A stretch of 58,969 bases of DNA, taken from contig NZ_KI421412.1 in the NCBI RefSeq assembly GCF_000472285.1, positions 435,381-494,349 of the forward strand, written 5' to 3'. The stretch is from Desulfuromonas sp. TF. GTDB lineage: Bacteria > Desulfobacterota > Desulfuromonadia > Desulfuromonadales > ATBO01. Of this stretch, positions 1 through 58,969 are shown piece by piece. Below the pieces are notes generated by a model. That model was given only the letters and a program-made list of their open reading frames with translations. It ran no database searches and was not told the origin of the DNA. Position numbers and translations under genes: made by a program. How positions within the stretch are numbered: position 1 is the stretch's first letter; each line of letters opens with the position of its first letter.

Positions 1-1250
1 AGACCAGGGTCTTTCCCGTCTGCGGCGCCGGCGGGATCACGGCGTATGCGGCGGTGATACGCGATCAGACCCACGAGGTGAAGCTCCAGAGGCAGCTCCG
101 GCAGGCCCAGAAAATGGAAGCGATCGCCACCCTCTCCGGGGGGATCGCCCATGACTTCAATAACATCCTGGCCGCCATCACCACCAACACGGAAATGGCC
201 CTGGATCATGTTCCGGAGAAATCGATCGTTCTGGAGCACCTGTCCATCGTCCTCAAGGCCGGATTCCGGGCCAAGAACCTGGTCAAACAGATCATGACCC
301 TGAGCTGCCAGGTGGAAAAGGAGCGTCAGCCGGTGCGTCTCGATCATGTCGTCGGCGAATGCATGAAGCTGCTGCGGCCCTCCCTGCCGGCCACGATCGA
401 CATGCGTCATCACTCCGGCGGTGATCTCGGACTGGTGCTGGCCGACCCGGGCCAGATCCACCAGGTCATCATGAATCTCTGCACCAACTCCGCCGACGCC
501 CTGCGGGAGAAAGGAGGAAGCCTCGACATCATGCTGCAGAACGTCGACCTGGCGGCGGGCGATCCCGCGGCCGTCCCGCAGCTCCCGGGAGGACGCTATG
601 TGCGCCTGTCGATCTCCGATACAGGTCACGGGATGGAGGAAAAGACCATGGAGCGGATTTTCGATCCCTTCTTCACCACGAAGGGGCCTGGACGGGGAAC
701 GGGGCTGGGACTGTCTGTCGTCCATGGCATCGTCAAGAATCACGGCGGCGGAATTTCCTTCGCCAGTAAGCCGGACAAGGGAACCACCTTCCACATTTTC
801 CTGCCGCGGACCGATCTGCCGGAGAAGGTCATGGAAGAGACCTCCTCCGTCCCCCTCACCGGCGGCCGGGAGCGCATCCTTTTCCTCGACGACGAGGAAG
901 ACCTGGTCTTTGCCGGGCAGAGGATGCTCGAAAAACTGGGCTACGCTGTGGTGGCGGGTACGGACAGTCTTGAGGCGCTGGAAGTCTTCCGGTCCCAGCC
1001 CGATCGCTTCGACCTCGTCATCACCGACCAGACCATGCCGCGCATGACGGGGCAGAGGCTCGCCCGGGAGATCCTCGGCCTGCGCCGGGACATTCCGATC
1101 ATCCTCTGCACCGGTCTGGGCTGCGGCGCCGGCGGGGGGATCACCGAGCAGGACGCCCGCGCCGCCGGCATCCGCGAAGTGGTGATGAAGCCGGTGGAGA
1201 GGGACGAATTCGCCAGGATAATCCGGCGGGTGCTGGACCAGAATCGATAG
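1..1250 (+). CDS. hybrid histidine kinase, 5' end outside the window
   Basis: Sensor kinase that autophosphorylates on His and passes phosphate to receivers. The reading frame is open from base 3, so the true start lies upstream; the GTG at 54 is internal. What remains is the end of a PAS-like sensor region, a HisKA-type H-box (GGIAHDFNN, His near base 150), an N-box (NLCTNSADAL), G-boxes (DTGHGM, GTGLGLSVV) and, from about base 870, a C-terminal receiver with DDEED, a phospho-acceptor Asp in ITDQTMP and a Lys in VMKP. The HDFNN form of the H-box is typical of the NtrB-like kinases that partner NtrC-type regulators. The next gene begins 14 bases after the stop and encodes exactly such a regulator, so the two are probably a cognate pair. 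Its signal cannot be read from this fragment. Confidence 0.9.
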   Translation, partial: TRVFPVCGAGGITAYAAVIRDQTHEVKLQRQLRQAQKMEAIATLSGGIAHDFNNILAAITTNTEMALDHVPEKSIVLEHLSIVLKAGFRAKNLVKQIMTLSCQVEKERQPVRLDHVVGECMKLLRPSLPATIDMRHHSGGDLGLVLADPGQIHQVIMNLCTNSADALREKGGSLDIMLQNVDLAAGDPAAVPQLPGGRYVRLSISDTGHGMEEKTMERIFDPFFTTKGPGRGTGLGLSVVHGIVKNHGGGISFASKPDKGTTFHIFLPRTDLPEKVMEETSSVPLTGGRERILFLDDEEDLVFAGQRMLEKLGYAVVAGTDSLEALEVFRSQPDRFDLVITDQTMPRMTGQRLAREILGLRRDIPIILCTGLGCGAGGGITEQDARAAGIREVVMKPVERDEFARIIRRVLDQNR

Positions 1251-1264
1251 CGGAAGAGGTGACG

Positions 1265-2746
1265 ATGGCAAGCATTCTCATTATCGACGACGACGACCTG
1301 ATGGTTTCCACCCTGGAGCTGATGATCCGCCGCCTGGGGCATGAAGCAGCCAGCAGCGGCTCCCTCGGGGAGGGGGTCGGAATGGCCGCCTCGGAGGACT
1401 TCGACGTGGTCTTCCTCGATGTGCGCATGCCCGACGGCAACGGGCTCGAGACCATCCCCGCCATCGCCGAGGCTCCGTCCAGACCCGAGGTGATCATCAT
1501 CACCGGGTTCGGGGAGCCGGACGGAGCCGAACTGGCGATCAAAAGCGGCGCCTGGGACTACCTTGAAAAAGGCTCTTCGGTCAAGGAGATGACCCTCTCC
1601 CTCGAACGGGCCCTGCAATACCGCCGCGAGAAAAAGGCCCGGAGCCTGAAGCAGAGCGTGTGCGCCCTGAAGCGGGAGGACATCTACGGCAACAGCCCCA
1701 AGCTCATGGCCTGCCTGAACCTGCTCGCCCAGGCGGCCGGCAGCGACGCCAACATCCTCATTACCGGTGAAACGGGGACGGGCAAGGAGTTGTTCGCCCA
1801 GGCCATCCACCGCAACAGCCCGCGAGCCGACAGGAATTTCGTGGTCGTCGACTGCGCCGCTCTTCCCGAGACGCTGGCGGAAAGCCTGCTCTTCGGGCAC
1901 GAGAAAGGCTCCTTCACCGGCGCCGAGAAGACACGGGAAGGAATGATCAGCCAGGCCCATGGCGGAACCCTCTTCCTCGACGAGGTCGGGGAGCTGCCGC
2001 TGTCGCTGCAGAAAACCTTCCTCCGCGTCCTGCAGGAACGCCGCTTCCGCCCACTGGGCAGCGCCCGCGAGGTCGAGAGCGATTTTCGACTGGTGGCTGC
2101 AACCAACCGCAACCTGGAGGAGATGGCGGCCAGACACCAGTTCCGCAGCGACCTTCTGTTCCGGCTGCGCTCCTTCGCCATCGACCTGCCGCCCCTGAGG
2201 GAGCGAACAGAGGACATCAAGGAGATCGCCCGAACCCAGCTGGACCGGCTCTGTGAGTGTTATGGCCTCCCCTCCAAGGGTTTCTCCCCGGAGTTCTGCG
2301 AAACCCTGATGGCCTACCATTGGCCTGGAAACGTACGCGAGCTGGCCAACACGCTGGTGCGTGCCTTCGCGACGGCGCGTTTCGAGCCGACGATTTACCC
2401 CAAGCACCTCCCACCCGACATTCGCGTTCATATCATGCGCAACTGCGTCGGGCGCACCCCATCAAAGGAGGACGGCGACCGTCCCGGCGAACCGCCCCGG
2501 CGGCTGCCGAAGTTCCAGGACTACCGGGAGACGGTCTACACCGAGGCGGAAAAGCATTATCTGCACGACCTGATGTCATTGGCCGAAGAAAGCATCCCGG
2601 AAGCCTGCCGCCTCTCGGGCCTCTCCCAGTCCCGCCTCTATGCTCTCCTGAAAAAGCACAAGGTCGAACGCCGCGATCCGCTTCGCAACCCTCCGGAAAC
2701 GGACTGCCCGCCGGAGGAAAACACCCCTTATCCGCACCGGTCCTGA
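1265..2746 (+). CDS. bccR: sigma-54-dependent response regulator, NtrC family (BccR-like)
   Basis: Transcription activator that opens sigma-54 promoters by ATP hydrolysis. Domains in order: receiver (residues about 1-120; IIDDDD acid pocket, phospho-Asp in FLDVRMP), AAA+ domain (about 140-375; Walker A GETGTGKE, sigma-54 contact loop GSFTGA, Walker B LFLDE), and a short Fis-type helix-turn-helix near the C-terminus (EACRLSGLSQSRLYALLKKH). The ATG at 1265 is chosen over the GTG at 1259 because GAAGAGG sits 5 bases upstream of it. Two oddities: the receiver has Lys-Gly (DYLEKG) where Lys-Pro is usual, and the contact loop is GSFTGA, not GAFTGA. A sigma-54 promoter lies 156 bp beyond the stop. 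In Geobacter sulfurreducens the regulator BccR controls cbcBA; the same arrangement here supports that name, by inference. Confidence 0.85.
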   Translation: MASILIIDDDDLMVSTLELMIRRLGHEAASSGSLGEGVGMAASEDFDVVFLDVRMPDGNGLETIPAIAEAPSRPEVIIITGFGEPDGAELAIKSGAWDYLEKGSSVKEMTLSLERALQYRREKKARSLKQSVCALKREDIYGNSPKLMACLNLLAQAAGSDANILITGETGTGKELFAQAIHRNSPRADRNFVVVDCAALPETLAESLLFGHEKGSFTGAEKTREGMISQAHGGTLFLDEVGELPLSLQKTFLRVLQERRFRPLGSAREVESDFRLVAATNRNLEEMAARHQFRSDLLFRLRSFAIDLPPLRERTEDIKEIARTQLDRLCECYGLPSKGFSPEFCETLMAYHWPGNVRELANTLVRAFATARFEPTIYPKHLPPDIRVHIMRNCVGRTPSKEDGDRPGEPPRRLPKFQDYRETVYTEAEKHYLHDLMSLAEESIPEACRLSGLSQSRLYALLKKHKVERRDPLRNPPETDCPPEENTPYPHRS

Positions 2747-2756
2747 CCCTCTATCA

Positions 2757-2814
2757 TTTCCTGCCGGGGAGGAAAATTTCCTGTCCGGCAGGAATTTTCT
2801 TCTCCGGCAGGAAA
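2757..2814. repeat. imperfect multi-arm hairpin of CCGGCAGGAA-type repeats
   Basis: TTTCCTGCCGG (2757-2767) is exactly complementary to CCGGCAGGAAA (2804-2814), and further copies of the same word in both orientations lie between them (GGAAAATTTCC, CTGTCCGGCAGGAA). The block begins 10 bases after the regulator stop codon and could end its transcript. It shares its design with the hairpins near 26870, 29240, 41600 and 47070. Confidence 0.7.
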
Positions 2815-2850
2815 ATCCACCCTCCCCCAAAATCCCCTTCATGGCATCTC

Positions 2851-2864
2851 AATTACCCGTAATT
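2851..2864. promoter_or_regulatory. palindrome upstream of the sigma-54 promoter, possible activator site
   Basis: AATTACCCGTAATT is a perfect 6-2-6 palindrome about 38 bp upstream of the -24 element. It could be a binding site for the NtrC-type regulator encoded just upstream. Enhancers of this family usually lie 80-150 bp upstream, so the assignment is speculative. Confidence 0.3.
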
Positions 2865-2901
2865 ACATGACATTCAGGATATGGACCGAACTTGTCGAGC
2901 A

Positions 2902-2917
2902 TGGCATTGCGGATGCA
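2902..2917 (+). promoter_or_regulatory. sigma-54 (-24/-12) promoter of the cbcBA-like operon
   Basis: TGGCATTGCGGATGCA matches the consensus TGGCAC-N5-TTGCA at 13 of 16 informative or free positions, with the required GG-N10-GC spacing. Transcription would start near 2929, giving a leader of about 59 bases before the first operon gene. The -12 half overlaps a perfect CATTGC-GGAT-GCAATG palindrome. Confidence 0.6.
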
Positions 2918-2987
2918 ATGACATTGGTCGTACTCCCGGGAACACGACAGTGATGCTTGTCGACAACCATGCAGAAAGGAGACGACC

Positions 2988-3239
2988 ATGAAAAAAGCAG
3001 TCAGCACATCCGCCATCGTCGGCCTGGTCCTGGCCGGAGCGGCACTTTTCGGCGCTCTTGCAGGAATCGGACGAGCGGAAAACTTGGGGGTCACCCTCTT
3101 CCTCGGTTTCATCGCCGTGATCATCGCCTTCCAGGTCGCCCCCGCGCTGATGCTCTTCGGCGTCCTGCTCAAGGAGGTCTTCCGCCCCTCTGCCAAAGAG
3201 AAGGCGGAGGTCAGAGTGCCGACCGGCGACGGAAAGTAG
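2988..3239 (+). CDS. small membrane protein, FLGF-QV family, copy 1
   Basis: An 83-residue protein of unknown function, first in the operon behind the sigma-54 promoter. AAAGGAG lies 6 bases before the ATG. It has an N-terminal hydrophobic stretch (about residues 8-28) that could be a signal anchor, then a second hydrophobic segment with the core FLGFIAVIIAFQVAPALM, then a short polar tail. The same core recurs in the proteins at 3702 and 3976, so the operon holds three paralogs. Expected location is the inner membrane. The co-transcribed cytochromes suggest a role in assembling or modulating the quinol oxidase. No catalytic or metal-binding residues are evident. Confidence 0.8.
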   Translation: MKKAVSTSAIVGLVLAGAALFGALAGIGRAENLGVTLFLGFIAVIIAFQVAPALMLFGVLLKEVFRPSAKEKAEVRVPTGDGK

Positions 3240-3248
3240 GGTGATTCC

Positions 3249-3668
3249 ATGGGAAAAGAGGCGGTCATGGACGAACGAGGAATTCTCATAGCGGACAAGG
3301 ACACCGAGACCCGCCGGCTGCTTGCCGACGTCCTGCTCAAGTCGGGCTACCTGGTGAGAACAACCGATTCGGCCGCCGTTGTCCTGAGCGAAATCCTCCG
3401 GAAAAACGCTCACGTCATCCTTATGGGAAACGATTTCGACGAAAAGATAGCGGCCGCGGACCTGGTCCCCATTATCAGGAAATGTGACCGGAACCTGACC
3501 ATCATCCTGATCACGGACGAGAAATCCCTCCCGACATTGCGCAGGATCCGCCGGGAGGGGATCTTCTACCACGCCCTCAAGCCGATGAACGCGGAGGAAG
3601 GCGAAGAGATCCGGCAGGCCGTGGACTGCGCCTTCAAGAACGTGGTGAACATCCTCAGCATCCACTAG
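3249..3668 (+). CDS. receiver-like protein lacking the phospho-acceptor Asp
   Basis: A single receiver fold of 139 residues with no output domain. It starts with the beta-1 strand and acid pair (ILIADKD) and keeps the Thr (LITDE) and the Lys-Pro (HALKPM) of response regulators. Where the phosphorylated Asp should be (normally LLD-xxMP) the sequence is VILMGND, with Gly at that place. It is therefore probably a pseudo-receiver that cannot be phosphorylated in the usual way. Two starts are possible: ATG 3249, or ATG 3267 (preceded by GAGGCGG), which fits the domain boundary better. It lies 9 bases after the first small membrane protein and before the second, so it belongs to the operon. Confidence 0.75.
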   Translation: MGKEAVMDERGILIADKDTETRRLLADVLLKSGYLVRTTDSAAVVLSEILRKNAHVILMGNDFDEKIAAADLVPIIRKCDRNLTIILITDEKSLPTLRRIRREGIFYHALKPMNAEEGEEIRQAVDCAFKNVVNILSIH

Positions 3669-3701
3669 AACTTTCCCGAACCGGAAAGGAGAGAAGCTCT
3701 C

Positions 3702-3938
3702 ATGAAACCCGCAATCAGCACCATGCTCACAGCCGCCGGACTCTCAATGCTGCCTGCCCTCGCCTGCGCCTCGACCGGGGGACGCGAGGACCACAGTCCC
3801 CTGGTGATCTGGGCATTTCTCGGCTTCTGCGCCCTGATTGTCATCGCCCAGGTGATCCCCGCCATCCTCAATGCCCGGAGGGCCGCCGCTGCGGAGAAGG
3901 AAGCAAGGGAGAAGGAAGCGGCCAGTACGTACCGCTAG
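3702..3938 (+). CDS. small membrane protein, FLGF-QV family, copy 2
   Basis: A 78-residue protein of unknown function with a likely signal peptide (residues 1-23, ending ALACAS), one transmembrane segment with the core FLGFCALIVIAQVIPAIL, and a charged Ala/Glu/Lys/Arg tail (about residues 58-75) likely to be cytoplasmic and helical. GGAGAG precedes the ATG. The core matches that of the products starting at 2988 and 3976. The small size, membrane location and operon position suggest an accessory subunit of the adjacent cytochrome complex, but this is inference only. Confidence 0.8.
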   Translation: MKPAISTMLTAAGLSMLPALACASTGGREDHSPLVIWAFLGFCALIVIAQVIPAILNARRAAAAEKEAREKEAASTYR

Positions 3939-3975
3939 GCCCGGGTGCCCGGGCACTGCCAAAGGAGAATCGATC

Positions 3976-4248
3976 ATGAAAAAGGAACTTTGCTGGATAG
4001 GAGCGCTGAGCTCGTTTTGGGCGGTCATCGTCTGGACGCCGGCGATTTTCGGCTGGCAGCCCATGGAGGGCTTCAGCGGCCTGGTCATCACATTTTTCCT
4101 CGGATACTGCTCCATCATCCTGGTGGCCCAGGTCTTCTCCGCCCTGATGGCCCTCCGCTCCCTGGCGGAGGATCTGGCCAAATCGAAAAGAAGCTCCCAA
4201 CGCGTGCTGTTCAGGACCGAACAGCCTTCCATTGCACCGGAGGAATGA
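3976..4248 (+). CDS. small membrane protein, FLGF-QV family, copy 3
   Basis: A 90-residue protein with two hydrophobic segments (about 5-24 and 33-56). The second has the core FLGYCSIILVAQVFSALM, clearly related to the proteins at 2988 and 3702. A basic/polar tail follows. AAAGGAG sits 8 bases before the ATG, which fixes the start well inside a longer open frame. The stop lies 2 bases before the ATG of the cytochrome gene, so the two are probably translationally coupled. Function is unknown; the context suggests a partner of the CbcA/CbcB complex. Confidence 0.8.
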   Translation: MKKELCWIGALSSFWAVIVWTPAIFGWQPMEGFSGLVITFFLGYCSIILVAQVFSALMALRSLAEDLAKSKRSSQRVLFRTEQPSIAPEE

Positions 4249-4250
4249 TT

Positions 4251-5294
4251 ATGGGATCGAAACTGAGAAGATGGGGTTTGGCTCTGGCCGTGGCGGCGCT
4301 CATCGCCTCTCCCCTCGGGGCGGCCGCCCTGGAGAGCGACGATTGCCTGAGCTGTCACGGTGACGCGGAGTCCGTAGGGGAGGAGCTGGCCATCGATCCC
4401 CGCTCCTTCGACCACACCGCGCACGGTGAAATGGGCTGCTCCGCCTGCCACGCATCGGTCACAGACGAGCACCCCGACGACGGCCTGGCTCCCACCAAGG
4501 CGGGCTGCAGGGATTGCCACCTGGACGTCGCCGATGAATATGCCGCCACCGCCCACGCCGGCAACGTCGCCTGCGGCGACTGCCACAACCCCCATGCGGC
4601 GCACTCCTCCCGGGAGGTCTCCGGCAACGACATGAACCGAACGTGCTCTGCCTGCCACGACGCGAAGGATATGACAAACGCGCATGGGAAATGGCTCCCC
4701 CAGGCCGACCTGCACCTGGAGATGCTTCCCTGCGTCACCTGTCACACCGCGTCGGAAGACTACGTCATCACCCTCTACCTCAGCAGGCCCGGCGCCAGGG
4801 CAGAGGCAGGGTACACGGTCTTTGAACTGGCCGACTACGGGGAGCTCGAGAAACTCGCCAAAGGCGGGGACATCGCTTCGCTGATCGATACGGACGGAGA
4901 CGATTTCGTCTCCCTGGCCGAACTCAGGGCCTTCGCCACCGGGCCCCGGACCCGCACCCTGCGACTCAAGGGGATGCTGATGCCGGAGGTGGTCACCCAT
5001 AACCTGCAGATTCTCGACAACCGCTGGGATTGCACTTTCTGCCACGCCTCGGGACCTGAAGCCATGCAGACCAGCTTCGTCGCCCTGCCCCGGCCGGACG
5101 GCACCTACGACAGGATGCGGGTGGAGCGGGGAGCGATCCTCGACGCCCTCAATGGAACGCCGGATTTCTACATGATGGGCGCGACGCGCAATGCCTCACT
5201 GAACATTCTTGGGCTTCTCATCCTCGCGGGCGGCCTGGTCATGCCGGTAGGGCACGGCACGCTACGCTTCCTGACACGAAAAAACAGACGATAA
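4251..5294 (+). CDS. cbcA: seven-heme membrane-anchored cytochrome c with an EF-hand loop (CbcA-like)
   Basis: Periplasmic multiheme cytochrome of 347 residues. It has a signal peptide (about 1-27), seven CXXCH heme sites (CLSCH, CSACH, CRDCH, CGDCH, CSACH, CVTCH, CTFCH) and a C-terminal transmembrane anchor (about 315-338) with a basic end. The ATG at 4251 is preceded by CCGGAGG. Between hemes six and seven lies a canonical EF-hand loop (DTDGDDFVSLAE, residues 213-224), predicting calcium binding. The heme count, anchor and following diheme cytochrome b match the CbcBA complex of Geobacter sulfurreducens, which passes electrons from menaquinol to the periplasm near the thermodynamic limit of metal or electrode respiration. 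The name rests on architecture and context, not on alignment. Confidence 0.85.
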   Translation: MGSKLRRWGLALAVAALIASPLGAAALESDDCLSCHGDAESVGEELAIDPRSFDHTAHGEMGCSACHASVTDEHPDDGLAPTKAGCRDCHLDVADEYAATAHAGNVACGDCHNPHAAHSSREVSGNDMNRTCSACHDAKDMTNAHGKWLPQADLHLEMLPCVTCHTASEDYVITLYLSRPGARAEAGYTVFELADYGELEKLAKGGDIASLIDTDGDDFVSLAELRAFATGPRTRTLRLKGMLMPEVVTHNLQILDNRWDCTFCHASGPEAMQTSFVALPRPDGTYDRMRVERGAILDALNGTPDFYMMGATRNASLNILGLLILAGGLVMPVGHGTLRFLTRKNRR

Positions 5295-5307
5295 AAGGAG
5301 CCGAACC

Positions 5308-5964
5308 ATGACCGACCAAATCACCGAAAAAAGCAACAAGGTCTACCTGCAGCCCACCCCCGTGCGCATCTGGCACTGGCTGAACGCACTCGGCATCGTA
5401 ACCCTCGGCATCTCCGGCGCCCAGATCCGGTTTCCCGAGCACCTCAACATCTTCGGCAGCTATAAATCGGCGATCATGCTCCACAATACCGCCGGGCTGC
5501 TGGTGGCCATCTCCTTCTCCCTCTGGTTCTTCTATTACACCTGCATCAGTCACAAGATGACCCGGCTGTACGTTCCCAACCGGGACGACCTGCGGCACGG
5601 CCTGGTGCGGCAGGCCATCTTCTACTTCTGGAACTATTTCCAGGGCAAGCCCAGCCCGCACCATCCGACGCCGGAGAACAAGTTCAATCCCCTGCAGAAA
5701 TCGGCCTACCTCGCCATCATGTTCGTCCTGATGCCCCTGGTGAGCCTGACCGGCATTCTGCTGATGAACGTCGCCCCCCTGCGGGATCTGGTGCTCATAG
5801 CCGGAGGGCTGAAGCTACTCGTCGGCGTGCATTTTCTTCTGGCCTGTTCGCTCTTCGCCTTTCTCTTCACCCATGTCTATCTCGCCACTCTCGGGCGCAC
5901 TCCCATGGCCTACCTCAAGCCGATGTGGACCGGTTGGGAGGAGGTCGAAGCCGAGGAGCACTGA
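5308..5964 (+). CDS. cbcB: diheme cytochrome b, b561-type membrane subunit (CbcB-like)
   Basis: Integral membrane cytochrome of 218 residues with four hydrophobic spans. Likely heme-ligand histidines lie in the helices (RIWHWLNA, MLHNTAG, VHFLLAC, FTHVYLA), as in the thiosulfate reductase and hydrogenase cytochrome b family. It should oxidise menaquinol and pass electrons to the seven-heme cytochrome encoded 13 bases upstream. AAAAGGAG lies before the ATG. The segment between the second and third spans (about residues 88-128) is polar and carries a run of His and Pro (KPSPHHPTP), probably cytoplasmic. The cbcA-cbcB pairing and the length fit the Geobacter CbcBA module. Confidence 0.85.
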   Translation: MTDQITEKSNKVYLQPTPVRIWHWLNALGIVTLGISGAQIRFPEHLNIFGSYKSAIMLHNTAGLLVAISFSLWFFYYTCISHKMTRLYVPNRDDLRHGLVRQAIFYFWNYFQGKPSPHHPTPENKFNPLQKSAYLAIMFVLMPLVSLTGILLMNVAPLRDLVLIAGGLKLLVGVHFLLACSLFAFLFTHVYLATLGRTPMAYLKPMWTGWEEVEAEEH

Positions 5965-6007
5965 TGCGCGGCGGTGAGACCGCGGGCACTAGGACAAGGA
6001 GGTTGTC

Positions 6008-6532
6008 ATGAACGGATGCATGAATCCCGAACCGGAAGCGACCCGGCAGAGCACCTTCGACGCACCGTCGGCACGGCGCCGAGGAAACCACCTCCAGGAT
6101 CACCAGCAGGAGCTCCAATTATTCTCGCGCCGCTGGCTGCAGGGACTGTTCGCCTTTCTCCTGGTCAGCACCTGTTTCTTCCTGATCCGCCGGATCGACC
6201 TGCTCGCGCCCCTGGCGGAGAGCACCCGGCAGTTTCTCGGCTGCCCGCCGCCGCCGGCCCTGACGACCCTTGCCCTGGCGGTCTATCTCTTCTCAACCGT
6301 GGTTCTGATCCTCGACCGTACCGCCGGCGGTGCCATGCCTTCGCTGAAGTGGCGGCATCTCGTCTGCCGGTCCATGTTCTTTTTCTTCTACGCCGTTGCC
6401 AACGCCCTGGACGAACATTTCATTTTCGTCTTCGTCGCCGGGCTGGTGGTCTGCGGGCTGGAGCTGCTCAATATCTATGCCTATTCGATGAAGACCTTGC
6501 CCGGAGGAAAGGAGATGGTCGGCAAGCTCTGA
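6008..6532 (+). CDS. hypothetical four-span membrane protein, end of the cbc-like operon
   Basis: A protein of 174 residues with a polar N-terminus (about 1-40, rich in Glu, Arg and Gln) followed by four hydrophobic stretches (about 43-62, 82-102, 115-132, 136-158). No heme-binding CXXCH and no recognised family. AAGGAGG lies before the ATG at 6008. It follows the cytochrome b gene by 43 bases on the same strand, so it is probably co-transcribed and may be a further membrane subunit or assembly factor. Its convergent neighbour begins 6 bases beyond the stop, which marks the operon end. Confidence 0.7.
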   Translation: MNGCMNPEPEATRQSTFDAPSARRRGNHLQDHQQELQLFSRRWLQGLFAFLLVSTCFFLIRRIDLLAPLAESTRQFLGCPPPPALTTLALAVYLFSTVVLILDRTAGGAMPSLKWRHLVCRSMFFFFYAVANALDEHFIFVFVAGLVVCGLELLNIYAYSMKTLPGGKEMVGKL

Positions 6533-6538
6533 ATCCCA

Positions 6539-7885
6539 TCAGCGCTGGGCGGCTTCCCCGCGGAAGAGCCAGATGCAGCTGAACTCGCTCTTTTTGAAGG
6601 TGCTGTGGGCGATGGCGATCACTCCATCGGCATTGACGGCGAGCTTCCTCATCAGCAGCCCTTGCCTGCCGCCGCCGGTGCCGAGTGCCGGATCGACGCT
6701 CCCTGGAAGGATCGCAGGGGACGCGAACGTCCGCCCACCATCCCGTGAATACGTGAACCCGAGCCCTTCAGGATAGCTTACCGGCTCGGGGAAAAGCTCC
6801 CAGACGATGTAGAGGTTGTCCCCCCCATCCAGACCCATCCCCGGAAAATTCATGCTCTCCCATCGTCCAGCCGGTCCGGCAATCTCCCGCGCCTTTTCGA
6901 AGTCGCCCTCGCCGGCCTTCAACCGGGCGTAGCGGATGTGATAGCGCTCCAGAGGGCCGCCGGAGCTTTCGGCGTAAACGAGATGAACGGTCCCCTTGGC
7001 GTCCACGGCGATTTTCGGCGCGTCGGCATGCCCCTCGCTCCGGGCGACGATCCGCGGCTCGCCGAAGGACCGCCCGTGATCGGCCGACCTGGCGAAATGG
7101 ATGTCGGCGGACGGCTCTTCTCCGACGGTCCAGGCGATATAAACTTCGCCTCCGGCTCCGGCGGCCAGGGAAGGGGCGCGGGCGGGATCCGCATCGCTTC
7201 CGTTCCAGATGTGCATCGGCTCGGAGAAGCTCACGCCCCCATCGGTGGAGCGGCTGAACCGCAGGGCTCCTTCGTATTCGGTCCAGGCGGCGTAGAGGTT
7301 CCCGCTGGGGGCCAGGGTGATGTCCAAGCTCCCGTTGTGCCAGTAGTCCTTCGTGAGACGCCCCTTCCCTGCGCCGGCGATGGTCTTCGAGAGATTGATC
7401 GGTTTGCTGAAGGTCTTCCCGCCGTCGGCCGAACGCGCGAAAAAGATTTCGCCGCCATGCGTCCCGCCGGAAAAGACGATCTCCTGCCACAGGATGTACA
7501 CTCGGCCCGGATCGGAGGAGGTGAGCACCATCCGGGGAAGCCAGGAGAAGACTTGCGGGCTCCTGGAAACGTTGACTGATTCCTCGAAGCGCTTTCCTCC
7601 ATTCGGCTCGTAGACCTGGAAGAAGATGTCCTGCCGGGACTGGTCGGCCCAAGCGACCGCGATCATCCCCCTCTCGTCAATAGCCACGGCGGGATCATCC
7701 ACGTAATGGAATTCCGATTCGTTCATGCGCCAGGGGCCCTGGTATCCGCCGCCCGATGCCACCTTGATCCTTTTATCCCACCTCATCCCCGGCGAATCCG
7801 ACCCTCCCGACGCGGGTGCCGCCACCAGTAGAATCCCCAGGAGCGTGGCAAGCCCTGAGCGTACAGGGGGAAATCTTGACCTCAT
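6539..7885 (-). CDS. secreted BNR/Asp-box repeat protein (sialidase-like propeller)
   Basis: A protein of 448 residues with a signal peptide (about 1-27, ending APASGG). It carries several Asp-box repeats of the form S-x-D-x-G-x-(T/S)-F (SADGGKTF, STDGGVSF, SADHGRSF, SRDGGRTF), the mark of a six-bladed beta-propeller as in sialidases. The catalytic Arg triad of true sialidases is not evident, so enzymatic activity should not be assumed; many bacterial BNR proteins are uncharacterised binding proteins. GAGGAGAGG precedes the ATG. It is transcribed towards the cbc-like operon and leaves almost no intergenic space for separate terminators. Confidence 0.75.
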   Translation of the reverse strand: MRSRFPPVRSGLATLLGILLVAAPASGGSDSPGMRWDKRIKVASGGGYQGPWRMNESEFHYVDDPAVAIDERGMIAVAWADQSRQDIFFQVYEPNGGKRFEESVNVSRSPQVFSWLPRMVLTSSDPGRVYILWQEIVFSGGTHGGEIFFARSADGGKTFSKPINLSKTIAGAGKGRLTKDYWHNGSLDITLAPSGNLYAAWTEYEGALRFSRSTDGGVSFSEPMHIWNGSDADPARAPSLAAGAGGEVYIAWTVGEEPSADIHFARSADHGRSFGEPRIVARSEGHADAPKIAVDAKGTVHLVYAESSGGPLERYHIRYARLKAGEGDFEKAREIAGPAGRWESMNFPGMGLDGGDNLYIVWELFPEPVSYPEGLGFTYSRDGGRTFASPAILPGSVDPALGTGGGRQGLLMRKLAVNADGVIAIAHSTFKKSEFSCIWLFRGEAAQR

Positions 7886-8050
7886 GGCGCCTCTCCTCGC
7901 TGAATGACCTCTCTCCTTACACGCCTAGCTCAAAATCGCCCCCTGTCAATTGCCCTCCTGGAGGTCGGGACAGCTTTTTTTCTTTATCTTTTACCGAACA
8001 TTGACGCAGACTGTCGTCCTGAGAAATCTCCCCTTGAAAGGTTCTGAAAA

Positions 8051-9220
8051 ATGGTTCCATCCGAGCAGCGACCGATGCTGCGCTTTCTGATCGTCCAGAC
8101 CGCCGCCTCGGTCGTCGGCCTGCAGGCCTGGATGATCCTGTTCAACAACTTCGCGGTGGAAGTCGCCGGCCTGGACGGTCTGCAGATCGGGGTCATCGGT
8201 TCGGTGCGCGAAGTCCCGGGATTTCTGGCTCTGCTGGCGGTGTTCGTCATGCTGGTGATCCGGGAGCATCGGCTCTCGGCCCTCTCCATCGTCTTTCTCG
8301 GCGTCGGCACGGCCCTGACCGGGCTTTTCCCCACCTATTCCGGCCTGGTGATAACCACCCTGATCATGAGCTTCGGTTTTCACTATTTCGAGACGACCAA
8401 CCAGTCCCTGACCCTGCAGTATTTCAGCACCGCCACCTCTCCCCTGGTCTTCGGCCGGCTTCGCAGCCTGGCCGCGGCGACCAGCATCGCCGCGGGGCTC
8501 CTGATTTTCCTGATGAGCCTGGCGTTCAGCTACCGGATCATGTTTCTGACGCTTGGCCTCCTGGTGGTCGCGGCCGGCATCTGGGGGCTTTTTCAGGATC
8601 CCACCCACCGCCAGGTGGAGCCGCAGCACACCGGGATGATCTTCCGGCGAAAATACTCCCTCTTCTATTTTCTCACTTTCATGGCCGGCGCCCGCCGGCA
8701 GATCTTCATCGCCTTTTCGATCTTCCTGCTGGTCAAGGTGTTCGATTGCACGGTGACGGAGATCACCCTGCTCTTCGTCGTCAACAATGCCGTCAACTAC
8801 GTGCTGAGCCCCGCCATCGGCCGGGCCATCGTCCGCTTCGGCGAACGGTGCGTCCTCTCCCTGGAGTACGGAGGCCTGATCGGCGTCTTTCTGGTCTACG
8901 CCTTCAGCGGGTCGAAAGCGGTGGTGATCGCGATGTACATCCTTGACCACATCCTGTTCAACTTCGCCATCGCCATCCGCACCTATTTCCAGAAGGTGGC
9001 CGACCCCCGGGACATCGCCCCGAGCATGGCGGTCGGCTTCACCATCAACCACATCGCCGCCGTGGTGCTGCCGGTGATGGGCGGGGCGCTCTGGATGGTC
9101 GATTACCGCATACCGTTCATCGCCGGGGCCGTGCTCAGCCTCGTCTCCCTGCTGGCGGTGCAGCTCATCCCCCGTCACCGCCAACTGCAGGAGTCCCTGG
9201 CTGAGCGGGCCGCCTCCTGA
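8051..9220 (+). CDS. major facilitator superfamily transporter
   Basis: An integral membrane protein of 389 residues with about eleven to twelve hydrophobic spans in two halves and a polar central loop (about residues 185-205), the usual MFS layout. The substrate cannot be told from sequence. GAAAGG lies 7 bases before the ATG. It is divergent from the BNR-repeat gene, with 165 bp between them for both promoters, and is followed by a strong terminator at 9279, so it is likely a single-gene transcript. Confidence 0.8.
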   Translation: MVPSEQRPMLRFLIVQTAASVVGLQAWMILFNNFAVEVAGLDGLQIGVIGSVREVPGFLALLAVFVMLVIREHRLSALSIVFLGVGTALTGLFPTYSGLVITTLIMSFGFHYFETTNQSLTLQYFSTATSPLVFGRLRSLAAATSIAAGLLIFLMSLAFSYRIMFLTLGLLVVAAGIWGLFQDPTHRQVEPQHTGMIFRRKYSLFYFLTFMAGARRQIFIAFSIFLLVKVFDCTVTEITLLFVVNNAVNYVLSPAIGRAIVRFGERCVLSLEYGGLIGVFLVYAFSGSKAVVIAMYILDHILFNFAIAIRTYFQKVADPRDIAPSMAVGFTINHIAAVVLPVMGGALWMVDYRIPFIAGAVLSLVSLLAVQLIPRHRQLQESLAERAAS

Positions 9221-9278
9221 TATCCGGATGGAATCCGGTTGCTACCGGCCGGCCTTAGATGGTAAGATGACTTTCGTG

Positions 9279-9307
9279 AACCACAGGGATCACCCCTGTG
9301 GTTTTTC
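9279..9307 (+). terminator. rho-independent terminator after the MFS gene
   Basis: AACCACAGGG (9279-9288) pairs with CCCTGTGGTT (9294-9303) around a five-base loop, followed by a T run. It ends the transcript of the MFS transporter. Confidence 0.85.
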
Positions 9308-9367
9308 CTTTTCCGGTCAACCGCTTGGCTCAAGTTTTTCCTTTATTCAAGAGAAAGAAGTGTTTCC

Positions 9368-11002
9368 ATGATCAGCGCTCACAACGTGACCCTCGCCTAC
9401 GGCAAGAGGGTCATTTTCAAGGACGTCAACATCAAGTTCATCCCCGGCAACTGCTATGGCCTCATCGGAGCCAACGGGGCCGGCAAATCAACCTTCCTGA
9501 AGATCCTCGCCGGGGAGCTCGAGGGGGACAGGGGAGAGATCTCCACCGGTCCCGGCGAGCGGATCGCCATGCTGCGCCAGGATCATTTCGCCTTCGACGA
9601 AGAGACCGTCTTCAACACCGTGATGATGGGACACCAGCGGCTGTACAAGGTGATGGCCGAGCGCGAGGCGATCTATTCCAAGGGGGAGTTCAGCGAAGAG
9701 GACGGCATCCGCTCCGGTGAACTGGAAGCCGAGTTCGCCGAAATGAACGGCTACGAGGCCGAATCGGAAGCGGCGGTGCTCCTCAACGGCCTCGGCATCT
9801 CCGAAGAGCTGCGCCACAAGAAGATGAAGGAGCTCGAAGGGGGCGAGAAGGTCCGCGTGCTGCTGGCCCAGGCCCTGTTCGGCGCCCCCGATATCCTGCT
9901 CCTCGACGAACCGACCAACCACCTCGACCTGAAATCGATCGCCTGGCTGGAAGAGTTCCTCTCCCGCTTTCAGAACACCGTCATCGTCGTCTCCCATGAC
10001 CGCCACTTTCTCAACCAGGTCTGCACGCATGTGGCCGATATCGACTTCGGCAGGATCACCGTCTATGTGGGGAACTACGACTTCTGGTACCAGGCCAGCC
10101 AGCTGGCTCTGAAGCAGAAGCAGGAGGAAAACCGCAAGACCACGGAAAAGGCCAACGAGCTCAAGGAGTTCATCCAGCGCTTCTCCTCCAACGCCTCCAA
10201 GGCCAAGCAGGCGACCTCGCGCAAGAAGCTCCTCGACAAATTGACCCTCGAGGACATGCCCGTCTCCTCCCGGAAATACCCTTTCGTCGTCTTCAAGCCG
10301 GAGCGCCCCTGCGGCGACATCATCCTCGAGATCAAGGACCTCTCCAAGACCGTCGACGGGGTCAAGGTGCTGGACAACTTCAGCCTGACCGTCAACAAGG
10401 GGGACAAGATCGCCTTCGTCGGCGGCGACGCCCTGACCAAGACCACCCTCTTCCAGGTCCTCACCGGCGAGCTCGAACCCGACAGCGGCAGCTACCGCTT
10501 CGGGGTCACCATCACCGCCGCCTCCTTTCCCAAGGAGAACGGCCGCTACTTCGAAAACGACCTGAACCTGATCGAGTGGCTGCGCCAGTTCGCACCCACC
10601 GAAGGGGAGAGTTTTGCCCGCGGCTTTCTCGGCCGCATGCTCTTCTCCGGTGAAGAGGCGACCAAGAAATCCAACGTACTCTCCGGGGGGGAGAAGGTGC
10701 GTTGCATGCTCGCCCGAATGATGCTCACCGGGGCCAACGTGCTGGTGTTCGACGAGCCGACCAACCACCTCGATCTCGAATCGATCACCGCCCTGAACAA
10801 CGGGCTGATCGCCTACTCCGAGGTGATCCTGTTCGCCACCCACGACCATACGTTCCTGTCGACGGTGGCCAACCGGATCGTCGAATTCACCCCCGGCGGA
10901 TTCATCGACCGGGCGATGACGTTTGACGACTACCTCGAAAGCCCCGAAGTCTCCAGGATCCGGGAGGAGCTCTTCCAGGGGGAGGCCGTGCTGTCACTGT
11001 AA
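9368..11002 (+). CDS. ABC-F family ATPase (YbiT/YkpA-like)
   Basis: A soluble ATPase of 544 residues with two tandem ABC domains and no membrane spans. Domain 1 has Walker A GANGAGKST, signature LEGGEKVR and Walker B LLLDEPTNHLDL. Domain 2 has GGDALTKTT, LSGGEKVR and VFDEPTNHLDL. The second P-loop has Thr in place of the last Gly; related YkpA-type proteins also vary there, so this is probably a subfamily feature and not damage. A charged linker (about residues 240-300) rich in Lys, Glu and Ala joins the domains. ABC-F proteins act on the ribosome at the E site to regulate translation or protect against antibiotics; the length and motifs suit the housekeeping YbiT branch. Confidence 0.9.
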   Translation: MISAHNVTLAYGKRVIFKDVNIKFIPGNCYGLIGANGAGKSTFLKILAGELEGDRGEISTGPGERIAMLRQDHFAFDEETVFNTVMMGHQRLYKVMAEREAIYSKGEFSEEDGIRSGELEAEFAEMNGYEAESEAAVLLNGLGISEELRHKKMKELEGGEKVRVLLAQALFGAPDILLLDEPTNHLDLKSIAWLEEFLSRFQNTVIVVSHDRHFLNQVCTHVADIDFGRITVYVGNYDFWYQASQLALKQKQEENRKTTEKANELKEFIQRFSSNASKAKQATSRKKLLDKLTLEDMPVSSRKYPFVVFKPERPCGDIILEIKDLSKTVDGVKVLDNFSLTVNKGDKIAFVGGDALTKTTLFQVLTGELEPDSGSYRFGVTITAASFPKENGRYFENDLNLIEWLRQFAPTEGESFARGFLGRMLFSGEEATKKSNVLSGGEKVRCMLARMMLTGANVLVFDEPTNHLDLESITALNNGLIAYSEVILFATHDHTFLSTVANRIVEFTPGGFIDRAMTFDDYLESPEVSRIREELFQGEAVLSL

Positions 11003-11045
11003 GTGGGAGGTCGAATACCCAGATTTTATGATAGGAGGAGGTTTT

Positions 11046-11642
11046 ATGAATGAAACGCTGAAAACCATAGAAAAGCGCCACAGCATCCGGTCCTTCACCG
11101 AGCAGCCCGTCTCGGAGGAGGCTCTGAAAGCCATCCTCGAGGCCGCCAACCAGGCCCCGTCGGCCCATAATCAGCAGGCGTGGCGGTTCGTGGTGGTCAA
11201 AGGAGAAAAGAAGGCCGAACTCGCCGCCCTGGTCAGCTCAAGGGCCGGGGATTTCCCCAAGGCCTCTTCGGCCCTTCTGCGCATGGCCGCCCGCAGCATC
11301 AAGTCGGCATCGGTGGTCATCGCGGTGGTGAATACCGGGGAGCTGATCAACCACGGGACCAATCTCTTCCGGCTGAACGCGAATCAGTCCCTCGACTTTT
11401 TTCGCACCATGGAGATCCAGAGCTCGGCCGCGGCCGTGCAGAACATGCTCCTTGCCGCCACCTCCCTCGGGCTTTCCACCGTATGGCTCGGAGTGCTCTT
11501 TCTGATCAAGGATGAGGTGATCGAGTTTTTCGGCGAGCCCGAAGGGGAATTCATGGCGGTCATTCCCGTCGGGTATGCCGCCAAGGAGAGCCAGGGCCCG
11601 GGCAAAAGGCCCCTGGAGATGCAGGTGCGGGTGCTTGAGTAG
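11046..11642 (+). CDS. nitroreductase family FMN oxidoreductase
   Basis: A flavoenzyme of 198 residues. The N-terminus has the family's FMN-contacting RHSIRSF and the APSAHNQQ-WRFVVV segment. The C-terminal half has the conserved AAVQNMLLAATSLGLSTVW helix region and ends with an IPVGYAA strand. Members reduce nitro groups, quinones or flavins with NAD(P)H; the real substrate is unknown. AGGAGG lies 6 bases before the ATG at 11046, well inside a longer open frame. It sits 43 bases after the ABC-F gene and 12 before the YheU-like gene, so these three are probably one transcript. Confidence 0.9.
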   Translation: MNETLKTIEKRHSIRSFTEQPVSEEALKAILEAANQAPSAHNQQAWRFVVVKGEKKAELAALVSSRAGDFPKASSALLRMAARSIKSASVVIAVVNTGELINHGTNLFRLNANQSLDFFRTMEIQSSAAAVQNMLLAATSLGLSTVWLGVLFLIKDEVIEFFGEPEGEFMAVIPVGYAAKESQGPGKRPLEMQVRVLE

Positions 11643-11654
11643 GGGGAGGAAGTC

Positions 11655-11900
11655 GTGTCTCGGGAAAAATCAGCCGGAAATAACGAAGAAGGGATCGAGG
11701 TCCCTTACGAACAGATCCACCCGGACACCCTGAGAAACCTGATCCAGGAGTTCGTGACGCGGGACGGAGCGGACTGGGCGGATGCCGGCTGTGCGCTGGA
11801 GGATAAGGTGGAGCAGGTTCTGCGACAGCTGAGAGACAAAAAGGTCAAAGTCGTTTTCGACCTGACGTCGCAAACGGCGAACATCGTCGCAAGCCGCTGA
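11655..11900 (+). CDS. YheU family protein (UPF0270)
   Basis: A protein of 81 residues recognised by the family pattern: VPYEQIHPDTLRNLI, then EFVTRDGADW, then LEDKVEQVLRQL and a C-terminal strand. The E. coli homolog YheU is about 72 residues and has no known function. The start is a GTG at 11655 preceded by GGGGAGG. It is the last gene before a strong terminator at 11933. Confidence 0.8.
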   Translation: MSREKSAGNNEEGIEVPYEQIHPDTLRNLIQEFVTRDGADWADAGCALEDKVEQVLRQLRDKKVKVVFDLTSQTANIVASR

Positions 11901-12228
11901 AAACCGGCCTTTAAAATCGAGAGTTTACCTGTAAAGGGGGCAGAAATCATTCTGCCCCCTTTCTCGTTTGCACCCAAACGCTACCCGCGCTCTCCAACGT
12001 CAATGCCCCCTCTGTCTTGACACGCCGGATCTTGATGATAACACGGATGTTAGTGATTGTTTCGACCGACGATTCTAGGGGAGATTTTGAAGCGAAATGG
12101 AAATCATGGATACGAGCATCGTCGTAGCCCTTATGTCAGCTCTCCCTCTTGGGAGGAGAACAGCCGGAACCGGCTGAATTGAGCAGGGTAGACAGCGGAT
12201 AACAGCCCGCTGCCCGCGGGAAGGACTT
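11901..12228. other. intergenic region between the YheU-like and SGNH-lipoprotein genes
   Basis: This 328-base gap contains the terminator at 11933-11965. The remaining 260 bases should hold the promoter of the next gene. A small hairpin (CAGCCGGAACCGGCTG) lies at about 12162-12177, roughly 50 bases before the start codon. I see no riboswitch, tRNA or small gene. Confidence 0.5.
11933..11965 (+). terminator. rho-independent terminator after the ABC-F/nitroreductase/YheU operon
   Basis: AAAGGGGGCAGAA (11933-11945) pairs perfectly with TTCTGCCCCCTTT (11950-11962) around a four-base loop, a 13-bp stem. Confidence 0.85.
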
Positions 12229-12933
12229 ATGAATTATCGATGGCTGGCAGGAATCATGGCGGCGGTCCTGTTCACCTCCTGCGGAGGCTCGTCTGATGAC
12301 GATGCGCCGCCGACTGTGGTAGAAGGACCCCTGGACTACATGGCGCTCGGAGCCAGCGATGCCTTCGGAATCGGCGCCTCCCCCCTGGAGAACGGCTATG
12401 TCTATCTCATCGACGATGCCCTGGAAGCGGAGCGGGGGGAGGACGTGGACCTCACGAACCTCGGTGTCCCCGGCGCCCTGGCCGACGACATACTGAACGC
12501 CCTTGAAATCGGCCTCGCCCTGGACGTCCGCCCCGACCTCGTAACCCTCTGGACCGGCGCCAACGACCTGACCCAGGGGCGCTCCCCGGAGGATTTCGGA
12601 GCCGACCTCGACGCCATCCTCGGACTGCTGGGCGAGGAGACCTCCGCCCTGATCTTCGTGGGCGACCTCCCCGACCTGACCGCCCTTCCTCGTTTCGTCG
12701 AAGATCCCGATGATGACGTCACCCTTGAACGGGTCGCGGCCTTCAATGCCGTGATCGAAGATCTGGTGGCCCGTCACGAGGCCAGGCTGGTCCGGCTTTC
12801 TACCCTGGATGTGGGGGACGAATTGACCAGCGATGTGGATGGGTTTCATCCGTCAGATGAAGGGCATGCGCAGATCGCCGAACTGTTCCTGCAGGTTATC
12901 CGCCCCGCCTTTGGTCTTCCCGCGCCCGAGTGA
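12229..12933 (+). CDS. SGNH/GDSL hydrolase lipoprotein
   Basis: A predicted esterase-type hydrolase of 234 residues with a lipoprotein signal (Cys 18 in LFTSCGG). The SGNH blocks are present in order: catalytic Ser in GASDAFGIG (block I), Gly in LGVPGA (II), Asn in WTGANDL (III) and the Asp-x-x-His pair in DGFHPSDEGH (V). It should act in the envelope on ester or acetyl groups; the substrate is unknown. A stretch after the Cys is acidic (SSDDDAPP), perhaps a flexible tether. The ATG follows GGGAAGGACTT. It is alone, downstream of a terminator and convergent with the RdgC-like gene. Confidence 0.8.
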   Translation: MNYRWLAGIMAAVLFTSCGGSSDDDAPPTVVEGPLDYMALGASDAFGIGASPLENGYVYLIDDALEAERGEDVDLTNLGVPGALADDILNALEIGLALDVRPDLVTLWTGANDLTQGRSPEDFGADLDAILGLLGEETSALIFVGDLPDLTALPRFVEDPDDDVTLERVAAFNAVIEDLVARHEARLVRLSTLDVGDELTSDVDGFHPSDEGHAQIAELFLQVIRPAFGLPAPE

Positions 12934-13077
12934 GGTAGGAGACTGGATTGGCGGAGTTTTCCCACTTCGATCAGGCGCCGGAGGAGACGCTGCGGCGCTT
13001 CGGATTCAGCTAGGAGGCTGTCAGACTAGCCTGGAAATTTTCTTCTTTAAATCTCCTGTCTTACCGTCGCTTTCCAT

Positions 13078-14244
13078 TCAGTCGTCGGCCAGCCATTCTT
13101 CGATTTTTCTCTTCTGCTCACTCCATCCGTCCCCGAGTCGCTCCCCGAGAAAGGCGGCATAGAGGCTGTCAAAGAGCTGCAGCCCTTCTTCCAGGACGTA
13201 CATCCGCTCGTAGAAGACGGCTTCCCTCTCGCTGACCTCGTCGGTGCGGTTGTCCTTTTCGATCTTGACGGGCGGGGCTTTGTAGGAGGCGAAGTGAAAC
13301 ATCTCCCCCTTCAGCGTCATTTTCCAGAGATGCTCCTGTTTTTCCAGATAGATGATCGCCTCGTTAATCTGCTTTCCGTTCTGAAGTGCGGTGCGCACCT
13401 CTCGAAAGTTGTCCTGGGGGCCTGCCACCGTGATTTTCTGCACCCCGCCGTCGCCCCCGCCGAGGAGGATCAGGCGATCATTGAGATAGGCGACGAAAAG
13501 CTCCTGCTCCAGGGCGGGACCGGTGAGGGAAACCCTGTATTCGGAGGTCTCGTTCATGGTGCGGTACATGAGCCAGAGCAAAAAGTCCCAGCCGAGCCAG
13601 CGGTTATCCTTGATCAGGTCGAGCGCGTTGTCCGTCGAAGCGCCGTTGGCTTTTCCCAGGGCCGGTTTGAGGCTGTCCTCCAGAACGTTTTCGGCCCGGG
13701 CGAAAGGATGGATCGCCACCAGGCGCAATACCTCGAAGGTCTGCTTGAACAGATTTTCGAACTGCTCCACCATTTTTGGGCTCAGGCTGGCAAAAGTGAC
13801 CAGACCGGTGCGGGTGTCCCAGACCGCATCATAAATGGAGGGAGCCGGAAGGGTTTTGGACAGGAGAGCGCCGCGAACCGCATCCCGCAGCTCCTCCTTC
13901 TTCTGCTTGGGGACTCGCTGCAGGCCGGGATGGGCGATCAGGAATTCGCGTTCGGCCATTTCCATATGGGCTCGGAAAAGGTTGGCGGGGACTCGGCGCT
14001 GATCCCGGCGCAGGCTGAAGGCGATGTAGTGGTCCCGCTGAAACGTACTGGGAGAGACGAAGCTGCTCTCCTTTGCATCGTCGATGTGAACCCAGCCGAC
14101 GGAAAGTTCCTCTGCCGTATGGTCGATGGAACGAAATCCGTCCCCGTTCAGGCGCTCGCCTACCCAGGCGAAAAGATCGGCGGCGGGCGGGTTTCCCTCG
14201 ACCCTGAACTGGCAGATGCTTGCGGTATTGGAAAGAATGCCCAT
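13078..14244 (-). CDS. rdgC: RdgC-like recombination-associated protein
   Basis: A protein of 388 residues. The first half resembles the RdgC family: an N-terminal strand (GILSNTASICQFRV), a WVHIDD segment, and the conserved region where QKKEELRDAVRGALLSK is followed by a strand describing the D-T-x-x-G-L-V-x-F motif. RdgC proteins bind DNA as ring-shaped dimers and restrain RecA. The E. coli protein has about 303 residues; the extra 80-90 residues here lie at the C-terminus and have no recognised domain. A divergent AGGAG precedes the ATG. It is isolated, convergent with the lipoprotein gene and divergent from the hybrid kinase. Assignment rests on pattern recognition only. Confidence 0.6.
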   Translation of the reverse strand: MGILSNTASICQFRVEGNPPAADLFAWVGERLNGDGFRSIDHTAEELSVGWVHIDDAKESSFVSPSTFQRDHYIAFSLRRDQRRVPANLFRAHMEMAEREFLIAHPGLQRVPKQKKEELRDAVRGALLSKTLPAPSIYDAVWDTRTGLVTFASLSPKMVEQFENLFKQTFEVLRLVAIHPFARAENVLEDSLKPALGKANGASTDNALDLIKDNRWLGWDFLLWLMYRTMNETSEYRVSLTGPALEQELFVAYLNDRLILLGGGDGGVQKITVAGPQDNFREVRTALQNGKQINEAIIYLEKQEHLWKMTLKGEMFHFASYKAPPVKIEKDNRTDEVSEREAVFYERMYVLEEGLQLFDSLYAAFLGERLGDGWSEQKRKIEEWLADD

Positions 14245-14558
14245 TCTGATACTCCTTTTTTGCGGCGTGACGAAATTCAGGGCAATTGCGGAGCCGGGAG
14301 AGGAAAGGCATGATCGTCCCCGCCCGGCGGCTCATAGTGGATACACTTTTTCCTACCCGGAGGCAAGGTTTATCTGAGAAGAGACAGGGGTGCAAAATTC
14401 TCGCACTCAAGACCGGGAAATTTACAAAAAGGCTTTGCAAGGACTCGATAAGTTGATAATATTGCGACGTTTGCCGCCCGGCTGACGATTCTCCATCTTT
14501 TTCAATACATTTGCCATTTTCCAGGAAAGTCCCGCAGTGATAGGGCGGGTGGGGATAA
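14245..14558. other. divergent promoter region between the rdgC-like and hybrid kinase genes
   Basis: This 314-base gap must hold promoters for both genes. For the kinase, TTGCAA (14435-14440) and TAATAT (14457-14462) with a 16-bp spacer form a weak sigma-70 candidate. No gene, tRNA or riboswitch is seen. Confidence 0.35.
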
Positions 14559-16988
14559 ATGGGGTTTTTTCGGAAAGCATCCATAAAACAGAAGCTCATA
14601 GCCATCATGATGCTGAGCAGCATCAGCATCATGCTCCTTGCCTCGATGGCATTTATGGTTACCGAAGTTTATTCCTTCCGACAGACTCTGCTCGACAAAA
14701 CATCCTCCCTGGCCAAGATTCTCGGCACAAACGTCGTCATCCCTCTCGTTTTTCGCGATTCCCAATCGGCCGAGGACATCCTGGCCTCACTCAGAGCCGA
14801 ACCCCTCATCCGGCAGGCCTATGTTTTCGATCGCGGGAACAGGCCTTTTGCCCAGTATGTCAATGCGCGCACCGGCAACCCGATCCTTGAAGCGGAGCCG
14901 ATTGTTCCGGCCTGCGAGAAACTACCCGAGGCGGTCAAGGTGCGAAAGGAGAGTTATTGCTTTTCCTTTGACCATCTGGCGCTGTTTCAGCCGGTTTTCC
15001 ACCAGGGAGAAAAGATCGGTCTGGTCTATCTTCATTCGGATATGGACATCCTTTATGCCCGGCTGACCCGCTATGCTCTGGGAGCCGTCCTGTTTATAGG
15101 AGCCTTCTCCTGCGTGGCCCTGTATCTCGCCGTCCGGTTGCAGAATCTGATTTCAGGCCCGATCCTCCATCTGGCCGGAATGATGAAAATCGTTTCCGAC
15201 CGGAAGGATTTCGCCCTTAGGGTGGAAAGCAGGACCACTGACGAGGTGGGGAAGCTCGTCGACGGCTTCAATGAAATGCTTGTTCAACTGCAGATTCGCG
15301 ACGACCAACTGCGGCAGAATCAGCAGGAACTCGAGCAGAAGGTCGACAGGCGCACGAAGGAGCTTCGGGAGGCCAATGACAAATTGGCCGGGACCGTTAT
15401 TGATCTCGAACAGCTCAAGGAAGCCGCTGAAGCCGCCAACCGGGCCAAATCACAATTTCTGGCCACGATGAGCCATGAAATTCGCACCCCGATGGTAGGC
15501 ATCCTGGGAATGACCGAACTTCTGGTTCAGACGGAACTCGATGACCGGCAACGCAGTCTGGCGGAAACCTCCTACAAATCCGGCGAAGCCCTGCTTTCCA
15601 TCCTGAACTCCCTTCTCGACTTCTCTAAAATCGAGGCCGGCAAGGTGGAGCTTGAGACGGTCGATTTCGACCTCGGTCATCTGACGGAAGAGGTGGTCGC
15701 ACTGTTCGCCCAGAACGCATGGGGCAAAAACCTGGAACTGATATGTGATGTCGCGCCGGGCACGCCTACGGCTCTTCGAGGAGACCCGGCCCGCCTGCGG
15801 CAGGTCCTGCTGAACCTGGTGGGCAATGCCGTGAAATTCACGGATCGGGGAGAGATCGTCATTCGACTTGCGCTGCATCAAGACGATGGTGAAACGGCTC
15901 TGGTCAGGTTTGACGTGACAGACACCGGGATAGGCATCAGCGAAGAGGCGCAACAACTCATTTTCGACAGTTTTTCCCAGGCGAACAGTGCGACGACGCG
16001 CCATTACGGCGGGACCGGTCTGGGATTGGCCATTGTCAAGGAACTGGTCGGGCTGATGGGTGGACAAGTCGATGTGGAAAGCCGGCCAGGGAAAGGTTCC
16101 AATTTCGGATTTGTCATCAGCCTTGAGCGACAGCCTGGCGCCGAAATCCACCCCTTTGTTTTTACGGGGCTCAGAATTCTGATCGTCGACGACAATCAGT
16201 CGTTTCGGCTCATGCTTACGAAGCACCTTCATGCTCTCGATCTGGAGGTGGAAGCAGCCGGCGATGCTCCGGAAGCCCTGGACAGATTGAGGGCCGCTGC
16301 CCGGAAGGGAACTCCATTCACGGCGGTTTTGCTCGATGCGGACTTGCCTTCCTCGGGTTCTCTTCAACTGGTCAGCGAGCTTCGCCGGGATCCGGCACTG
16401 TCGAAAACACCCTTGATCCTGCTGGAATCCCCTCTGCCGACCAGCGAAGAGATCGAATTGCGGGACGCCGCGGTCGGGTTCCTGCGCAAACCTCTGCGTC
16501 TATCGCAGCTTGGTCCGAAGTTGACGGAATTCCTTGCTTCAGGCGGCGGCCAGTGCCGGAAGCTTTCCCCTGCTCCACCTCGGGTCGGAAAGATAGCCCC
16601 CGAAAGGGTGGCGGGAAGGATCTTGCTGGCTGAAGACAATCGGGATGTTCAGCGTCTGGTTCGCATCCATCTCGAGACCCGCGGTTACCACGTTGATATT
16701 GTCTCAACCGGAAAAGAAGCCGCCGGCGCCCTGCAGAGCAAAAATTACGATCTGGTCCTGATGGACTATAACATGCCGGAAATGGATGGTCCCGAGGCTG
16801 TGCGAATGATTCGGCAGGGGGGGGATCTGACGCCCATTGTCGCCCTGTCGGCCCATTCCGGGAATGATCACAGAGAGAGGTTTCTGGCCGTCGGGGTGGA
16901 CGATTACCTCTGCAAGCCTTTCAAACAGCAGCAGCTTTTCGAGCTGGTGGATAAATGGCTGAATTTTACTGCCGCCGACATGGAATGA
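14559..16988 (+). CDS. membrane hybrid histidine kinase with two receivers
   Basis: A sensor kinase of 809 residues. Order: TM1 (about 13-35), a periplasmic sensor region resembling CHASE8 (about 36-165), TM2 (about 168-190), HAMP (about 190-245), coiled coil (about 250-300), HisKA (SHEIRTPM, His near 308), HATPase (NAVKF N-box, [15 protein letters not shown]), receiver 1 (IVDDN, acceptor Asp in LLDADLP) and receiver 2 (AEDN, acceptor Asp in LMDYNMP, Lys in CKPF). There is no Hpt domain, so phosphate must leave via a separate Hpt protein or the receivers act as brakes. The architecture is close to BarA. No DNA-binding partner lies beside it. A GTG-started LVIVD-repeat gene begins 67 bases downstream. 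Confidence 0.9.
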
Positions 16989-17055
16989 AGATATCCGGGG
17001 AGAACGGACTCCGGTCCTCGTTTGTCGCTTTTCTGACACGCAAACAGGGTACGAA

Positions 17056-19242
17056 GTGATCGCCAGAATTCCTTTACTTGTTTTCACCGTCGCCGCCGTC
17101 CTGGCCTGCGTGCTGGTGGCGGGCGCTTTCAAAAGGGTTCTGATCGAACGGGAAGATTCCGTGGTCGAGCTGAAGGTGGACGCCGCAAGCGCCATTCGCG
17201 GCATCCTTGGGAAATCCCTTCCAGTGACATTGTCAGGCGGCGGGTTTGATTCCGATACCCGGATTTCACTTTCGCTGGATGTCGGCAATCGAGCCGCCGT
17301 GATCGGCTCCCTGGAAACGTGGTCCAATTTGCAGGACGTTGTGGTATCCGGACAGAGAGCCTATCTGGCTAACGCTTTCAGGGGATTTCAGATCGCCGAC
17401 ATAAGCGACCCCCCTCGGCCCCGCATCGTCGGCTCGGTCAAAACCCCGGGAAGAGCCTGGGCCGTGGCCATAAAAGGGGAAACGGCTTTCGTTGCCGATG
17501 GCGAGGGCGGTCTGCAGGTCATTGATATCGGCAGCCCGGAAGATCCCCGGATCATTGCATCCGTCCCCACCCAGGATCGGGCCCTGGGGGTCGCCTTTCG
17601 GGGGGACATCGTCTATGTCGCCGATTTTGCCGGCGGCCTGCAGGTCATCGATGTGCGGCACCGGCTGAAACCGAAGATCATCGGCAACATCAAAACGGAA
17701 GGTCCGGCCTGGAAGGTAGTCCTGAGCGGGGACCGTGCCTATCTGGCATGCATGACAGGGGGAATGCATGTCCTCGATGTCAGCGACCCCCGCAAGCCTT
17801 TCCTCCTCGGCAGTTATCGATCTGAGGGGGGAATATTCGGAGTTGCCGTTGCCGATGGAAAGGCCTATGTGGCCGATACCGACCGAGGTTTCCTGGTGCT
17901 CGATCTGAGTGAGCCGGAAAAACCGGATATTCTCGGTTCGATCAAGATGTCGGGGGTTATCGTGAATGTGACGGTGACGGAGAATCGGGCCTTTGTCGCC
18001 GCAACCACCGGTGGAGTTCTGGTGGTCGACATCGATGATCCGTCCTCTCCGAAGATTATCGGGAAGGTGGATACGGGTAACGCCCGGAGCGTCGCCATCG
18101 CCGACGGCAAAGCGTATGTCGCCGCCAGTCGAAGAGGCCTCAAGATCGTCGACATCGAAGCTCTGCGGCCGTCGCTGTCCGGGGATTTTCGCGGAACGTA
18201 CAGTCATGCCCGATCCCTTGTCGCCGAAGAGGGAAAGGTGTTTCTGGCGGACGGGACAATGGGACTCAAGATCTTCGATGCGACACATCCCCATTCCTCG
18301 AAGCTTATCGGCTCGGTCCGGACTCCGGCAGAGGCTGCCGCGGTCGCCGTGGCCGGGGGGCTGGCCTATGTGGCGGATGGCGCCTCCGGCCTTCAGGTCA
18401 TCGAGATCAGCGATCCCCGCGCTCCGCGGATTATCGGATCCGCGGCGGTCTCCGGGGAGGCGGTGGCGGTCGCCGCGAAGGGCGATATGGTTTTTCTGAT
18501 CGAAGACTGCGGCCGGTCCGCCGATCCGGCGAAGAGGTGCAATCGCAGATTGCGCATCTTCGATGTCTCCGATCCGAGGAATCCCCGGCAGGTCGGTATT
18601 CTGGAGGTGTCTTCGGATGTATTCAGGATTGACGCCGGAGAGGGCATGGTATTTCTGGCGAGTCTCCGTCAGGGGCTGCAAATCATCGATGTCGGCAATC
18701 CCAAAAAGCCCGAGCTGAGGGGCACCGCAACCTTGCCTTGGCCGCAGCAGGCCTTCGCCACGGCAGTGGACGTTTTTGCGGAGAGTGGGAAGGTGTTCAT
18801 TGCGAACGGCCAGGCCGGCGTGCAGGTTTTCGATATCAGCAATCCGGGAGAACCGAACATTCTCGGCTCCATCAGGGTCTCTGATTACGCAAAAGACATC
18901 AGCCTGGTCGGGGAGCGGGCCTACGTTCTGGACACCCGTCAGGGTTTGCAGGTGATCGATGTCAGCGATCCGGGGAATATGCGAATTGTCGGCGGCCTCT
19001 CCCTTCCGGCCGATGTCCGATCCTTCGCGATTTCCGGCGGGATGCTCCATGTGGAGAACGGGAATGGCGGTGTGCTGGTTCTGCCCCTTCCGATCGAACT
19101 GGGGAAACCCGTCATCCTCAGCTCCGACCGTATGACCGTTGTGGTTCCGAGTCCTCCATTTCCGGGAGACTATATTCTTCAGGTGTTCAATCGTCGTGAG
19201 GCCAGAGAGCTCCCCGGCGTCCTGACCTTCACCGCGCCTTAG
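17056..19242 (+). CDS. LVIVD-repeat beta-propeller protein with N-terminal membrane anchor
   Basis: A protein of 728 residues. A hydrophobic segment (about 5-24) serves as signal or anchor. Then come 13-14 tandem repeats of about 40-43 residues built on the pattern (K/R)AYVAD-GLQVIDISDP-P-IIGS, known as LVIVD repeats, predicted to form one or two beta-propellers outside the cytoplasm. Repeat 10 contains a Cys-containing insertion (EDCGRSADPAKRCN). The last 60 residues look like an IPT/TIG-type immunoglobulin fold, and the stretch after the anchor may be another. The start is GTG. The function of LVIVD proteins is unknown; surface binding is a fair guess. It is convergent with the TonB-dependent receptor gene. 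Confidence 0.8.
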   Translation: MIARIPLLVFTVAAVLACVLVAGAFKRVLIEREDSVVELKVDAASAIRGILGKSLPVTLSGGGFDSDTRISLSLDVGNRAAVIGSLETWSNLQDVVVSGQRAYLANAFRGFQIADISDPPRPRIVGSVKTPGRAWAVAIKGETAFVADGEGGLQVIDIGSPEDPRIIASVPTQDRALGVAFRGDIVYVADFAGGLQVIDVRHRLKPKIIGNIKTEGPAWKVVLSGDRAYLACMTGGMHVLDVSDPRKPFLLGSYRSEGGIFGVAVADGKAYVADTDRGFLVLDLSEPEKPDILGSIKMSGVIVNVTVTENRAFVAATTGGVLVVDIDDPSSPKIIGKVDTGNARSVAIADGKAYVAASRRGLKIVDIEALRPSLSGDFRGTYSHARSLVAEEGKVFLADGTMGLKIFDATHPHSSKLIGSVRTPAEAAAVAVAGGLAYVADGASGLQVIEISDPRAPRIIGSAAVSGEAVAVAAKGDMVFLIEDCGRSADPAKRCNRRLRIFDVSDPRNPRQVGILEVSSDVFRIDAGEGMVFLASLRQGLQIIDVGNPKKPELRGTATLPWPQQAFATAVDVFAESGKVFIANGQAGVQVFDISNPGEPNILGSIRVSDYAKDISLVGERAYVLDTRQGLQVIDVSDPGNMRIVGGLSLPADVRSFAISGGMLHVENGNGGVLVLPLPIELGKPVILSSDRMTVVVPSPPFPGDYILQVFNRREARELPGVLTFTAP

Positions 19243-19292
19243 CGGGCTGAAAGAAAATGTCCATCGTAAGGAAACCTTTATTCATCATCCTT

Positions 19293-21809
19293 TTAGAACA
19301 GATATTCCGCTCCGGCCCAGAATTGCCTGCCAATTTCAAATTCAGCAGCTTCCCCCCCGACGGGAACTTTTTTATTGAAGACGTTGTTTATCTCCAGGCT
19401 CAACAGGAGCGCCTGGTCGCGAAACATGTTTCTGCGCCAGTCTATTTTCCAGTCGAAAACCCAGGATTCGGGCTCTTTTTCTTCCCGATACGCCGATCCG
19501 ACTTCCTCGGGTATGTCCAACGTCGGCCAGTCTGACTTCTTTATAAGTTCCAGGGCATGGAAACCGCTGCGGTATTTGGCGAAATTGGTGAACGTGAATC
19601 CGTACGGAAGCTGAACCGAATAGAGGAGGTTTGCCACCCAGGGACGATTGAAGTCCTGCCGCGGCAGATCCTCGCGCTTGACGACTTTCCCTTCGTACCA
19701 GACCGGCTCTTCCCGTCTTTCCGCATCGAGGAAGGTTTCGTAATCCTCGGCGCTGCTCTCGGTTTCTTGATAAGTGGCGTTCAGGGACAGGTAGTGCCGC
19801 TTCCAACGGCCCTCCCAGATCAGGGAATATTCCTCGTGCCTGCTGCGGCCGTTGTTGTTCAGGATGTAATAGCTGAAACCGTCCGGTTGGATTTCCCCTT
19901 TTTCACGGGCGAATTCATCTCTTCCGTCGCGCCGAACGTAGCTGAGATTGAGGCGTCCACCGGAGAAAAGCTGTTCCAGGCCGAGAACCGCCTCATCCGC
20001 AAAGGGGGTTTCTAAATCGGAAAAGCGAGTAGCGGATGTGCTGTACGTACTGCTCCATTCGGCCGAGGGACGGTTTTCCGCATCGAGAGTCTGACTCCGG
20101 ATATCGGTCCGTGCGGGACGCTGAGCCTCGCGAAGCTTATAGGTCAGCAAGGTCTTACCATAATAACGGTTCCATCCGGCAATGAACAGAGTGCGGCTGT
20201 TGCCAAAGAGGTCATAGGTGGCGGCGAGACGGGGGGCCAAATTGGTGTTTCCCATGAAATCGTCGTAGGAGAGCCTCAAGCCGGGACGCAGCCCGAGGCG
20301 GCCGAAGTCGATCTGCTCCTCAACATAGAAGGCGTAGTTGTTGATGGTGGCGCCGACGGAGTCTGCCTCATAAGCGGTTCGCTTGTAGAAAAACTGCTCG
20401 TTGTCGACGCATCCGAGAGAATCCTGATCGCAAAGAACGTTACTGTCGGCCACGGCAAGGGAAAAGATCAGCGTCGTTTCTTTGCGGTCGAATTCTCCAT
20501 GGGCCCAGGCATATTCCAACCCGGCAGAAATTTCCTGTTCGATTGCCGATGTGGCCATTCGGGGAAAGGTGAACTCCGCCCTGGCCTCGGCGCTTTCCTG
20601 CGTTTTCTCGATGTTGCCGTACCCCCCTTCCCAGCTTCTGGTGGTGCCGAGCAGCTCGCCCCAGTCCTTCTCTCCCAGGACGAGCCAGGAATAATGATGG
20701 GGTGGGGCCTTCCGTGTATTCTCACTTGTTTTGAAGCCGGCGTCCACCGCCAGGCTGCTGCCGGCAAAAAAGTGGTTCCAGGAGGCGTTTGCAGCCGTCC
20801 CTCCCTCCTCGATCGTAAAATCGCTGTTTTTTGTTTTGGATTTGAAATGCTCTTCTCTGTAGGGAGCTTGGAGGATCGAGAGGCCCAGGACGTCGTCCGG
20901 GGAGAGATTCCATATGCCCTTCAGGAAAAAGTTTTCGTTTCGACGGGTCTGTTCCTTGCTTTCTCCCAGGTGATTCAGGGGGATCTTGCTGTACAACTCG
21001 GTGAAGGACGCCAGCAGACCTCCCTTCGGGCCAAGAGGGACATTGATCCCGAGTCCGGTATGGTGTTTGGTGAATTCCGGTTGCCGTGAGGCCTCATGGG
21101 AGTTTTCGAAATCGCTCCTGTCACCACTGTCGACGTGAAACCTGGTCCACTCGTCCCGTGTTGTCCTGTAAAAAACCCACCCACCCGGAACAGGTTCCGG
21201 ATTTCTGGTCCGGGAATCGACGACTCCACCCGTAAAGCCTCCGAACCTGGCGGGAATATTGTGCCGAAAGACGGTCACTTCGCCGATCAGGCGGGAATCC
21301 AGGAAAATCTCCTGAGGGTGACTGGAAACATCCAGGACGGAATTCCGACTGGTGGAAACCGGGTCGAGCAGGCTGTTGTTGCCGATGCCGTCGATGAGAA
21401 AATTGTTCTGAAAAGTCTTGCCGCCGGAGATGGAAAGGTTGGGCGGCAGGATTTCTCCTCCCTGCAAGGAAGTATTGGCCTTGTCGCTGAACTGGACTCC
21501 GGGAAGAACGTCAAGAAGCTCATTGATGGTGCCGTTGCCTTTCGGCAGGTGCTCAATCAGCTCTTGGGAGAGGATAGATTTTCCGGTCGTCCTATCTTCC
21601 GGGGCGGCGATAATCGTGACCATTGGCAGAACGGGCAGTTTGGAAGTGTCGTTTTCAGCGGGATTTCCCGATTGAACGTATCCCGAGGTTTCCTTCTGCT
21701 CAGAATTTTCCTTTATGGGCGCGGCAAAAGAACAAGGAGGAGAAGTCAGGGAGGCCCAAAAGAACAAAAGCAGGGACAGGAGAGTGTGGAAGATTCCGGG
21801 ATAATTCAT
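19293..21809 (-). CDS. TonB-dependent outer-membrane receptor
   Basis: A receptor of 838 residues with a signal peptide (about 1-29, ending SFAA), a plug domain (about 65-205, with LPGVQF, LSISGG and the FLIDGI segment) and a beta-barrel of about 620 residues with aromatic-rich strands, ending in the terminal Phe typical of barrel proteins (GAEYLF). No clear TonB box was identified near the mature N-terminus. The ligand is unknown. A tonB gene is divergently transcribed across a 346-base AT-rich gap, which supports a functional pair. Two Cys residues in an extracellular-loop region (LCDQDSLGC) may form a disulfide. Confidence 0.9.
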   Translation of the reverse strand: MNYPGIFHTLLSLLLFFWASLTSPPCSFAAPIKENSEQKETSGYVQSGNPAENDTSKLPVLPMVTIIAAPEDRTTGKSILSQELIEHLPKGNGTINELLDVLPGVQFSDKANTSLQGGEILPPNLSISGGKTFQNNFLIDGIGNNSLLDPVSTSRNSVLDVSSHPQEIFLDSRLIGEVTVFRHNIPARFGGFTGGVVDSRTRNPEPVPGGWVFYRTTRDEWTRFHVDSGDRSDFENSHEASRQPEFTKHHTGLGINVPLGPKGGLLASFTELYSKIPLNHLGESKEQTRRNENFFLKGIWNLSPDDVLGLSILQAPYREEHFKSKTKNSDFTIEEGGTAANASWNHFFAGSSLAVDAGFKTSENTRKAPPHHYSWLVLGEKDWGELLGTTRSWEGGYGNIEKTQESAEARAEFTFPRMATSAIEQEISAGLEYAWAHGEFDRKETTLIFSLAVADSNVLCDQDSLGCVDNEQFFYKRTAYEADSVGATINNYAFYVEEQIDFGRLGLRPGLRLSYDDFMGNTNLAPRLAATYDLFGNSRTLFIAGWNRYYGKTLLTYKLREAQRPARTDIRSQTLDAENRPSAEWSSTYSTSATRFSDLETPFADEAVLGLEQLFSGGRLNLSYVRRDGRDEFAREKGEIQPDGFSYYILNNNGRSRHEEYSLIWEGRWKRHYLSLNATYQETESSAEDYETFLDAERREEPVWYEGKVVKREDLPRQDFNRPWVANLLYSVQLPYGFTFTNFAKYRSGFHALELIKKSDWPTLDIPEEVGSAYREEKEPESWVFDWKIDWRRNMFRDQALLLSLEINNVFNKKVPVGGEAAEFEIGRQFWAGAEYLF

Positions 21810-22155
21810 TGTTGTTCGATCCCTGTCCCCTCCCCAAGTAAAAGATCAAAATAATGACTAAAAATTTATTATTATATTATTATCTGTCATTTGCCGATCG
21901 ATTAAGTCATATGCCTTGAGCGTAAAGAAAGCAAAAACAAACACATTGTATAAAGTTCCAGTAACTTTGACCATGTGAATATTTTTGAAAAGAAATCTGT
22001 AAGCCTGCTGCAAGAGCTATTCCGATCTTATATAGCAACAAAGTAGGCTTTTTTGTTTCAAATGGAAGTTTTTAAAGTCTGCGCCATCCCCCTGCTTGAC
22101 CGGTTCCTGGATATGGCGTAAAAGAAGAGAGCCTGCGAAATACCAGGACACTTTT
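21810..22155. other. AT-rich divergent promoter region between TonB-dependent receptor and tonB
   Basis: This 346-base gap is far richer in A+T than its surroundings, above all 21840-22080. It includes TTATTATTATATTATTATC at 21866-21884, which resembles only half of a Fur box. No small gene or RNA is recognised. It should hold both divergent promoters. Confidence 0.5.
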
Positions 22156-22983
22156 ATGTTTCCAGACCCCGACCGAAAACCTGTTGGAAGAAAGCGGACC
22201 GTCGTCTGTTTTCTTACTTTTTCGCTGCTTTTCCATGCCGCCGTGATGGTGTTCTTTGCCGATTCGGAACGGGTGAAGGAGCATCACGACAGGGTGGAGA
22301 TCGGTCTTGTATCTCTCCCGCCCGCGATAACCGGACGTGCCGGAGAAGGGATCGTCCCGGTGGCGCAGCCCCCGGTCGTCGCGGGTCCTGCACCGGGTGA
22401 GAAGGTTCCCGGCACTCCATTCGCCACGCTGGCCGAAGAAAAGGTGGCGCGAAACGCGCTTGCGGCGAACCGTCCACCGGATTCGTTCCGTCCGGCGCCC
22501 GCCTCAGAAATAGCCGCCGCCAAAAAGGCCTCCCTCCCCGGGCGGGAACCGGCTTCTGCTGAAAGTCAGCCTCAATTCGAACCTGCAAGACCGGCGGATA
22601 AAATCATCGAGCCTTTGTCGACCTTCGCGGACCCCGGACCGCCGCCGGAGCGGGAATCAGCCGTCTTCTCCGGTGAGGGAAAGGCGAGCGCCAGCGCCCC
22701 CCTCGTCGAAGCGATCCCCCGTTACGACCGCAACGCCCCGCCTCCGTATCCACGTCTCGCCCGGGAGCAGGGCTGGGAGGGGGAGGTCCTGCTCCGGGTG
22801 CTCGTCTCCGAAGCCGGTGACGTTCGCAGCGTCTCCGTGGAGCGCTCCTCGGAACATGCCGTCCTCGATGACGCGGCTCTTAGGGCTGTCCGCCGCTGGC
22901 GCTTTCACCCTTCGCGCCTGGGATCGACCCCGGTAGAGGGAGAGGTCCTTGTGCCGCTTCGTTTCAAGATCAGAGATTTCTGA
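22156..22983 (+). CDS. tonB: TonB family energy transducer
   Basis: Couples the proton gradient, via ExbBD, to outer-membrane receptors. The 275-residue protein has a cytoplasmic N-terminus (about 1-16), one transmembrane helix (about 17-36), a long Pro/Ala-rich periplasmic linker (about 60-185) and a C-terminal TonB domain (about 190-275) with PPPYPRLAREQGWEGEVLL, VLDDAALRAVRRWRF and the final beta strand. The ATG at 22156 is preferred over the TTG at 22096 because the membrane helix is then near the N-terminus. No exbB or exbD lies nearby, so it must share an ExbBD encoded elsewhere. The partner is probably the divergent receptor. Confidence 0.85.
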   Translation: MFPDPDRKPVGRKRTVVCFLTFSLLFHAAVMVFFADSERVKEHHDRVEIGLVSLPPAITGRAGEGIVPVAQPPVVAGPAPGEKVPGTPFATLAEEKVARNALAANRPPDSFRPAPASEIAAAKKASLPGREPASAESQPQFEPARPADKIIEPLSTFADPGPPPERESAVFSGEGKASASAPLVEAIPRYDRNAPPPYPRLAREQGWEGEVLLRVLVSEAGDVRSVSVERSSEHAVLDDAALRAVRRWRFHPSRLGSTPVEGEVLVPLRFKIRDF

Positions 22984-23068
22984 CGACGGCTACGTTCCCC
23001 CCCCGGCGGCGGCGTAACTCTTTCGCCATGCCCTTTTGCCGCCCTCTCCTTCCCGACAGCCATTCCCT

Positions 23069-23098
23069 TTGACAAGACTTCCCTCTTTACCTTATACT
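23069..23098 (+). promoter_or_regulatory. sigma-70 promoter of the GAF/AAA+ regulator gene
   Basis: TTGACA (23069-23074) and TATACT (23093-23098) with an 18-bp spacer, about 35 bases before the start codon. Confidence 0.6.
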
Positions 23099-23137
23099 CT
23101 TTGAGTTGTTTTTTTACTCAGTGAAAGGTCTTTCCCA

Positions 23138-25957
23138 ATGGAAGTACTCGACATCCCACAGCTTTCGCGCCTCACGGCAAAAATCGGCAGTTACGGCAAG
23201 GAAAACCTGGAAGACATCCTCCATGTCCTGGTGGAGGCGGTGGCCCTGATTACCCGCCAGAACCGCTGCAGGGTCTATCTGGAGGACCTCACCAGCGGAA
23301 GTCTCACCTGCGCCGCCGTCAACGGTCTGCATGCCCGGGCCATCAGGGAGAAGACCTTCCCCATCAACTCCGCCGAGTTTCTGGTTTCCCGAGTGCACAT
23401 CAGCCAGGAGGAAGCCGAGGTGGAGGACGTGGCCACCTTCCATAGTCCCTACGCCCGGGAGCTGGCCGAGCGCTTCGCCATCAGGTCAAGCTGCCATCTT
23501 CCCCTCCTGCATCACGGCCGCTCGGTGGGGGTGCTGTGCGTGGACAGCGGCCGCAAGGGGCAGCTCCCCTCGGATGCCCAGCGTCAGGTGCTGAAAGGCT
23601 TTCTGGAAGAAGTCGTTCCTCTCATCGACCAGGCCCGCAAGTACCACCAGCAGATCGTCCTTGCCCGGCGGGTGGACGAGGCGAAGAAAAAGGCCGCCGC
23701 CTTCTACATGGTCAAGTCGGCGGTGCGCCTGATCGATAAGCTCGCCCTGGCGTCGGTGCTGGTTCCCTTTCATGCCTCCGAAACGGACGAGGAGGGGCTG
23801 CAGATCCTGGCCTCCTATTCCAAGGAGAAGGAGGCCAGGCATGTCTACGAAGACGATCGGATGATCAATCTCGGGCCCGGCACGTCCCTTCTGTCGCGCT
23901 ATATCAACAGCGCCGGGATCATCACCGACGAAACCCTGCTCTCCCCCCTCTATTTTCCCAAGCTTTCCTCGGAAACCCTGCAGAAGCGCTATCTTACCGA
24001 GGAGCTGGGGCTCAAGTCACTCTATGTGGTGCCGCGCTTCGAGCCGCGCACCAGGCGGGTGATCTGCCTGGTGAACTACTACACCCGGGAGGCGCACCGC
24101 TTCAGCGATTTCGAGAAAGGTCTCCTCGAGGCCCACGCCGAGATGGCCCAGCGGGTAATCCAGGAGATCGGCGGCGAGCACATGGAGATCCAGGTCCTGT
24201 CGGAAATCAGCGATCTCCTCCAGGAGCATTTCGAGGGGCTGCAACCCTTTCTGGTGCGGGTGCTGTCCAAGGCCACGGAACTCATCGGCGCGGACACAGG
24301 CAGTATCGCCCTGGTCCGGGAGCAGGAGGGGGAGCGCTGGCTGGTGGTGGAGGAGCCCGACGGCACGCTGGTCGGAGCCAAAAGCAAAGAGTGGCTGAAG
24401 AAGAACATACCACCCATCCGGGTTGGGGGGCGGGACCTGCCGCCGGAGGAGCGCAGCCTTACCGGCTATGTCGCGTCCACCGGACGTCCCTACGTAGTGG
24501 CCGACACTGCCGAGGAGAAGCGCACCAGCGGTCTCTACCGCGAGATCACCGAGGTGATCAAGAGCGAAATTGCCGTGCCGGTGGTCTTCGAGGACGAGGT
24601 CATCGCGGTCGTCTGCCTCGACAGCCTGCGCTCCTACCACTTCACCGACGAGCACAAGCGCATCCTCCTGATCATCGCCCGGATGATTTCCCGTCACCTG
24701 GCCGATCTGCAGCGGATCGAGAAGCTCACCTCCGAGGTCCACCGCCTGCGTTCGGACGTCGGCTACAAGGACCCGAAGATCTCTTCCTACAAGCTCGGCA
24801 ACATCATCGGCAACTCGCCCAAGGCCAACGAGGTCGTCGATTTCATCCAGCGGATCACCCCTCCCATTTCCAACCGTATCGCCTTGTGGAGCCGCACCAA
24901 CGCCCAGGCCGCCACGCTGGGACTTCCCTCTATCCTGATCACCGGCGAGACCGGCAGCGGCAAGGAGTTCATGTTCAACAACATCTTCTCCCGGCTCAAT
25001 GAGATGTACCAGGCCCGGATCGACCCCAAAGGCGAGCTGCCGGTGCAGAAGACCAACATTGCCGCCTACAGCGGAGAGCTCACCTATTCGGAGCTCTTCG
25101 GACACAAACGGGGGGCTTTCACCGGCGCCCACGCCGACCGCCGTGGAATTCTGGAGGAGGCCCACGGCGGAGTGGTATTTCTCGACGAGATCGGCGATGC
25201 CGACCCTCGCACCCAGGTGCAGCTGCTTCGCTTTCTCGACAACGGCGGTTTCGTGCGCCTGGGGGAAAACACCACCCGCTTCGCCCGGGTCCTGTTCATC
25301 GCCGCCACCAACAAGAATCTCAAACAGCTCATCTCCGAGGGGCGGTTCCGGGAAGATCTCTATCACCGTCTCTCCGAGCTGACCATTGAGGTCCCCTCCT
25401 TGAACCAGCGGCGCGAGGACATCCCGGATCTGGCCGTGCACTTTATCGGCAAGCTCTACCGGGTCTACAAGAAGCCGGAGGAGAGCGAAGTCGATACTCC
25501 TTCCCTCTCCCGGGGGGCCCAGACCCTGCTTTCCAGACATCACTACACCGGCAATATCCGAGAGCTGCGCAGCATCCTGCTGAGGGCCTTGTTCTTCCGC
25601 AAGGGGCGCGTCATCTCCGAAGAGGACATCCGGAAGGTGCTGGGAGCTTCCGAAGAAGGGGTGCCGGAAGGGGCCGCGGAGAGGCTGACAGGGCAGGTGG
25701 CGCAGGAGATCTTCGATTCGCTCCTGCGGGAGGAGAGCGATTTCTGGGGAGGGGTCTATGCTCCCTATTCGGAGAACCGCATCTCGCGTGACGTCGTGGC
25801 GGCGGTGGTGGAGCTGGCCCGCCGCGAGGGAGCGACCACCATGCCCAAGGTGGCCGCGCTGCTGTGCGCCTGCGATCCAAGGAGCGACGACCCTGAAGAG
25901 CGCAAGACCTTTTATCGGTTCAAGAACTTTCTATACAAGACGATCCGCATCAGCTGA
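23138..25957 (+). CDS. GAF-domain sigma-54 interaction AAA+ regulator, unusual C-terminus
   Basis: A large activator of 939 residues. The N-terminal 550 residues carry two or three GAF-type sensor domains (clear ones at about 18-170 and 370-540, a weaker one at about 200-345). An AAA+ sigma-54 domain follows (about 570-830): Walker A GETGSGKE, sigma-54 loop GAFTGA, Walker B VVFLDEIGD, and the NIREL segment. A stretch of about 25 residues precedes Walker A that is not usual in NtrC proteins. The C-terminus lacks a recognisable Fis-type helix-turn-helix and ends instead in a region of about 110 residues (VVELARREGATTMPKVAALL) that may be a different DNA-binding or control module. It stands alone behind its own promoter. 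Its targets are unknown. Confidence 0.85.
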   Translation: MEVLDIPQLSRLTAKIGSYGKENLEDILHVLVEAVALITRQNRCRVYLEDLTSGSLTCAAVNGLHARAIREKTFPINSAEFLVSRVHISQEEAEVEDVATFHSPYARELAERFAIRSSCHLPLLHHGRSVGVLCVDSGRKGQLPSDAQRQVLKGFLEEVVPLIDQARKYHQQIVLARRVDEAKKKAAAFYMVKSAVRLIDKLALASVLVPFHASETDEEGLQILASYSKEKEARHVYEDDRMINLGPGTSLLSRYINSAGIITDETLLSPLYFPKLSSETLQKRYLTEELGLKSLYVVPRFEPRTRRVICLVNYYTREAHRFSDFEKGLLEAHAEMAQRVIQEIGGEHMEIQVLSEISDLLQEHFEGLQPFLVRVLSKATELIGADTGSIALVREQEGERWLVVEEPDGTLVGAKSKEWLKKNIPPIRVGGRDLPPEERSLTGYVASTGRPYVVADTAEEKRTSGLYREITEVIKSEIAVPVVFEDEVIAVVCLDSLRSYHFTDEHKRILLIIARMISRHLADLQRIEKLTSEVHRLRSDVGYKDPKISSYKLGNIIGNSPKANEVVDFIQRITPPISNRIALWSRTNAQAATLGLPSILITGETGSGKEFMFNNIFSRLNEMYQARIDPKGELPVQKTNIAAYSGELTYSELFGHKRGAFTGAHADRRGILEEAHGGVVFLDEIGDADPRTQVQLLRFLDNGGFVRLGENTTRFARVLFIAATNKNLKQLISEGRFREDLYHRLSELTIEVPSLNQRREDIPDLAVHFIGKLYRVYKKPEESEVDTPSLSRGAQTLLSRHHYTGNIRELRSILLRALFFRKGRVISEEDIRKVLGASEEGVPEGAAERLTGQVAQEIFDSLLREESDFWGGVYAPYSENRISRDVVAAVVELARREGATTMPKVAALLCACDPRSDDPEERKTFYRFKNFLYKTIRIS

Positions 25958-25966
25958 CGCAATAGA

Positions 25967-26087
25967 GGGCTGATGAAAAGCGCCCATCTGCGGCGTTGTC
26001 CTTATCCTTCGTCAACGACGTACCTTCCGGTACGCCTTATGCCGAAGGATTTCGTCCGTCTTGCACCTGGGCACTTTTGATCAGCCC
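25967..26087. repeat. compound inverted-repeat element of about 121 bp
   Basis: The ends pair over 20 bases with two or three mismatches (25967-25986 with 26068-26087; GGGCTGAT and AAAAG arms). Inside are ATCCTTCG (26004-26011) with CGAAGGAT (26043-26050), and a central perfect CGTACC-TTCC-GGTACG hairpin (26019-26034). No open reading frame or transposase is inside. It lies between the regulator stop and the rplU promoter and looks like a mobile-type miniature element or structured repeat. Confidence 0.75.
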
Positions 26088-26125
26088 GGGAACCTGATTT
26101 TTCAAGATTTTCCCGATATTTTCGC

Positions 26126-26155
26126 TTGACAAGGGTGAAAAACTGCGCTTATATT
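26126..26155 (+). promoter_or_regulatory. sigma-70 promoter of rplU-rpmA
   Basis: TTGACA (26126-26131) and TATATT (26150-26155) with an 18-bp spacer, about 50 bases upstream of the rplU ATG. Confidence 0.7.
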
Positions 26156-26204
26156 GCGTCTTTCCATTTGGAAAAAGAAAATATTGAGAGCGAGGTGAAG
26201 TTGC

Positions 26205-26513
26205 ATGTACGCGGTGATCAAGACCGGAGGAAAACAGTATAAAGTGTCCGAGGGAGACCTGGTGAAGGTCGAAAAGCTTGAAGGCGCGGTGGGTGACACC
26301 ATCGAGCTTGGCGAGGTCCTCATGGTCGGCGGAGAAGAGGTTGCCATCGGAACACCTCTATTGCCTGGCGCGAAAGTCAAAGCGCAAATCGTGGAACAGG
26401 GCAAGGACAAGAAAGTCCTCGTTTTTCGTTCCAAGCGGCGCAAGGGCTTCCGCAAGACCTATGGACACCGTCAGACCATCACCCGCCTGAAGATTACAGG
26501 CATCGAGGCTTAA
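26205..26513 (+). CDS. rplU: 50S ribosomal protein L21
   Basis: Large-subunit protein of 102 residues that binds 23S rRNA. The start [14 protein letters not shown] and the C-terminal [14 protein letters not shown] with the final strand are diagnostic of L21, and the length is standard. AGCGAGGTGAAG precedes the ATG. It is followed after 12 bases by rpmA, the near-universal rplU-rpmA pair, which in turn is followed by obgE. Confidence 0.98.
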
Positions 26514-26525
26514 GGAGGCTTACCC

Positions 26526-26780
26526 ATGGCACACAAAAAAGGCGTCGGTAGCTCCCGGAACGGTCGCGACAGCGCTGGCAAGCGCCTGGGCGTCAAGCGT
26601 TTCGGTGGCCAGGCAGTAACCGCTGGTTCGATTCTGGTCCGTCAGCGGGGGACGACCATCCATCCCGGGACCAATGTCGGCTGCGGCAAGGATTATACTC
26701 TCTACTCCCTGATCGATGGAGTGGTAAAGTTCGAACGCAAGGGGAAGGACAAGAAGAAGGTGAGTGTTTACACCGCCTGA
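26526..26780 (+). CDS. rpmA: 50S ribosomal protein L27
   Basis: Large-subunit protein of 84 residues near the peptidyl-transferase centre. The N-terminus [16 protein letters not shown] and the central [19 protein letters not shown] segment are diagnostic. The start is directly MAHKK, with none of the extra N-terminal peptide seen in some Firmicutes. AAGGAGG precedes the ATG. A strong terminator follows at 26808. Confidence 0.98.
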
Positions 26781-26807
26781 ATCGCCCCAGGAGAACTCCC
26801 CTGAATC

Positions 26808-26848
26808 AAAAAAGCCCGAGGTTCGCAGCCTGAACTTCGGGCTTTTTT
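26808..26848 (+). terminator. rho-independent terminator after rpmA
   Basis: AAAAAAGCCCGA (26808-26819) pairs with TCGGGCTTTTTT (26837-26848), with an extra short inner pairing GTTC/GAAC. Confidence 0.9.
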
Positions 26849-26864
26849 CTATGATAAAGTTGTT

Positions 26865-26954
26865 ATTGGTCCTTGGTCATTTGTCATTGGTAAAGGCAAA
26901 ATCGAAGCCCGAATCTAGAGGTTTTTACAAATGACAAAGGACAAATGACAAAGG
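26865..26954. repeat. imperfect long hairpin of TTTGTCATTTGTCCT-type degenerate repeats
   Basis: The left arm (26865-26894) is built from variants of GGTCATTTGTCCTT; the right arm (26928-26954) carries the complement (ACAAATGACAAAGGAC repeated). They frame a 35-base centre. It lies between the rpmA terminator and obgE and ends 12 bases before the obgE ATG, so it may also shape the obgE leader. Confidence 0.7.
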
Positions 26955-26966
26955 ACGGCTTTTAAG

Positions 26967-28004
26967 ATGAAATTCGTCGACGAAGTAAAGATCCATGTAA
27001 AGGCGGGTGACGGCGGCCGCGGCTGCCTCTCCTTCCGGCGCGAGAAGTTCATTCCCCTGGGCGGTCCGGACGGCGGGGACGGCGGCCACGGCGGCGACGT
27101 CTACCTGCGGGTCGAAAGCAACCTGACCACGCTGCTCGATTTCCGCTACCGGGTACACTACAAGGCGGAACGCGGCTCCCACGGCATGGGGAAGAACCGG
27201 CACGGCAAAAATGGCGCTCCCCTGGTCATTCAGGTTCCTCCCGGAACCCTTGTCTACGACCAGGAGACGGGCGAACTGCTGGCCGACCTTACCGAGCCTG
27301 ATCAGGAGGTCCTCCTGCTGAAAGGGGGGATGGGCGGAAGAGGGAATGCCCGATTCGCCACCAGTACCAACCGGGCGCCGCGTCATGTTCAGCCCGGCAC
27401 CCCCGGCGAGGAGCGCTGGCTGCGCATGGAGCTCAAGCTCCTGGCCGATGTCGGCCTGGTGGGGCTGCCGAACGCAGGCAAGTCCACCCTTATCTCCGCC
27501 GCCTCGGCGGCCCGCCCGAAGATCGCCGATTATCCCTTCACCACCTTGGTTCCCAATCTTGGCGTGGTGCGCTACGGCGGCTATAAAACCTTCGTCATGG
27601 CCGATATACCCGGCCTGATCGAGGGCGCCAGCGAGGGCCACGGACTTGGCACCCGCTTTCTCAAGCATGTGGAGCGCACCGACCTCTTCCTCCATCTGGT
27701 GGACCTCTCCTCCATGCAGGAGGGAGACCCGCTGCACAATTTCGAAACCATCAATAAAGAGCTGGAGCGCCACAATCCGCAGCTGCTGAAAAAAACGCAG
27801 ATCGTGGTTCTGACCAAAACAGACATCACCGAGGTCCGCGAAAGGATTGAAGGCGTTCTGCCGTTCTTCGAGGCCCGTGGGTATCGGGTGTTCCCCATCT
27901 CCGCCGTCACCGGCGACGGGGTGCCGGAGCTGGTGTCCGCCGTTGGAGGCGTGTTGGAAGCCCGGCGCCGCCTGCAGGCGGGTGAGGCGAACGACACGCC
28001 TTGA
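26967..28004 (+). CDS. obgE: Obg family GTPase (CgtA)
   Basis: GTPase of 345 residues that acts in late 50S assembly and stress control. It has the Gly-rich Obg fold (residues 1-158; [15 protein letters not shown] and [12 protein letters not shown]), then the G domain (about 159-330): G1 GLPNAGKST, switch with TTLVPNLG, G3 DIPGL and G4 TKTD. It ends soon after the G domain, so it lacks the longer C-terminal extensions of some homologs. The ATG follows a weak ribosome site next to the degenerate repeat. The stop codon overlaps the -35 element of the proB promoter. Confidence 0.97.
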
Positions 28005-28030
28005 CAAGGGCCGGTTGAGAAGGGTAAGAT
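28001..28030 (+). promoter_or_regulatory. sigma-70 promoter of proB-proA, overlapping the obgE stop
   Basis: TTGACA (28001-28006) contains the obgE TGA; TAAGAT (28025-28030) follows after an 18-bp spacer. The start of transcription should be near 28037. Confidence 0.6.
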
Positions 28031-28032
28031 TG

Positions 28033-28058
28033 CGCGGAATTTCAAAGTAAATTCCGCG
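28033..28058 (+). promoter_or_regulatory. perfect inverted repeat at the proB transcription start
   Basis: CGCGGAATTT (28033-28042) and AAATTCCGCG (28049-28058) form a perfect 10-bp inverted repeat around a 6-base loop. It covers the predicted +1 and lies 22 bases before the proB ATG, so it could be an operator or an RNA hairpin. Confidence 0.5.
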
Positions 28059-28080
28059 ACTTCCATGAAAGTTTCGCTTT

Positions 28081-29202
28081 ATGCGCAAGATTCTTTTCTC
28101 TCACGTCCGGCGGGTGGTGGTCAAGATCGGCAGCGGGGTTGTCTCCAACCAGAACGGTCTGGACGTTCCCCGGATCGCATCACTTTCCCAGGATGTCTGC
28201 GCCCTGCTCGAACGGGGTTATGAGATCGTTCTGGTGTCTTCGGGAGCGGTGGCCGCCGGCAAGGGTGATCTGGGGATCGTCGGACGTCCTCCTTCCATCC
28301 CCTTGAAACAGGCTGCGGCCGCCATCGGCCAGAGTCGCCTGATGCGGGCCTACAAGGAGGGGTTTGTGGTTCGGGAGCGCAAAGTGGCCCAGGTCCTGCT
28401 CACCCGTGACGATCTGGCAAACCGCCGTCGCTATCTCAATGCCCGCAATACCCTGATGACCCTGCTGGAATACGGAATCACCCCCATCATCAACGAAAAT
28501 GATACCGTAGTGGTGGACGAGATTCGCTTCGGCGACAACGACAATCTCTCCGCCATGGTGACCAATCTGGCCGAGGCTAATCTTCTGGTCATCCTCTCCG
28601 ATGTGGACGGCCTCTTCGACAGCGACCCCACCCGGAACCCCGGTGCCCGGCTGATTCCGGAGGTCGAGCGCATCACCCCGGAAATCGAGGCGATGGCCGG
28701 AACCGCCGGAACAGCGCTGGGCACCGGCGGCATGGTCACCAAGATCAAGGCCGCCAAGCGGGCAGCCCTCTATGGCGTGGGTACGGTGGTCCTCAACGGC
28801 CGCACTCCCGGCGCTTTGACCCGCCTCTTCGACGGCGAGGACCTGGGAACCTATTTTCTTCCCGGAAACAATCGGATGGCCGCCAAAAAGCACTGGATCG
28901 CCTTCACCAAGAAGCCTCGGGGCAAGCTCTTCGTGGACGACGGGGCAAAGCGCGCCGTTTTGGACGGAGGCAAGAGCCTTCTGCCCTCTGGGATAAACGG
29001 AGTGGAGGGAGGCTTCGATCGGGGAGATGCGGTGCGCCTCTGCGATCAGAACGGGGTGGAATTCGCCAAGGGGGTCATCAATTACGCCTTGCCCGAGCTG
29101 CTGCGGATCATGGGTAAGAAAACCGGTGAAATCGAGAAGATTCTCGGTTACAAGTACGGGGACGAAGTGATTCATCGGGACAATCTCGTTCTAAAAAAAT
29201 AG
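28081..29202 (+). CDS. proB: glutamate 5-kinase
   Basis: Catalyses the first step of proline synthesis, phosphorylating glutamate with ATP. It has 373 residues: an amino-acid kinase domain (about 1-255; VVKIGSGVV, VSSGAVAAG, INENDTV, FGDNDNLSA, GTGGMVTKI) and a C-terminal PUA domain (about 278-365). Full-length, matching E. coli ProB. It is followed by proA after 98 bases, with a degenerate hairpin between them. No strong ribosome-binding site is seen before the ATG. Confidence 0.97.
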   Translation: MRKILFSHVRRVVVKIGSGVVSNQNGLDVPRIASLSQDVCALLERGYEIVLVSSGAVAAGKGDLGIVGRPPSIPLKQAAAAIGQSRLMRAYKEGFVVRERKVAQVLLTRDDLANRRRYLNARNTLMTLLEYGITPIINENDTVVVDEIRFGDNDNLSAMVTNLAEANLLVILSDVDGLFDSDPTRNPGARLIPEVERITPEIEAMAGTAGTALGTGGMVTKIKAAKRAALYGVGTVVLNGRTPGALTRLFDGEDLGTYFLPGNNRMAAKKHWIAFTKKPRGKLFVDDGAKRAVLDGGKSLLPSGINGVEGGFDRGDAVRLCDQNGVEFAKGVINYALPELLRIMGKKTGEIEKILGYKYGDEVIHRDNLVLKK

Positions 29203-29280
29203 GTCAAAGGATAAAGGTAAAAGGTTAAAGGACAACCGTTTTTTGTCCTTCCTTTTACCTTTAGCCTTGAACCTTTAACC
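29201..29280. repeat. imperfect long hairpin of AAAGGTAAAAGGTT-type degenerate repeats
   Basis: The left arm (about 29201-29235) is a run of 7-8 base variants of AGGTAAA; the right arm (about 29243-29280) is its near complement around a short T-rich loop (CCGTTTTT). It fills almost all of the proB-proA gap. It could weaken read-through from proB to proA. Confidence 0.75.
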
Positions 29281-29300
29281 TGCTTTTTTGGAGTTTATCG

Positions 29301-30557
29301 ATGAGCGTACGCGACGAAATGCGACAGCTGGCCCGGGAGGCGAAGGAGGCGGCGCGTATCATGGCCGGTCTCTCTTCCGGGGTCAAGAACGACCTTCTGC
29401 AGCACATGGCCGATGCCCTGGAAGCCGAGACAAAAGAGCTGATTTCGGCCAATGAAGCCGATCTGGCCGCCGCCCGGAAGCAAGGACTGCCGTCCGCCAT
29501 GATCGATCGCCTTGTGCTGGACGAGAAGCGGATCGGGGACATGGCGTCGGGACTGCGCGAAGTCGCCGAATTGCCTGATCCGGTGGGTGAAATCACAGGC
29601 ATGTGGCGACGCCCCAACGGCATTCAGGTCGGCAGGATGCGCATCCCTTTGGGGGTCATCGGCATCATCTACGAATCGCGCCCCAACGTCACCGCCGATG
29701 CCGCCGGTCTGTGCCTCAAAAGCGGTAATGCGGTCGTCCTGCGCGGCGGCTCGGAATCGATCCATTCCAACACCGCCATCGGCCGGATTCTCAAAAAAGA
29801 GCTCGAACGCATGGGCCTGCCGGCCGCCGCCCTGCAGGTGGTCTCTACGACCGCTCGTGAGGCTGTCAACGAACTGCTCAAGCTGGAGGAGGAGATCGAT
29901 CTGATCATTCCGCGCGGCGGCGAAGGACTGATCCGTTTCGTCAGCGAAAACTCCCGCATACCGGTGATCAAGCATTACAAGGGGGTCTGCCATACCTTCG
30001 TCGACGCCAGCGCCGATTTTGAAATGGCCGAAAAGATCTGCATCAACGCCAAAGTGCAGCGTCCCGGGGTGTGCAACGCCATGGAAACACTTCTCATCCA
30101 CAAGGACATCGCCGAGACCTTCATTCCCCGCATCGCCGAGATCATGCGCAAGAACGGCGTCGAGCTGCGTGGCTGCCCGATCACCCGGGAGTTCGCTCCA
30201 GAGGTCAGGACAGCGACCGAGGAGGACTGGGGGGCCGAGTTTCTCGACCTCATCCTGGCGGTCAAGGTGGTGGAGGATCTGGACGAGGCAGTGGGTCACA
30301 TCCAGCGCTACGGTTCACTGCACACCGAGGTGATCGTCACCCGGGACTACGCCAACTCCCAGCGCTTCCTGAAGGAAGTCAACTCGAGCGTGGTCATGGT
30401 CAACGCTTCGTCCCGTTTTTCCGATGGCAACCAGCTTGGGCTTGGGGCGGAAATCGGGATCTCAACCTCCAAGCTGCACTCCTTCGGCCCCATGGGATTG
30501 GAAGACCTGACCACCCGCAAGTTCGTGGTCTTCGGCGACGGACAGATAAGGCAGTGA
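29301..30557 (+). CDS. proA: gamma-glutamyl phosphate reductase
   Basis: NADPH-dependent reduction of glutamyl phosphate to the semialdehyde, second step of proline synthesis. It has 418 residues and belongs to the aldehyde dehydrogenase superfamily. Visible features: the P-loop-like [14 protein letters not shown] segment, [12 protein letters not shown], and the catalytic Cys in [14 protein letters not shown]. Full-length. The ATG at 29301 follows TTTTTGGAG. The neighbours are proB upstream and nadD downstream, the usual Geobacter order. Confidence 0.97.
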
Positions 30558-30582
30558 TGCTAGAGCATCTCCCCTCACGCTT

Positions 30583-31239
30583 ATGCGAATTGGAATTTTA
30601 GGCGGAACGTTCAATCCGATTCACCTCGCTCATCTGCGTATAGCCGAAGAGGTGCGCGAGGCGTGCTCCCTTGACCGGGTTCTCTTCATTCCTGCCGCCG
30701 ATCCGCCGCACAAACCCGTCGCCGAAGAGGTCCCTTTTGCCCAGCGCCTGGCCATGGTCGAAGCCGCCATCGCCGAGAATCCGGCTTTCGCCGCCTCCGA
30801 TCTCGAATCCCATCGAACGGGCAAGAGCTATTCCGTCCACACCCTTGAGATCCTGCGCCGTGACCAGCCGGATCAGGAACTCTTCTTCATCATTGGCATG
30901 GATTCCTTTCGCGATATCGGATCGTGGCGGGAATATCGCCGCCTTTTTCCTCTGGCGCATATCGTTGTCGCCGCCCGCCCGGGAATCTCCTCCGATGACC
31001 CTCAAGCCCTGCTCCCCGTTGCCATCCGGGGGGACTTCTGCTATGATGTGCAGTCAAAAACCTTGCTTCACCGCAGTGGCAACAGGGTGATTTTCCTGGA
31101 GGAGACCTTGCTGGATATTTCCTCCACCCGCATCCGCCGACTGGCGGCCGACGGCCGATCGATACGGTATCTGGTCACTCCCGCCGTCGAAGAGTATGTT
31201 TCCACCCACGGTCTCTATCGGGACCAGAAAAGGTTTTAA
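30583..31239 (+). CDS. nadD: nicotinate-nucleotide adenylyltransferase
   Basis: Adenylates nicotinate mononucleotide in NAD synthesis. The 218-residue protein starts with the nucleotidyltransferase motif GGTFNPIHLAHL (HxGH-like signature T/H-x-x-H) and has the C-terminal ISSTRIR motif that binds the phosphates. Normal length. It lies 25 bases after proA and 2 bases before rsfS, so the three downstream genes rsfS and rlmH are probably translated from the same message. Confidence 0.95.
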   Translation: MRIGILGGTFNPIHLAHLRIAEEVREACSLDRVLFIPAADPPHKPVAEEVPFAQRLAMVEAAIAENPAFAASDLESHRTGKSYSVHTLEILRRDQPDQELFFIIGMDSFRDIGSWREYRRLFPLAHIVVAARPGISSDDPQALLPVAIRGDFCYDVQSKTLLHRSGNRVIFLEETLLDISSTRIRRLAADGRSIRYLVTPAVEEYVSTHGLYRDQKRF

Positions 31240-31241
31240 TT

Positions 31242-31622
31242 TTGCATTCGAAAGAACGGGCTCTTTTCTGCGCCGCCTACGCCCTGGAAAAAAAGGCCTT
31301 CAATGTTCGCATTCTGGAAGTCACCGGCGTATCGACTCTCACAGACTATCTGTTGCTCGCCTCGGGCCGCTCCGACCGTCAGGTTCAGGCAGTGGCCGAA
31401 TCGATCCGGGCCGGACTGAAAAAGGAACACGCCACTGCCCCGCTGGCCATCGAGGGGATGAACGAGGGGCGCTGGGTCCTGATCGACTACGGGGATGTGA
31501 TGGTCCATGTCTTTCAGGAGCCGGTCCGTGAATTCTATGACCTGGACGGCCTCTGGAGCGAAGCGGCCGAAGTGCCTATCCCTGACGAATACCACTGGGA
31601 GAGAAAGGCCGAAGTCCGGTGA
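31242..31622 (+). CDS. rsfS: ribosomal silencing factor RsfS
   Basis: Binds L14 on the 50S subunit and blocks joining with the 30S under starvation. The 126-residue protein matches the family: VTGVSTLTDYLLLASGRSDRQ and the conserved EGMNEGRWVLIDYGDVMVHVF. The start is TTG at 31242, two bases after the nadD stop, and fits the family N-terminus. The stop overlaps the rlmH GTG. Confidence 0.95.
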   Translation: MHSKERALFCAAYALEKKAFNVRILEVTGVSTLTDYLLLASGRSDRQVQAVAESIRAGLKKEHATAPLAIEGMNEGRWVLIDYGDVMVHVFQEPVREFYDLDGLWSEAAEVPIPDEYHWERKAEVR

Positions 31623-32095
31623 AGTTGCGCCTGATCTGCGTCGGCAAGATCTCAGCCCCCTATCTGCAGGAAGGGGTCAATGAATATGTCGGCCGCATCA
31701 AGCGCTATCTTCCCCTGACTACAGTCGAACTCAAGGAAGAAAAGGGCGGCGGCAAGAACGTCGACCCCGCCTTCATCCGGGACAGGGAAGGGGAGCGGAT
31801 CATGGAGAAGATCCCGGCTGATTCCTTTGCCGTAGTTCTGGATGAGCGGGGAACTTCCCTCAATTCGCAAAAGCTTGCCGAACGGCTCGACCGGCACATG
31901 GTCCATGGAACGCGGGAGTTGATCCTGGTCCTTGGAGGGGCCTACGGGCTGAGTACGACCGTGAAGAAACGGGGGGACTTCCTGCTGTCCCTCTCCCCCT
32001 TGACCTTTACCCATCAGATGGCACGTCTCATTCTCCTGGAGCAGATTTACAGGGGTCTGACCATTCTACGGAACGAGCCGTACCACAATCGATAG
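31619..32095 (+). CDS. rlmH: 23S rRNA pseudouridine-1915 N3-methyltransferase
   Basis: SPOUT-class methyltransferase of 158 residues. Family marks include the N-terminal LRLICVGKI, the LDERGTSLNSQKLA segment, the knotted SAM site LVLGGAYGL and the C-terminal LLEQIYR-EPYH end. Normal length. The GTG start overlaps the rsfS stop by 4 bases, so the two genes are translationally coupled. Confidence 0.96.
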   Translation: MKLRLICVGKISAPYLQEGVNEYVGRIKRYLPLTTVELKEEKGGGKNVDPAFIRDREGERIMEKIPADSFAVVLDERGTSLNSQKLAERLDRHMVHGTRELILVLGGAYGLSTTVKKRGDFLLSLSPLTFTHQMARLILLEQIYRGLTILRNEPYHNR

Positions 32096-32107
32096 GAGCG
32101 GGAGTCT

Positions 32108-32461
32108 ATGGACGAGAAGAAACTGGAAGAAGCCAGCGAGCGTCTGCTGCAGATGCGCCGGAAGGTTCTGCAGGAGGTTCACGACTCCTATGAAGCGAGC
32201 CGGGAGATCGGGCAGGACGGGGTTCCCGATATTGGGGACATGTCGGCCAACACCTACAGCCGGGACGTTCTGCTCAACCTCAGTGAAAACCAGCGGCAGA
32301 AGGTCCGGGATATCGATGCGGCTCTTGAGCGCCTCGCCAAGGGAGTATATGGCATCTGCATGCGCTGCGAGGAGGAAATCCCCCCCCGCCGGATGGAAGT
32401 GCGGCCTTTTTCCAGATATTGTGTGGACTGCAAAGCCGAAGTCGAAAGATTCGGCGAATGA
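32108..32461 (+). CDS. DksA/TraR family zinc-finger protein
   Basis: A protein of 117 residues. An N-terminal coiled-coil hairpin (about 5-80) ends in a C4 zinc finger (CMRCEEEIP then YCVDC). Family members bind the secondary channel of RNA polymerase and tune transcription with ppGpp. The DxxDxA-type acidic tip of true DksA is not clearly present; GDMSAN occupies the corresponding region, so it may be a DksA paralog rather than the main DksA. GGAGCGGGAG precedes the ATG. It sits between rlmH and the LapA-LapB-like gene. Confidence 0.85.
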   Translation: MDEKKLEEASERLLQMRRKVLQEVHDSYEASREIGQDGVPDIGDMSANTYSRDVLLNLSENQRQKVRDIDAALERLAKGVYGICMRCEEEIPPRRMEVRPFSRYCVDCKAEVERFGE

Positions 32462-32507
32462 ATTTCAATGAGTTTTCCCGCCCGGGGAAACGCACCCAGG
32501 AGTGACT

Positions 32508-33872
32508 ATGATTGCTTTGGCGATTTTTTTGGCGGTGTTCATAGCCTTTGTTTTTGTCTTCCTCTATTTCTGGGGAATCAACCCCGGTGACGTGACGATC
32601 TATCTCACCTCCGACCAGAGCCTGACCCAGCCCATTCCCATCATGATCGTCGGAGCGATTATGGCCGGGCTGGTGATCGGCTACGGTTTCCACATGGTCA
32701 GCCTGCTGACGCATGGTGTTCACCACTGGCGATTCAATCGCAAGGACAAAAAAGGGCGGGAAACTACCTCGATCTATCGGGAGGGAGTGGGACGGCTCCT
32801 TTCCGGAGACATAAAAAAAGCGAAGGCCCTTCTGCAGAAGGCTCTGGACCGGGATCCCTCCCGCATCGAAACCTATATCGCCCTGGCCAGTGTCCACCTT
32901 CAGGAAGGCGCTTCACAGGAGGCGGTCAATCTGCTTCGCAAGGCCAGGGATATTGAGCCGCGAAACCTCGAGGTCCTGTTCAAGCTGGCCAGCACTTATG
33001 AAGAAACCAACTACCATGAAGAAGCCCGGCAGGCCTATAAGGAAATCCTTGCCGTCGAGAAGGATAATCGCAAAGCGATTCGAACCCTTCGCGATCTGCA
33101 CATCAGGCACGAACGTTGGCAGGAGGCGCTGGATCTACAGAAGCGGCTGTTAAAGGCCGGACCGAGCAGCGAGCGCCTGGAAGAGGAGAAGAAAAAGCAG
33201 CTTTATCTCCGTTATGAGGTCGCGCGCAAGGCCCTGAGCGAGGGACAGACCGATCAGGCGAAGGAGGAGTTCAAGGAGATCATCAAACAGGCTCCCGACT
33301 TCACCCCCGCTCGGGTCTCCCTGGGGGATGCGTATCAGTCCCAGAAACGTCCCGATGAAGCCGACCGGGTCTGGCAGGAAGGGTATAAGGATCTCGGAAG
33401 AAGCGTCTTCCTGTCACGCCTCGAGGATCTCTACATGGAAGCCGAAGATCCAACCACCCTCCTCTCATTCTACCGCAACGCCATTCTAGAGCGGGAGGAC
33501 GATCTCATGCTTCGGCTCTTTTTCGGCAAACTCTGCCTGAGACTGGAGATGGTGGATGAGGCTCTTGAACAGCTCTATGCCGTGGAAAATGCAGGGGTCG
33601 ACACCCCCCATCTTCATCTGCTGCTGGCCGAGGCTCATCGGCGCCGCAGCCGGATCGACGAAGCGATCGGAGAGTATAAAAAAGCCCTGGGCGTCGACTC
33701 CCGGATCAGCCTGGGATATGTTTGCGACACCTGCGGCGAATCTTCCGTCGAATGGTTGAGCCGCTGTCCCGAGTGCGGCACCTGGGGCAGCTTCAGCCGG
33801 GCTGACCGCCAGCTGATCCGTAACGCCCGCCCTGTAGAGGCGCGAGCCATTTATCATGGAGAGCGGCACTGA
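32508..33872 (+). CDS. lapB: LapA-LapB-like fusion: membrane TPR protein with zinc ribbon
   Basis: A protein of 454 residues. The N-terminal 80 residues have two membrane spans (about 1-22 and 43-66, with [18 protein letters not shown]) like the separate E. coli LapA. Then come about eight TPR units (about 90-400) and a C-terminal rubredoxin-type ribbon ([19 protein letters not shown]), as in LapB/YciM. In E. coli, LapA and LapB are separate neighbours; LapB controls LpxC degradation and so lipopolysaccharide levels. Here both appear joined in one chain. The ATG at 32508 follows CCAGGAG. The stop overlaps the gpmI ATG. Confidence 0.8.
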
Positions 33873-35419
33873 TGAATTCCTCAAAGAAGGGGCCGGTTGC
33901 CTTGGTCATTCTCGATGGATGGGGCATCAGCGATACCTGTGATGCAAACGCCGTCTGTCAGGCGCGGACCCCTAATCTCGATACCCTGCAACGGGAGTTT
34001 CCCTCTACCCGCATCGGCGCATCCGGTCCCCATGTCGGGCTTCCTGAAGGGCAGATGGGCAACTCGGAAGTCGGCCATCTCAACCTGGGAGCCGGGCGCA
34101 TCGTCTATCAGGACCTGACCCGAATCAGTCTGAGCATCGAGGAGGGAGATTTCTTCCGCAACCCGGTCTTTACCGAAGGGCTTGCCAGGATCAAGGAAAA
34201 AGGGGGAAAGCTCCATCTGATGGGACTTCTCTCCGACGGCGGGGTCCATTCCCACAACACCCATTTGTACGCCCTGGTCGAACTCGGCAAGCGCTGCGGC
34301 ATCGACGACATCTGCGTCCACGCTTTCCTTGACGGACGGGATACGCCGCCGTCCAGCGGCGTCGACTATCTGGCCCAATTGGAAGAGCGCCTCGAAGCGA
34401 TCGGAGCCGGCCGGGTAGCCACCGTTATCGGCCGCTATTACGCCATGGACCGCGACAACCGCTGGGACAGGGTCCACCGCGCCTATCGCGCCATGACGCT
34501 GGGTGAGGGGGAGAAGGCCCCCCTTTCAGCAGTCGCCATCGAAGAGGCCTATGCCGCCGGTCAGACCGACGAGTTCGTCGAGCCCAGGGTCATTCAGAAA
34601 TCGGGAACAAAGGCGGGAACCGTCGATGACGGCGACGGCATCATTTTCTTCAACTTCCGCTCCGATCGCGCCCGGGAAATCACCCGGGCCTTCACAGATG
34701 ACGACTTCAAGGGGTTCCAGCGGGAAAAGACGCCTGATCTCGCCGCCTACGTCTGCATGACCGAATACGACGAAACCTTCGGCCTGCCCGTGGCGTTTCC
34801 GCAGGAAAATCTTTCCAACATTCTCGGCGAGGTTCTGGCAGGAGCCGGCAAGACCCAGCTGCGTATCGCCGAAACGGAAAAATACGCCCACGTCACCTTC
34901 TTTTTCAACGGAGGGAGCGAAGTTCCTTTTCCCGGTGAGGAGCGGATACTGATCCCTTCTCCCCAGGAAGTAGCCACTTATGATCAAAAACCGGAAATGA
35001 GCGCAGGCCCCGTGACCGATGAAGTCGTGAAACAGGTGGGCGAAGGCAGGTTCGACTTCATCGTCCTCAACTATGCCAACCCGGACATGGTTGGACACAC
35101 CGGAAACCTCCCCGCGGCCGTCCGCGCCATGGAGTTCGTCGACGCCTGCACGGGACGCGTGGTGGAGGCTGTCTTGAACGCGGGAGGATCTGTCATCCTC
35201 ACGGCCGATCACGGCAATTGCGAAAAGATGGCGGATCCCGAAGGGTCTCCCCATACCGCCCATACCACAAATTTGGTTCCTCTTGTCCTGATCGATGCAG
35301 AACTTAAAAACGCCACCTTAAGATCGGGTATCCTTGCCGATATCGCACCGACGATTCTCGATCTGATGGGACTGCCGAAGCCGGCGGAGATGACGGGGAG
35401 AAGCTTGCTTCAGGGTTAA
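33872..35419 (+). CDS. gpmI: 2,3-bisphosphoglycerate-independent phosphoglycerate mutase
   Basis: Interconverts 3- and 2-phosphoglycerate in glycolysis and gluconeogenesis, using two Mn ions. The 515-residue chain has the alkaline phosphatase fold: metal site ILDGWG, catalytic Ser in [12 protein letters not shown], the [11 protein letters not shown] segment, the FNFRSDR segment and the C-terminal metal His/Asp set ([20 protein letters not shown]). Full-length. The ATG overlaps the preceding stop (TGATGA), so translation is probably coupled. Confidence 0.98.
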
Positions 35420-35473
35420 AGGGTTTGCGGGGCGCCGGAGAAATCCCTGGCGCTTCTTTCCCGGGGGGGGAAT

Positions 35474-36214
35474 ATGTTCATGTTTAATCCGCGCCGGATG
35501 CGTCGGAGCCTGGCTGACCTCCTGAACCTGGTGCTGCCCCCCGCCTGTCCGCTGTGCGGGCGGGAGTCGGTTCGGTTGGGGATCTGCTCCGCCTGTTTCG
35601 CCGGCATTCACCCCGTCGTCTCCCCCTGCTGCCCCCGCTGCGTCCTTCCCTATCCCACCGAAGAGGGGACCGACCATCTCTGTGAAGCTTGCCTGCGGGC
35701 ATCTCCACCCTTTGAATGGGCCCGGGCAGCCGGGGTCTATGAAGGAGTCCTGCGGCAGGCGGTACATCATTTCAAGTATCGCGGAGCCGTCGATCTCGAT
35801 CGTCCGCTGGGGCAGCTGCTCGCGGCGACCATGGAAGAGCCGGTTTCCCGGTTCCGCCCCGACCTGCTGGTTCCCGTCCCCCTCCACAATAGCCGCCTGA
35901 GAGAGCGTACCTACAACCAATCCCTTCTTCTGGCAAAAGTTCTCGGGAAAGAGTGGCGGCTCCCGGTGGCGGCGCGGCACCTGCTACGGGTCAGGGCGAC
36001 CTCCCCTCAGCAGGGCCTCAACGCGCAGCTTCGCCGGGCCAACATGAAAGGAGCCTTTGCCTTGCACAGGCCGCTGGCGGGAGCGAAAGTCCTGCTCATC
36101 GACGACGTCCTGACAACGGGCGCTACGGCGGCCGAATGCAGCCGGATATTGCTGGAAGGAGGAGCAGGCGCGGTCGGTGTGGCCGTTCTGGGCCGCGCCC
36201 GCAAAGATCCTTGA
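35474..36214 (+). CDS. comF: ComF family phosphoribosyltransferase-like protein
   Basis: A protein of 246 residues. The N-terminal zinc-binding part has Cys pairs (CPLCG, CSAC, CCPRC, CEAC), and the phosphoribosyltransferase domain has the PRPP loop VLLIDDVLTTGAT and the conserved HHFKYRG and RTYNQS segments. ComF homologs take part in DNA uptake or in nucleotide scavenging; the real role here is unknown. It follows gpmI by 54 bases. A G-rich run (GGGGGGGG) lies just before the ATG. Confidence 0.9.
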   Translation: MFMFNPRRMRRSLADLLNLVLPPACPLCGRESVRLGICSACFAGIHPVVSPCCPRCVLPYPTEEGTDHLCEACLRASPPFEWARAAGVYEGVLRQAVHHFKYRGAVDLDRPLGQLLAATMEEPVSRFRPDLLVPVPLHNSRLRERTYNQSLLLAKVLGKEWRLPVAARHLLRVRATSPQQGLNAQLRRANMKGAFALHRPLAGAKVLLIDDVLTTGATAAECSRILLEGGAGAVGVAVLGRARKDP

Positions 36215-36301
36215 TATTTTCAGCCAATGGATTAAGTTAACTCCATCCGGCTGGAGCTTCCGGAAGACCCGGTTCAAGCAATCTCAAAATCGGGATGATC
36301 T

Positions 36302-36751
36302 CTACGGTTTCATTCCCTTTTCTTCCAGTTCACTCAGCGCTTCGGCGGTCTTCCCCAGCCCTTCCAGTCCCATCCCCTTGAGAACGTTGGGTGCCTTGGA
36401 GAACTGGATGCCGTCATACTGCACCACCTGCACGTGATTCCCCCAGGGATCGAGAAAATCGAGTCCGGGGCTGGGCAGGATCTCGGCCTCAAGTTCCTCG
36501 AGAGCGTGCCGCACCGACTCCCTGTCGTCGACCACCAGGCCGAAATGACGAGCCCGATCCGCTTCCTGGGTGCGGCGTGGAGACAGGTTGATGAACTGAT
36601 CCCCCAGGTCGATAAAGGCCATGCCGTCGTGCCGCCCCCGCAGCTTCAGTTCGAACAGCCTGCCGTAAAACTCCAGGGCGGCTTCTACATCTCCGACTTC
36701 GAGGGCCACATGGTTGATGCCGACGGCCCGGGCTTTCGTTTTTGCTGACAT
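36302..36751 (-). CDS. VOC family (glyoxalase-fold) protein
   Basis: A protein of 149 residues with the paired beta-alpha-beta-beta-beta units of the vicinal oxygen chelate fold: NHVALEVGDVEAALEFYGRLF, then GDQFINL, then HFGLVVDD and a final DPWGNHVQVVQYD strand. Metal ligands are probably a His in the first strand and the Glu/His set near the ends. The real substrate is not predictable. The start MSAKTK at 36751 is chosen because AAAGGAGG lies 6 bases before it; a longer frame upstream runs through the hcp terminator and is not credible. Confidence 0.8.
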   Translation of the reverse strand: MSAKTKARAVGINHVALEVGDVEAALEFYGRLFELKLRGRHDGMAFIDLGDQFINLSPRRTQEADRARHFGLVVDDRESVRHALEELEAEILPSPGLDFLDPWGNHVQVVQYDGIQFSKAPNVLKGMGLEGLGKTAEALSELEEKGMKP

Positions 36752-36770
36752 GCGCACCTCCTTTGAGACG

Positions 36771-36807
36771 TAAAAAAGAAGAGCGCAGGGGGGCTCCCTG
36801 CGCTCTT
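36771..36807 (-). terminator. rho-independent terminator after hcp
   Basis: AAGAGCGCAGGG (36779-36790) pairs with CCCTGCGCTCTT (36796-36807). Read on the minus strand the stem is followed by a T run from 36777 down. It lies between hcp and the VOC gene. Confidence 0.85.
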
Positions 36808-36830
36808 GTCCATTCATGATCAGGTGCGTA

Positions 36831-38471
36831 TCAACCCAGGGCCTGCTTCATGTCGTCCGCGACGTTTCCGATCGGGGCGATATTGAAGTTCTCGACCAGG
36901 AAGTTGAGGACATTCGGGGTGATGAAAGCCGGCAGGCTCGGGCCGAGCTTCATGTTCTGGATCCCGAGGGAGAGCAGGGAAAGCAGAACCACTACCGCCT
37001 TCTGCTCATACCACGAAAGGATGATGGAGAGCGGCAGGTCGTTCACTCCGCACTCGAAGGCGTCGGCCAGGGCCAGAGCGATCTGTACCGCCGAGTAGGC
37101 GTCGTTGCACTGGCCGACATCAAGCAAGCGGGGAATGCCGCCGATGTCCCCGAGGTCGAGCTTGTTGAAGCGGTACTTGCCGCAGGCCAGGGTCAGGATG
37201 ACCGTGTCCTTGGGCAGCTGCTCGGCAAATTGAGTGTAGTAGTTGCGCCCGGTCTTGGCGCCGTCGCAGCCGCCGATGACGAAGAAGCGGCGGATCTGGC
37301 CGCCCTTGACGGCGGCGATGACCTTGTCCGCCAGCCCCAGCACGGCGTGGTGACCGCAGCCGGTGAGGATATCCTTGCCCGGTTTCTCGGGCAGATCGCC
37401 GGCAGCCTGCGCCGCCTTGATGACCTCGGAGAAATCCCAGCCCTCGATGTGCTTTACGCCCGGCCACTGCACACGGCCCCAGGTAAAGAGGCGATCAATG
37501 TAGTTCTCGGCTGGACGCTGGATGCAGTTGGTATTGAAGATGATGGCGCCCGCGAAATCCTGGAACTCCTTGTACTGGTCCTGCCAGGCTCCGCCGAAGT
37601 TGCCGGCGAGGTGCTTGTACTTCTTCAGGCCCGGATAGCCGTGCGCCGGCAGCATCTCGACATGAGTGTAGACGTTGATGCCTTTCCCTTCGGTCTGCTT
37701 GAGCAGTTCCTCGATCATCTTCAGGTCATGGCCGGAGACGAGGATCCCTTTGCCGGCCCGGGTCCCTGTGTTGACCGGGGTCGGCACCGGCGGCTGGAAG
37801 CGCTCGGTATGCGCCTCGTTGAGCAGGCCGGTGCACTGAATGTTCATCTTGCCGCATTCCATGCAGAGATTGACGAAATCCATCAGCCCCTTGCTCTTGT
37901 CCAGGGTGGCGGCCATGGCCTTGTGAATAAAGCCGTAGATCTCGTCGCTGTCTTTCCCGAGAATGTGGGCATGGTCTGCATAGGCGCTCATCCCCTTGCA
38001 CCCGAAGATGAGGGTCTGCTGGACGGAGTGGATGTCCGGGTCGCCCTGTGGGACCATGACCGGATGTCTGCGTCCTTCGGCTACCGCCTGCTCGGGGCTT
38101 TCCGGGGGTGACCAACGGCGGGCTTCTTCGGGTACATCCCCCTGGAAGGGGCCTCCGGCGGATTTCTCATAGAGCTGCTGTGCCCGGTCACGCATGGCAG
38201 AGCACTGGCGCGCAACCGTGGTCAGGTTTTCCGGATCGAAATCGACATTGGTGACAGTGCTGAAGAGGGCCTCGATCATGAAAACATCGATTTCCCGGTC
38301 GATTCCTCCCTTGGCACGGGCCTTATCTGCCCAGAATCCGACTCCCTTGAGCCCCCAGACGATCAGATCCTGGATGGCGGCGACTTCGGGCGTCTTGCCG
38401 CAGACGCCGATCTTGGTGCAGCCGGTACCTCCGGCGGCTTGTTCGCACTGGTAACAGAACATCTCTTCCAT
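36831..38471 (-). CDS. hcp: hydroxylamine reductase / hybrid cluster protein
   Basis: Fe-S enzyme of 546 residues that reduces hydroxylamine or nitric oxide and protects against nitrosative stress. The N-terminal cluster Cys are C-x2-C-x7-C-x5-C (CYQCEQAAGGTGCTKIGVC), the class found in anaerobes. Hybrid-cluster ligands are visible in ECGKMNIQC, LTGCGHHA, LACGKYRFN and GQCNDAYSA. AAAGGAGG precedes the ATG. No hcr reductase lies next to it. A 16-bp palindrome lies 43 bases upstream of the start. Confidence 0.97.
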   Translation of the reverse strand: MEEMFCYQCEQAAGGTGCTKIGVCGKTPEVAAIQDLIVWGLKGVGFWADKARAKGGIDREIDVFMIEALFSTVTNVDFDPENLTTVARQCSAMRDRAQQLYEKSAGGPFQGDVPEEARRWSPPESPEQAVAEGRRHPVMVPQGDPDIHSVQQTLIFGCKGMSAYADHAHILGKDSDEIYGFIHKAMAATLDKSKGLMDFVNLCMECGKMNIQCTGLLNEAHTERFQPPVPTPVNTGTRAGKGILVSGHDLKMIEELLKQTEGKGINVYTHVEMLPAHGYPGLKKYKHLAGNFGGAWQDQYKEFQDFAGAIIFNTNCIQRPAENYIDRLFTWGRVQWPGVKHIEGWDFSEVIKAAQAAGDLPEKPGKDILTGCGHHAVLGLADKVIAAVKGGQIRRFFVIGGCDGAKTGRNYYTQFAEQLPKDTVILTLACGKYRFNKLDLGDIGGIPRLLDVGQCNDAYSAVQIALALADAFECGVNDLPLSIILSWYEQKAVVVLLSLLSLGIQNMKLGPSLPAFITPNVLNFLVENFNIAPIGNVADDMKQALG

Positions 38472-38513
38472 GTGACCTCCTTTGCTGGCGGGTACGAATA
38501 TTCTCTCGTTGAA

Positions 38514-38529
38514 AAACCTCTATAGGTTT
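38514..38529. promoter_or_regulatory. palindrome upstream of hcp, possible operator
   Basis: AAACCTCTATAGGTTT is a perfect 6-4-6 palindrome in the gap between hcp and the divergent glycosyltransferase-like gene. It does not match the DNR or NsrR consensus that I know, so the regulator is unnamed. Confidence 0.35.
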
Positions 38530-38623
38530 ATCAGAGATTGAAAAAATTGCCAGACGAAAACCGGGCATTTTTGTGAAATCCTAATCCTTGCCCGAGCCGT
38601 TTGCCTGTGATATTTATGCATCC

Positions 38624-39706
38624 GTGAAAAAAATCCGTTATTACATCACCGGTCACGGACTCGGCCATGCCAGCCGTTCCTGTCAGATCATCAATACCCT
38701 CCGCCGCCGACATCCCGGCATTGCGGTGGAGGTGGTTTCCGATGCTCATGCGTGGTTTTTTGCAGGCTTTCTCGACCCATCGGTACTGGTGCGCCGACGG
38801 CGGCTGGATATAGGGGTTCTGCAGCAGGACAGCCTGATCATGCAAGAGGGGGAGACTTTTCGGGCCTGTCGGGAACTGATGGATCATCGGGAAGCCATCG
38901 TAGCCGAGGAGGCTCGTTCCCTTCGAGAACAAGGGGTCGATGTGGTGGCTGCGGACATCCCGGCGTTGGCCTTCGCCGCCGCCGCCAGGGCGCACATTCC
39001 GGGGGTGGGGATCAGCAATTTCTCCTGGGACTGGATCTACGGGGAAATGGCGCCGGCGCACCCTGATTGTGCCGACGTGGTGCAATCGATGCGCCGGGAC
39101 TATGCCTGCTCCGATCTGCTCCTGCGGCTCCCCTTCCACGGTCCCTGCGACGCCTTCCGCTCGATCGAAGATCTTCCTTTGGTTGCGCGCCGTTCCGCCT
39201 GCATACCCTCCGGGGTTCGCCGGGAGCTCGGCATTCCGGAAGGCGTCAAGGTCGGCCTCATCTCCTTCGGCGGCTTCGGGCTGAAGGATTTCGACTTCTC
39301 CTTCTTGGCGACAATTCCCGGATGGTTTTTCCTCGCCGGAACCGAGATGGCGGCGGACTGCGCCAATATCCGGATCATAACCCCGGACCGGATTCCCTAC
39401 CCCGACCTGGTGGGCGCAGCCGATGCCGTCATCACGAAGCCCGGTTACGGCATCGTCTCGGAAGCCATCGCCAACGATACTGCCGTGCTCTATACCTCCC
39501 GGGGCGCTTTCCCCGAGCAGCCCCTCCTGGTAGATGGCCTGCACCGCTACGGCAGGGCCCGTGAGATCGATAACAATCGTCTGCGCCGGGGGGACTGGGG
39601 AGAGGATCTGGAGGCCCTCCTGGCCCAGCCTTCGCCCAAAGAGCGTCCGGCCACCAACGGCGACGAAGTGGCCGCCGATCGACTGGCGGAACTCTGTGAG
39701 TATTGA
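38624..39706 (+). CDS. glycosyltransferase-like protein (MurG/UGT fold)
   Basis: A protein of 360 residues resembling GT-B glycosyltransferases: an N-terminal YYITGHGLGHASR (nucleotide-sugar glycine-rich site), and a C-terminal domain with ISFGGFG, DLVGAADAVITKPGYGIVSEA, close to the UDP-binding motif of MurG/UGT enzymes. Similar sequences occur as the N-terminal half of plant L-arabinokinases. The acceptor is unknown. I chose the GTG at 38624 because the family begins within a few residues of YYITGHG; a TTG at 38588 is also in frame, and neither has a good ribosome-binding site. The next gene begins 20 bases after the stop. Confidence 0.75.
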   Translation: MKKIRYYITGHGLGHASRSCQIINTLRRRHPGIAVEVVSDAHAWFFAGFLDPSVLVRRRRLDIGVLQQDSLIMQEGETFRACRELMDHREAIVAEEARSLREQGVDVVAADIPALAFAAAARAHIPGVGISNFSWDWIYGEMAPAHPDCADVVQSMRRDYACSDLLLRLPFHGPCDAFRSIEDLPLVARRSACIPSGVRRELGIPEGVKVGLISFGGFGLKDFDFSFLATIPGWFFLAGTEMAADCANIRIITPDRIPYPDLVGAADAVITKPGYGIVSEAIANDTAVLYTSRGAFPEQPLLVDGLHRYGRAREIDNNRLRRGDWGEDLEALLAQPSPKERPATNGDEVAADRLAELCEY

Positions 39707-39725
39707 GGAGGATAAAGAGGTCAGA

Positions 39726-40385
39726 TTGAGGGATATCTTCGATCGTCTCGTCGATCATTTCGGTCCCCTGCACTGGTGGCCGGCCGATTCGCCCTTCGAA
39801 GTGGTGGTCGGCGCCATCCTCACCCAGAACACCGCCTGGCGCAACGTGGAGCTGGCCGTGGCCAACCTCAAGGGAGCACAGGCCCTCTCGCCCGAAGCCC
39901 TGCGGGAGGTGACAACCGGGGAACTGGAGCAACTCATCCGTCCCGCCGGATTCTTCCGCCAGAAGTCCGAGCGCCTGAAGCTGTTCGTCGAGCATCTCTT
40001 CCGCCGTCACGGCGGCGGTCTCTCGTCCCTTCTGTCGGGGCCGCTGGAGGAGGTTCGCGGGGAGCTGCTCACCCTGAAGGGGATCGGACCGGAGACGGCC
40101 GACTCCATCCTGCTCTACGCCGGCGTACGTCCCTCTTTCGTGGTGGACGCCTACACCCTGCGCCTTTTCACCCGCCTGGGAGTGCTCGGAGGGACCGAGG
40201 GGTACGAGGCGGTCCGGGCTCTGTTCATGGCGAATCTCCCCCACGAGACGGACCTGTTCAACGAATACCACGCCCTGATCGTCGAGGAATGCAAGACCTT
40301 CTGCCGCAAGCGACTTCCTCTCTGCTCCGCCTGCCCCCTCCAGCCTGTCTGCCCTTTCGGTTTAAAAGAAGCGCACAAGGGGTAA
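39726..40385 (+). CDS. MagIII-like endonuclease III family DNA glycosylase with Fe-S cluster
   Basis: A HhH-GPD DNA repair protein of 219 residues. It has the N-terminal WWP-FEVVVGAILTQNTAW segment, then RPAGFFRQKSERL, the hairpin GIGPETADSIL, the catalytic Asp in VVDAYTLRLF and a C-terminal 4Fe-4S motif (C-x6-C-x2-C-x5-C, CRKRLPLCSACPLQPVC). In E. coli Nth the residue after GVGR is the catalytic Lys; here it is Glu, as in Helicobacter MagIII, so this should be a monofunctional glycosylase and not a lyase. The TTG start at 39726 follows AGAGG and fits the family N-terminus; a GTG at 39696 is the alternative. Confidence 0.8.
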   Translation: MRDIFDRLVDHFGPLHWWPADSPFEVVVGAILTQNTAWRNVELAVANLKGAQALSPEALREVTTGELEQLIRPAGFFRQKSERLKLFVEHLFRRHGGGLSSLLSGPLEEVRGELLTLKGIGPETADSILLYAGVRPSFVVDAYTLRLFTRLGVLGGTEGYEAVRALFMANLPHETDLFNEYHALIVEECKTFCRKRLPLCSACPLQPVCPFGLKEAHKG

Positions 40386-40503
40386 CCCATCGTAACCGAC
40401 GGGTGGAGGTTTCTGGGCCGTGAGCCTGAGCGCAGCGAATGTGAACGGACCTGAAAGCTCCGCGCGACGGTGAGGCCACCGAAGCAGTCGAGACAGAGGT
40501 CGC

Positions 40504-40536
40504 AAAAAAAGGGGAGCGGAATCGCTCCCCTTTTTT
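40504..40536. terminator. bidirectional terminator between the glycosylase gene and hemB
   Basis: Seven As, then GGGGAGCG (40511-40518), a GAAT loop, CGCTCCCC (40523-40530) and six Ts. It can serve both convergent transcripts. Confidence 0.9.
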
Positions 40537-40555
40537 GTCGTCATGTGTTCCTTTT

Positions 40556-41530
40556 TTACCCTTTCAGCACCCGCGCCGCCTCTTTGGCGTGATAGGTGAT
40601 GATCAGGTCGGCGCCTGCGCGCTTCATGCCGAGCAGGGTCTCCATCATCACCCTCTCGCCGTCGATCCACCCCTTCTCGGCCGCGGCCTTGATCATCGAG
40701 TACTCGCCGGAAACGTTGTAGGCGACCAGCGGCAGGTCGAAACGCTCCTTGAGGTCGCGGAGGATGTCGAGGTAGGCCAAGGCCGGTTTGACCATGAGGA
40801 AGTCGGCGCATTCCTGCACGTCCAGGGCCGCCTCGCGGAAGGCCTCGGAGCGGTTGGCCGGGTCCATCTGGTAGGAGCGGCGGTCGCCGAACTGAGGGGT
40901 CGATTCGGCGGCGTCGCGGAAAGGGCCGTAATAGGCGCTGGCGTATTTGACGGCATAGCTCATCACCGGGATATGGTCGAAATCGTTGGCGTCGAGGATC
41001 TCGCGGATAGCCGCCACCCTGCCGTCCATCATGTCGCTGGGGGCGACGATATCGGCCCCCGCCCGGGCGTGGGAGAGGGCCTCGGCTGCCAGCAGCTTGA
41101 GGGTTTCGTCATTATCGACATCGCCGTCGACGATCACCCCGCAGTGGCCGTGATCGGTGTATTCGCAGAGACAGACGTCGGTGATCACGGTCAGCTCCGG
41201 TACTTCCTTCTTGATCGCCCGGATGGTTTCCTGAATGATGCCCGTTTCGCTGTAGGCGTCCTGGCCGACGGGATCTTTCGCCTCGGGAATACCGAAGAGA
41301 ATGACCGCCGGAATGCCGAGTTCGTGCACCTCCCTGGCTTCGGCCACGATGTGCTCGATGGACTGCTGATAGATACCCGGCATGGAGGTGATCTCCTTCT
41401 TGATGCCCTTGCCGAAGGCGCTGAACATCGGATAAATCAGGTCGTCCGTCCGCAGATGGGTTTCGCGGACCATGCGACGGATCGTGTCGTTGCGGCGCAG
41501 GCGGCGGGCACGGTATTCGGGAAAGAACAT
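40556..41530 (-). CDS. hemB: delta-aminolevulinic acid dehydratase (porphobilinogen synthase)
   Basis: Condenses two aminolevulinates to porphobilinogen. The 324-residue enzyme has the zinc site [14 protein letters not shown] (three Cys), and the two active-site Lys in [14 protein letters not shown] and [12 protein letters not shown]. The three-Cys site marks it as the zinc-dependent class. It is the last gene of the minus-strand heme cluster and is preceded by a degenerate hairpin that separates it from cobA/hemD. Confidence 0.97.
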
Positions 41531-41555
41531 TTTTTCATCTCCGTAAAAAGGTTTC

Positions 41556-41636
41556 GGGTATCAGGTCTCAGGAATCAAATCGGATGTCAGGGGTTTGGCA
41601 TTTTCTGTCCTGAATCCTGACTCCGGATTCTGCATA
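41556..41636. repeat. imperfect hairpin of TCAGGAATC-type degenerate repeats
   Basis: Variants of ATCAGGTCTCAGGAATC (41569-41585) and the complement-like TGTCCTGAATCCTGACTCC (41606-41624) face each other. The block overlaps the last codons of the cobA/hemD frame, supplying its C-terminal tail. Confidence 0.65.
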
Positions 41637-43142
41637 GAAATCGACCATCGCCTCCATCATCCCTTCAAGGGTGTAGATCTGAGGCTGGACGGCGACGTTC
41701 AGGCCCATGCGCTCGGCTGTTAGGGTGGTCAGGGGGCCGATGGAGACCACGTTCACCTTCTCCAGCAGGTCGGCGGCATCGGGGCCGACCATCTCCAGAA
41801 AGTTTTCCACCGTGGAGGAAGAGGTGAAGGTAACCGCGTCGATCTCTTCCGCCGTCAGCAGCTCCCGGATGCGATCTCCCCCGCCGACCGGCGCAACGGT
41901 GCGGTAGGCGACGGGGGCGGCGATCACGGCGCCGGCGGCGGCCAGCTCTGCGGGGATCAAGTCGCGGGCCAGGTCGGCACGGGGGTAGAGGATGCGTTTG
42001 CCGGCGATGCCCTGCTCCTTCAGCAGCGCCACCACTCCTTCGGCCCGGTACTCTTCCGGCACCAGGTCGGGCGAGATTCCTCGGGCCCGGATCGCCCCCG
42101 CCGTTTTAGGACCGACGGCGACGATCCGCACACCGGCAAGGGAGCGCACGTCGGCCCCCTTCCACGCGAGGCGGGCGAAGAAAGAGTCGACAGCATTGGT
42201 GGAGGTGAGGATCAGAAAGTCAGTGCGGTCCAAAGCGGCGATACCGGCGTCGAGGTCAGACCAGCTCTCCGGCTCGGCAGTGGCGATGGTGGGGCAGCAG
42301 ACTGCTTCGGCCCCCTGCAGGGCAAGGAGGGCGATGAACTCCCGGGCCTGCTCCGGCGTCCTGGTGACCATGACCCGCTTGCCGAACAGGGGTCGATTGT
42401 CGAACCAGCGAAGTTTCTCTCTCAATTCCACCACCTCGCCGACGATGATCACCGCCGGCGGCTTGATCCCCGCCTCGCGCACCTTCTCCACCACATTCCC
42501 CAGGGTGGCCGTGAGAGTCTGCTGGCGGGGAGTGGTCGCCCAGCGCACGATCGCCACCGGCGTTTCGGCGGGACGCCCGTGGGCGATGAGTTCCTCGGTG
42601 ATCAGGGGAAGGTTGGCCATCCCCATGTAGAAGACCAGGGTGCCGACCCCGGTGGCCAACTTTTCCCAGTCGAGGCTGGACATCTTTTTGGCCGGGTCTT
42701 CGTGGCCGGTAACCAGGCCGAGGCTGGTGGTGTAATCGCGATGGGTCAGGGGGATACCGGCGTAGGCGGCGGCGGCGAAGCCGGCGGTCACCCCCGGCAC
42801 GACTTCAAAGGGTATTCCGGCATTGTGCAGATGGAGCGCCTCTTCGCCCCCACGGCCGAAAACATAAGGATCCCCGCCCTTGAGACGGGCCACGATCAGC
42901 CCCGCACGAGCTTTCTCCTCGAGAAGCGCATTGATGTGGTCCTGCGGCTGGTGGTGGCACCCTTTTTTCTTGCCGACATAGATCCGTTCGGCCTCGGGCG
43001 GAGCTTCGTTCAGAAAAGCCGGGTTGGCCAGATAGTCATAAACGACGACATCGGCTCTGCGCAGGCATTCGAGCCCCTTGACGGTAATGAGGCCCGGATC
43101 CCCGGGACCGGCGCCGATGAGATAGACAATACCCGTTTTCAA
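41568..43142 (-). CDS. cobA/hemD: uroporphyrinogen-III C-methyltransferase / uroporphyrinogen-III synthase fusion
   Basis: Bifunctional enzyme of 524 residues. The N-terminal half (about 1-245) is SUMT/CobA: GAGPGDPGLIT, VYDYLANP, RLKGGDPYVFGRGGEEA, PGVTAG; it makes precorrin-2 for siroheme or cobalamin. The C-terminal half (about 255-505) is HemD, closing the tetrapyrrole ring for heme. This fusion is common in Desulfuromonadales and places the branch point of heme and siroheme in one protein. The last 15 or so residues (IQDRKCQTPDIRFDS) are written by the degenerate repeat at 41556-41636 and are unlikely to be part of the fold. Confidence 0.92.
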   Translation of the reverse strand: MKTGIVYLIGAGPGDPGLITVKGLECLRRADVVVYDYLANPAFLNEAPPEAERIYVGKKKGCHHQPQDHINALLEEKARAGLIVARLKGGDPYVFGRGGEEALHLHNAGIPFEVVPGVTAGFAAAAYAGIPLTHRDYTTSLGLVTGHEDPAKKMSSLDWEKLATGVGTLVFYMGMANLPLITEELIAHGRPAETPVAIVRWATTPRQQTLTATLGNVVEKVREAGIKPPAVIIVGEVVELREKLRWFDNRPLFGKRVMVTRTPEQAREFIALLALQGAEAVCCPTIATAEPESWSDLDAGIAALDRTDFLILTSTNAVDSFFARLAWKGADVRSLAGVRIVAVGPKTAGAIRARGISPDLVPEEYRAEGVVALLKEQGIAGKRILYPRADLARDLIPAELAAAGAVIAAPVAYRTVAPVGGGDRIRELLTAEEIDAVTFTSSSTVENFLEMVGPDAADLLEKVNVVSIGPLTTLTAERMGLNVAVQPQIYTLEGMMEAMVDFYAESGVRIQDRKCQTPDIRFDS

Positions 43143-43164
43143 TGTCGCTGCCGCCTAAAAACCG

Positions 43165-43192
43165 GTAAGGGCACGGCGTGCCGTGCCCTTAC
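43165..43192. repeat. perfect GC-rich palindrome between hemC and cobA/hemD
   Basis: GTAAGGGCACGGC and GCCGTGCCCTTAC flank GT, a 13-bp perfect stem over 28 bases. There is no T run. A related element (GGGGC-GGCTGGCC) lies between sucA and sucB. Confidence 0.8.
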
Positions 43193-43216
43193 TTCATTTA
43201 CCCGATAGGAAAAAAA

Positions 43217-44179
43217 TCAGACTTCTTCCCGGCGCTCGTCGAAGGTTTCATGCTGATAGACCTCGTTGAGGATTTTTCCGGCCCCCTTGATCAGCAGGTC
43301 GTCGGCCAGGGAGGTGCCCAGGTGCCCGGCCTCCTCCGCTTGACCCTCGACGGTCTGTTTGAGGAACTGCTTCCCGTCGACGCTGGAAACCAGCCCGGTG
43401 AAAGAAAGTCGGTCGCCCTTCACGGCGCCGAAGGCGGCGATGGGTACCTGGCATCCGCCTTCCAGGCGGCGCAGAAAGGCCCTTTCGGCGATGACGGCGG
43501 AGGCAGTCGCGGGGTGGTTGAAGAAGTCGATGAGGGCATTGATTTCGGCGTCCTCGATACGGCTTTCCAGTCCCAGAGCCCCCTGCCCGATGGCGGGAAG
43601 GGAAATCTCGGTCTCCAGGTATTCGCTGATCTGCTCGGTAAATCCGAGACGATGCATTCCGGCGGCAGCCAGGATCACGGCATCGAGATCGTCTTCGGTG
43701 AGCTTGCGGATGCGGGTTTCGACGTTGCCGCGGATGTCGATCATCTGCAGGTCAGGGCGCAGGTGAAGGAGCTGGGCCTTGCGGCGCAGGGAGGATGTGC
43801 CGATGCGGGCACCCTGGGGCAGATCGCGCCAACTCTTGACTCCGGGCTTTAAGATGACGATGTCACGCGGGTCCTCCCGCTCGGTGATGCAGCGCAGCGC
43901 GAGTCCTTCGGGGAAGATCGTGGGGACGTCCTTCATCGAATGCACGGCAATGTCGATCTCGCCGCGCAGCATGGCCTCCTCGATTTCCTTGACGAACAGC
44001 CCCTTGCCTCCGACCATCGCCAGGGGAACATCGAGGATCTTGTCGCCCTGCGTCTTGATCTTGGTCAGGGTGACCTCCAGGCCGGGGTGGCGCTTCTCCA
44101 GCTCCGACTTCACCCAGTTGGCCTGCCAGAGGGCCAACTGGCTGGCCCGGGTTCCTATGCGCAGCGTTTTCTTGCTCAT
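43217..44179 (-). CDS. hemC: porphobilinogen deaminase (hydroxymethylbilane synthase)
   Basis: Polymerises four porphobilinogens into hydroxymethylbilane. The 320-residue enzyme shows the N-terminal [13 protein letters not shown], the Asp-containing [10 protein letters not shown] active-site segment, the RGNVETR segment and the dipyrromethane-cofactor Cys in [15 protein letters not shown]. Full-length. Its start overlaps the hemA stop by 4 bases, so translation is coupled. Confidence 0.98.
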
Positions 44180-45507
44180 GATTTGTGGCTCCTTAACTCC
44201 GGATTGTGATCGTCCAGGGACTTGATTTCGCCCTCCGGCTCGGGGGGCTTCAGGTCGAACAGAGCCCGCACGGCGTCCACGTAGCTGTCGCCGGAGGCGT
44301 CATTCTGCGAATTTTTCAGGGTGGTGATGGGCTGGTGCAGCACCTTGTTGATAATGGCGGAGGTCAGCGCCTCGATAGCCTTGCGCTCTTTCTGGTCGAG
44401 ATCCCTGAGGATGGAGAAGGTCTTCTCCAGCTCCCCGCGCCGCACTTCTTCGAGCTTGCTTCGCAGAGAGACGATGGTGGGAACCACCTCCAGGCTCGCC
44501 AGCCAGCGGAAAAACTGGCCGATCTCCTCGTCGATGATCCCTTCGGCCTTTTTTGCTTCTTTCTGGCGTTCTTTGAGGTTGGACTGCACCACACCCTGCA
44601 GGTCGTCGACGTCGTAGAGATACACGTTGTCGATTTTGTTCACTTTGGGATCGATATCGCGGGGTACGGCGATGTCGATGAAGAACATCGGCTTGTTCCT
44701 GCGGCGGCGGATGACTTCCTCCACCGTTTTATGGCCGAGTATGAAATTGGGCGCTCCGGTGGAGGTGAGGATGATATCCACCTGGGGCAGGTGATCGGGA
44801 AAGCTGTCGAAAAGGATCGGCCTGCCGTTGAATTCCGCGGCGAGTTTTTCCGCTCGTTCGAAGGTGCGGTTCGTCACCATGACAGAGGAAACGCCGTTGT
44901 TGATGAAGTGGCGCGCCGCCAGCTCGCACATCTCGCCGGCGCCTATGAGGAGCACCGTCTTGTCTTCGAGTTTTCCGAAAATCTTGCGGGCCAGCTCCAC
45001 GGCGGCAAAGGAGACGGAGACCGCGTTGCTGGCGATTTCAGTTTCGGTGCGCACCCGCTTGGCCACGGAGAAGGCCTTGTGCAGAAAGCGGTTGAGGATC
45101 AGGCCGGCGGTCTTGAATTCGGTGGCGTAGCCGTAAGCGGTCTTGATCTGGCCGAGGATCTGCGGCTCGCCGATGACCATGGAGTCGAGGCTGGAGGAAA
45201 CCCGAAAGACGTGGCGGATGGCCTCCTCCCCCTGGTAATCATAGAGGTGGGATTCCAATTCCTGCGATGGGATGCCGTGATAAGCGGCGAGAAAGCGCCT
45301 GAGCTGCACCAGTCCAGCTTCCGGGTCTCTGCTTGTGGCATAGAGTTCCACCCGATTGCACGTGGAAACGATGACCCCTTCGGTGACAGCCGGTAAGGCC
45401 ATCAGCTCCCGGAGTGGTTTTTCCATGGCGGTGGGAGGAAAAGCGACACGTTCGCGTATTTCAACGGGGGCGGTCTTGTGACTGAGCCCCACAACAATAA
45501 TGTTCAT
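44176..45507 (-). CDS. hemA: glutamyl-tRNA reductase
   Basis: First committed step of tetrapyrrole synthesis by the C5 route: reduces glutamyl-tRNA to glutamate semialdehyde. The 443 residues contain [13 protein letters not shown] at the N-terminus, the active-site Cys in [11 protein letters not shown], the NADPH site VLLIGAGEM and a C-terminal helical dimerisation domain. Full-length. It is coupled to hemC, 33 bases after ccsA. Confidence 0.98.
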
Positions 45508-45540
45508 ACTGCCGATCCGTAATAGGTTCCGTCCAAAAGC

Positions 45541-46377
45541 CTAGCGGCCTCCCAAGGCATTGAAACTGTGCTCACCGGTAAGAAGAAGGTTGACCCCCAG
45601 GAAGGTGAAGAGCACGCACAGAAATCCGATGATGGCGAAAATCGCCGCGCGGCGCCCGCGCCAGCCGATAGTCAGCCGGCCATGGAGCAGGGCGGCATAA
45701 AGGAACCAGGTAATCAGGGCCCAGGTTTCCTTCGGGTCCCAGCGCCAGTATCCGCCCCAGGCCGAATTGGCCCAGATGGCGCCGGAGATTATTCCCATGG
45801 TCATCAGGGGAAAACCGAAGGTGAGGCATTTATAGTTGATGCTGTCCAGGGTTTCCAGGGAAGGAAGGCGATAATAAAGGGCGGAAAATTTTTTGCTCTT
45901 GAGCATCCGCTCCTGCAGCAGATACATGACTCCGGCGGCAAAAGCCACGGTGAAAACGGCGTTGCCGGTAAAAGCCAGAACCACGTGTACCGGAAACCAC
46001 CAGCTGTCCAGAGCCGGATTGAGTTCCGTCGCCGTTTTGGGCGCGGCGCTGCTGGCAATCATCAGCACCACGGCCAGGGGGCAGCTGAAAGCGCCCAGCA
46101 CCGTCATGCGGTAGCGCATGTCGAAGAGGAGGAAAATGCCGACGATGGCCCAGGCGAAAAAGGATAGAGACTCATAGAGATTGGCCACCGGCGTATACCC
46201 GGATTCCAGGTATCGGCTCAACAGGGTGGCGCAGTGTACCGTGAAGCCCGCGATCAAGAGCCACCGGGCGGCCTTGCCCGCTTTTTCCCGCCGGGCGATG
46301 ACATCGATAAGATAGAGAACCGTCGAGACGAAGTAAAACAGGAGAGTGATTTTGAAGAACAGGAAGTGAAGGTTCAT
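45541..46377 (-). CDS. ccsA: cytochrome c biogenesis protein, CcsA/ResC-type heme handling subunit
   Basis: Integral membrane protein of 278 residues with about eight spans. It has the WWD-type motif WGGYWRWDPKETWALITWF and conserved His in the helices (VHCATLL, PVHVVLA, LLHGR) that handle heme for attachment to periplasmic cytochromes c. Its partner CcsB/ResB is not in the window. Placement directly before hemA links heme synthesis to cytochrome maturation, which suits an organism rich in multiheme cytochromes. Its start overlaps the end of the siroheme-type gene by 4 bases. Naming of CcsA and CcsB varies between databases. Confidence 0.9.
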   Translation of the reverse strand: MNLHFLFFKITLLFYFVSTVLYLIDVIARREKAGKAARWLLIAGFTVHCATLLSRYLESGYTPVANLYESLSFFAWAIVGIFLLFDMRYRMTVLGAFSCPLAVVLMIASSAAPKTATELNPALDSWWFPVHVVLAFTGNAVFTVAFAAGVMYLLQERMLKSKKFSALYYRLPSLETLDSINYKCLTFGFPLMTMGIISGAIWANSAWGGYWRWDPKETWALITWFLYAALLHGRLTIGWRGRRAAIFAIIGFLCVLFTFLGVNLLLTGEHSFNALGGR

Positions 46378-47042
46378 GTCATCTCTTTCGGCAGGTGAAT
46401 CCCTAGCTCCGCCAGTGAAAAACCCTCACCGAAGAGGGTCTCGAGAAGATGGTCGATGCCGGCGGTGTTCCGGCGGGCGATCAGGGCAGGCAGACCGCCG
46501 TCCAGAATACGGCGCAAAATCGCTCGATTATATTCAGTTTTCTTTCCCAGTGTCAACCGCTTTCGGCGCAGGGCCGCGGCGATCTCCAGGACGGTAGACC
46601 ACTCGGGACCGAGGGTTCCGCTCAGGTGATCCCTGACCAGAGCGGCCAGCGCCGGACTGCTTCCCCCGGTGGACACGCTCACCGTCAGGTCCCCCCGGAC
46701 CAGCAGGGCCGGAAGGGTAAAGTCCCCAGCGGCTGGTGCATCGGCCATGTTGATCAGCACGCCCAGCTCGTGGGCCTCGCGGAGGACGGCGGCGTTCACC
46801 TCCCGGTCGTCCGTGGCGGCGAAAGCCAGAAAAGCCCCCTCCAGGTCCCCCCTGCGGTAGGCGCGGCGGATGACCTCAATCTTTTCCAGATCCCCTTCCT
46901 GCTCATTCTGCTCGGGAGCGATCAGTCGCACCCGGGCTCCGGACCGGAGCAGGGACCGAACCTTGCGCAGCCCCACTTCTCCCCCTCCGATCACGACGCA
47001 AAGGCGGTTCTCGAGCTGCAGAAGGATGGGATAGTCGGGCAT
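46374..47042 (-). CDS. precorrin-2 dehydrogenase / sirohydrochlorin ferrochelatase-type (CysG N-domain)
   Basis: A protein of 222 residues related to the N-terminal half of CysG and to Met8/SirC. The NAD site is VVIGGGEVGLRKVRSLL, and the catalytic Asp segment is NMADAPAAGDF. It oxidises precorrin-2 to sirohydrochlorin and may insert iron, making siroheme from the CobA product of the same cluster. ATG 47042 (MPDYP) is preferred over an upstream in-frame ATG because the family starts there and the upstream stretch is degenerate repeat. Confidence 0.88.
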   Translation of the reverse strand: MPDYPILLQLENRLCVVIGGGEVGLRKVRSLLRSGARVRLIAPEQNEQEGDLEKIEVIRRAYRRGDLEGAFLAFAATDDREVNAAVLREAHELGVLINMADAPAAGDFTLPALLVRGDLTVSVSTGGSSPALAALVRDHLSGTLGPEWSTVLEIAAALRRKRLTLGKKTEYNRAILRRILDGGLPALIARRNTAGIDHLLETLFGEGFSLAELGIHLPKEMT

Positions 47043-47043
47043 A

Positions 47044-47106
47044 ATGAAGGCTAAAGGAAAAAGGTTAGAGGCCCAAGCTTCAGGCCTCAAGCTTAAAGCT
47101 TAAAGC
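47044..47106. repeat. degenerate AAAGCTTAAGGCCT-type repeat block
   Basis: Short variants of CTAAAGG and GCTTAAAGCTTAAAGCT fill the gap between the SIS-protein stop and the CysG-type start, with partial self-complementarity (AAGCTTCAGGCCT against AGGCCCAAGCTT). It has the same style as the hairpins near 26870 and 29240 but a different word. Confidence 0.6.
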
Positions 47107-47114
47107 TGGGGTCG

Positions 47115-47687
47115 TCATATGCCGAACAGTTCTCCTTCCACCAACTCAACGAGAAGATGGCCGAAGAAAAGGGCGGCTTCCAATCCCCGGGACGCGGAGT
47201 CGGTGTTGATCCGGAACACCAGGGCGGGTTCCTCCTCCATGGTTGCCTTGCCATGGATTACGGCGGCCGTTTCGCAATCGAGTTGCCGAGCCGTGGCGAG
47301 GGCCTCCTCCAGTGCCTCGTCACGCCAGGCATCACAGAAGGCCAGGACCATGTCCCCTTTGACGGCAAGCGCCCGCAGCTGTCGGGAAAAGAATTGCTTG
47401 CCTTCTCCGCCCCGGCACAGAGAGGTGGCGAGGACGGTGTTTTGGCACAGGGAAATGACCGGAAGCAGCGGCCGCTCCAGGGAGAGACGGTGCAGAAAGT
47501 GATTGGCTACAAGTGCGGTGATCGACCCCATGGCTCCGTTGCCCAGCAGCAGGAGTTTGCCGCCACGATGAAAAATTTCCACCAGCTGCCGGGCAAGATC
47601 CAGCATCTGACCGGTCTGCTGCCGGAACGCTTCCTCGATAACCGACGAATGATCCTGAAGAGCTTTGGCGACTCTGTCCTTTTCCAT
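47115..47687 (-). CDS. SIS domain protein (GmhA/DiaA-like)
   Basis: A protein of 190 residues with one sugar-isomerase (SIS) domain: GNGAMGSITALVANHFLHR, the ISLCQNTVLATSLC segment and a FCDAWRDEALEEAL helix. The nearest families are sedoheptulose-7-phosphate isomerase GmhA and the replication regulator DiaA. The usual GmhA Ser/Thr ligands (GNGGSA) are replaced by GNGAMG, so isomerase activity is doubtful. I chose ATG 47687 (MEKDR); ATG 47705 is also possible. It is the first gene of the minus-strand heme cluster. Confidence 0.75.
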   Translation of the reverse strand: MEKDRVAKALQDHSSVIEEAFRQQTGQMLDLARQLVEIFHRGGKLLLLGNGAMGSITALVANHFLHRLSLERPLLPVISLCQNTVLATSLCRGGEGKQFFSRQLRALAVKGDMVLAFCDAWRDEALEEALATARQLDCETAAVIHGKATMEEEPALVFRINTDSASRGLEAALFFGHLLVELVEGELFGI

Positions 47688-47780
47688 CGTGGGCGAACCT
47701 CGCATGATTTACTTTCCGCAGATGATAGGAGGAGGGCAGCGGCGTGTCAAGAAGAAGGTCCGTGCCGGGAAATTAAGTCC

Positions 47781-47808
47781 TTGATTTTTCTGGGAGGTGT
47801 TTTATGAT
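47781..47808 (+). promoter_or_regulatory. sigma-70 promoter of trxA
   Basis: TTGATT (47781-47786) and TATGAT (47803-47808) with a 16-bp spacer, about 50 bases before the trxA ATG. Confidence 0.5.
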
Positions 47809-47856
47809 GGTTCAGTAATTCTTTCATCTTCCATGTCAGCTAAAGGAGATAGAACC

Positions 47857-48186
47857 ATGGCCAGTGATAAAGTCGTTCAGCTTTCCGATGATACTTTTGA
47901 GAGTGAAGTTCTCAAATCGTCCACCCCTGTTCTGGTGGATTTCTGGGCTTCATGGTGCGCCCCCTGCAAGGCGATCAGCCCGGTCGTCGACGGGCTGGCC
48001 GAAGACTACGACGGCCAGGTAAAAATAGGCAAGCTCAATGTCGATGAAAATCCCGCCACCCCCGGCCAGTACGGGGTGCGCGGCATCCCGACCCTGATCC
48101 TCTTCAAGGACGGCAAGGTGGTCGACCAGGTGGTAGGGGCCGTTCCCAAGAACCAGTTGGAAAGCTTGATCAAGAAGGCTCTCTAA
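47857..48186 (+). CDS. trxA: thioredoxin
   Basis: Cytoplasmic disulfide reductase of 109 residues with the active site FWASWCAPCK, the cis-Pro loop GIPTLILF and a GAVPK C-terminal turn. The active site is WCAPC and not the usual WCGPC; this Ala form occurs in some thioredoxins. The ATG at 47857 follows TAAAGGAGAT. It is a single-gene transcript ended by a strong terminator. Confidence 0.95.
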   Translation: MASDKVVQLSDDTFESEVLKSSTPVLVDFWASWCAPCKAISPVVDGLAEDYDGQVKIGKLNVDENPATPGQYGVRGIPTLILFKDGKVVDQVVGAVPKNQLESLIKKAL

Positions 48187-48212
48187 AGAGAATTCTACTC
48201 TTCATCAAAATC

Positions 48213-48249
48213 AAAAAAAGGACCCGCAAAATGCGGGTCCTTTTTTTTT
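48213..48249 (+). terminator. rho-independent terminator after trxA
   Basis: GGACCCGCA (48220-48228) pairs with TGCGGGTCC (48232-48240), with A-rich and T9 flanks, so it can act in both directions. Confidence 0.95.
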
Positions 48250-48310
48250 CGGTGTTCGCCCGCGCCTGCGATGCCGCGATCTCTTCGGCGATGCCTTTCA
48301 ATGGGGTAGT

Positions 48311-48339
48311 TTGACGGTGGGCGGAGGGGGGAATAAACT
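48311..48339 (+). promoter_or_regulatory. sigma-70 promoter of the Slp-like lipoprotein gene
   Basis: TTGACG (48311-48316) and TAAACT (48334-48339) with a 17-bp spacer, about 60 bases upstream of the ATG. Confidence 0.5.
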
Positions 48340-48399
48340 GGACATAGGAGGCTGGTGGACAGTAAAAGACATAAAAGACCTTCATTCGGGGAGGCGGCC

Positions 48400-48960
48400 A
48401 TGAAAACAGCGATCTTCTTTACAGGCATGCTCTTTCTGCTGAGCGGATGCGTTCATGTCCTGTCCGACGAGGCGCTGCACGCAGTCGATCCCACCGTGGA
48501 ATATGAGCAGGTCAAGGCCGACCCGGAAGCCTGGCGGGGCAGCACCCTGGTGCTGGGCGGCCGCATCATAGAGGTGACGAACGAAAGAGCCGGGACTACC
48601 CTCGAGATTCTGCGCTATAACCTTGATCGTTCCGGATATCCGACCAGCGTGGACGAGGCGGGGGGAAGATTCATGGCAAGAATCGGGCATTTCCTGGATC
48701 CTGAAGTCTACGAGGCCGGCCGCATGGTGACCCTCACCGGGATGGTGGAGGGGAGCGAAACCCGTCCCATCGGAGGGGTCGACTATGTTTATCCGGTTTT
48801 TAGGGTGGGTGAGCTCCGCCTCCTGAGAGAACCTTACCGGAGCTACTATTACCCGCCTTATTACTATGGATATCCCTACTATTGGGATCCTTTCTACGAT
48901 CCCTGGTATCCCTGGTATCGATATCCTTATTGGCCCCACAGGCACTACGGCTTGCCGTAG
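48400..48960 (+). CDS. Slp family outer-membrane lipoprotein with aromatic tail
   Basis: A lipoprotein of 186 residues: signal with lipobox LLSGC (Cys 17), then an Slp/YeaY-type domain (about 20-145) with the pattern R-x-S-x-L-V-L-G-G-R-I-I and VTLTGMVEG. The last 40 residues are extremely rich in Tyr, Trp and Pro (YYYPPYYYGYPYYWDP), with a final His-containing WPHRHYGLP. Slp proteins respond to stationary phase or acid stress in E. coli; the tail is not usual. ATG 48400 is preferred, with GGGGAGG 6 bases before it, over an in-frame ATG at 48355. Confidence 0.75.
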   Translation: MKTAIFFTGMLFLLSGCVHVLSDEALHAVDPTVEYEQVKADPEAWRGSTLVLGGRIIEVTNERAGTTLEILRYNLDRSGYPTSVDEAGGRFMARIGHFLDPEVYEAGRMVTLTGMVEGSETRPIGGVDYVYPVFRVGELRLLREPYRSYYYPPYYYGYPYYWDPFYDPWYPWYRYPYWPHRHYGLP

Positions 48961-49079
48961 ACCTCCCTGATTTTCCGGAGGAAAAATGCGCCTGGCGGTT
49001 GCAGCCGGGCGGTTACTCGTTACTATGTATTGTCGAACCCCTGAAATCCAGCCAATCGCAGCCAATGAGGCCCTCCGCC

Positions 49080-49523
49080 ATGATCCATTCCCAATCGCTG
49101 GTCGACTATGAGAGGTTCTGCACCGCCAAGGTGGTTATTTTCATCGACAACAGCAACCCGGATCAGACCTACCAGCTTCTGATCGACCATGGAGAGGCCA
49201 TCGAGCGCCTTGTCGGACTCTTTTCGGCCCGGGTGCTGATGGGGGATCAGAAGCGATTGAAGGCCGATTTCATCATCGAACACGAGATCGCCGATGCCTG
49301 GATCCTGCTGGTTCCGGCCGGCCGCAACCGAGGGCTGGCAACCGGGAGGGATCCGCAGCGCGTCAATGTCGATGCCAAAAGCAGCTGGGAGACCTATGCC
49401 TTCAAGGAACTGAACCGGCAGATCAGGGAGACGGCGCAGATCATCGAGGAGGTGACCGCTCCCTATCGCCGCCGGCGGGAGACTCTCCCTTCCTCGCTTC
49501 CGTCTTCCCTCGGCTCCGGCTGA
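49080..49523 (+). CDS. hypothetical protein
   Basis: A soluble protein of 147 residues of no recognised family. It has an N-terminal alpha/beta pattern (VVIFIDNSNPDQTYQLLIDHG, IERLVGLFSARVLMG) and a C-terminal basic tail after a Pro turn (APYRRRRE). No Cys or metal motif. I chose the ATG at 49080 (MIHSQ), preceded by GAGG; one at 49065 is in frame. It follows the Slp-like gene by about 120 bases and precedes sucA. Confidence 0.55.
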   Translation: MIHSQSLVDYERFCTAKVVIFIDNSNPDQTYQLLIDHGEAIERLVGLFSARVLMGDQKRLKADFIIEHEIADAWILLVPAGRNRGLATGRDPQRVNVDAKSSWETYAFKELNRQIRETAQIIEEVTAPYRRRRETLPSSLPSSLGSG

Positions 49524-49708
49524 GGGAAGGACATCCAAGAAGATCTCGGGATTTTCCGCCGGTCCGGTATCCCTCAATCGGATTGCAACCCTTTCTCCTC
49601 CTTGCTATACTTTTCCCCGGCGCGGCGTCGCCCTTCAACTTTCGCCGGAGCCCCCTTCGCCAGCGGTTCCGACGATCCATCCTCACCCTCCGATTGGAAT
49701 GTCCGTCC

Positions 49709-52390
<2,682 letters not shown>

Positions 52391-52395
52391 AATGC

Positions 52396-52440
52396 AGGGG
52401 CGCGGCTGGCCGTGCCCTGGGCAGGGCCAGCCCTGCCCCT
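52396..52440 (+). repeat. GC-rich inverted repeat between sucA and sucB
   Basis: AGGGGCGCGGCTGGCC (52396-52411) pairs with GGCCAGCCCTGCCCCT (52425-52440), interrupted by one 2-base bulge, around a 13-base loop. No T run follows. It could stabilise the sucA 3' end or adjust the E1:E2 ratio. Confidence 0.8.
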
Positions 52441-52461
52441 ACGGAAAAATGGGAGAATTCC

Positions 52462-53598
52462 ATGGAAATCAAGGTACCCTCGGTCGGCGAATCGGTGTAC
52501 GAGGCGACGATCGCCAAATGGCATAAACAGGATGGCGAGCGGGTGGAGAAAAACGACCTTCTCTGCGAGCTCGAAACCGACAAGATCACCCTGGAGCTGA
52601 ACGCCGACGCCGACGGGGTCCTGTCCATTCGCGTTCCCGAAGGGGAGACGGTGGAGATCGACGCCGTCATCGGCGCCATTGAGGAAGGGGCCGGGGAGAA
52701 GAAGGAAAAGGAAGAGGCGAAAGAAGAAAAAAAAGAGGAAAAGCCGCCCGGGAAGAAGGAAGAGAAAAAGGCGGAGAAAAAAGCAGAGAAGAAGGAGGAG
52801 AAGCCCGCCCCGGAGAAGGAGGCTCCCCCCGCGAAGGAGGCCGAAAAGGAGGAGAAGGCGGCGAAAGCCGCCCCCGCGCGGCCGGCCGCGGAGGAGGCAG
52901 GGCGCACACGCCGACAGCCGATGAGCCGCCTGCGCCGGCGCATCGCCGAGCGCCTGGTCGCGGTGCGGCAGCAGACGGCCATGCTCACCACTTTCAGCGA
53001 AGCCGACCTGACCCGCATTCTCGCCCTGCGCAAAAAGCACGGCGAAGCCTTCGAGAAGCGCCACGGCGTCCGCCTCGGCTTCATGTCCTTCTTCGTCAAG
53101 GCCTGTGCCGAGGCGCTCAAGGAATTCCCCGAGGTCAACGCCCGCATCGACGGCGACGACATCGTCTATCACGATTACCAGCATATCGGCGTCGCCATCG
53201 GCTCCGGCAAGGGGCTGGTGGTGCCGGTGGTGCGCGACGCCGACGGTATGGACTTCGCCGCCATAGAGCAGGCGGTCAGGGATTTCGCCGAAAAGGTCGA
53301 GAGCAACCGGCTCGACCTCTCCGACCTCGAAGGGGGGACGTTCACCATCACCAACGGCGGGGTCTACGGATCGCTGCTGTCCACCCCCATCCTCAATCCG
53401 CCTCAGAGCGCCATCCTCGGCATGCACGTCATCCAGGAGCGCCCCGTCGCACGCGACGGCGAGATCGTCATCCGCCCAATGATGTACCTGGCTCTCTCCT
53501 ACGACCACCGCCTGGTCGACGGCAGGGAGGCGGTGAATTTCCTCAAGAGGATCAAGGAATTCGTCGAGGAGCCCGACGAGATGCTGCTGGAGCTATGA
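52462..53598 (+). CDS. sucB: dihydrolipoamide succinyltransferase (E2), no subunit-binding domain visible
   Basis: E2 of the 2-oxoglutarate dehydrogenase complex, 378 residues. An N-terminal lipoyl domain (about 1-77) has the lipoyl Lys in [12 protein letters not shown] linker of about 80 residues, almost all Lys, Glu, Ala and Pro, follows. The catalytic domain (about 150-378) has [11 protein letters not shown], the [13 protein letters not shown] segment and the active-site SYDHRLVDG. The usual peripheral subunit-binding domain (SPAxRRLAxE-type) between lipoyl and catalytic parts is missing. GGGAG precedes the ATG at 52462. The stop overlaps the next ATG by 4 bases. Confidence 0.92.
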
Positions 53599-54125
53599 AA
53601 AAATTCCTCTGTTGCATTTCAATGCTCATCTTCCTCATCGGCTGCACCTCCGACCGGGACTGGCGCACCGCGAGCCGGGAGCCCGCGGGGATCGCTCCTG
53701 ACCCTTTGCGGACCAGCGAAGCCGTGCTGCAGGTGTACGCCGCCCCCGCCTGGGGGTGGCGCGGCTGGTTCGCGGTTCACACCTGGGTCGCCGCCAAGCG
53801 AAGCGCCGAGCCTTTCTACACCGTCTATGAAGTCATCGGCTGGCGGGAGCGGCGCGGCTTGCCGGTGGTGCGGATGGAGAAGGATGCGCCCGACCGGTTC
53901 TGGTTCGGCGAGAAGCCCCGGCTGCTCGCGGACCACCGGGGAGACGGGGTGGACGCCCTGATCGACGAGGTCGAGGAGGCGGCGCGCTCCTATCCCTGGC
54001 CGAAGACCTACCGCGCTTTTCCCGGCCCCAACAGCAACACTTTCACCGCCTGGATCGCAAGGGAAGTTCCCGCCCTCGAACTCGACCTTCCCTTTTCCGC
54101 CATCGGAAGCGGCTTTGCCGATTAA
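53595..54125 (+). CDS. DUF3750 family lipoprotein
   Basis: A protein of 176 residues with a lipoprotein signal (Cys 17 in FLIGCTSD). The conserved core [32 protein letters not shown] and PGPNSNTF matches the DUF3750 family of unknown function. The conserved His, Trp and Asn-Ser-Asn suggest a small alpha/beta hydrolase-like or transglutaminase-like fold, but this is a guess. The ATG overlaps the sucB stop (ATGA), so the gene is coupled to sucAB. Confidence 0.75.
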
Positions 54126-54143
54126 AGGTCCCGGGAGACACCC

Positions 54144-54509
54144 ATGAAAACGAAATCCATACTGCTGTTCGGTTTGCTGCTGTTCCTGGCCGCGTGCGAC
54201 TACCTCCCCTTCGGCTACACGCCCATCGGCGAGATCCTGGAGGGTCCCGGCCGGTTCGAGGGTGAACCGGTCAAAGTACGGGGCGAGGTGGTGGAGATCA
54301 CCAAAATTCCCCTCATCAAGTCCAAGAGCTACCTCCTGAGGGATGACACCGGAACGATCCTCGTGGTGACCGAAGGCAGCCTGCCCGCGCTCAACAAGAC
54401 CATTGCGGTCAGGGCGGAGGTGAAGACCGTGGCGATCCTCGACGACCAGAGCTTCGGCCTGCGGCTGGTGGAGATCGAGAGATTGCCTGTCTACGGTTTC
54501 GGCGACTGA
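54144..54509 (+). CDS. hypothetical lipoprotein with OB-like fold
   Basis: A protein of 121 residues with a lipoprotein signal (Cys 18 in FLAACDYL). The mature part has an OB-fold-like strand pattern: GEPVKVRGEVVEI, KSYLLRDDTGTILVVTEG, NKTIAVRAEVKTV. No assigned family. CCCGGGAG lies a few bases before the ATG. It lies 18 bases after the DUF3750 gene and probably ends the sucAB transcript. Confidence 0.65.
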   Translation: MKTKSILLFGLLLFLAACDYLPFGYTPIGEILEGPGRFEGEPVKVRGEVVEITKIPLIKSKSYLLRDDTGTILVVTEGSLPALNKTIAVRAEVKTVAILDDQSFGLRLVEIERLPVYGFGD

Positions 54510-54729
54510 CACAAGGGGCTTAAGAGCGGCCTCCCGCCGGTTGGATTTGATTTGTAATATCTCGTGGAGAAATGATATAGAGTCGAGCTGACAGGCTTCA
54601 ATTCGCCGGAAAGTCTTTCTTGATTCTCGGATAATTCGTCGGAGATCCAGACCGCGCAGGCGCCAGGAGCACTGCGCATTTTTGTTCGTAACCACACTAA
54701 GTTTTCGAATTTTCTTTGGAGATCTCGCA

Positions 54730-55407
54730 ATGAGTCCCTGGACGCTGATTGATACGGCACGGATACCCGGTAATGACGGCGAGCTTCAGCTCTATCAGCG
54801 CGACGCTGAATTTTCCATCAGCGTCAGTGGCGGCGGCGTGCTGATGAGCACGTGGGCGCACGGGTCCGAGGACGCGCTGGCTGAACTTGCGTGCCGCAAA
54901 ATCGCCAGACGTCCCCGCCCCCGGGTTCTGATCGGCGGCCTGGGGATGGGTTTTACGCTGGCCGCGGCGCTGCGTCACCTGGGGGCCGATTCGGAGGTGG
55001 AGGTGGCCGAACTGGTGCCGGCCGTGGTGGCGTGGAACCGGGGCGCTCTCGGGGAGCATGCAGGCCATCCTCTGCGGGATGCGCGGGCCACGGTTCGCGA
55101 GGGCGATGTCGCCAGGATTCTGAAGACCGAGCGGCAGGCTTATGACGCGATCCTGCTCGATGTCGATAATGGACCCGAGGGTTTTACCCGCAAGAAGAAC
55201 GACTGGCTGTACACGACGGACGGGTTGACCGCGTCCTACAAAGCGCTGAGGCCGGAGGGAGTGCTTGCAATCTGGTCGGCCGGTCCCGATCGCGACTTCA
55301 CGGCGCTTCTGCAGAAGGTGGGTTTCAAGATGAGACAGCGCCGGGTGCATGAGCACGATAACAAAGGCTCGCTCCATACGATCTGGCTCGCCGAGCGCGG
55401 ACCCTGA
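54730..55407 (+). CDS. spermidine synthase-like SAM-dependent enzyme
   Basis: A protein of 225 residues with the Rossmann fold of SAM enzymes: VLIGGLGMGFTLAAAL (motif I), EVAELVPAVVAWN (acidic strand 2), and ILLDVDNGPEGF (motif near the active site). It resembles spermidine synthases but lacks the full-size N-terminal beta domain and the usual DSTD/DPxGP active-site form, so its substrate may not be putrescine. The ATG at 54730 follows GGAG. It stands after a 220-base gap and just before rsgA. Confidence 0.75.
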   Translation: MSPWTLIDTARIPGNDGELQLYQRDAEFSISVSGGGVLMSTWAHGSEDALAELACRKIARRPRPRVLIGGLGMGFTLAAALRHLGADSEVEVAELVPAVVAWNRGALGEHAGHPLRDARATVREGDVARILKTERQAYDAILLDVDNGPEGFTRKKNDWLYTTDGLTASYKALRPEGVLAIWSAGPDRDFTALLQKVGFKMRQRRVHEHDNKGSLHTIWLAERGP

Positions 55408-55507
55408 TCGCAAAGCTTGCCCTCCGGCGCCTCAATGTCTTACGATACACTCTACGACACCTTCCTCACTGTCAGAGACGCCCGCAACGGCGAAGGGACT
55501 GTTTCCG

Positions 55508-56602
55508 TTGGATGTAAAGCAGCTGGGCTGGAACGCCCATTTTGAAAACCATTTCGAACCCTGTCAGGCGCAAGACCTCGTCCCCGCCCGGGTGGTTCGC
55601 GCGGGAGGCGGCTTCTATACCCTGCTGAACGCCGACGGCGAACAGACCGCCACTCTCGCCGGGCAGCTGCGCCATGCCTCTTCCCTGGACGCCCTGCCGG
55701 TCGTGGGCGATTGGGTGGCCATCGATTCGCCCCTGGAGGAGGGCATCCGCATCCATGCCGTTCTCCCCCGCCAGACCGCCCTGAAGCGGGCGGCCGCCGG
55801 CGGCCGGAAAGGTCTGGCCGAAAAGCCGGGGGTTCCCCAGGTGCTGGCGGCGAACGTGGACACCGCCATCATCGTCAGCGGGCTGGATAACGACTACAAT
55901 CCCAGGCGCATCGAGCGCTACCTGACCCTGGTGCACGAAAGCGGCGCCGCCCCGATCATCGTCCTCAACAAGGCCGACCTCTGTCCCGAGTGGAAAAAGC
56001 TGTGCGCCGAAGTCGAGGCGATCGCCTACGGCATCCCTGTCCTGGTCACCAGCGCGCAGCGCGGCGAGGGTCTGGACGAGCTGGCGCCCCATCTCGAGTC
56101 AGGCCGGACGCTGGTCCTGATCGGATCCTCCGGAGCGGGCAAATCCACCCTCCTCAATCGGCTTACGCGCGCCGACCACCAGCGGACATCCAAGGTCAGC
56201 ACCGCCGTCGGCAAGGGGGTTCACACCACCACGCACCGGGAGCTCTTTCCCCTGCCCGGTGGGGCTCTCGTCATCGACACCCCCGGATTGCGCGAACTGC
56301 ACCTGTGGGGGGAGAGTGAGGCGGGGTTGGAGATCACCTTTCCCGAGATCGTCGCCTTTGCGGCACAGTGCCGCTTCAGCAACTGCCGGCATGAGAGCGA
56401 ACCGGACTGCGGCATCCGGCAGGCTCTGCTCGAGGGGACGCTCGACGCCGCGCGGATGGAAAGCTACCTGAAACAGCGCGCCGAGCTCGCCTCGGCCGTT
56501 CAGCGCCATGAGCTGGCGGCGCAGGTGGCTCAAAAGCGGAAGAGAAAAACGATACCCCGCGAAGAGAAGCGCTGGCGCCTGGAAGATGAGGACGAAGAGT
56601 AA
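55508..56602 (+). CDS. rsgA: ribosome small-subunit GTPase RsgA
   Basis: Circularly permuted GTPase of 364 residues that checks late 30S maturation. Order: N-terminal OB fold (about 20-85), G4 NKAD, then G1 GSSGAGKST, G3 DTPGLREL, then the C-terminal zinc site CRFSNCRHESEPDC. The start is unsure. TTG 55508 gives LDVKQLGWN, as in relatives, and a CTG at 55499 or longer in-frame forms exist but run through non-conserved sequence. A basic tail (KRKRKTIPREEKRW) ends the protein. Confidence 0.93.
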   Translation: MDVKQLGWNAHFENHFEPCQAQDLVPARVVRAGGGFYTLLNADGEQTATLAGQLRHASSLDALPVVGDWVAIDSPLEEGIRIHAVLPRQTALKRAAAGGRKGLAEKPGVPQVLAANVDTAIIVSGLDNDYNPRRIERYLTLVHESGAAPIIVLNKADLCPEWKKLCAEVEAIAYGIPVLVTSAQRGEGLDELAPHLESGRTLVLIGSSGAGKSTLLNRLTRADHQRTSKVSTAVGKGVHTTTHRELFPLPGGALVIDTPGLRELHLWGESEAGLEITFPEIVAFAAQCRFSNCRHESEPDCGIRQALLEGTLDAARMESYLKQRAELASAVQRHELAAQVAQKRKRKTIPREEKRWRLEDEDEE

Positions 56603-56621
56603 AGAAGAAGCTATCTCTACT

Positions 56622-56924
56622 CTAGTCCAGCTTGAACCCGTCGCCCGCGTACTGGATGTTGGCCGCATCGGAGGCGCGCGGCGGGGAGACCGCGTGAACT
56701 CCGCCGCATGCGGGGCAGCTGCCGACATGGGTTTTCAGTACGAAGGGGGCGCCGCACCCCTGGCAGTTGGTGGCAAGGCCGCCATCGGAGATCGGGCGCT
56801 GCCGCAGGGCGCCGCCATGAGCCTGCGCCACAAACGCTACCAGTTCCCGCCCTTCGGCAAACGGTCCACCACCGCCGTGCCCATGCCCATGTCCATGCCC
56901 GCCGCAACCCCCACATCCTGACAT
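56622..56924 (-). CDS. small Gly/His-rich zinc-ribbon protein
   Basis: A protein of 100 residues. The first 20 residues are Cys, Gly and His (SGCGGCGGHGHGHGHGGGG), a likely metal-binding tail. A middle segment follows, then a zinc ribbon with Cys pairs CQGCG and CPACGG, and a short C-terminal tail. No known function; metal storage or delivery is a plausible inference. AAAGGAG precedes the ATG. It is convergent with rsgA. Confidence 0.75.
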   Translation of the reverse strand: MSGCGGCGGHGHGHGHGGGGPFAEGRELVAFVAQAHGGALRQRPISDGGLATNCQGCGAPFVLKTHVGSCPACGGVHAVSPPRASDAANIQYAGDGFKLD

Positions 56925-57381
56925 ATCGAATCTCCTTTAAAGTTGTTTGTTTTTCAGGTTTCCGGCAAGCATAACAACTCCTCCCCTGTTAAGTCTCTGA
57001 CCTGGGTCAAAGAATTGGAGGTTGGAAACAGGGGCAGAACGGGAGGTGAAAACCCTTAGATGGGTCCGGAATGGCGGGGTTGACACCCTGCTGGCGAAAG
57101 AGTATTAAAGAGAGGTTATTTTTTAATGTGTTTTGCCGGGGGAAGAAGATGGACATCACCCTTTTTCAGACGTGACGATAACAAGCCGCCTGAACAGCAA
57201 TCCGCTGGCCGACGGCTTGTTTGTTTCAGAGAGTGAAGAAGCGCACTTCCTGACGGTATTCCGTCAGCCTTAGGGAAATCTCCTGACCACCGGGTATACT
57301 TGGGATTGATTTTAGATTCTTGTCCGGTCTTCGGGGTGGCAAGATCCGCCGGTGTTGAAAATGTTCGAGGAGGGTCCGCCC
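56925..57381. other. intergenic region before the BIG2 lipoprotein
   Basis: This 457-base gap holds two hairpins: AACAAGCCG (57180-57188) with CGGCTTGTT (57213-57221), then the perfect CTGACGG-TATT-CCGTCAG (57250-57267). No gene or known riboswitch was recognised. It must also hold the promoters of both flanking divergent genes. Confidence 0.5.
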
Positions 57382-58551
57382 ATGATTCGAATTTCAATGG
57401 CCCTGATTGCTTTGCTTGTGTTGGCCGGCTGCGGAGAGGACAACGATCCCTCCCGACTGAACACCTTCGTCCCCCTCACGGCGATAGAGGCGTCCGTCGA
57501 TCCCTCGTCCGCTCCGGCGGGTACCGTCGCGCGAATGACCGTGATCGGGGATTTCTCCGGCGATTTCACTCGGGATGTCACGGACAGCGTCCTCCTGGGT
57601 TCCTCCGATCCGAACGTGGCCACGGTGAGCATGGAACCCGGACGGCAAGGTGTGATCACACCCATCGCCCCGGGAACGGTCACCCTGACGGCCGAATCGG
57701 ACGGTCTCACCGACACGGTGGATTTCACCGTCACCGATGCGACGATTGAAACCCTGTCGGTTTCACCCCCCTCCATTTCCGTTCCGGCCGGGATGACCCG
57801 CTCCTTCACCGCGGAGGGGACTTTTTCGGACGGCACCGTCATGGACCTGACCGGGCTGGCGGAATGGACCAGTTCCGACCCGGCTGTGGCCACAATCAGC
57901 AATGACACCGACACGCCGGGCCTCGCCACCGCCGTGGCCCCGGGGGCGGCGATCATCACCGGAACCTTCGGCGGAGTTTCCGCCACCGCGGATGTGATCG
58001 TCACCGAAGGGGAACTCGAACGTCTGGAAATCAACCCGATAACCCCCGACCTTCCCGATGGATTCTCCCTTCAGTTCGCCGCCACCGCCTTTTTTTCCGA
58101 TAGCACCTCGGAGGATGTAACCGCACAGGCGGTATGGACATCTTCAGCCCCGACGGTGGCGACCATCAGCAACGCCGCGGGGGAAAACGGTCTGGCGACG
58201 GCCGTTAGCGTAGGAGTTACTTCCATCTCAGCCGCCTTCGAAGGGCTGGAAGAGCAAACCGCCCTTACCGTGACCAATGCCCTCCTGGATCGCCTTGAAT
58301 TTACCTCGGACATCGACGTCATCGACCTGGGCGCGGCGCCCATCCGGTTCTCCACGACGGGTTTTTTCACCGACGCTACGGAACTGGACCTGACGGAACA
58401 GGTGACCTTTACCTCCTCGGACACCGGAATCGCCGAGGTCAGCAACGTCTCCGGCTCCCGAGGCATCGTCACACCCATCGCAGCCGGGACGTTCACCCTT
58501 ACGGCTGAGCGGGACGGGATCGCTGTGTCGCGGGATATTGCCGTTCAATAA
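57382..58551 (+). CDS. lipoprotein with four BIG2-type Ig-like domains
   Basis: A surface-type protein of 389 residues with a lipoprotein signal (Cys 17 in LVLAGC). Then come four tandem repeats of about 90 residues built on the BIG2 pattern: L-x-x-I-x-V-x-P, then (S/T)SSDP-VATVS, then G-x-x-T-(P/A)-(I/V)-A-P-G. BIG2 domains serve as adhesive or structural surface units. GGAGGG lies before the ATG. Its stop is 16 bases upstream of a beta-barrel gene, so the two probably form a pair. Confidence 0.8.
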   Translation: MIRISMALIALLVLAGCGEDNDPSRLNTFVPLTAIEASVDPSSAPAGTVARMTVIGDFSGDFTRDVTDSVLLGSSDPNVATVSMEPGRQGVITPIAPGTVTLTAESDGLTDTVDFTVTDATIETLSVSPPSISVPAGMTRSFTAEGTFSDGTVMDLTGLAEWTSSDPAVATISNDTDTPGLATAVAPGAAIITGTFGGVSATADVIVTEGELERLEINPITPDLPDGFSLQFAATAFFSDSTSEDVTAQAVWTSSAPTVATISNAAGENGLATAVSVGVTSISAAFEGLEEQTALTVTNALLDRLEFTSDIDVIDLGAAPIRFSTTGFFTDATELDLTEQVTFTSSDTGIAEVSNVSGSRGIVTPIAAGTFTLTAERDGIAVSRDIAVQ

Positions 58552-58567
58552 AAAAGGGAAGAAAGCC

Positions 58568-58969
58568 ATGCCGAAGAAAATACTGATCCTGATGGTTTGC
58601 CTCTGGATCGCGCCGGTTTCAGCCGCCCTGGCGCAGAGCGGGCTTTACATCGGCCTCCACGGGGGCGGTTCGTTTCTTGAGGGTGCTGAAAACGAGGGGG
58701 ACTCGGGGACGTTCAACCTGGAATTCGATCCCGGCTATCTCACAGGCGTAACGGTCGGCTATGATCTGCGGGACAATTTCCCGAAAATCGGCAAGGGCCG
58801 GGTTGAGATCGAATTTGCCTACCGCAGCAACGACCTGGATCAGGTCGAATTCGCCGATTCGGATATGGATGCCGGAGGCGAGGCCACTGTCTTCAGCGTC
58901 ATGCTGAATACCTTCGGCGAATACCGCGACACCGCCCCCTGGATCCCCTATGTGGGCGCAGGGATCGGC
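58568..58969 (+). CDS. outer-membrane beta-barrel protein, 3' end outside the window
   Basis: The visible 134 residues begin with a signal peptide (about 1-23, ending AALAQ). Amphipathic strands follow, alternating aromatic and polar residues (LYIGLHGGGS, TVGYDLRDNF, VEIEFAYRSND), with acidic extracellular-type loops, as in small OmpA/OMP_b-brl barrels. GGAAG precedes the ATG at 58568. The gene runs off the window. It lies 16 bases after the BIG2 lipoprotein. Confidence 0.75.
   Translation, partial: MPKKILILMVCLWIAPVSAALAQSGLYIGLHGGGSFLEGAENEGDSGTFNLEFDPGYLTGVTVGYDLRDNFPKIGKGRVEIEFAYRSNDLDQVEFADSDMDAGGEATVFSVMLNTFGEYRDTAPWIPYVGAGIG

Follow-up and report, generated by a model that had tools for sequence, protein, structure and literature searches.

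Three small membrane proteins, encoded beside cytochrome genes in a 58,969-nucleotide stretch of DNA from Desulfuromonas sp. TF (the whole stretch is referred to as the window), belong to a single large family, here called SM, which probably takes part in building or controlling the respiratory complexes of metal-breathing bacteria and related organisms. The genes recur as a cassette, with types A and B occurring as pairs, often together with a receiver protein that has lost its phosphorylation site; the cassettes have sigma-54 promoter and enhancer sequences in common, and the family co-occurs with genes of Cbc complexes. The SM family, its combination with a phospho-dead receiver and the phylum-wide enhancer are apparently new, no description of the family having been found in the accessible portions of the open-access literature.

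The small membrane proteins and their operon

The window operon (Table 1) lies 3' of genes for a histidine kinase, the true start of which may be beyond the window edge, and a sigma-54 activator. The three reading frames of the original prediction were recovered at the places and sizes listed, that of SM-C starting at an internal ATG, preceded by AAAGGAG, of a longer mechanical ORF. They had been described as tandem copies, which is apt in that types A, B and C lie side by side, but not for the first and second, between which the receiver gene intervenes. Both the heptaheme CbcA and the b561 CbcB of the Cbc5 operon are present, and the 174-residue membrane protein that follows would fit a CbcE-like subunit, judging from its position and its relatives in Cbc loci. 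No gene for CbcC (12 hemes) or CbcD (HAMP, heme) was found 3' of cbcB at this operon, where the gene of the 174-residue protein is succeeded by opposite-strand genes.

Table 1. Features of the window operon and of the genes 5' of it
Feature	Position	Strand	Remarks
Histidine kinase with C-terminal receiver	54..1250	+	HATPase_c, Response_reg; HisKA just under cut-off
NtrC-type sigma-54 activator	1259..2746	+	receiver, Sigma54_activat
Candidate enhancer	2757..2814	.	three consecutive TTTCCTG/CAGGAAA-like inverted repeats, 5' of the sigma-54 promoter
Sigma-54 promoter TGGCATTGCGGATGCA	2902..2917	+	begins 86 nt 5' of SM-A start; score 13.7 of 16.2
SM-A, small membrane protein, 83 aa	2988..3239	+	
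Receiver-only protein, 139 aa, pseudo-receiver	3249..3668	+	Gly at phospho-aspartate position
SM-B, small membrane protein, 78 aa	3702..3938	+	
SM-C, small membrane protein, 90 aa	3976..4248	+	
CbcA-like cytochrome c, 347 aa	4251..5294	+	seven CXXCH motifs
CbcB-like b561 cytochrome, 218 aa	5308..5964	+	
174-aa membrane protein	6008..6532	+	without Pfam match

Pairwise Smith-Waterman scores of the three proteins were 73 (A-B), 57 (A-C) and 80 (B-C). Shuffling in 12-residue blocks, by which local hydrophobicity is retained, gave means of 30-32 (s.d. 6-7), and the observed scores were reached in 1, 3 and 0 of 3000 shuffles, respectively; among 695 unrelated membrane-segment fragments the maxima were 50, 50 and 41, none equalling the observed scores. 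When SM-B was used as a query against the whole 4.4 Mb genome (E<=10), five places were found: the three in the window, plus a further two in a second respiratory operon. This single-sequence search, which provides an independent test of membership, detected C at 1.7e-4 and A at 0.02, while a 21-row profile matched window C, B and A at 1.8e-24, 1.7e-23 and 1.6e-18, all three being themselves rows of that profile. The proposed paralogy is therefore upheld, the similarity being greater than in all but a few shuffles and than that to any of the unrelated membrane fragments. Chance likeness would be the obvious objection, given that the segments are short, hydrophobic and of low complexity, and that the weakest pair, A-C, is the one whose score is reached in 3 of 3000 shuffles. 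It was rejected as vanishingly improbable on the strength of the shuffles, the unrelated membrane fragments and the family profile; a profile made from the genome's own five copies finds the family in 90 of 136 same-order genomes at E<=0.01 (1.2e-22 for the best match in another genome), and the pairing, promoter and enhancer recur with it.

Family searches covered the phylum. SM proteins were detected in 134 of 167 class genomes (at least 95% completeness, E<=1e-6), with up to 17 copies per genome, and, in a phylum-wide sample of 395 genomes, in 40 (E<=1e-4), 29 of which are outside the class. Most are about 75 residues long, with a signal-peptide-like start that ends, as judged by eye, in AxA (SM-C is without a clear AxA), one conserved membrane segment (FLGFCALIVVAQLVPA) and a short charged tail. 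F39 and Q50 (SM-B numbering) are invariant in 21 of 21 sequences, the Q lying mid-helix in the membrane segment, and a single-chain model predicts helices only, a helical start being followed by one long helix. Type C is represented by seven proteins (motif search), six of which adjoin cbcA/cbcB and one of which (L170) lies elsewhere.

The family had been called unnamed, and this is consistent with the libraries searched, in which no Pfam or NCBIfam model (21 SM proteins, E<=0.01) and no PDB sequence covers these proteins. Known small-protein families gave only weak matches and were rejected: DUF2561 matched SM-B at E 5.8e-4, under its cut-off, and BRANT_His_rich matched one of the 21 SM proteins at E 2.1e-5, a match tentatively put down to a His-rich tail, with two weaker matches besides.

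The cassette and its genomic contexts

The window receiver matches PF00072 above its cut-off (E 2.5e-9). At the phospho-aspartate position, 128 of 136 receiver relatives have G, S or A, and 8 have D, a set that includes some repeats of one gene from overlapping stretches, while the motif EGIFYHA shows little or no variation among 24 aligned receivers. Only one other match is present in the window's genome (E<=1e-8), at the Cbc4 locus (55%). Retained across much of the phylum without its phosphorylation site, this protein provides a clear case of such a receiver domain. Receiver and SM sequences are sometimes joined: 17 of 18 ORFs of 200-260 aa have a receiver joined in frame to B, and a natural receiver-B ORF (L060) is modelled as a Spo0F-like receiver followed by helices. 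Because 12 of the 18 retain a ribosome site (by eye) at the own ATG of B (or C), these fusions are weak evidence of contact, and were dropped as proof of it.

The second respiratory operon of the window's genome has the window's order of SM-A, receiver and SM-B, after which come genes for a 61-residue protein, for a cytochrome c and for FeS and NrfD-like subunits. Its FeS subunit is matched by the HmcB model at E 2.6e-120, and a relative of the NrfD-like subunit (L075) by the HmcC model at E 1.1e-100, the scores (401 of 420 and 338 of 550) being under the curated cut-offs; loci with such HmcB/HmcC-like FeS and NrfD genes are labelled here as Cbc4 type. The cassette is thus carried by two unrelated complexes, one with b561 and heptaheme CbcA, the other with an HmcB/HmcC-like FeS and NrfD pair. 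The 61-residue single-helix protein (VDFYQYIKGVEYL; L006:7275-7460), which has no Pfam or NCBIfam match, recurs 5' of the Cbc4 cytochrome in many Cbc4-type loci. Genes for heme-sensor kinases with CXXCH, for an activator and for a kinase-less CXXCH sensor are present at many redox loci; the last of these, a CbcD-like two-helix CXXCH sensor found 3' of the redox subunits at many loci (L006:10450-11361), is related to the neighbouring heme-sensor kinase, without the kinase domain.

How closely the cassette follows the complexes was seen from two sides. In 78 receiver-anchored loci, the best 78 of 118 relatives, an SM gene lies within 600 bp on the same strand in 73, and a complex gene lies downstream in 67 (45 of Cbc4 type and 22 of cbcBA type); four of the 11 loci with neither end within 1 kb. 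This sample leans to the window's kind, being the best of 118 receiver relatives. From the SM side, 12 genomes yielded 46 clusters with 85 SM proteins, of which 18 clusters (34 SM proteins; 13 clusters with a receiver) are no more than 4.5 kb from a Cbc complex, while the other 28 (51 SM proteins; 7 with a receiver) have no Cbc complex within 4.5 kb, and are called lone. No fixed partner of the lone cassettes was evident, the commonest Pfam family occurring in 4 of 84 neighbours examined (154 listed), and with neighbours lacking a common function the idea of a fixed partner gene was rejected. A third redox context is seen in family f31 (L220, L221), where the genes next after an A-B-receiver cassette encode an 11-heme CbcA-like cytochrome together with two membrane proteins. 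One genome (G601) has a second cbcA without an adjoining SM gene.

Co-occurrence across genomes points the same way. SM proteins are present in 134 of 167 class genomes, a CbcA relative in 113 (E<=1e-25) and the Cbc4 FeS subunit in 76 (E<=1e-70), and a cbcA or Cbc4 FeS gene was found in 130 of the 134 genomes with SM, compared with 2 of the 33 without (G031 and G032); Fisher's test gives 5e-27, for genomes that are non-independent. Genomes of the same genus differ together (G130/G131, G064 and G069/G062, G046/G047). Four genomes (G533, G563, G564, G565) have SM and no CbcA or Cbc4 FeS gene at the cut-offs used, and their SM contexts could involve another partner. The original prediction linked the family to cbcA/cbcB, and 22 of the 78 receiver-anchored loci bear this out, but the matches do not always sit there, as 45 of the 78 are at Cbc4 and 28 of 46 clusters in 12 genomes are lone. 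Nor are the matches scattered at random without a link to cytochrome operons, since the lone cassettes share the promoter and enhancer of those operons and SM is nearly confined to complex-bearing genomes. The link of SM to cytochrome complexes is real, and wider than first proposed.

In one family of lone A-B-receiver cassettes (f6), orthologous copies from different genomes show about 82-84% similarity, a level shared by much of the flanking DNA (in the nearest genome pair, G026/G035, 89-93%), whereas cassettes at different places in one genome are 97.8-99.1% alike over about 1.23 kb from the -24 box. Such near-identical pairs within a genome are L039/L040, L045/L047, L058/L079 and L081/L082, and the loci concerned by homogenised cassettes are L039-L048, L057, L058 and L079-L083; a second f6 class (L042, L048, L080) lies outside the homogenisation, with some copies partly in. 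A mobile element was considered and rejected, f6 cassettes being at orthologous places in several genomes. Orthologous places combined with near-identity inside each genome make gene conversion the preferred explanation, and the f6 cassette would then be a functional unit subject to it.

Sigma-54 promoter and enhancer

A sigma-54 site (score at least 12 of 16.2, within 200 bp upstream) precedes 169 of 185 SM clusters, compared with 55 of 629 control genes of the same stretches, SM starts having been trimmed to the likely ATG and control starts taken as each ORF's first start codon. Further upstream lies an inverted repeat, taken as the enhancer. Its exact core, TGTAT-N9-ATACA, occurs in 32 of 159 dereplicated upstream regions, with no dyad above 4 in five shuffles, and TGTATA-N7-TATACA (at most two mismatches) is found 5' of 156 of the 190 SM genes, where block shuffles would give 6.9. 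The site is found in 144 of 177 distinct upstream regions, and in 151 of the 190 cases it is spaced about 84-110 or 177-205 nt 5' of the -24 box. Counted per gene rather than per cluster, it precedes 68 of 82 lone, 68 of 76 Cbc4-linked and 20 of 32 cbcBA SM genes, lone here meaning that no complex gene was detected (E<1e-10) in the stretch within 4.5 kb, a class in which a few cases may be contig-end cuts. With 20 of the 32 cbcBA-type cases having it, the site is common to the family and not defining. The shared sigma-54 promoters and single enhancer, taken with the co-occurrence across genomes, tie the lone copies to the complexes.

The exact enhancer and promoter pattern occurs at 10 places in 4 of 12 genomes and at none in the other 8, the window's included, and the reversed pattern at none in the 12. 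The 10 places comprise six mapped SM cassettes and four further places read by eye: two SM cassettes in which the SM start is visible before the contig breaks off, a cbcB operon and an operon for formate dehydrogenase. In the last of these (L229:1500-1615) the gene downstream of the enhancer and promoter is formate dehydrogenase-like (by eye), so that the regulon may, on this sequence likeness, include other quinone-linked enzymes. The cbcB operon (L225), which is without SM, also lies under this enhancer and is transcribed divergently from a sigma-54 activator gene. Two enhancer sites each are found at a cbcA-linked pair and at a lone pair in four genomes belonging to a single genus of the class, and in G600 a further single SM gene lies 5' of another cbcA with no TGTATA site upstream.

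The window operon lacks TGTATA-N7-TATACA, which the second locus in its genome does have. The repeats at the window operon (2757-2814) are candidate sites for the window's own activator. Where the activator is co-directional, a TTTCCTG/CAGGAAA-like motif was found 5' of SM in 6 of 13 cases; the figure is 0 of 36 where the activator is divergent (32 of these 36 have TGTATA) and 3 of 155 where no activator is nearby, all being plain counts without a shuffle control.

Proposed role and relation to known systems

The reading we tentatively put first is that the SM proteins form a membrane hetero-oligomer which, with a cytoplasmic phospho-dead receiver, assembles or tunes low-potential menaquinol:cytochrome c oxidoreductases. 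An activator answering a heme-sensor kinase would turn on Cbc complexes and SM cassettes together, and the sigma-54 promoter would cause the SM module to be made along with Cbc5 (CbcBA) and Cbc4. Once freed of its Sec signal peptide (assigned by eye), each SM protein would span the membrane by one helix, leaving a short stub in the periplasm and a short tail in the cytoplasm; SM-A and SM-B, joined by SM-C beside CbcA, would form a hetero-oligomer in the inner membrane, capped on its cytoplasmic side by the phosphorylation-dead receiver. The module would assemble, stabilise or tune Cbc5 and Cbc4 in low-potential respiration, with stand-alone cassettes, under the same enhancer, raising the supply of SM. 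If so, the parts list of the Cbc complexes is incomplete, and the genes of a sigma-54 regulon for low-potential respiration are recognisable by a 19-base enhancer. Against it stand the 28 of 46 clusters that are lone, the genomes in which complex and SM are mismatched, the different enhancer of the window, and published subunit lists that, in their accessible text, are without SM.

Small proteins of the MgrB or SafA type act on sensor kinases, and by analogy the SM proteins could be feedback regulators that set the strength of the regulon, their binding partner being the heme-sensor kinase or else the CbcD-like sensor without a kinase domain, and the receiver acting as a decoy, either for the sigma-54 activator or for the kinase. 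The kinase, activator and kinase-less sensor genes at many redox loci would suit such an arrangement, as would the common enhancer and a receiver without a phospho-site, but most lone cassettes are without such a kinase or activator in the mapped stretches, up to 17 SM copies per genome are many for a decoy, and lone clusters contain 51 of the 85 SM proteins, while just 7 of these 28 clusters have a receiver; we regard it as somewhat unlikely. Unlikely too is a membrane organiser or stress factor with a Psp-like logic, in which abundant single-helix proteins shield or shape the inner membrane at energy scarcity. Sigma-54 promoters, many copies, lone cassettes without a fixed partner and the homogenisation of copies in some genomes are in keeping with it, and so is the formation of intracytoplasmic membranes by Geobacter sulfurreducens in energy-limited growth, as given in the accessible text of PMC10082016. 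However, SM is nearly confined to genomes with Cbc4 or Cbc5 and is built into those operons, and no Psp family model was matched.

A further reading, in which antenna-like A/B pairs polymerise into rings or patches in the inner membrane and gather Cbc5, Cbc4 and perhaps formate dehydrogenase into respiratory domains, is improbable; the domains might seed the intracytoplasmic membranes of energy-limited Geobacter, the receiver would dock on the A/B pairs, and the many cassettes, homogenised by gene conversion in some lineages, would serve to keep the SM subunits interchangeable. Least probable of the functional proposals, and doubtful indeed, is that SM are plain structural subunits of Cbc4 and Cbc5 only, the lone cassettes being duplications without further role. 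The position of the genes between activator and cytochrome genes would be expected of subunits, but in the lone cassettes the promoter and the spacing of the enhancer are retained, the frames are open, and sequence is exchanged between places in one genome, which argues that these cassettes are in use.

Members of the family may already be in print. In G. sulfurreducens the hypothetical GSU0597 and the response receiver GSU0596 change together, as do GSU3409 and GSU3410 (accessible text of PMC10599522); GSU3409, GSU0597 and GSU3410 are lowered in a csrA mutant (excerpts of PMC11934962), and GSU3409 and GSU3410 are listed as putative membrane proteins (excerpts of PMC6520446). These may be SM-A (GSU0597), the pseudo-receiver (GSU0596) and a lone SM pair (GSU3409/GSU3410), and if this identification is right, SM proteins have been published, in the portions of these papers available, as hypothetical or putative membrane proteins with a response receiver. 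The available main text of PMC2725144, on the RpoN regulon, does not name GSU0594, GSU0596, GSU0597, GSU1648 or GSU1653, and no paper linking bccR with Geobacter was found in the open-access literature.

The closest known systems are the Cbc complexes of G. sulfurreducens. Cbc5 (CbcEDCBA) resembles the window in cbcA, cbcB and the cbcE-like gene, and differs in that the window operon is without a CbcC or CbcD gene 3' of cbcB; its published subunits are CbcA-E, and the subunit lists for Cbc5 and Cbc4 in the accessible text of PMC7894505 and PMC11434368 name neither SM proteins nor the receiver. Cbc4 (CbcSTU) resembles the second locus in its cytochrome c, HmcB/CbcT-like FeS subunit and NrfD-like subunit. 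The Hmc complex of sulfate reducers is similar in the HmcB/HmcC-like subunits of Cbc4-type loci, although these score under the curated cut-offs, and in having a receiver-only protein in the operon. The receiver-type protein of the Hmc complex is Rrf1, and we know of no SM proteins in Hmc systems.

Among small membrane proteins, PspB, PspC and PspG are likewise located in the inner membrane and under sigma-54 control. SM proteins differ in being tied to respiratory operons, with a receiver standing where Psp has PspA, and 21 SM proteins searched against Pfam and NCBIfam (E<=0.01) matched no Psp model. Subunits of the CydX/CcoQ type are also single-helix accessory proteins encoded in respiratory operons, but each of these is known as a subunit of one enzyme, whereas SM proteins are paired, multi-copy, common to unrelated complexes and, in the 12 genomes, mostly encoded elsewhere.
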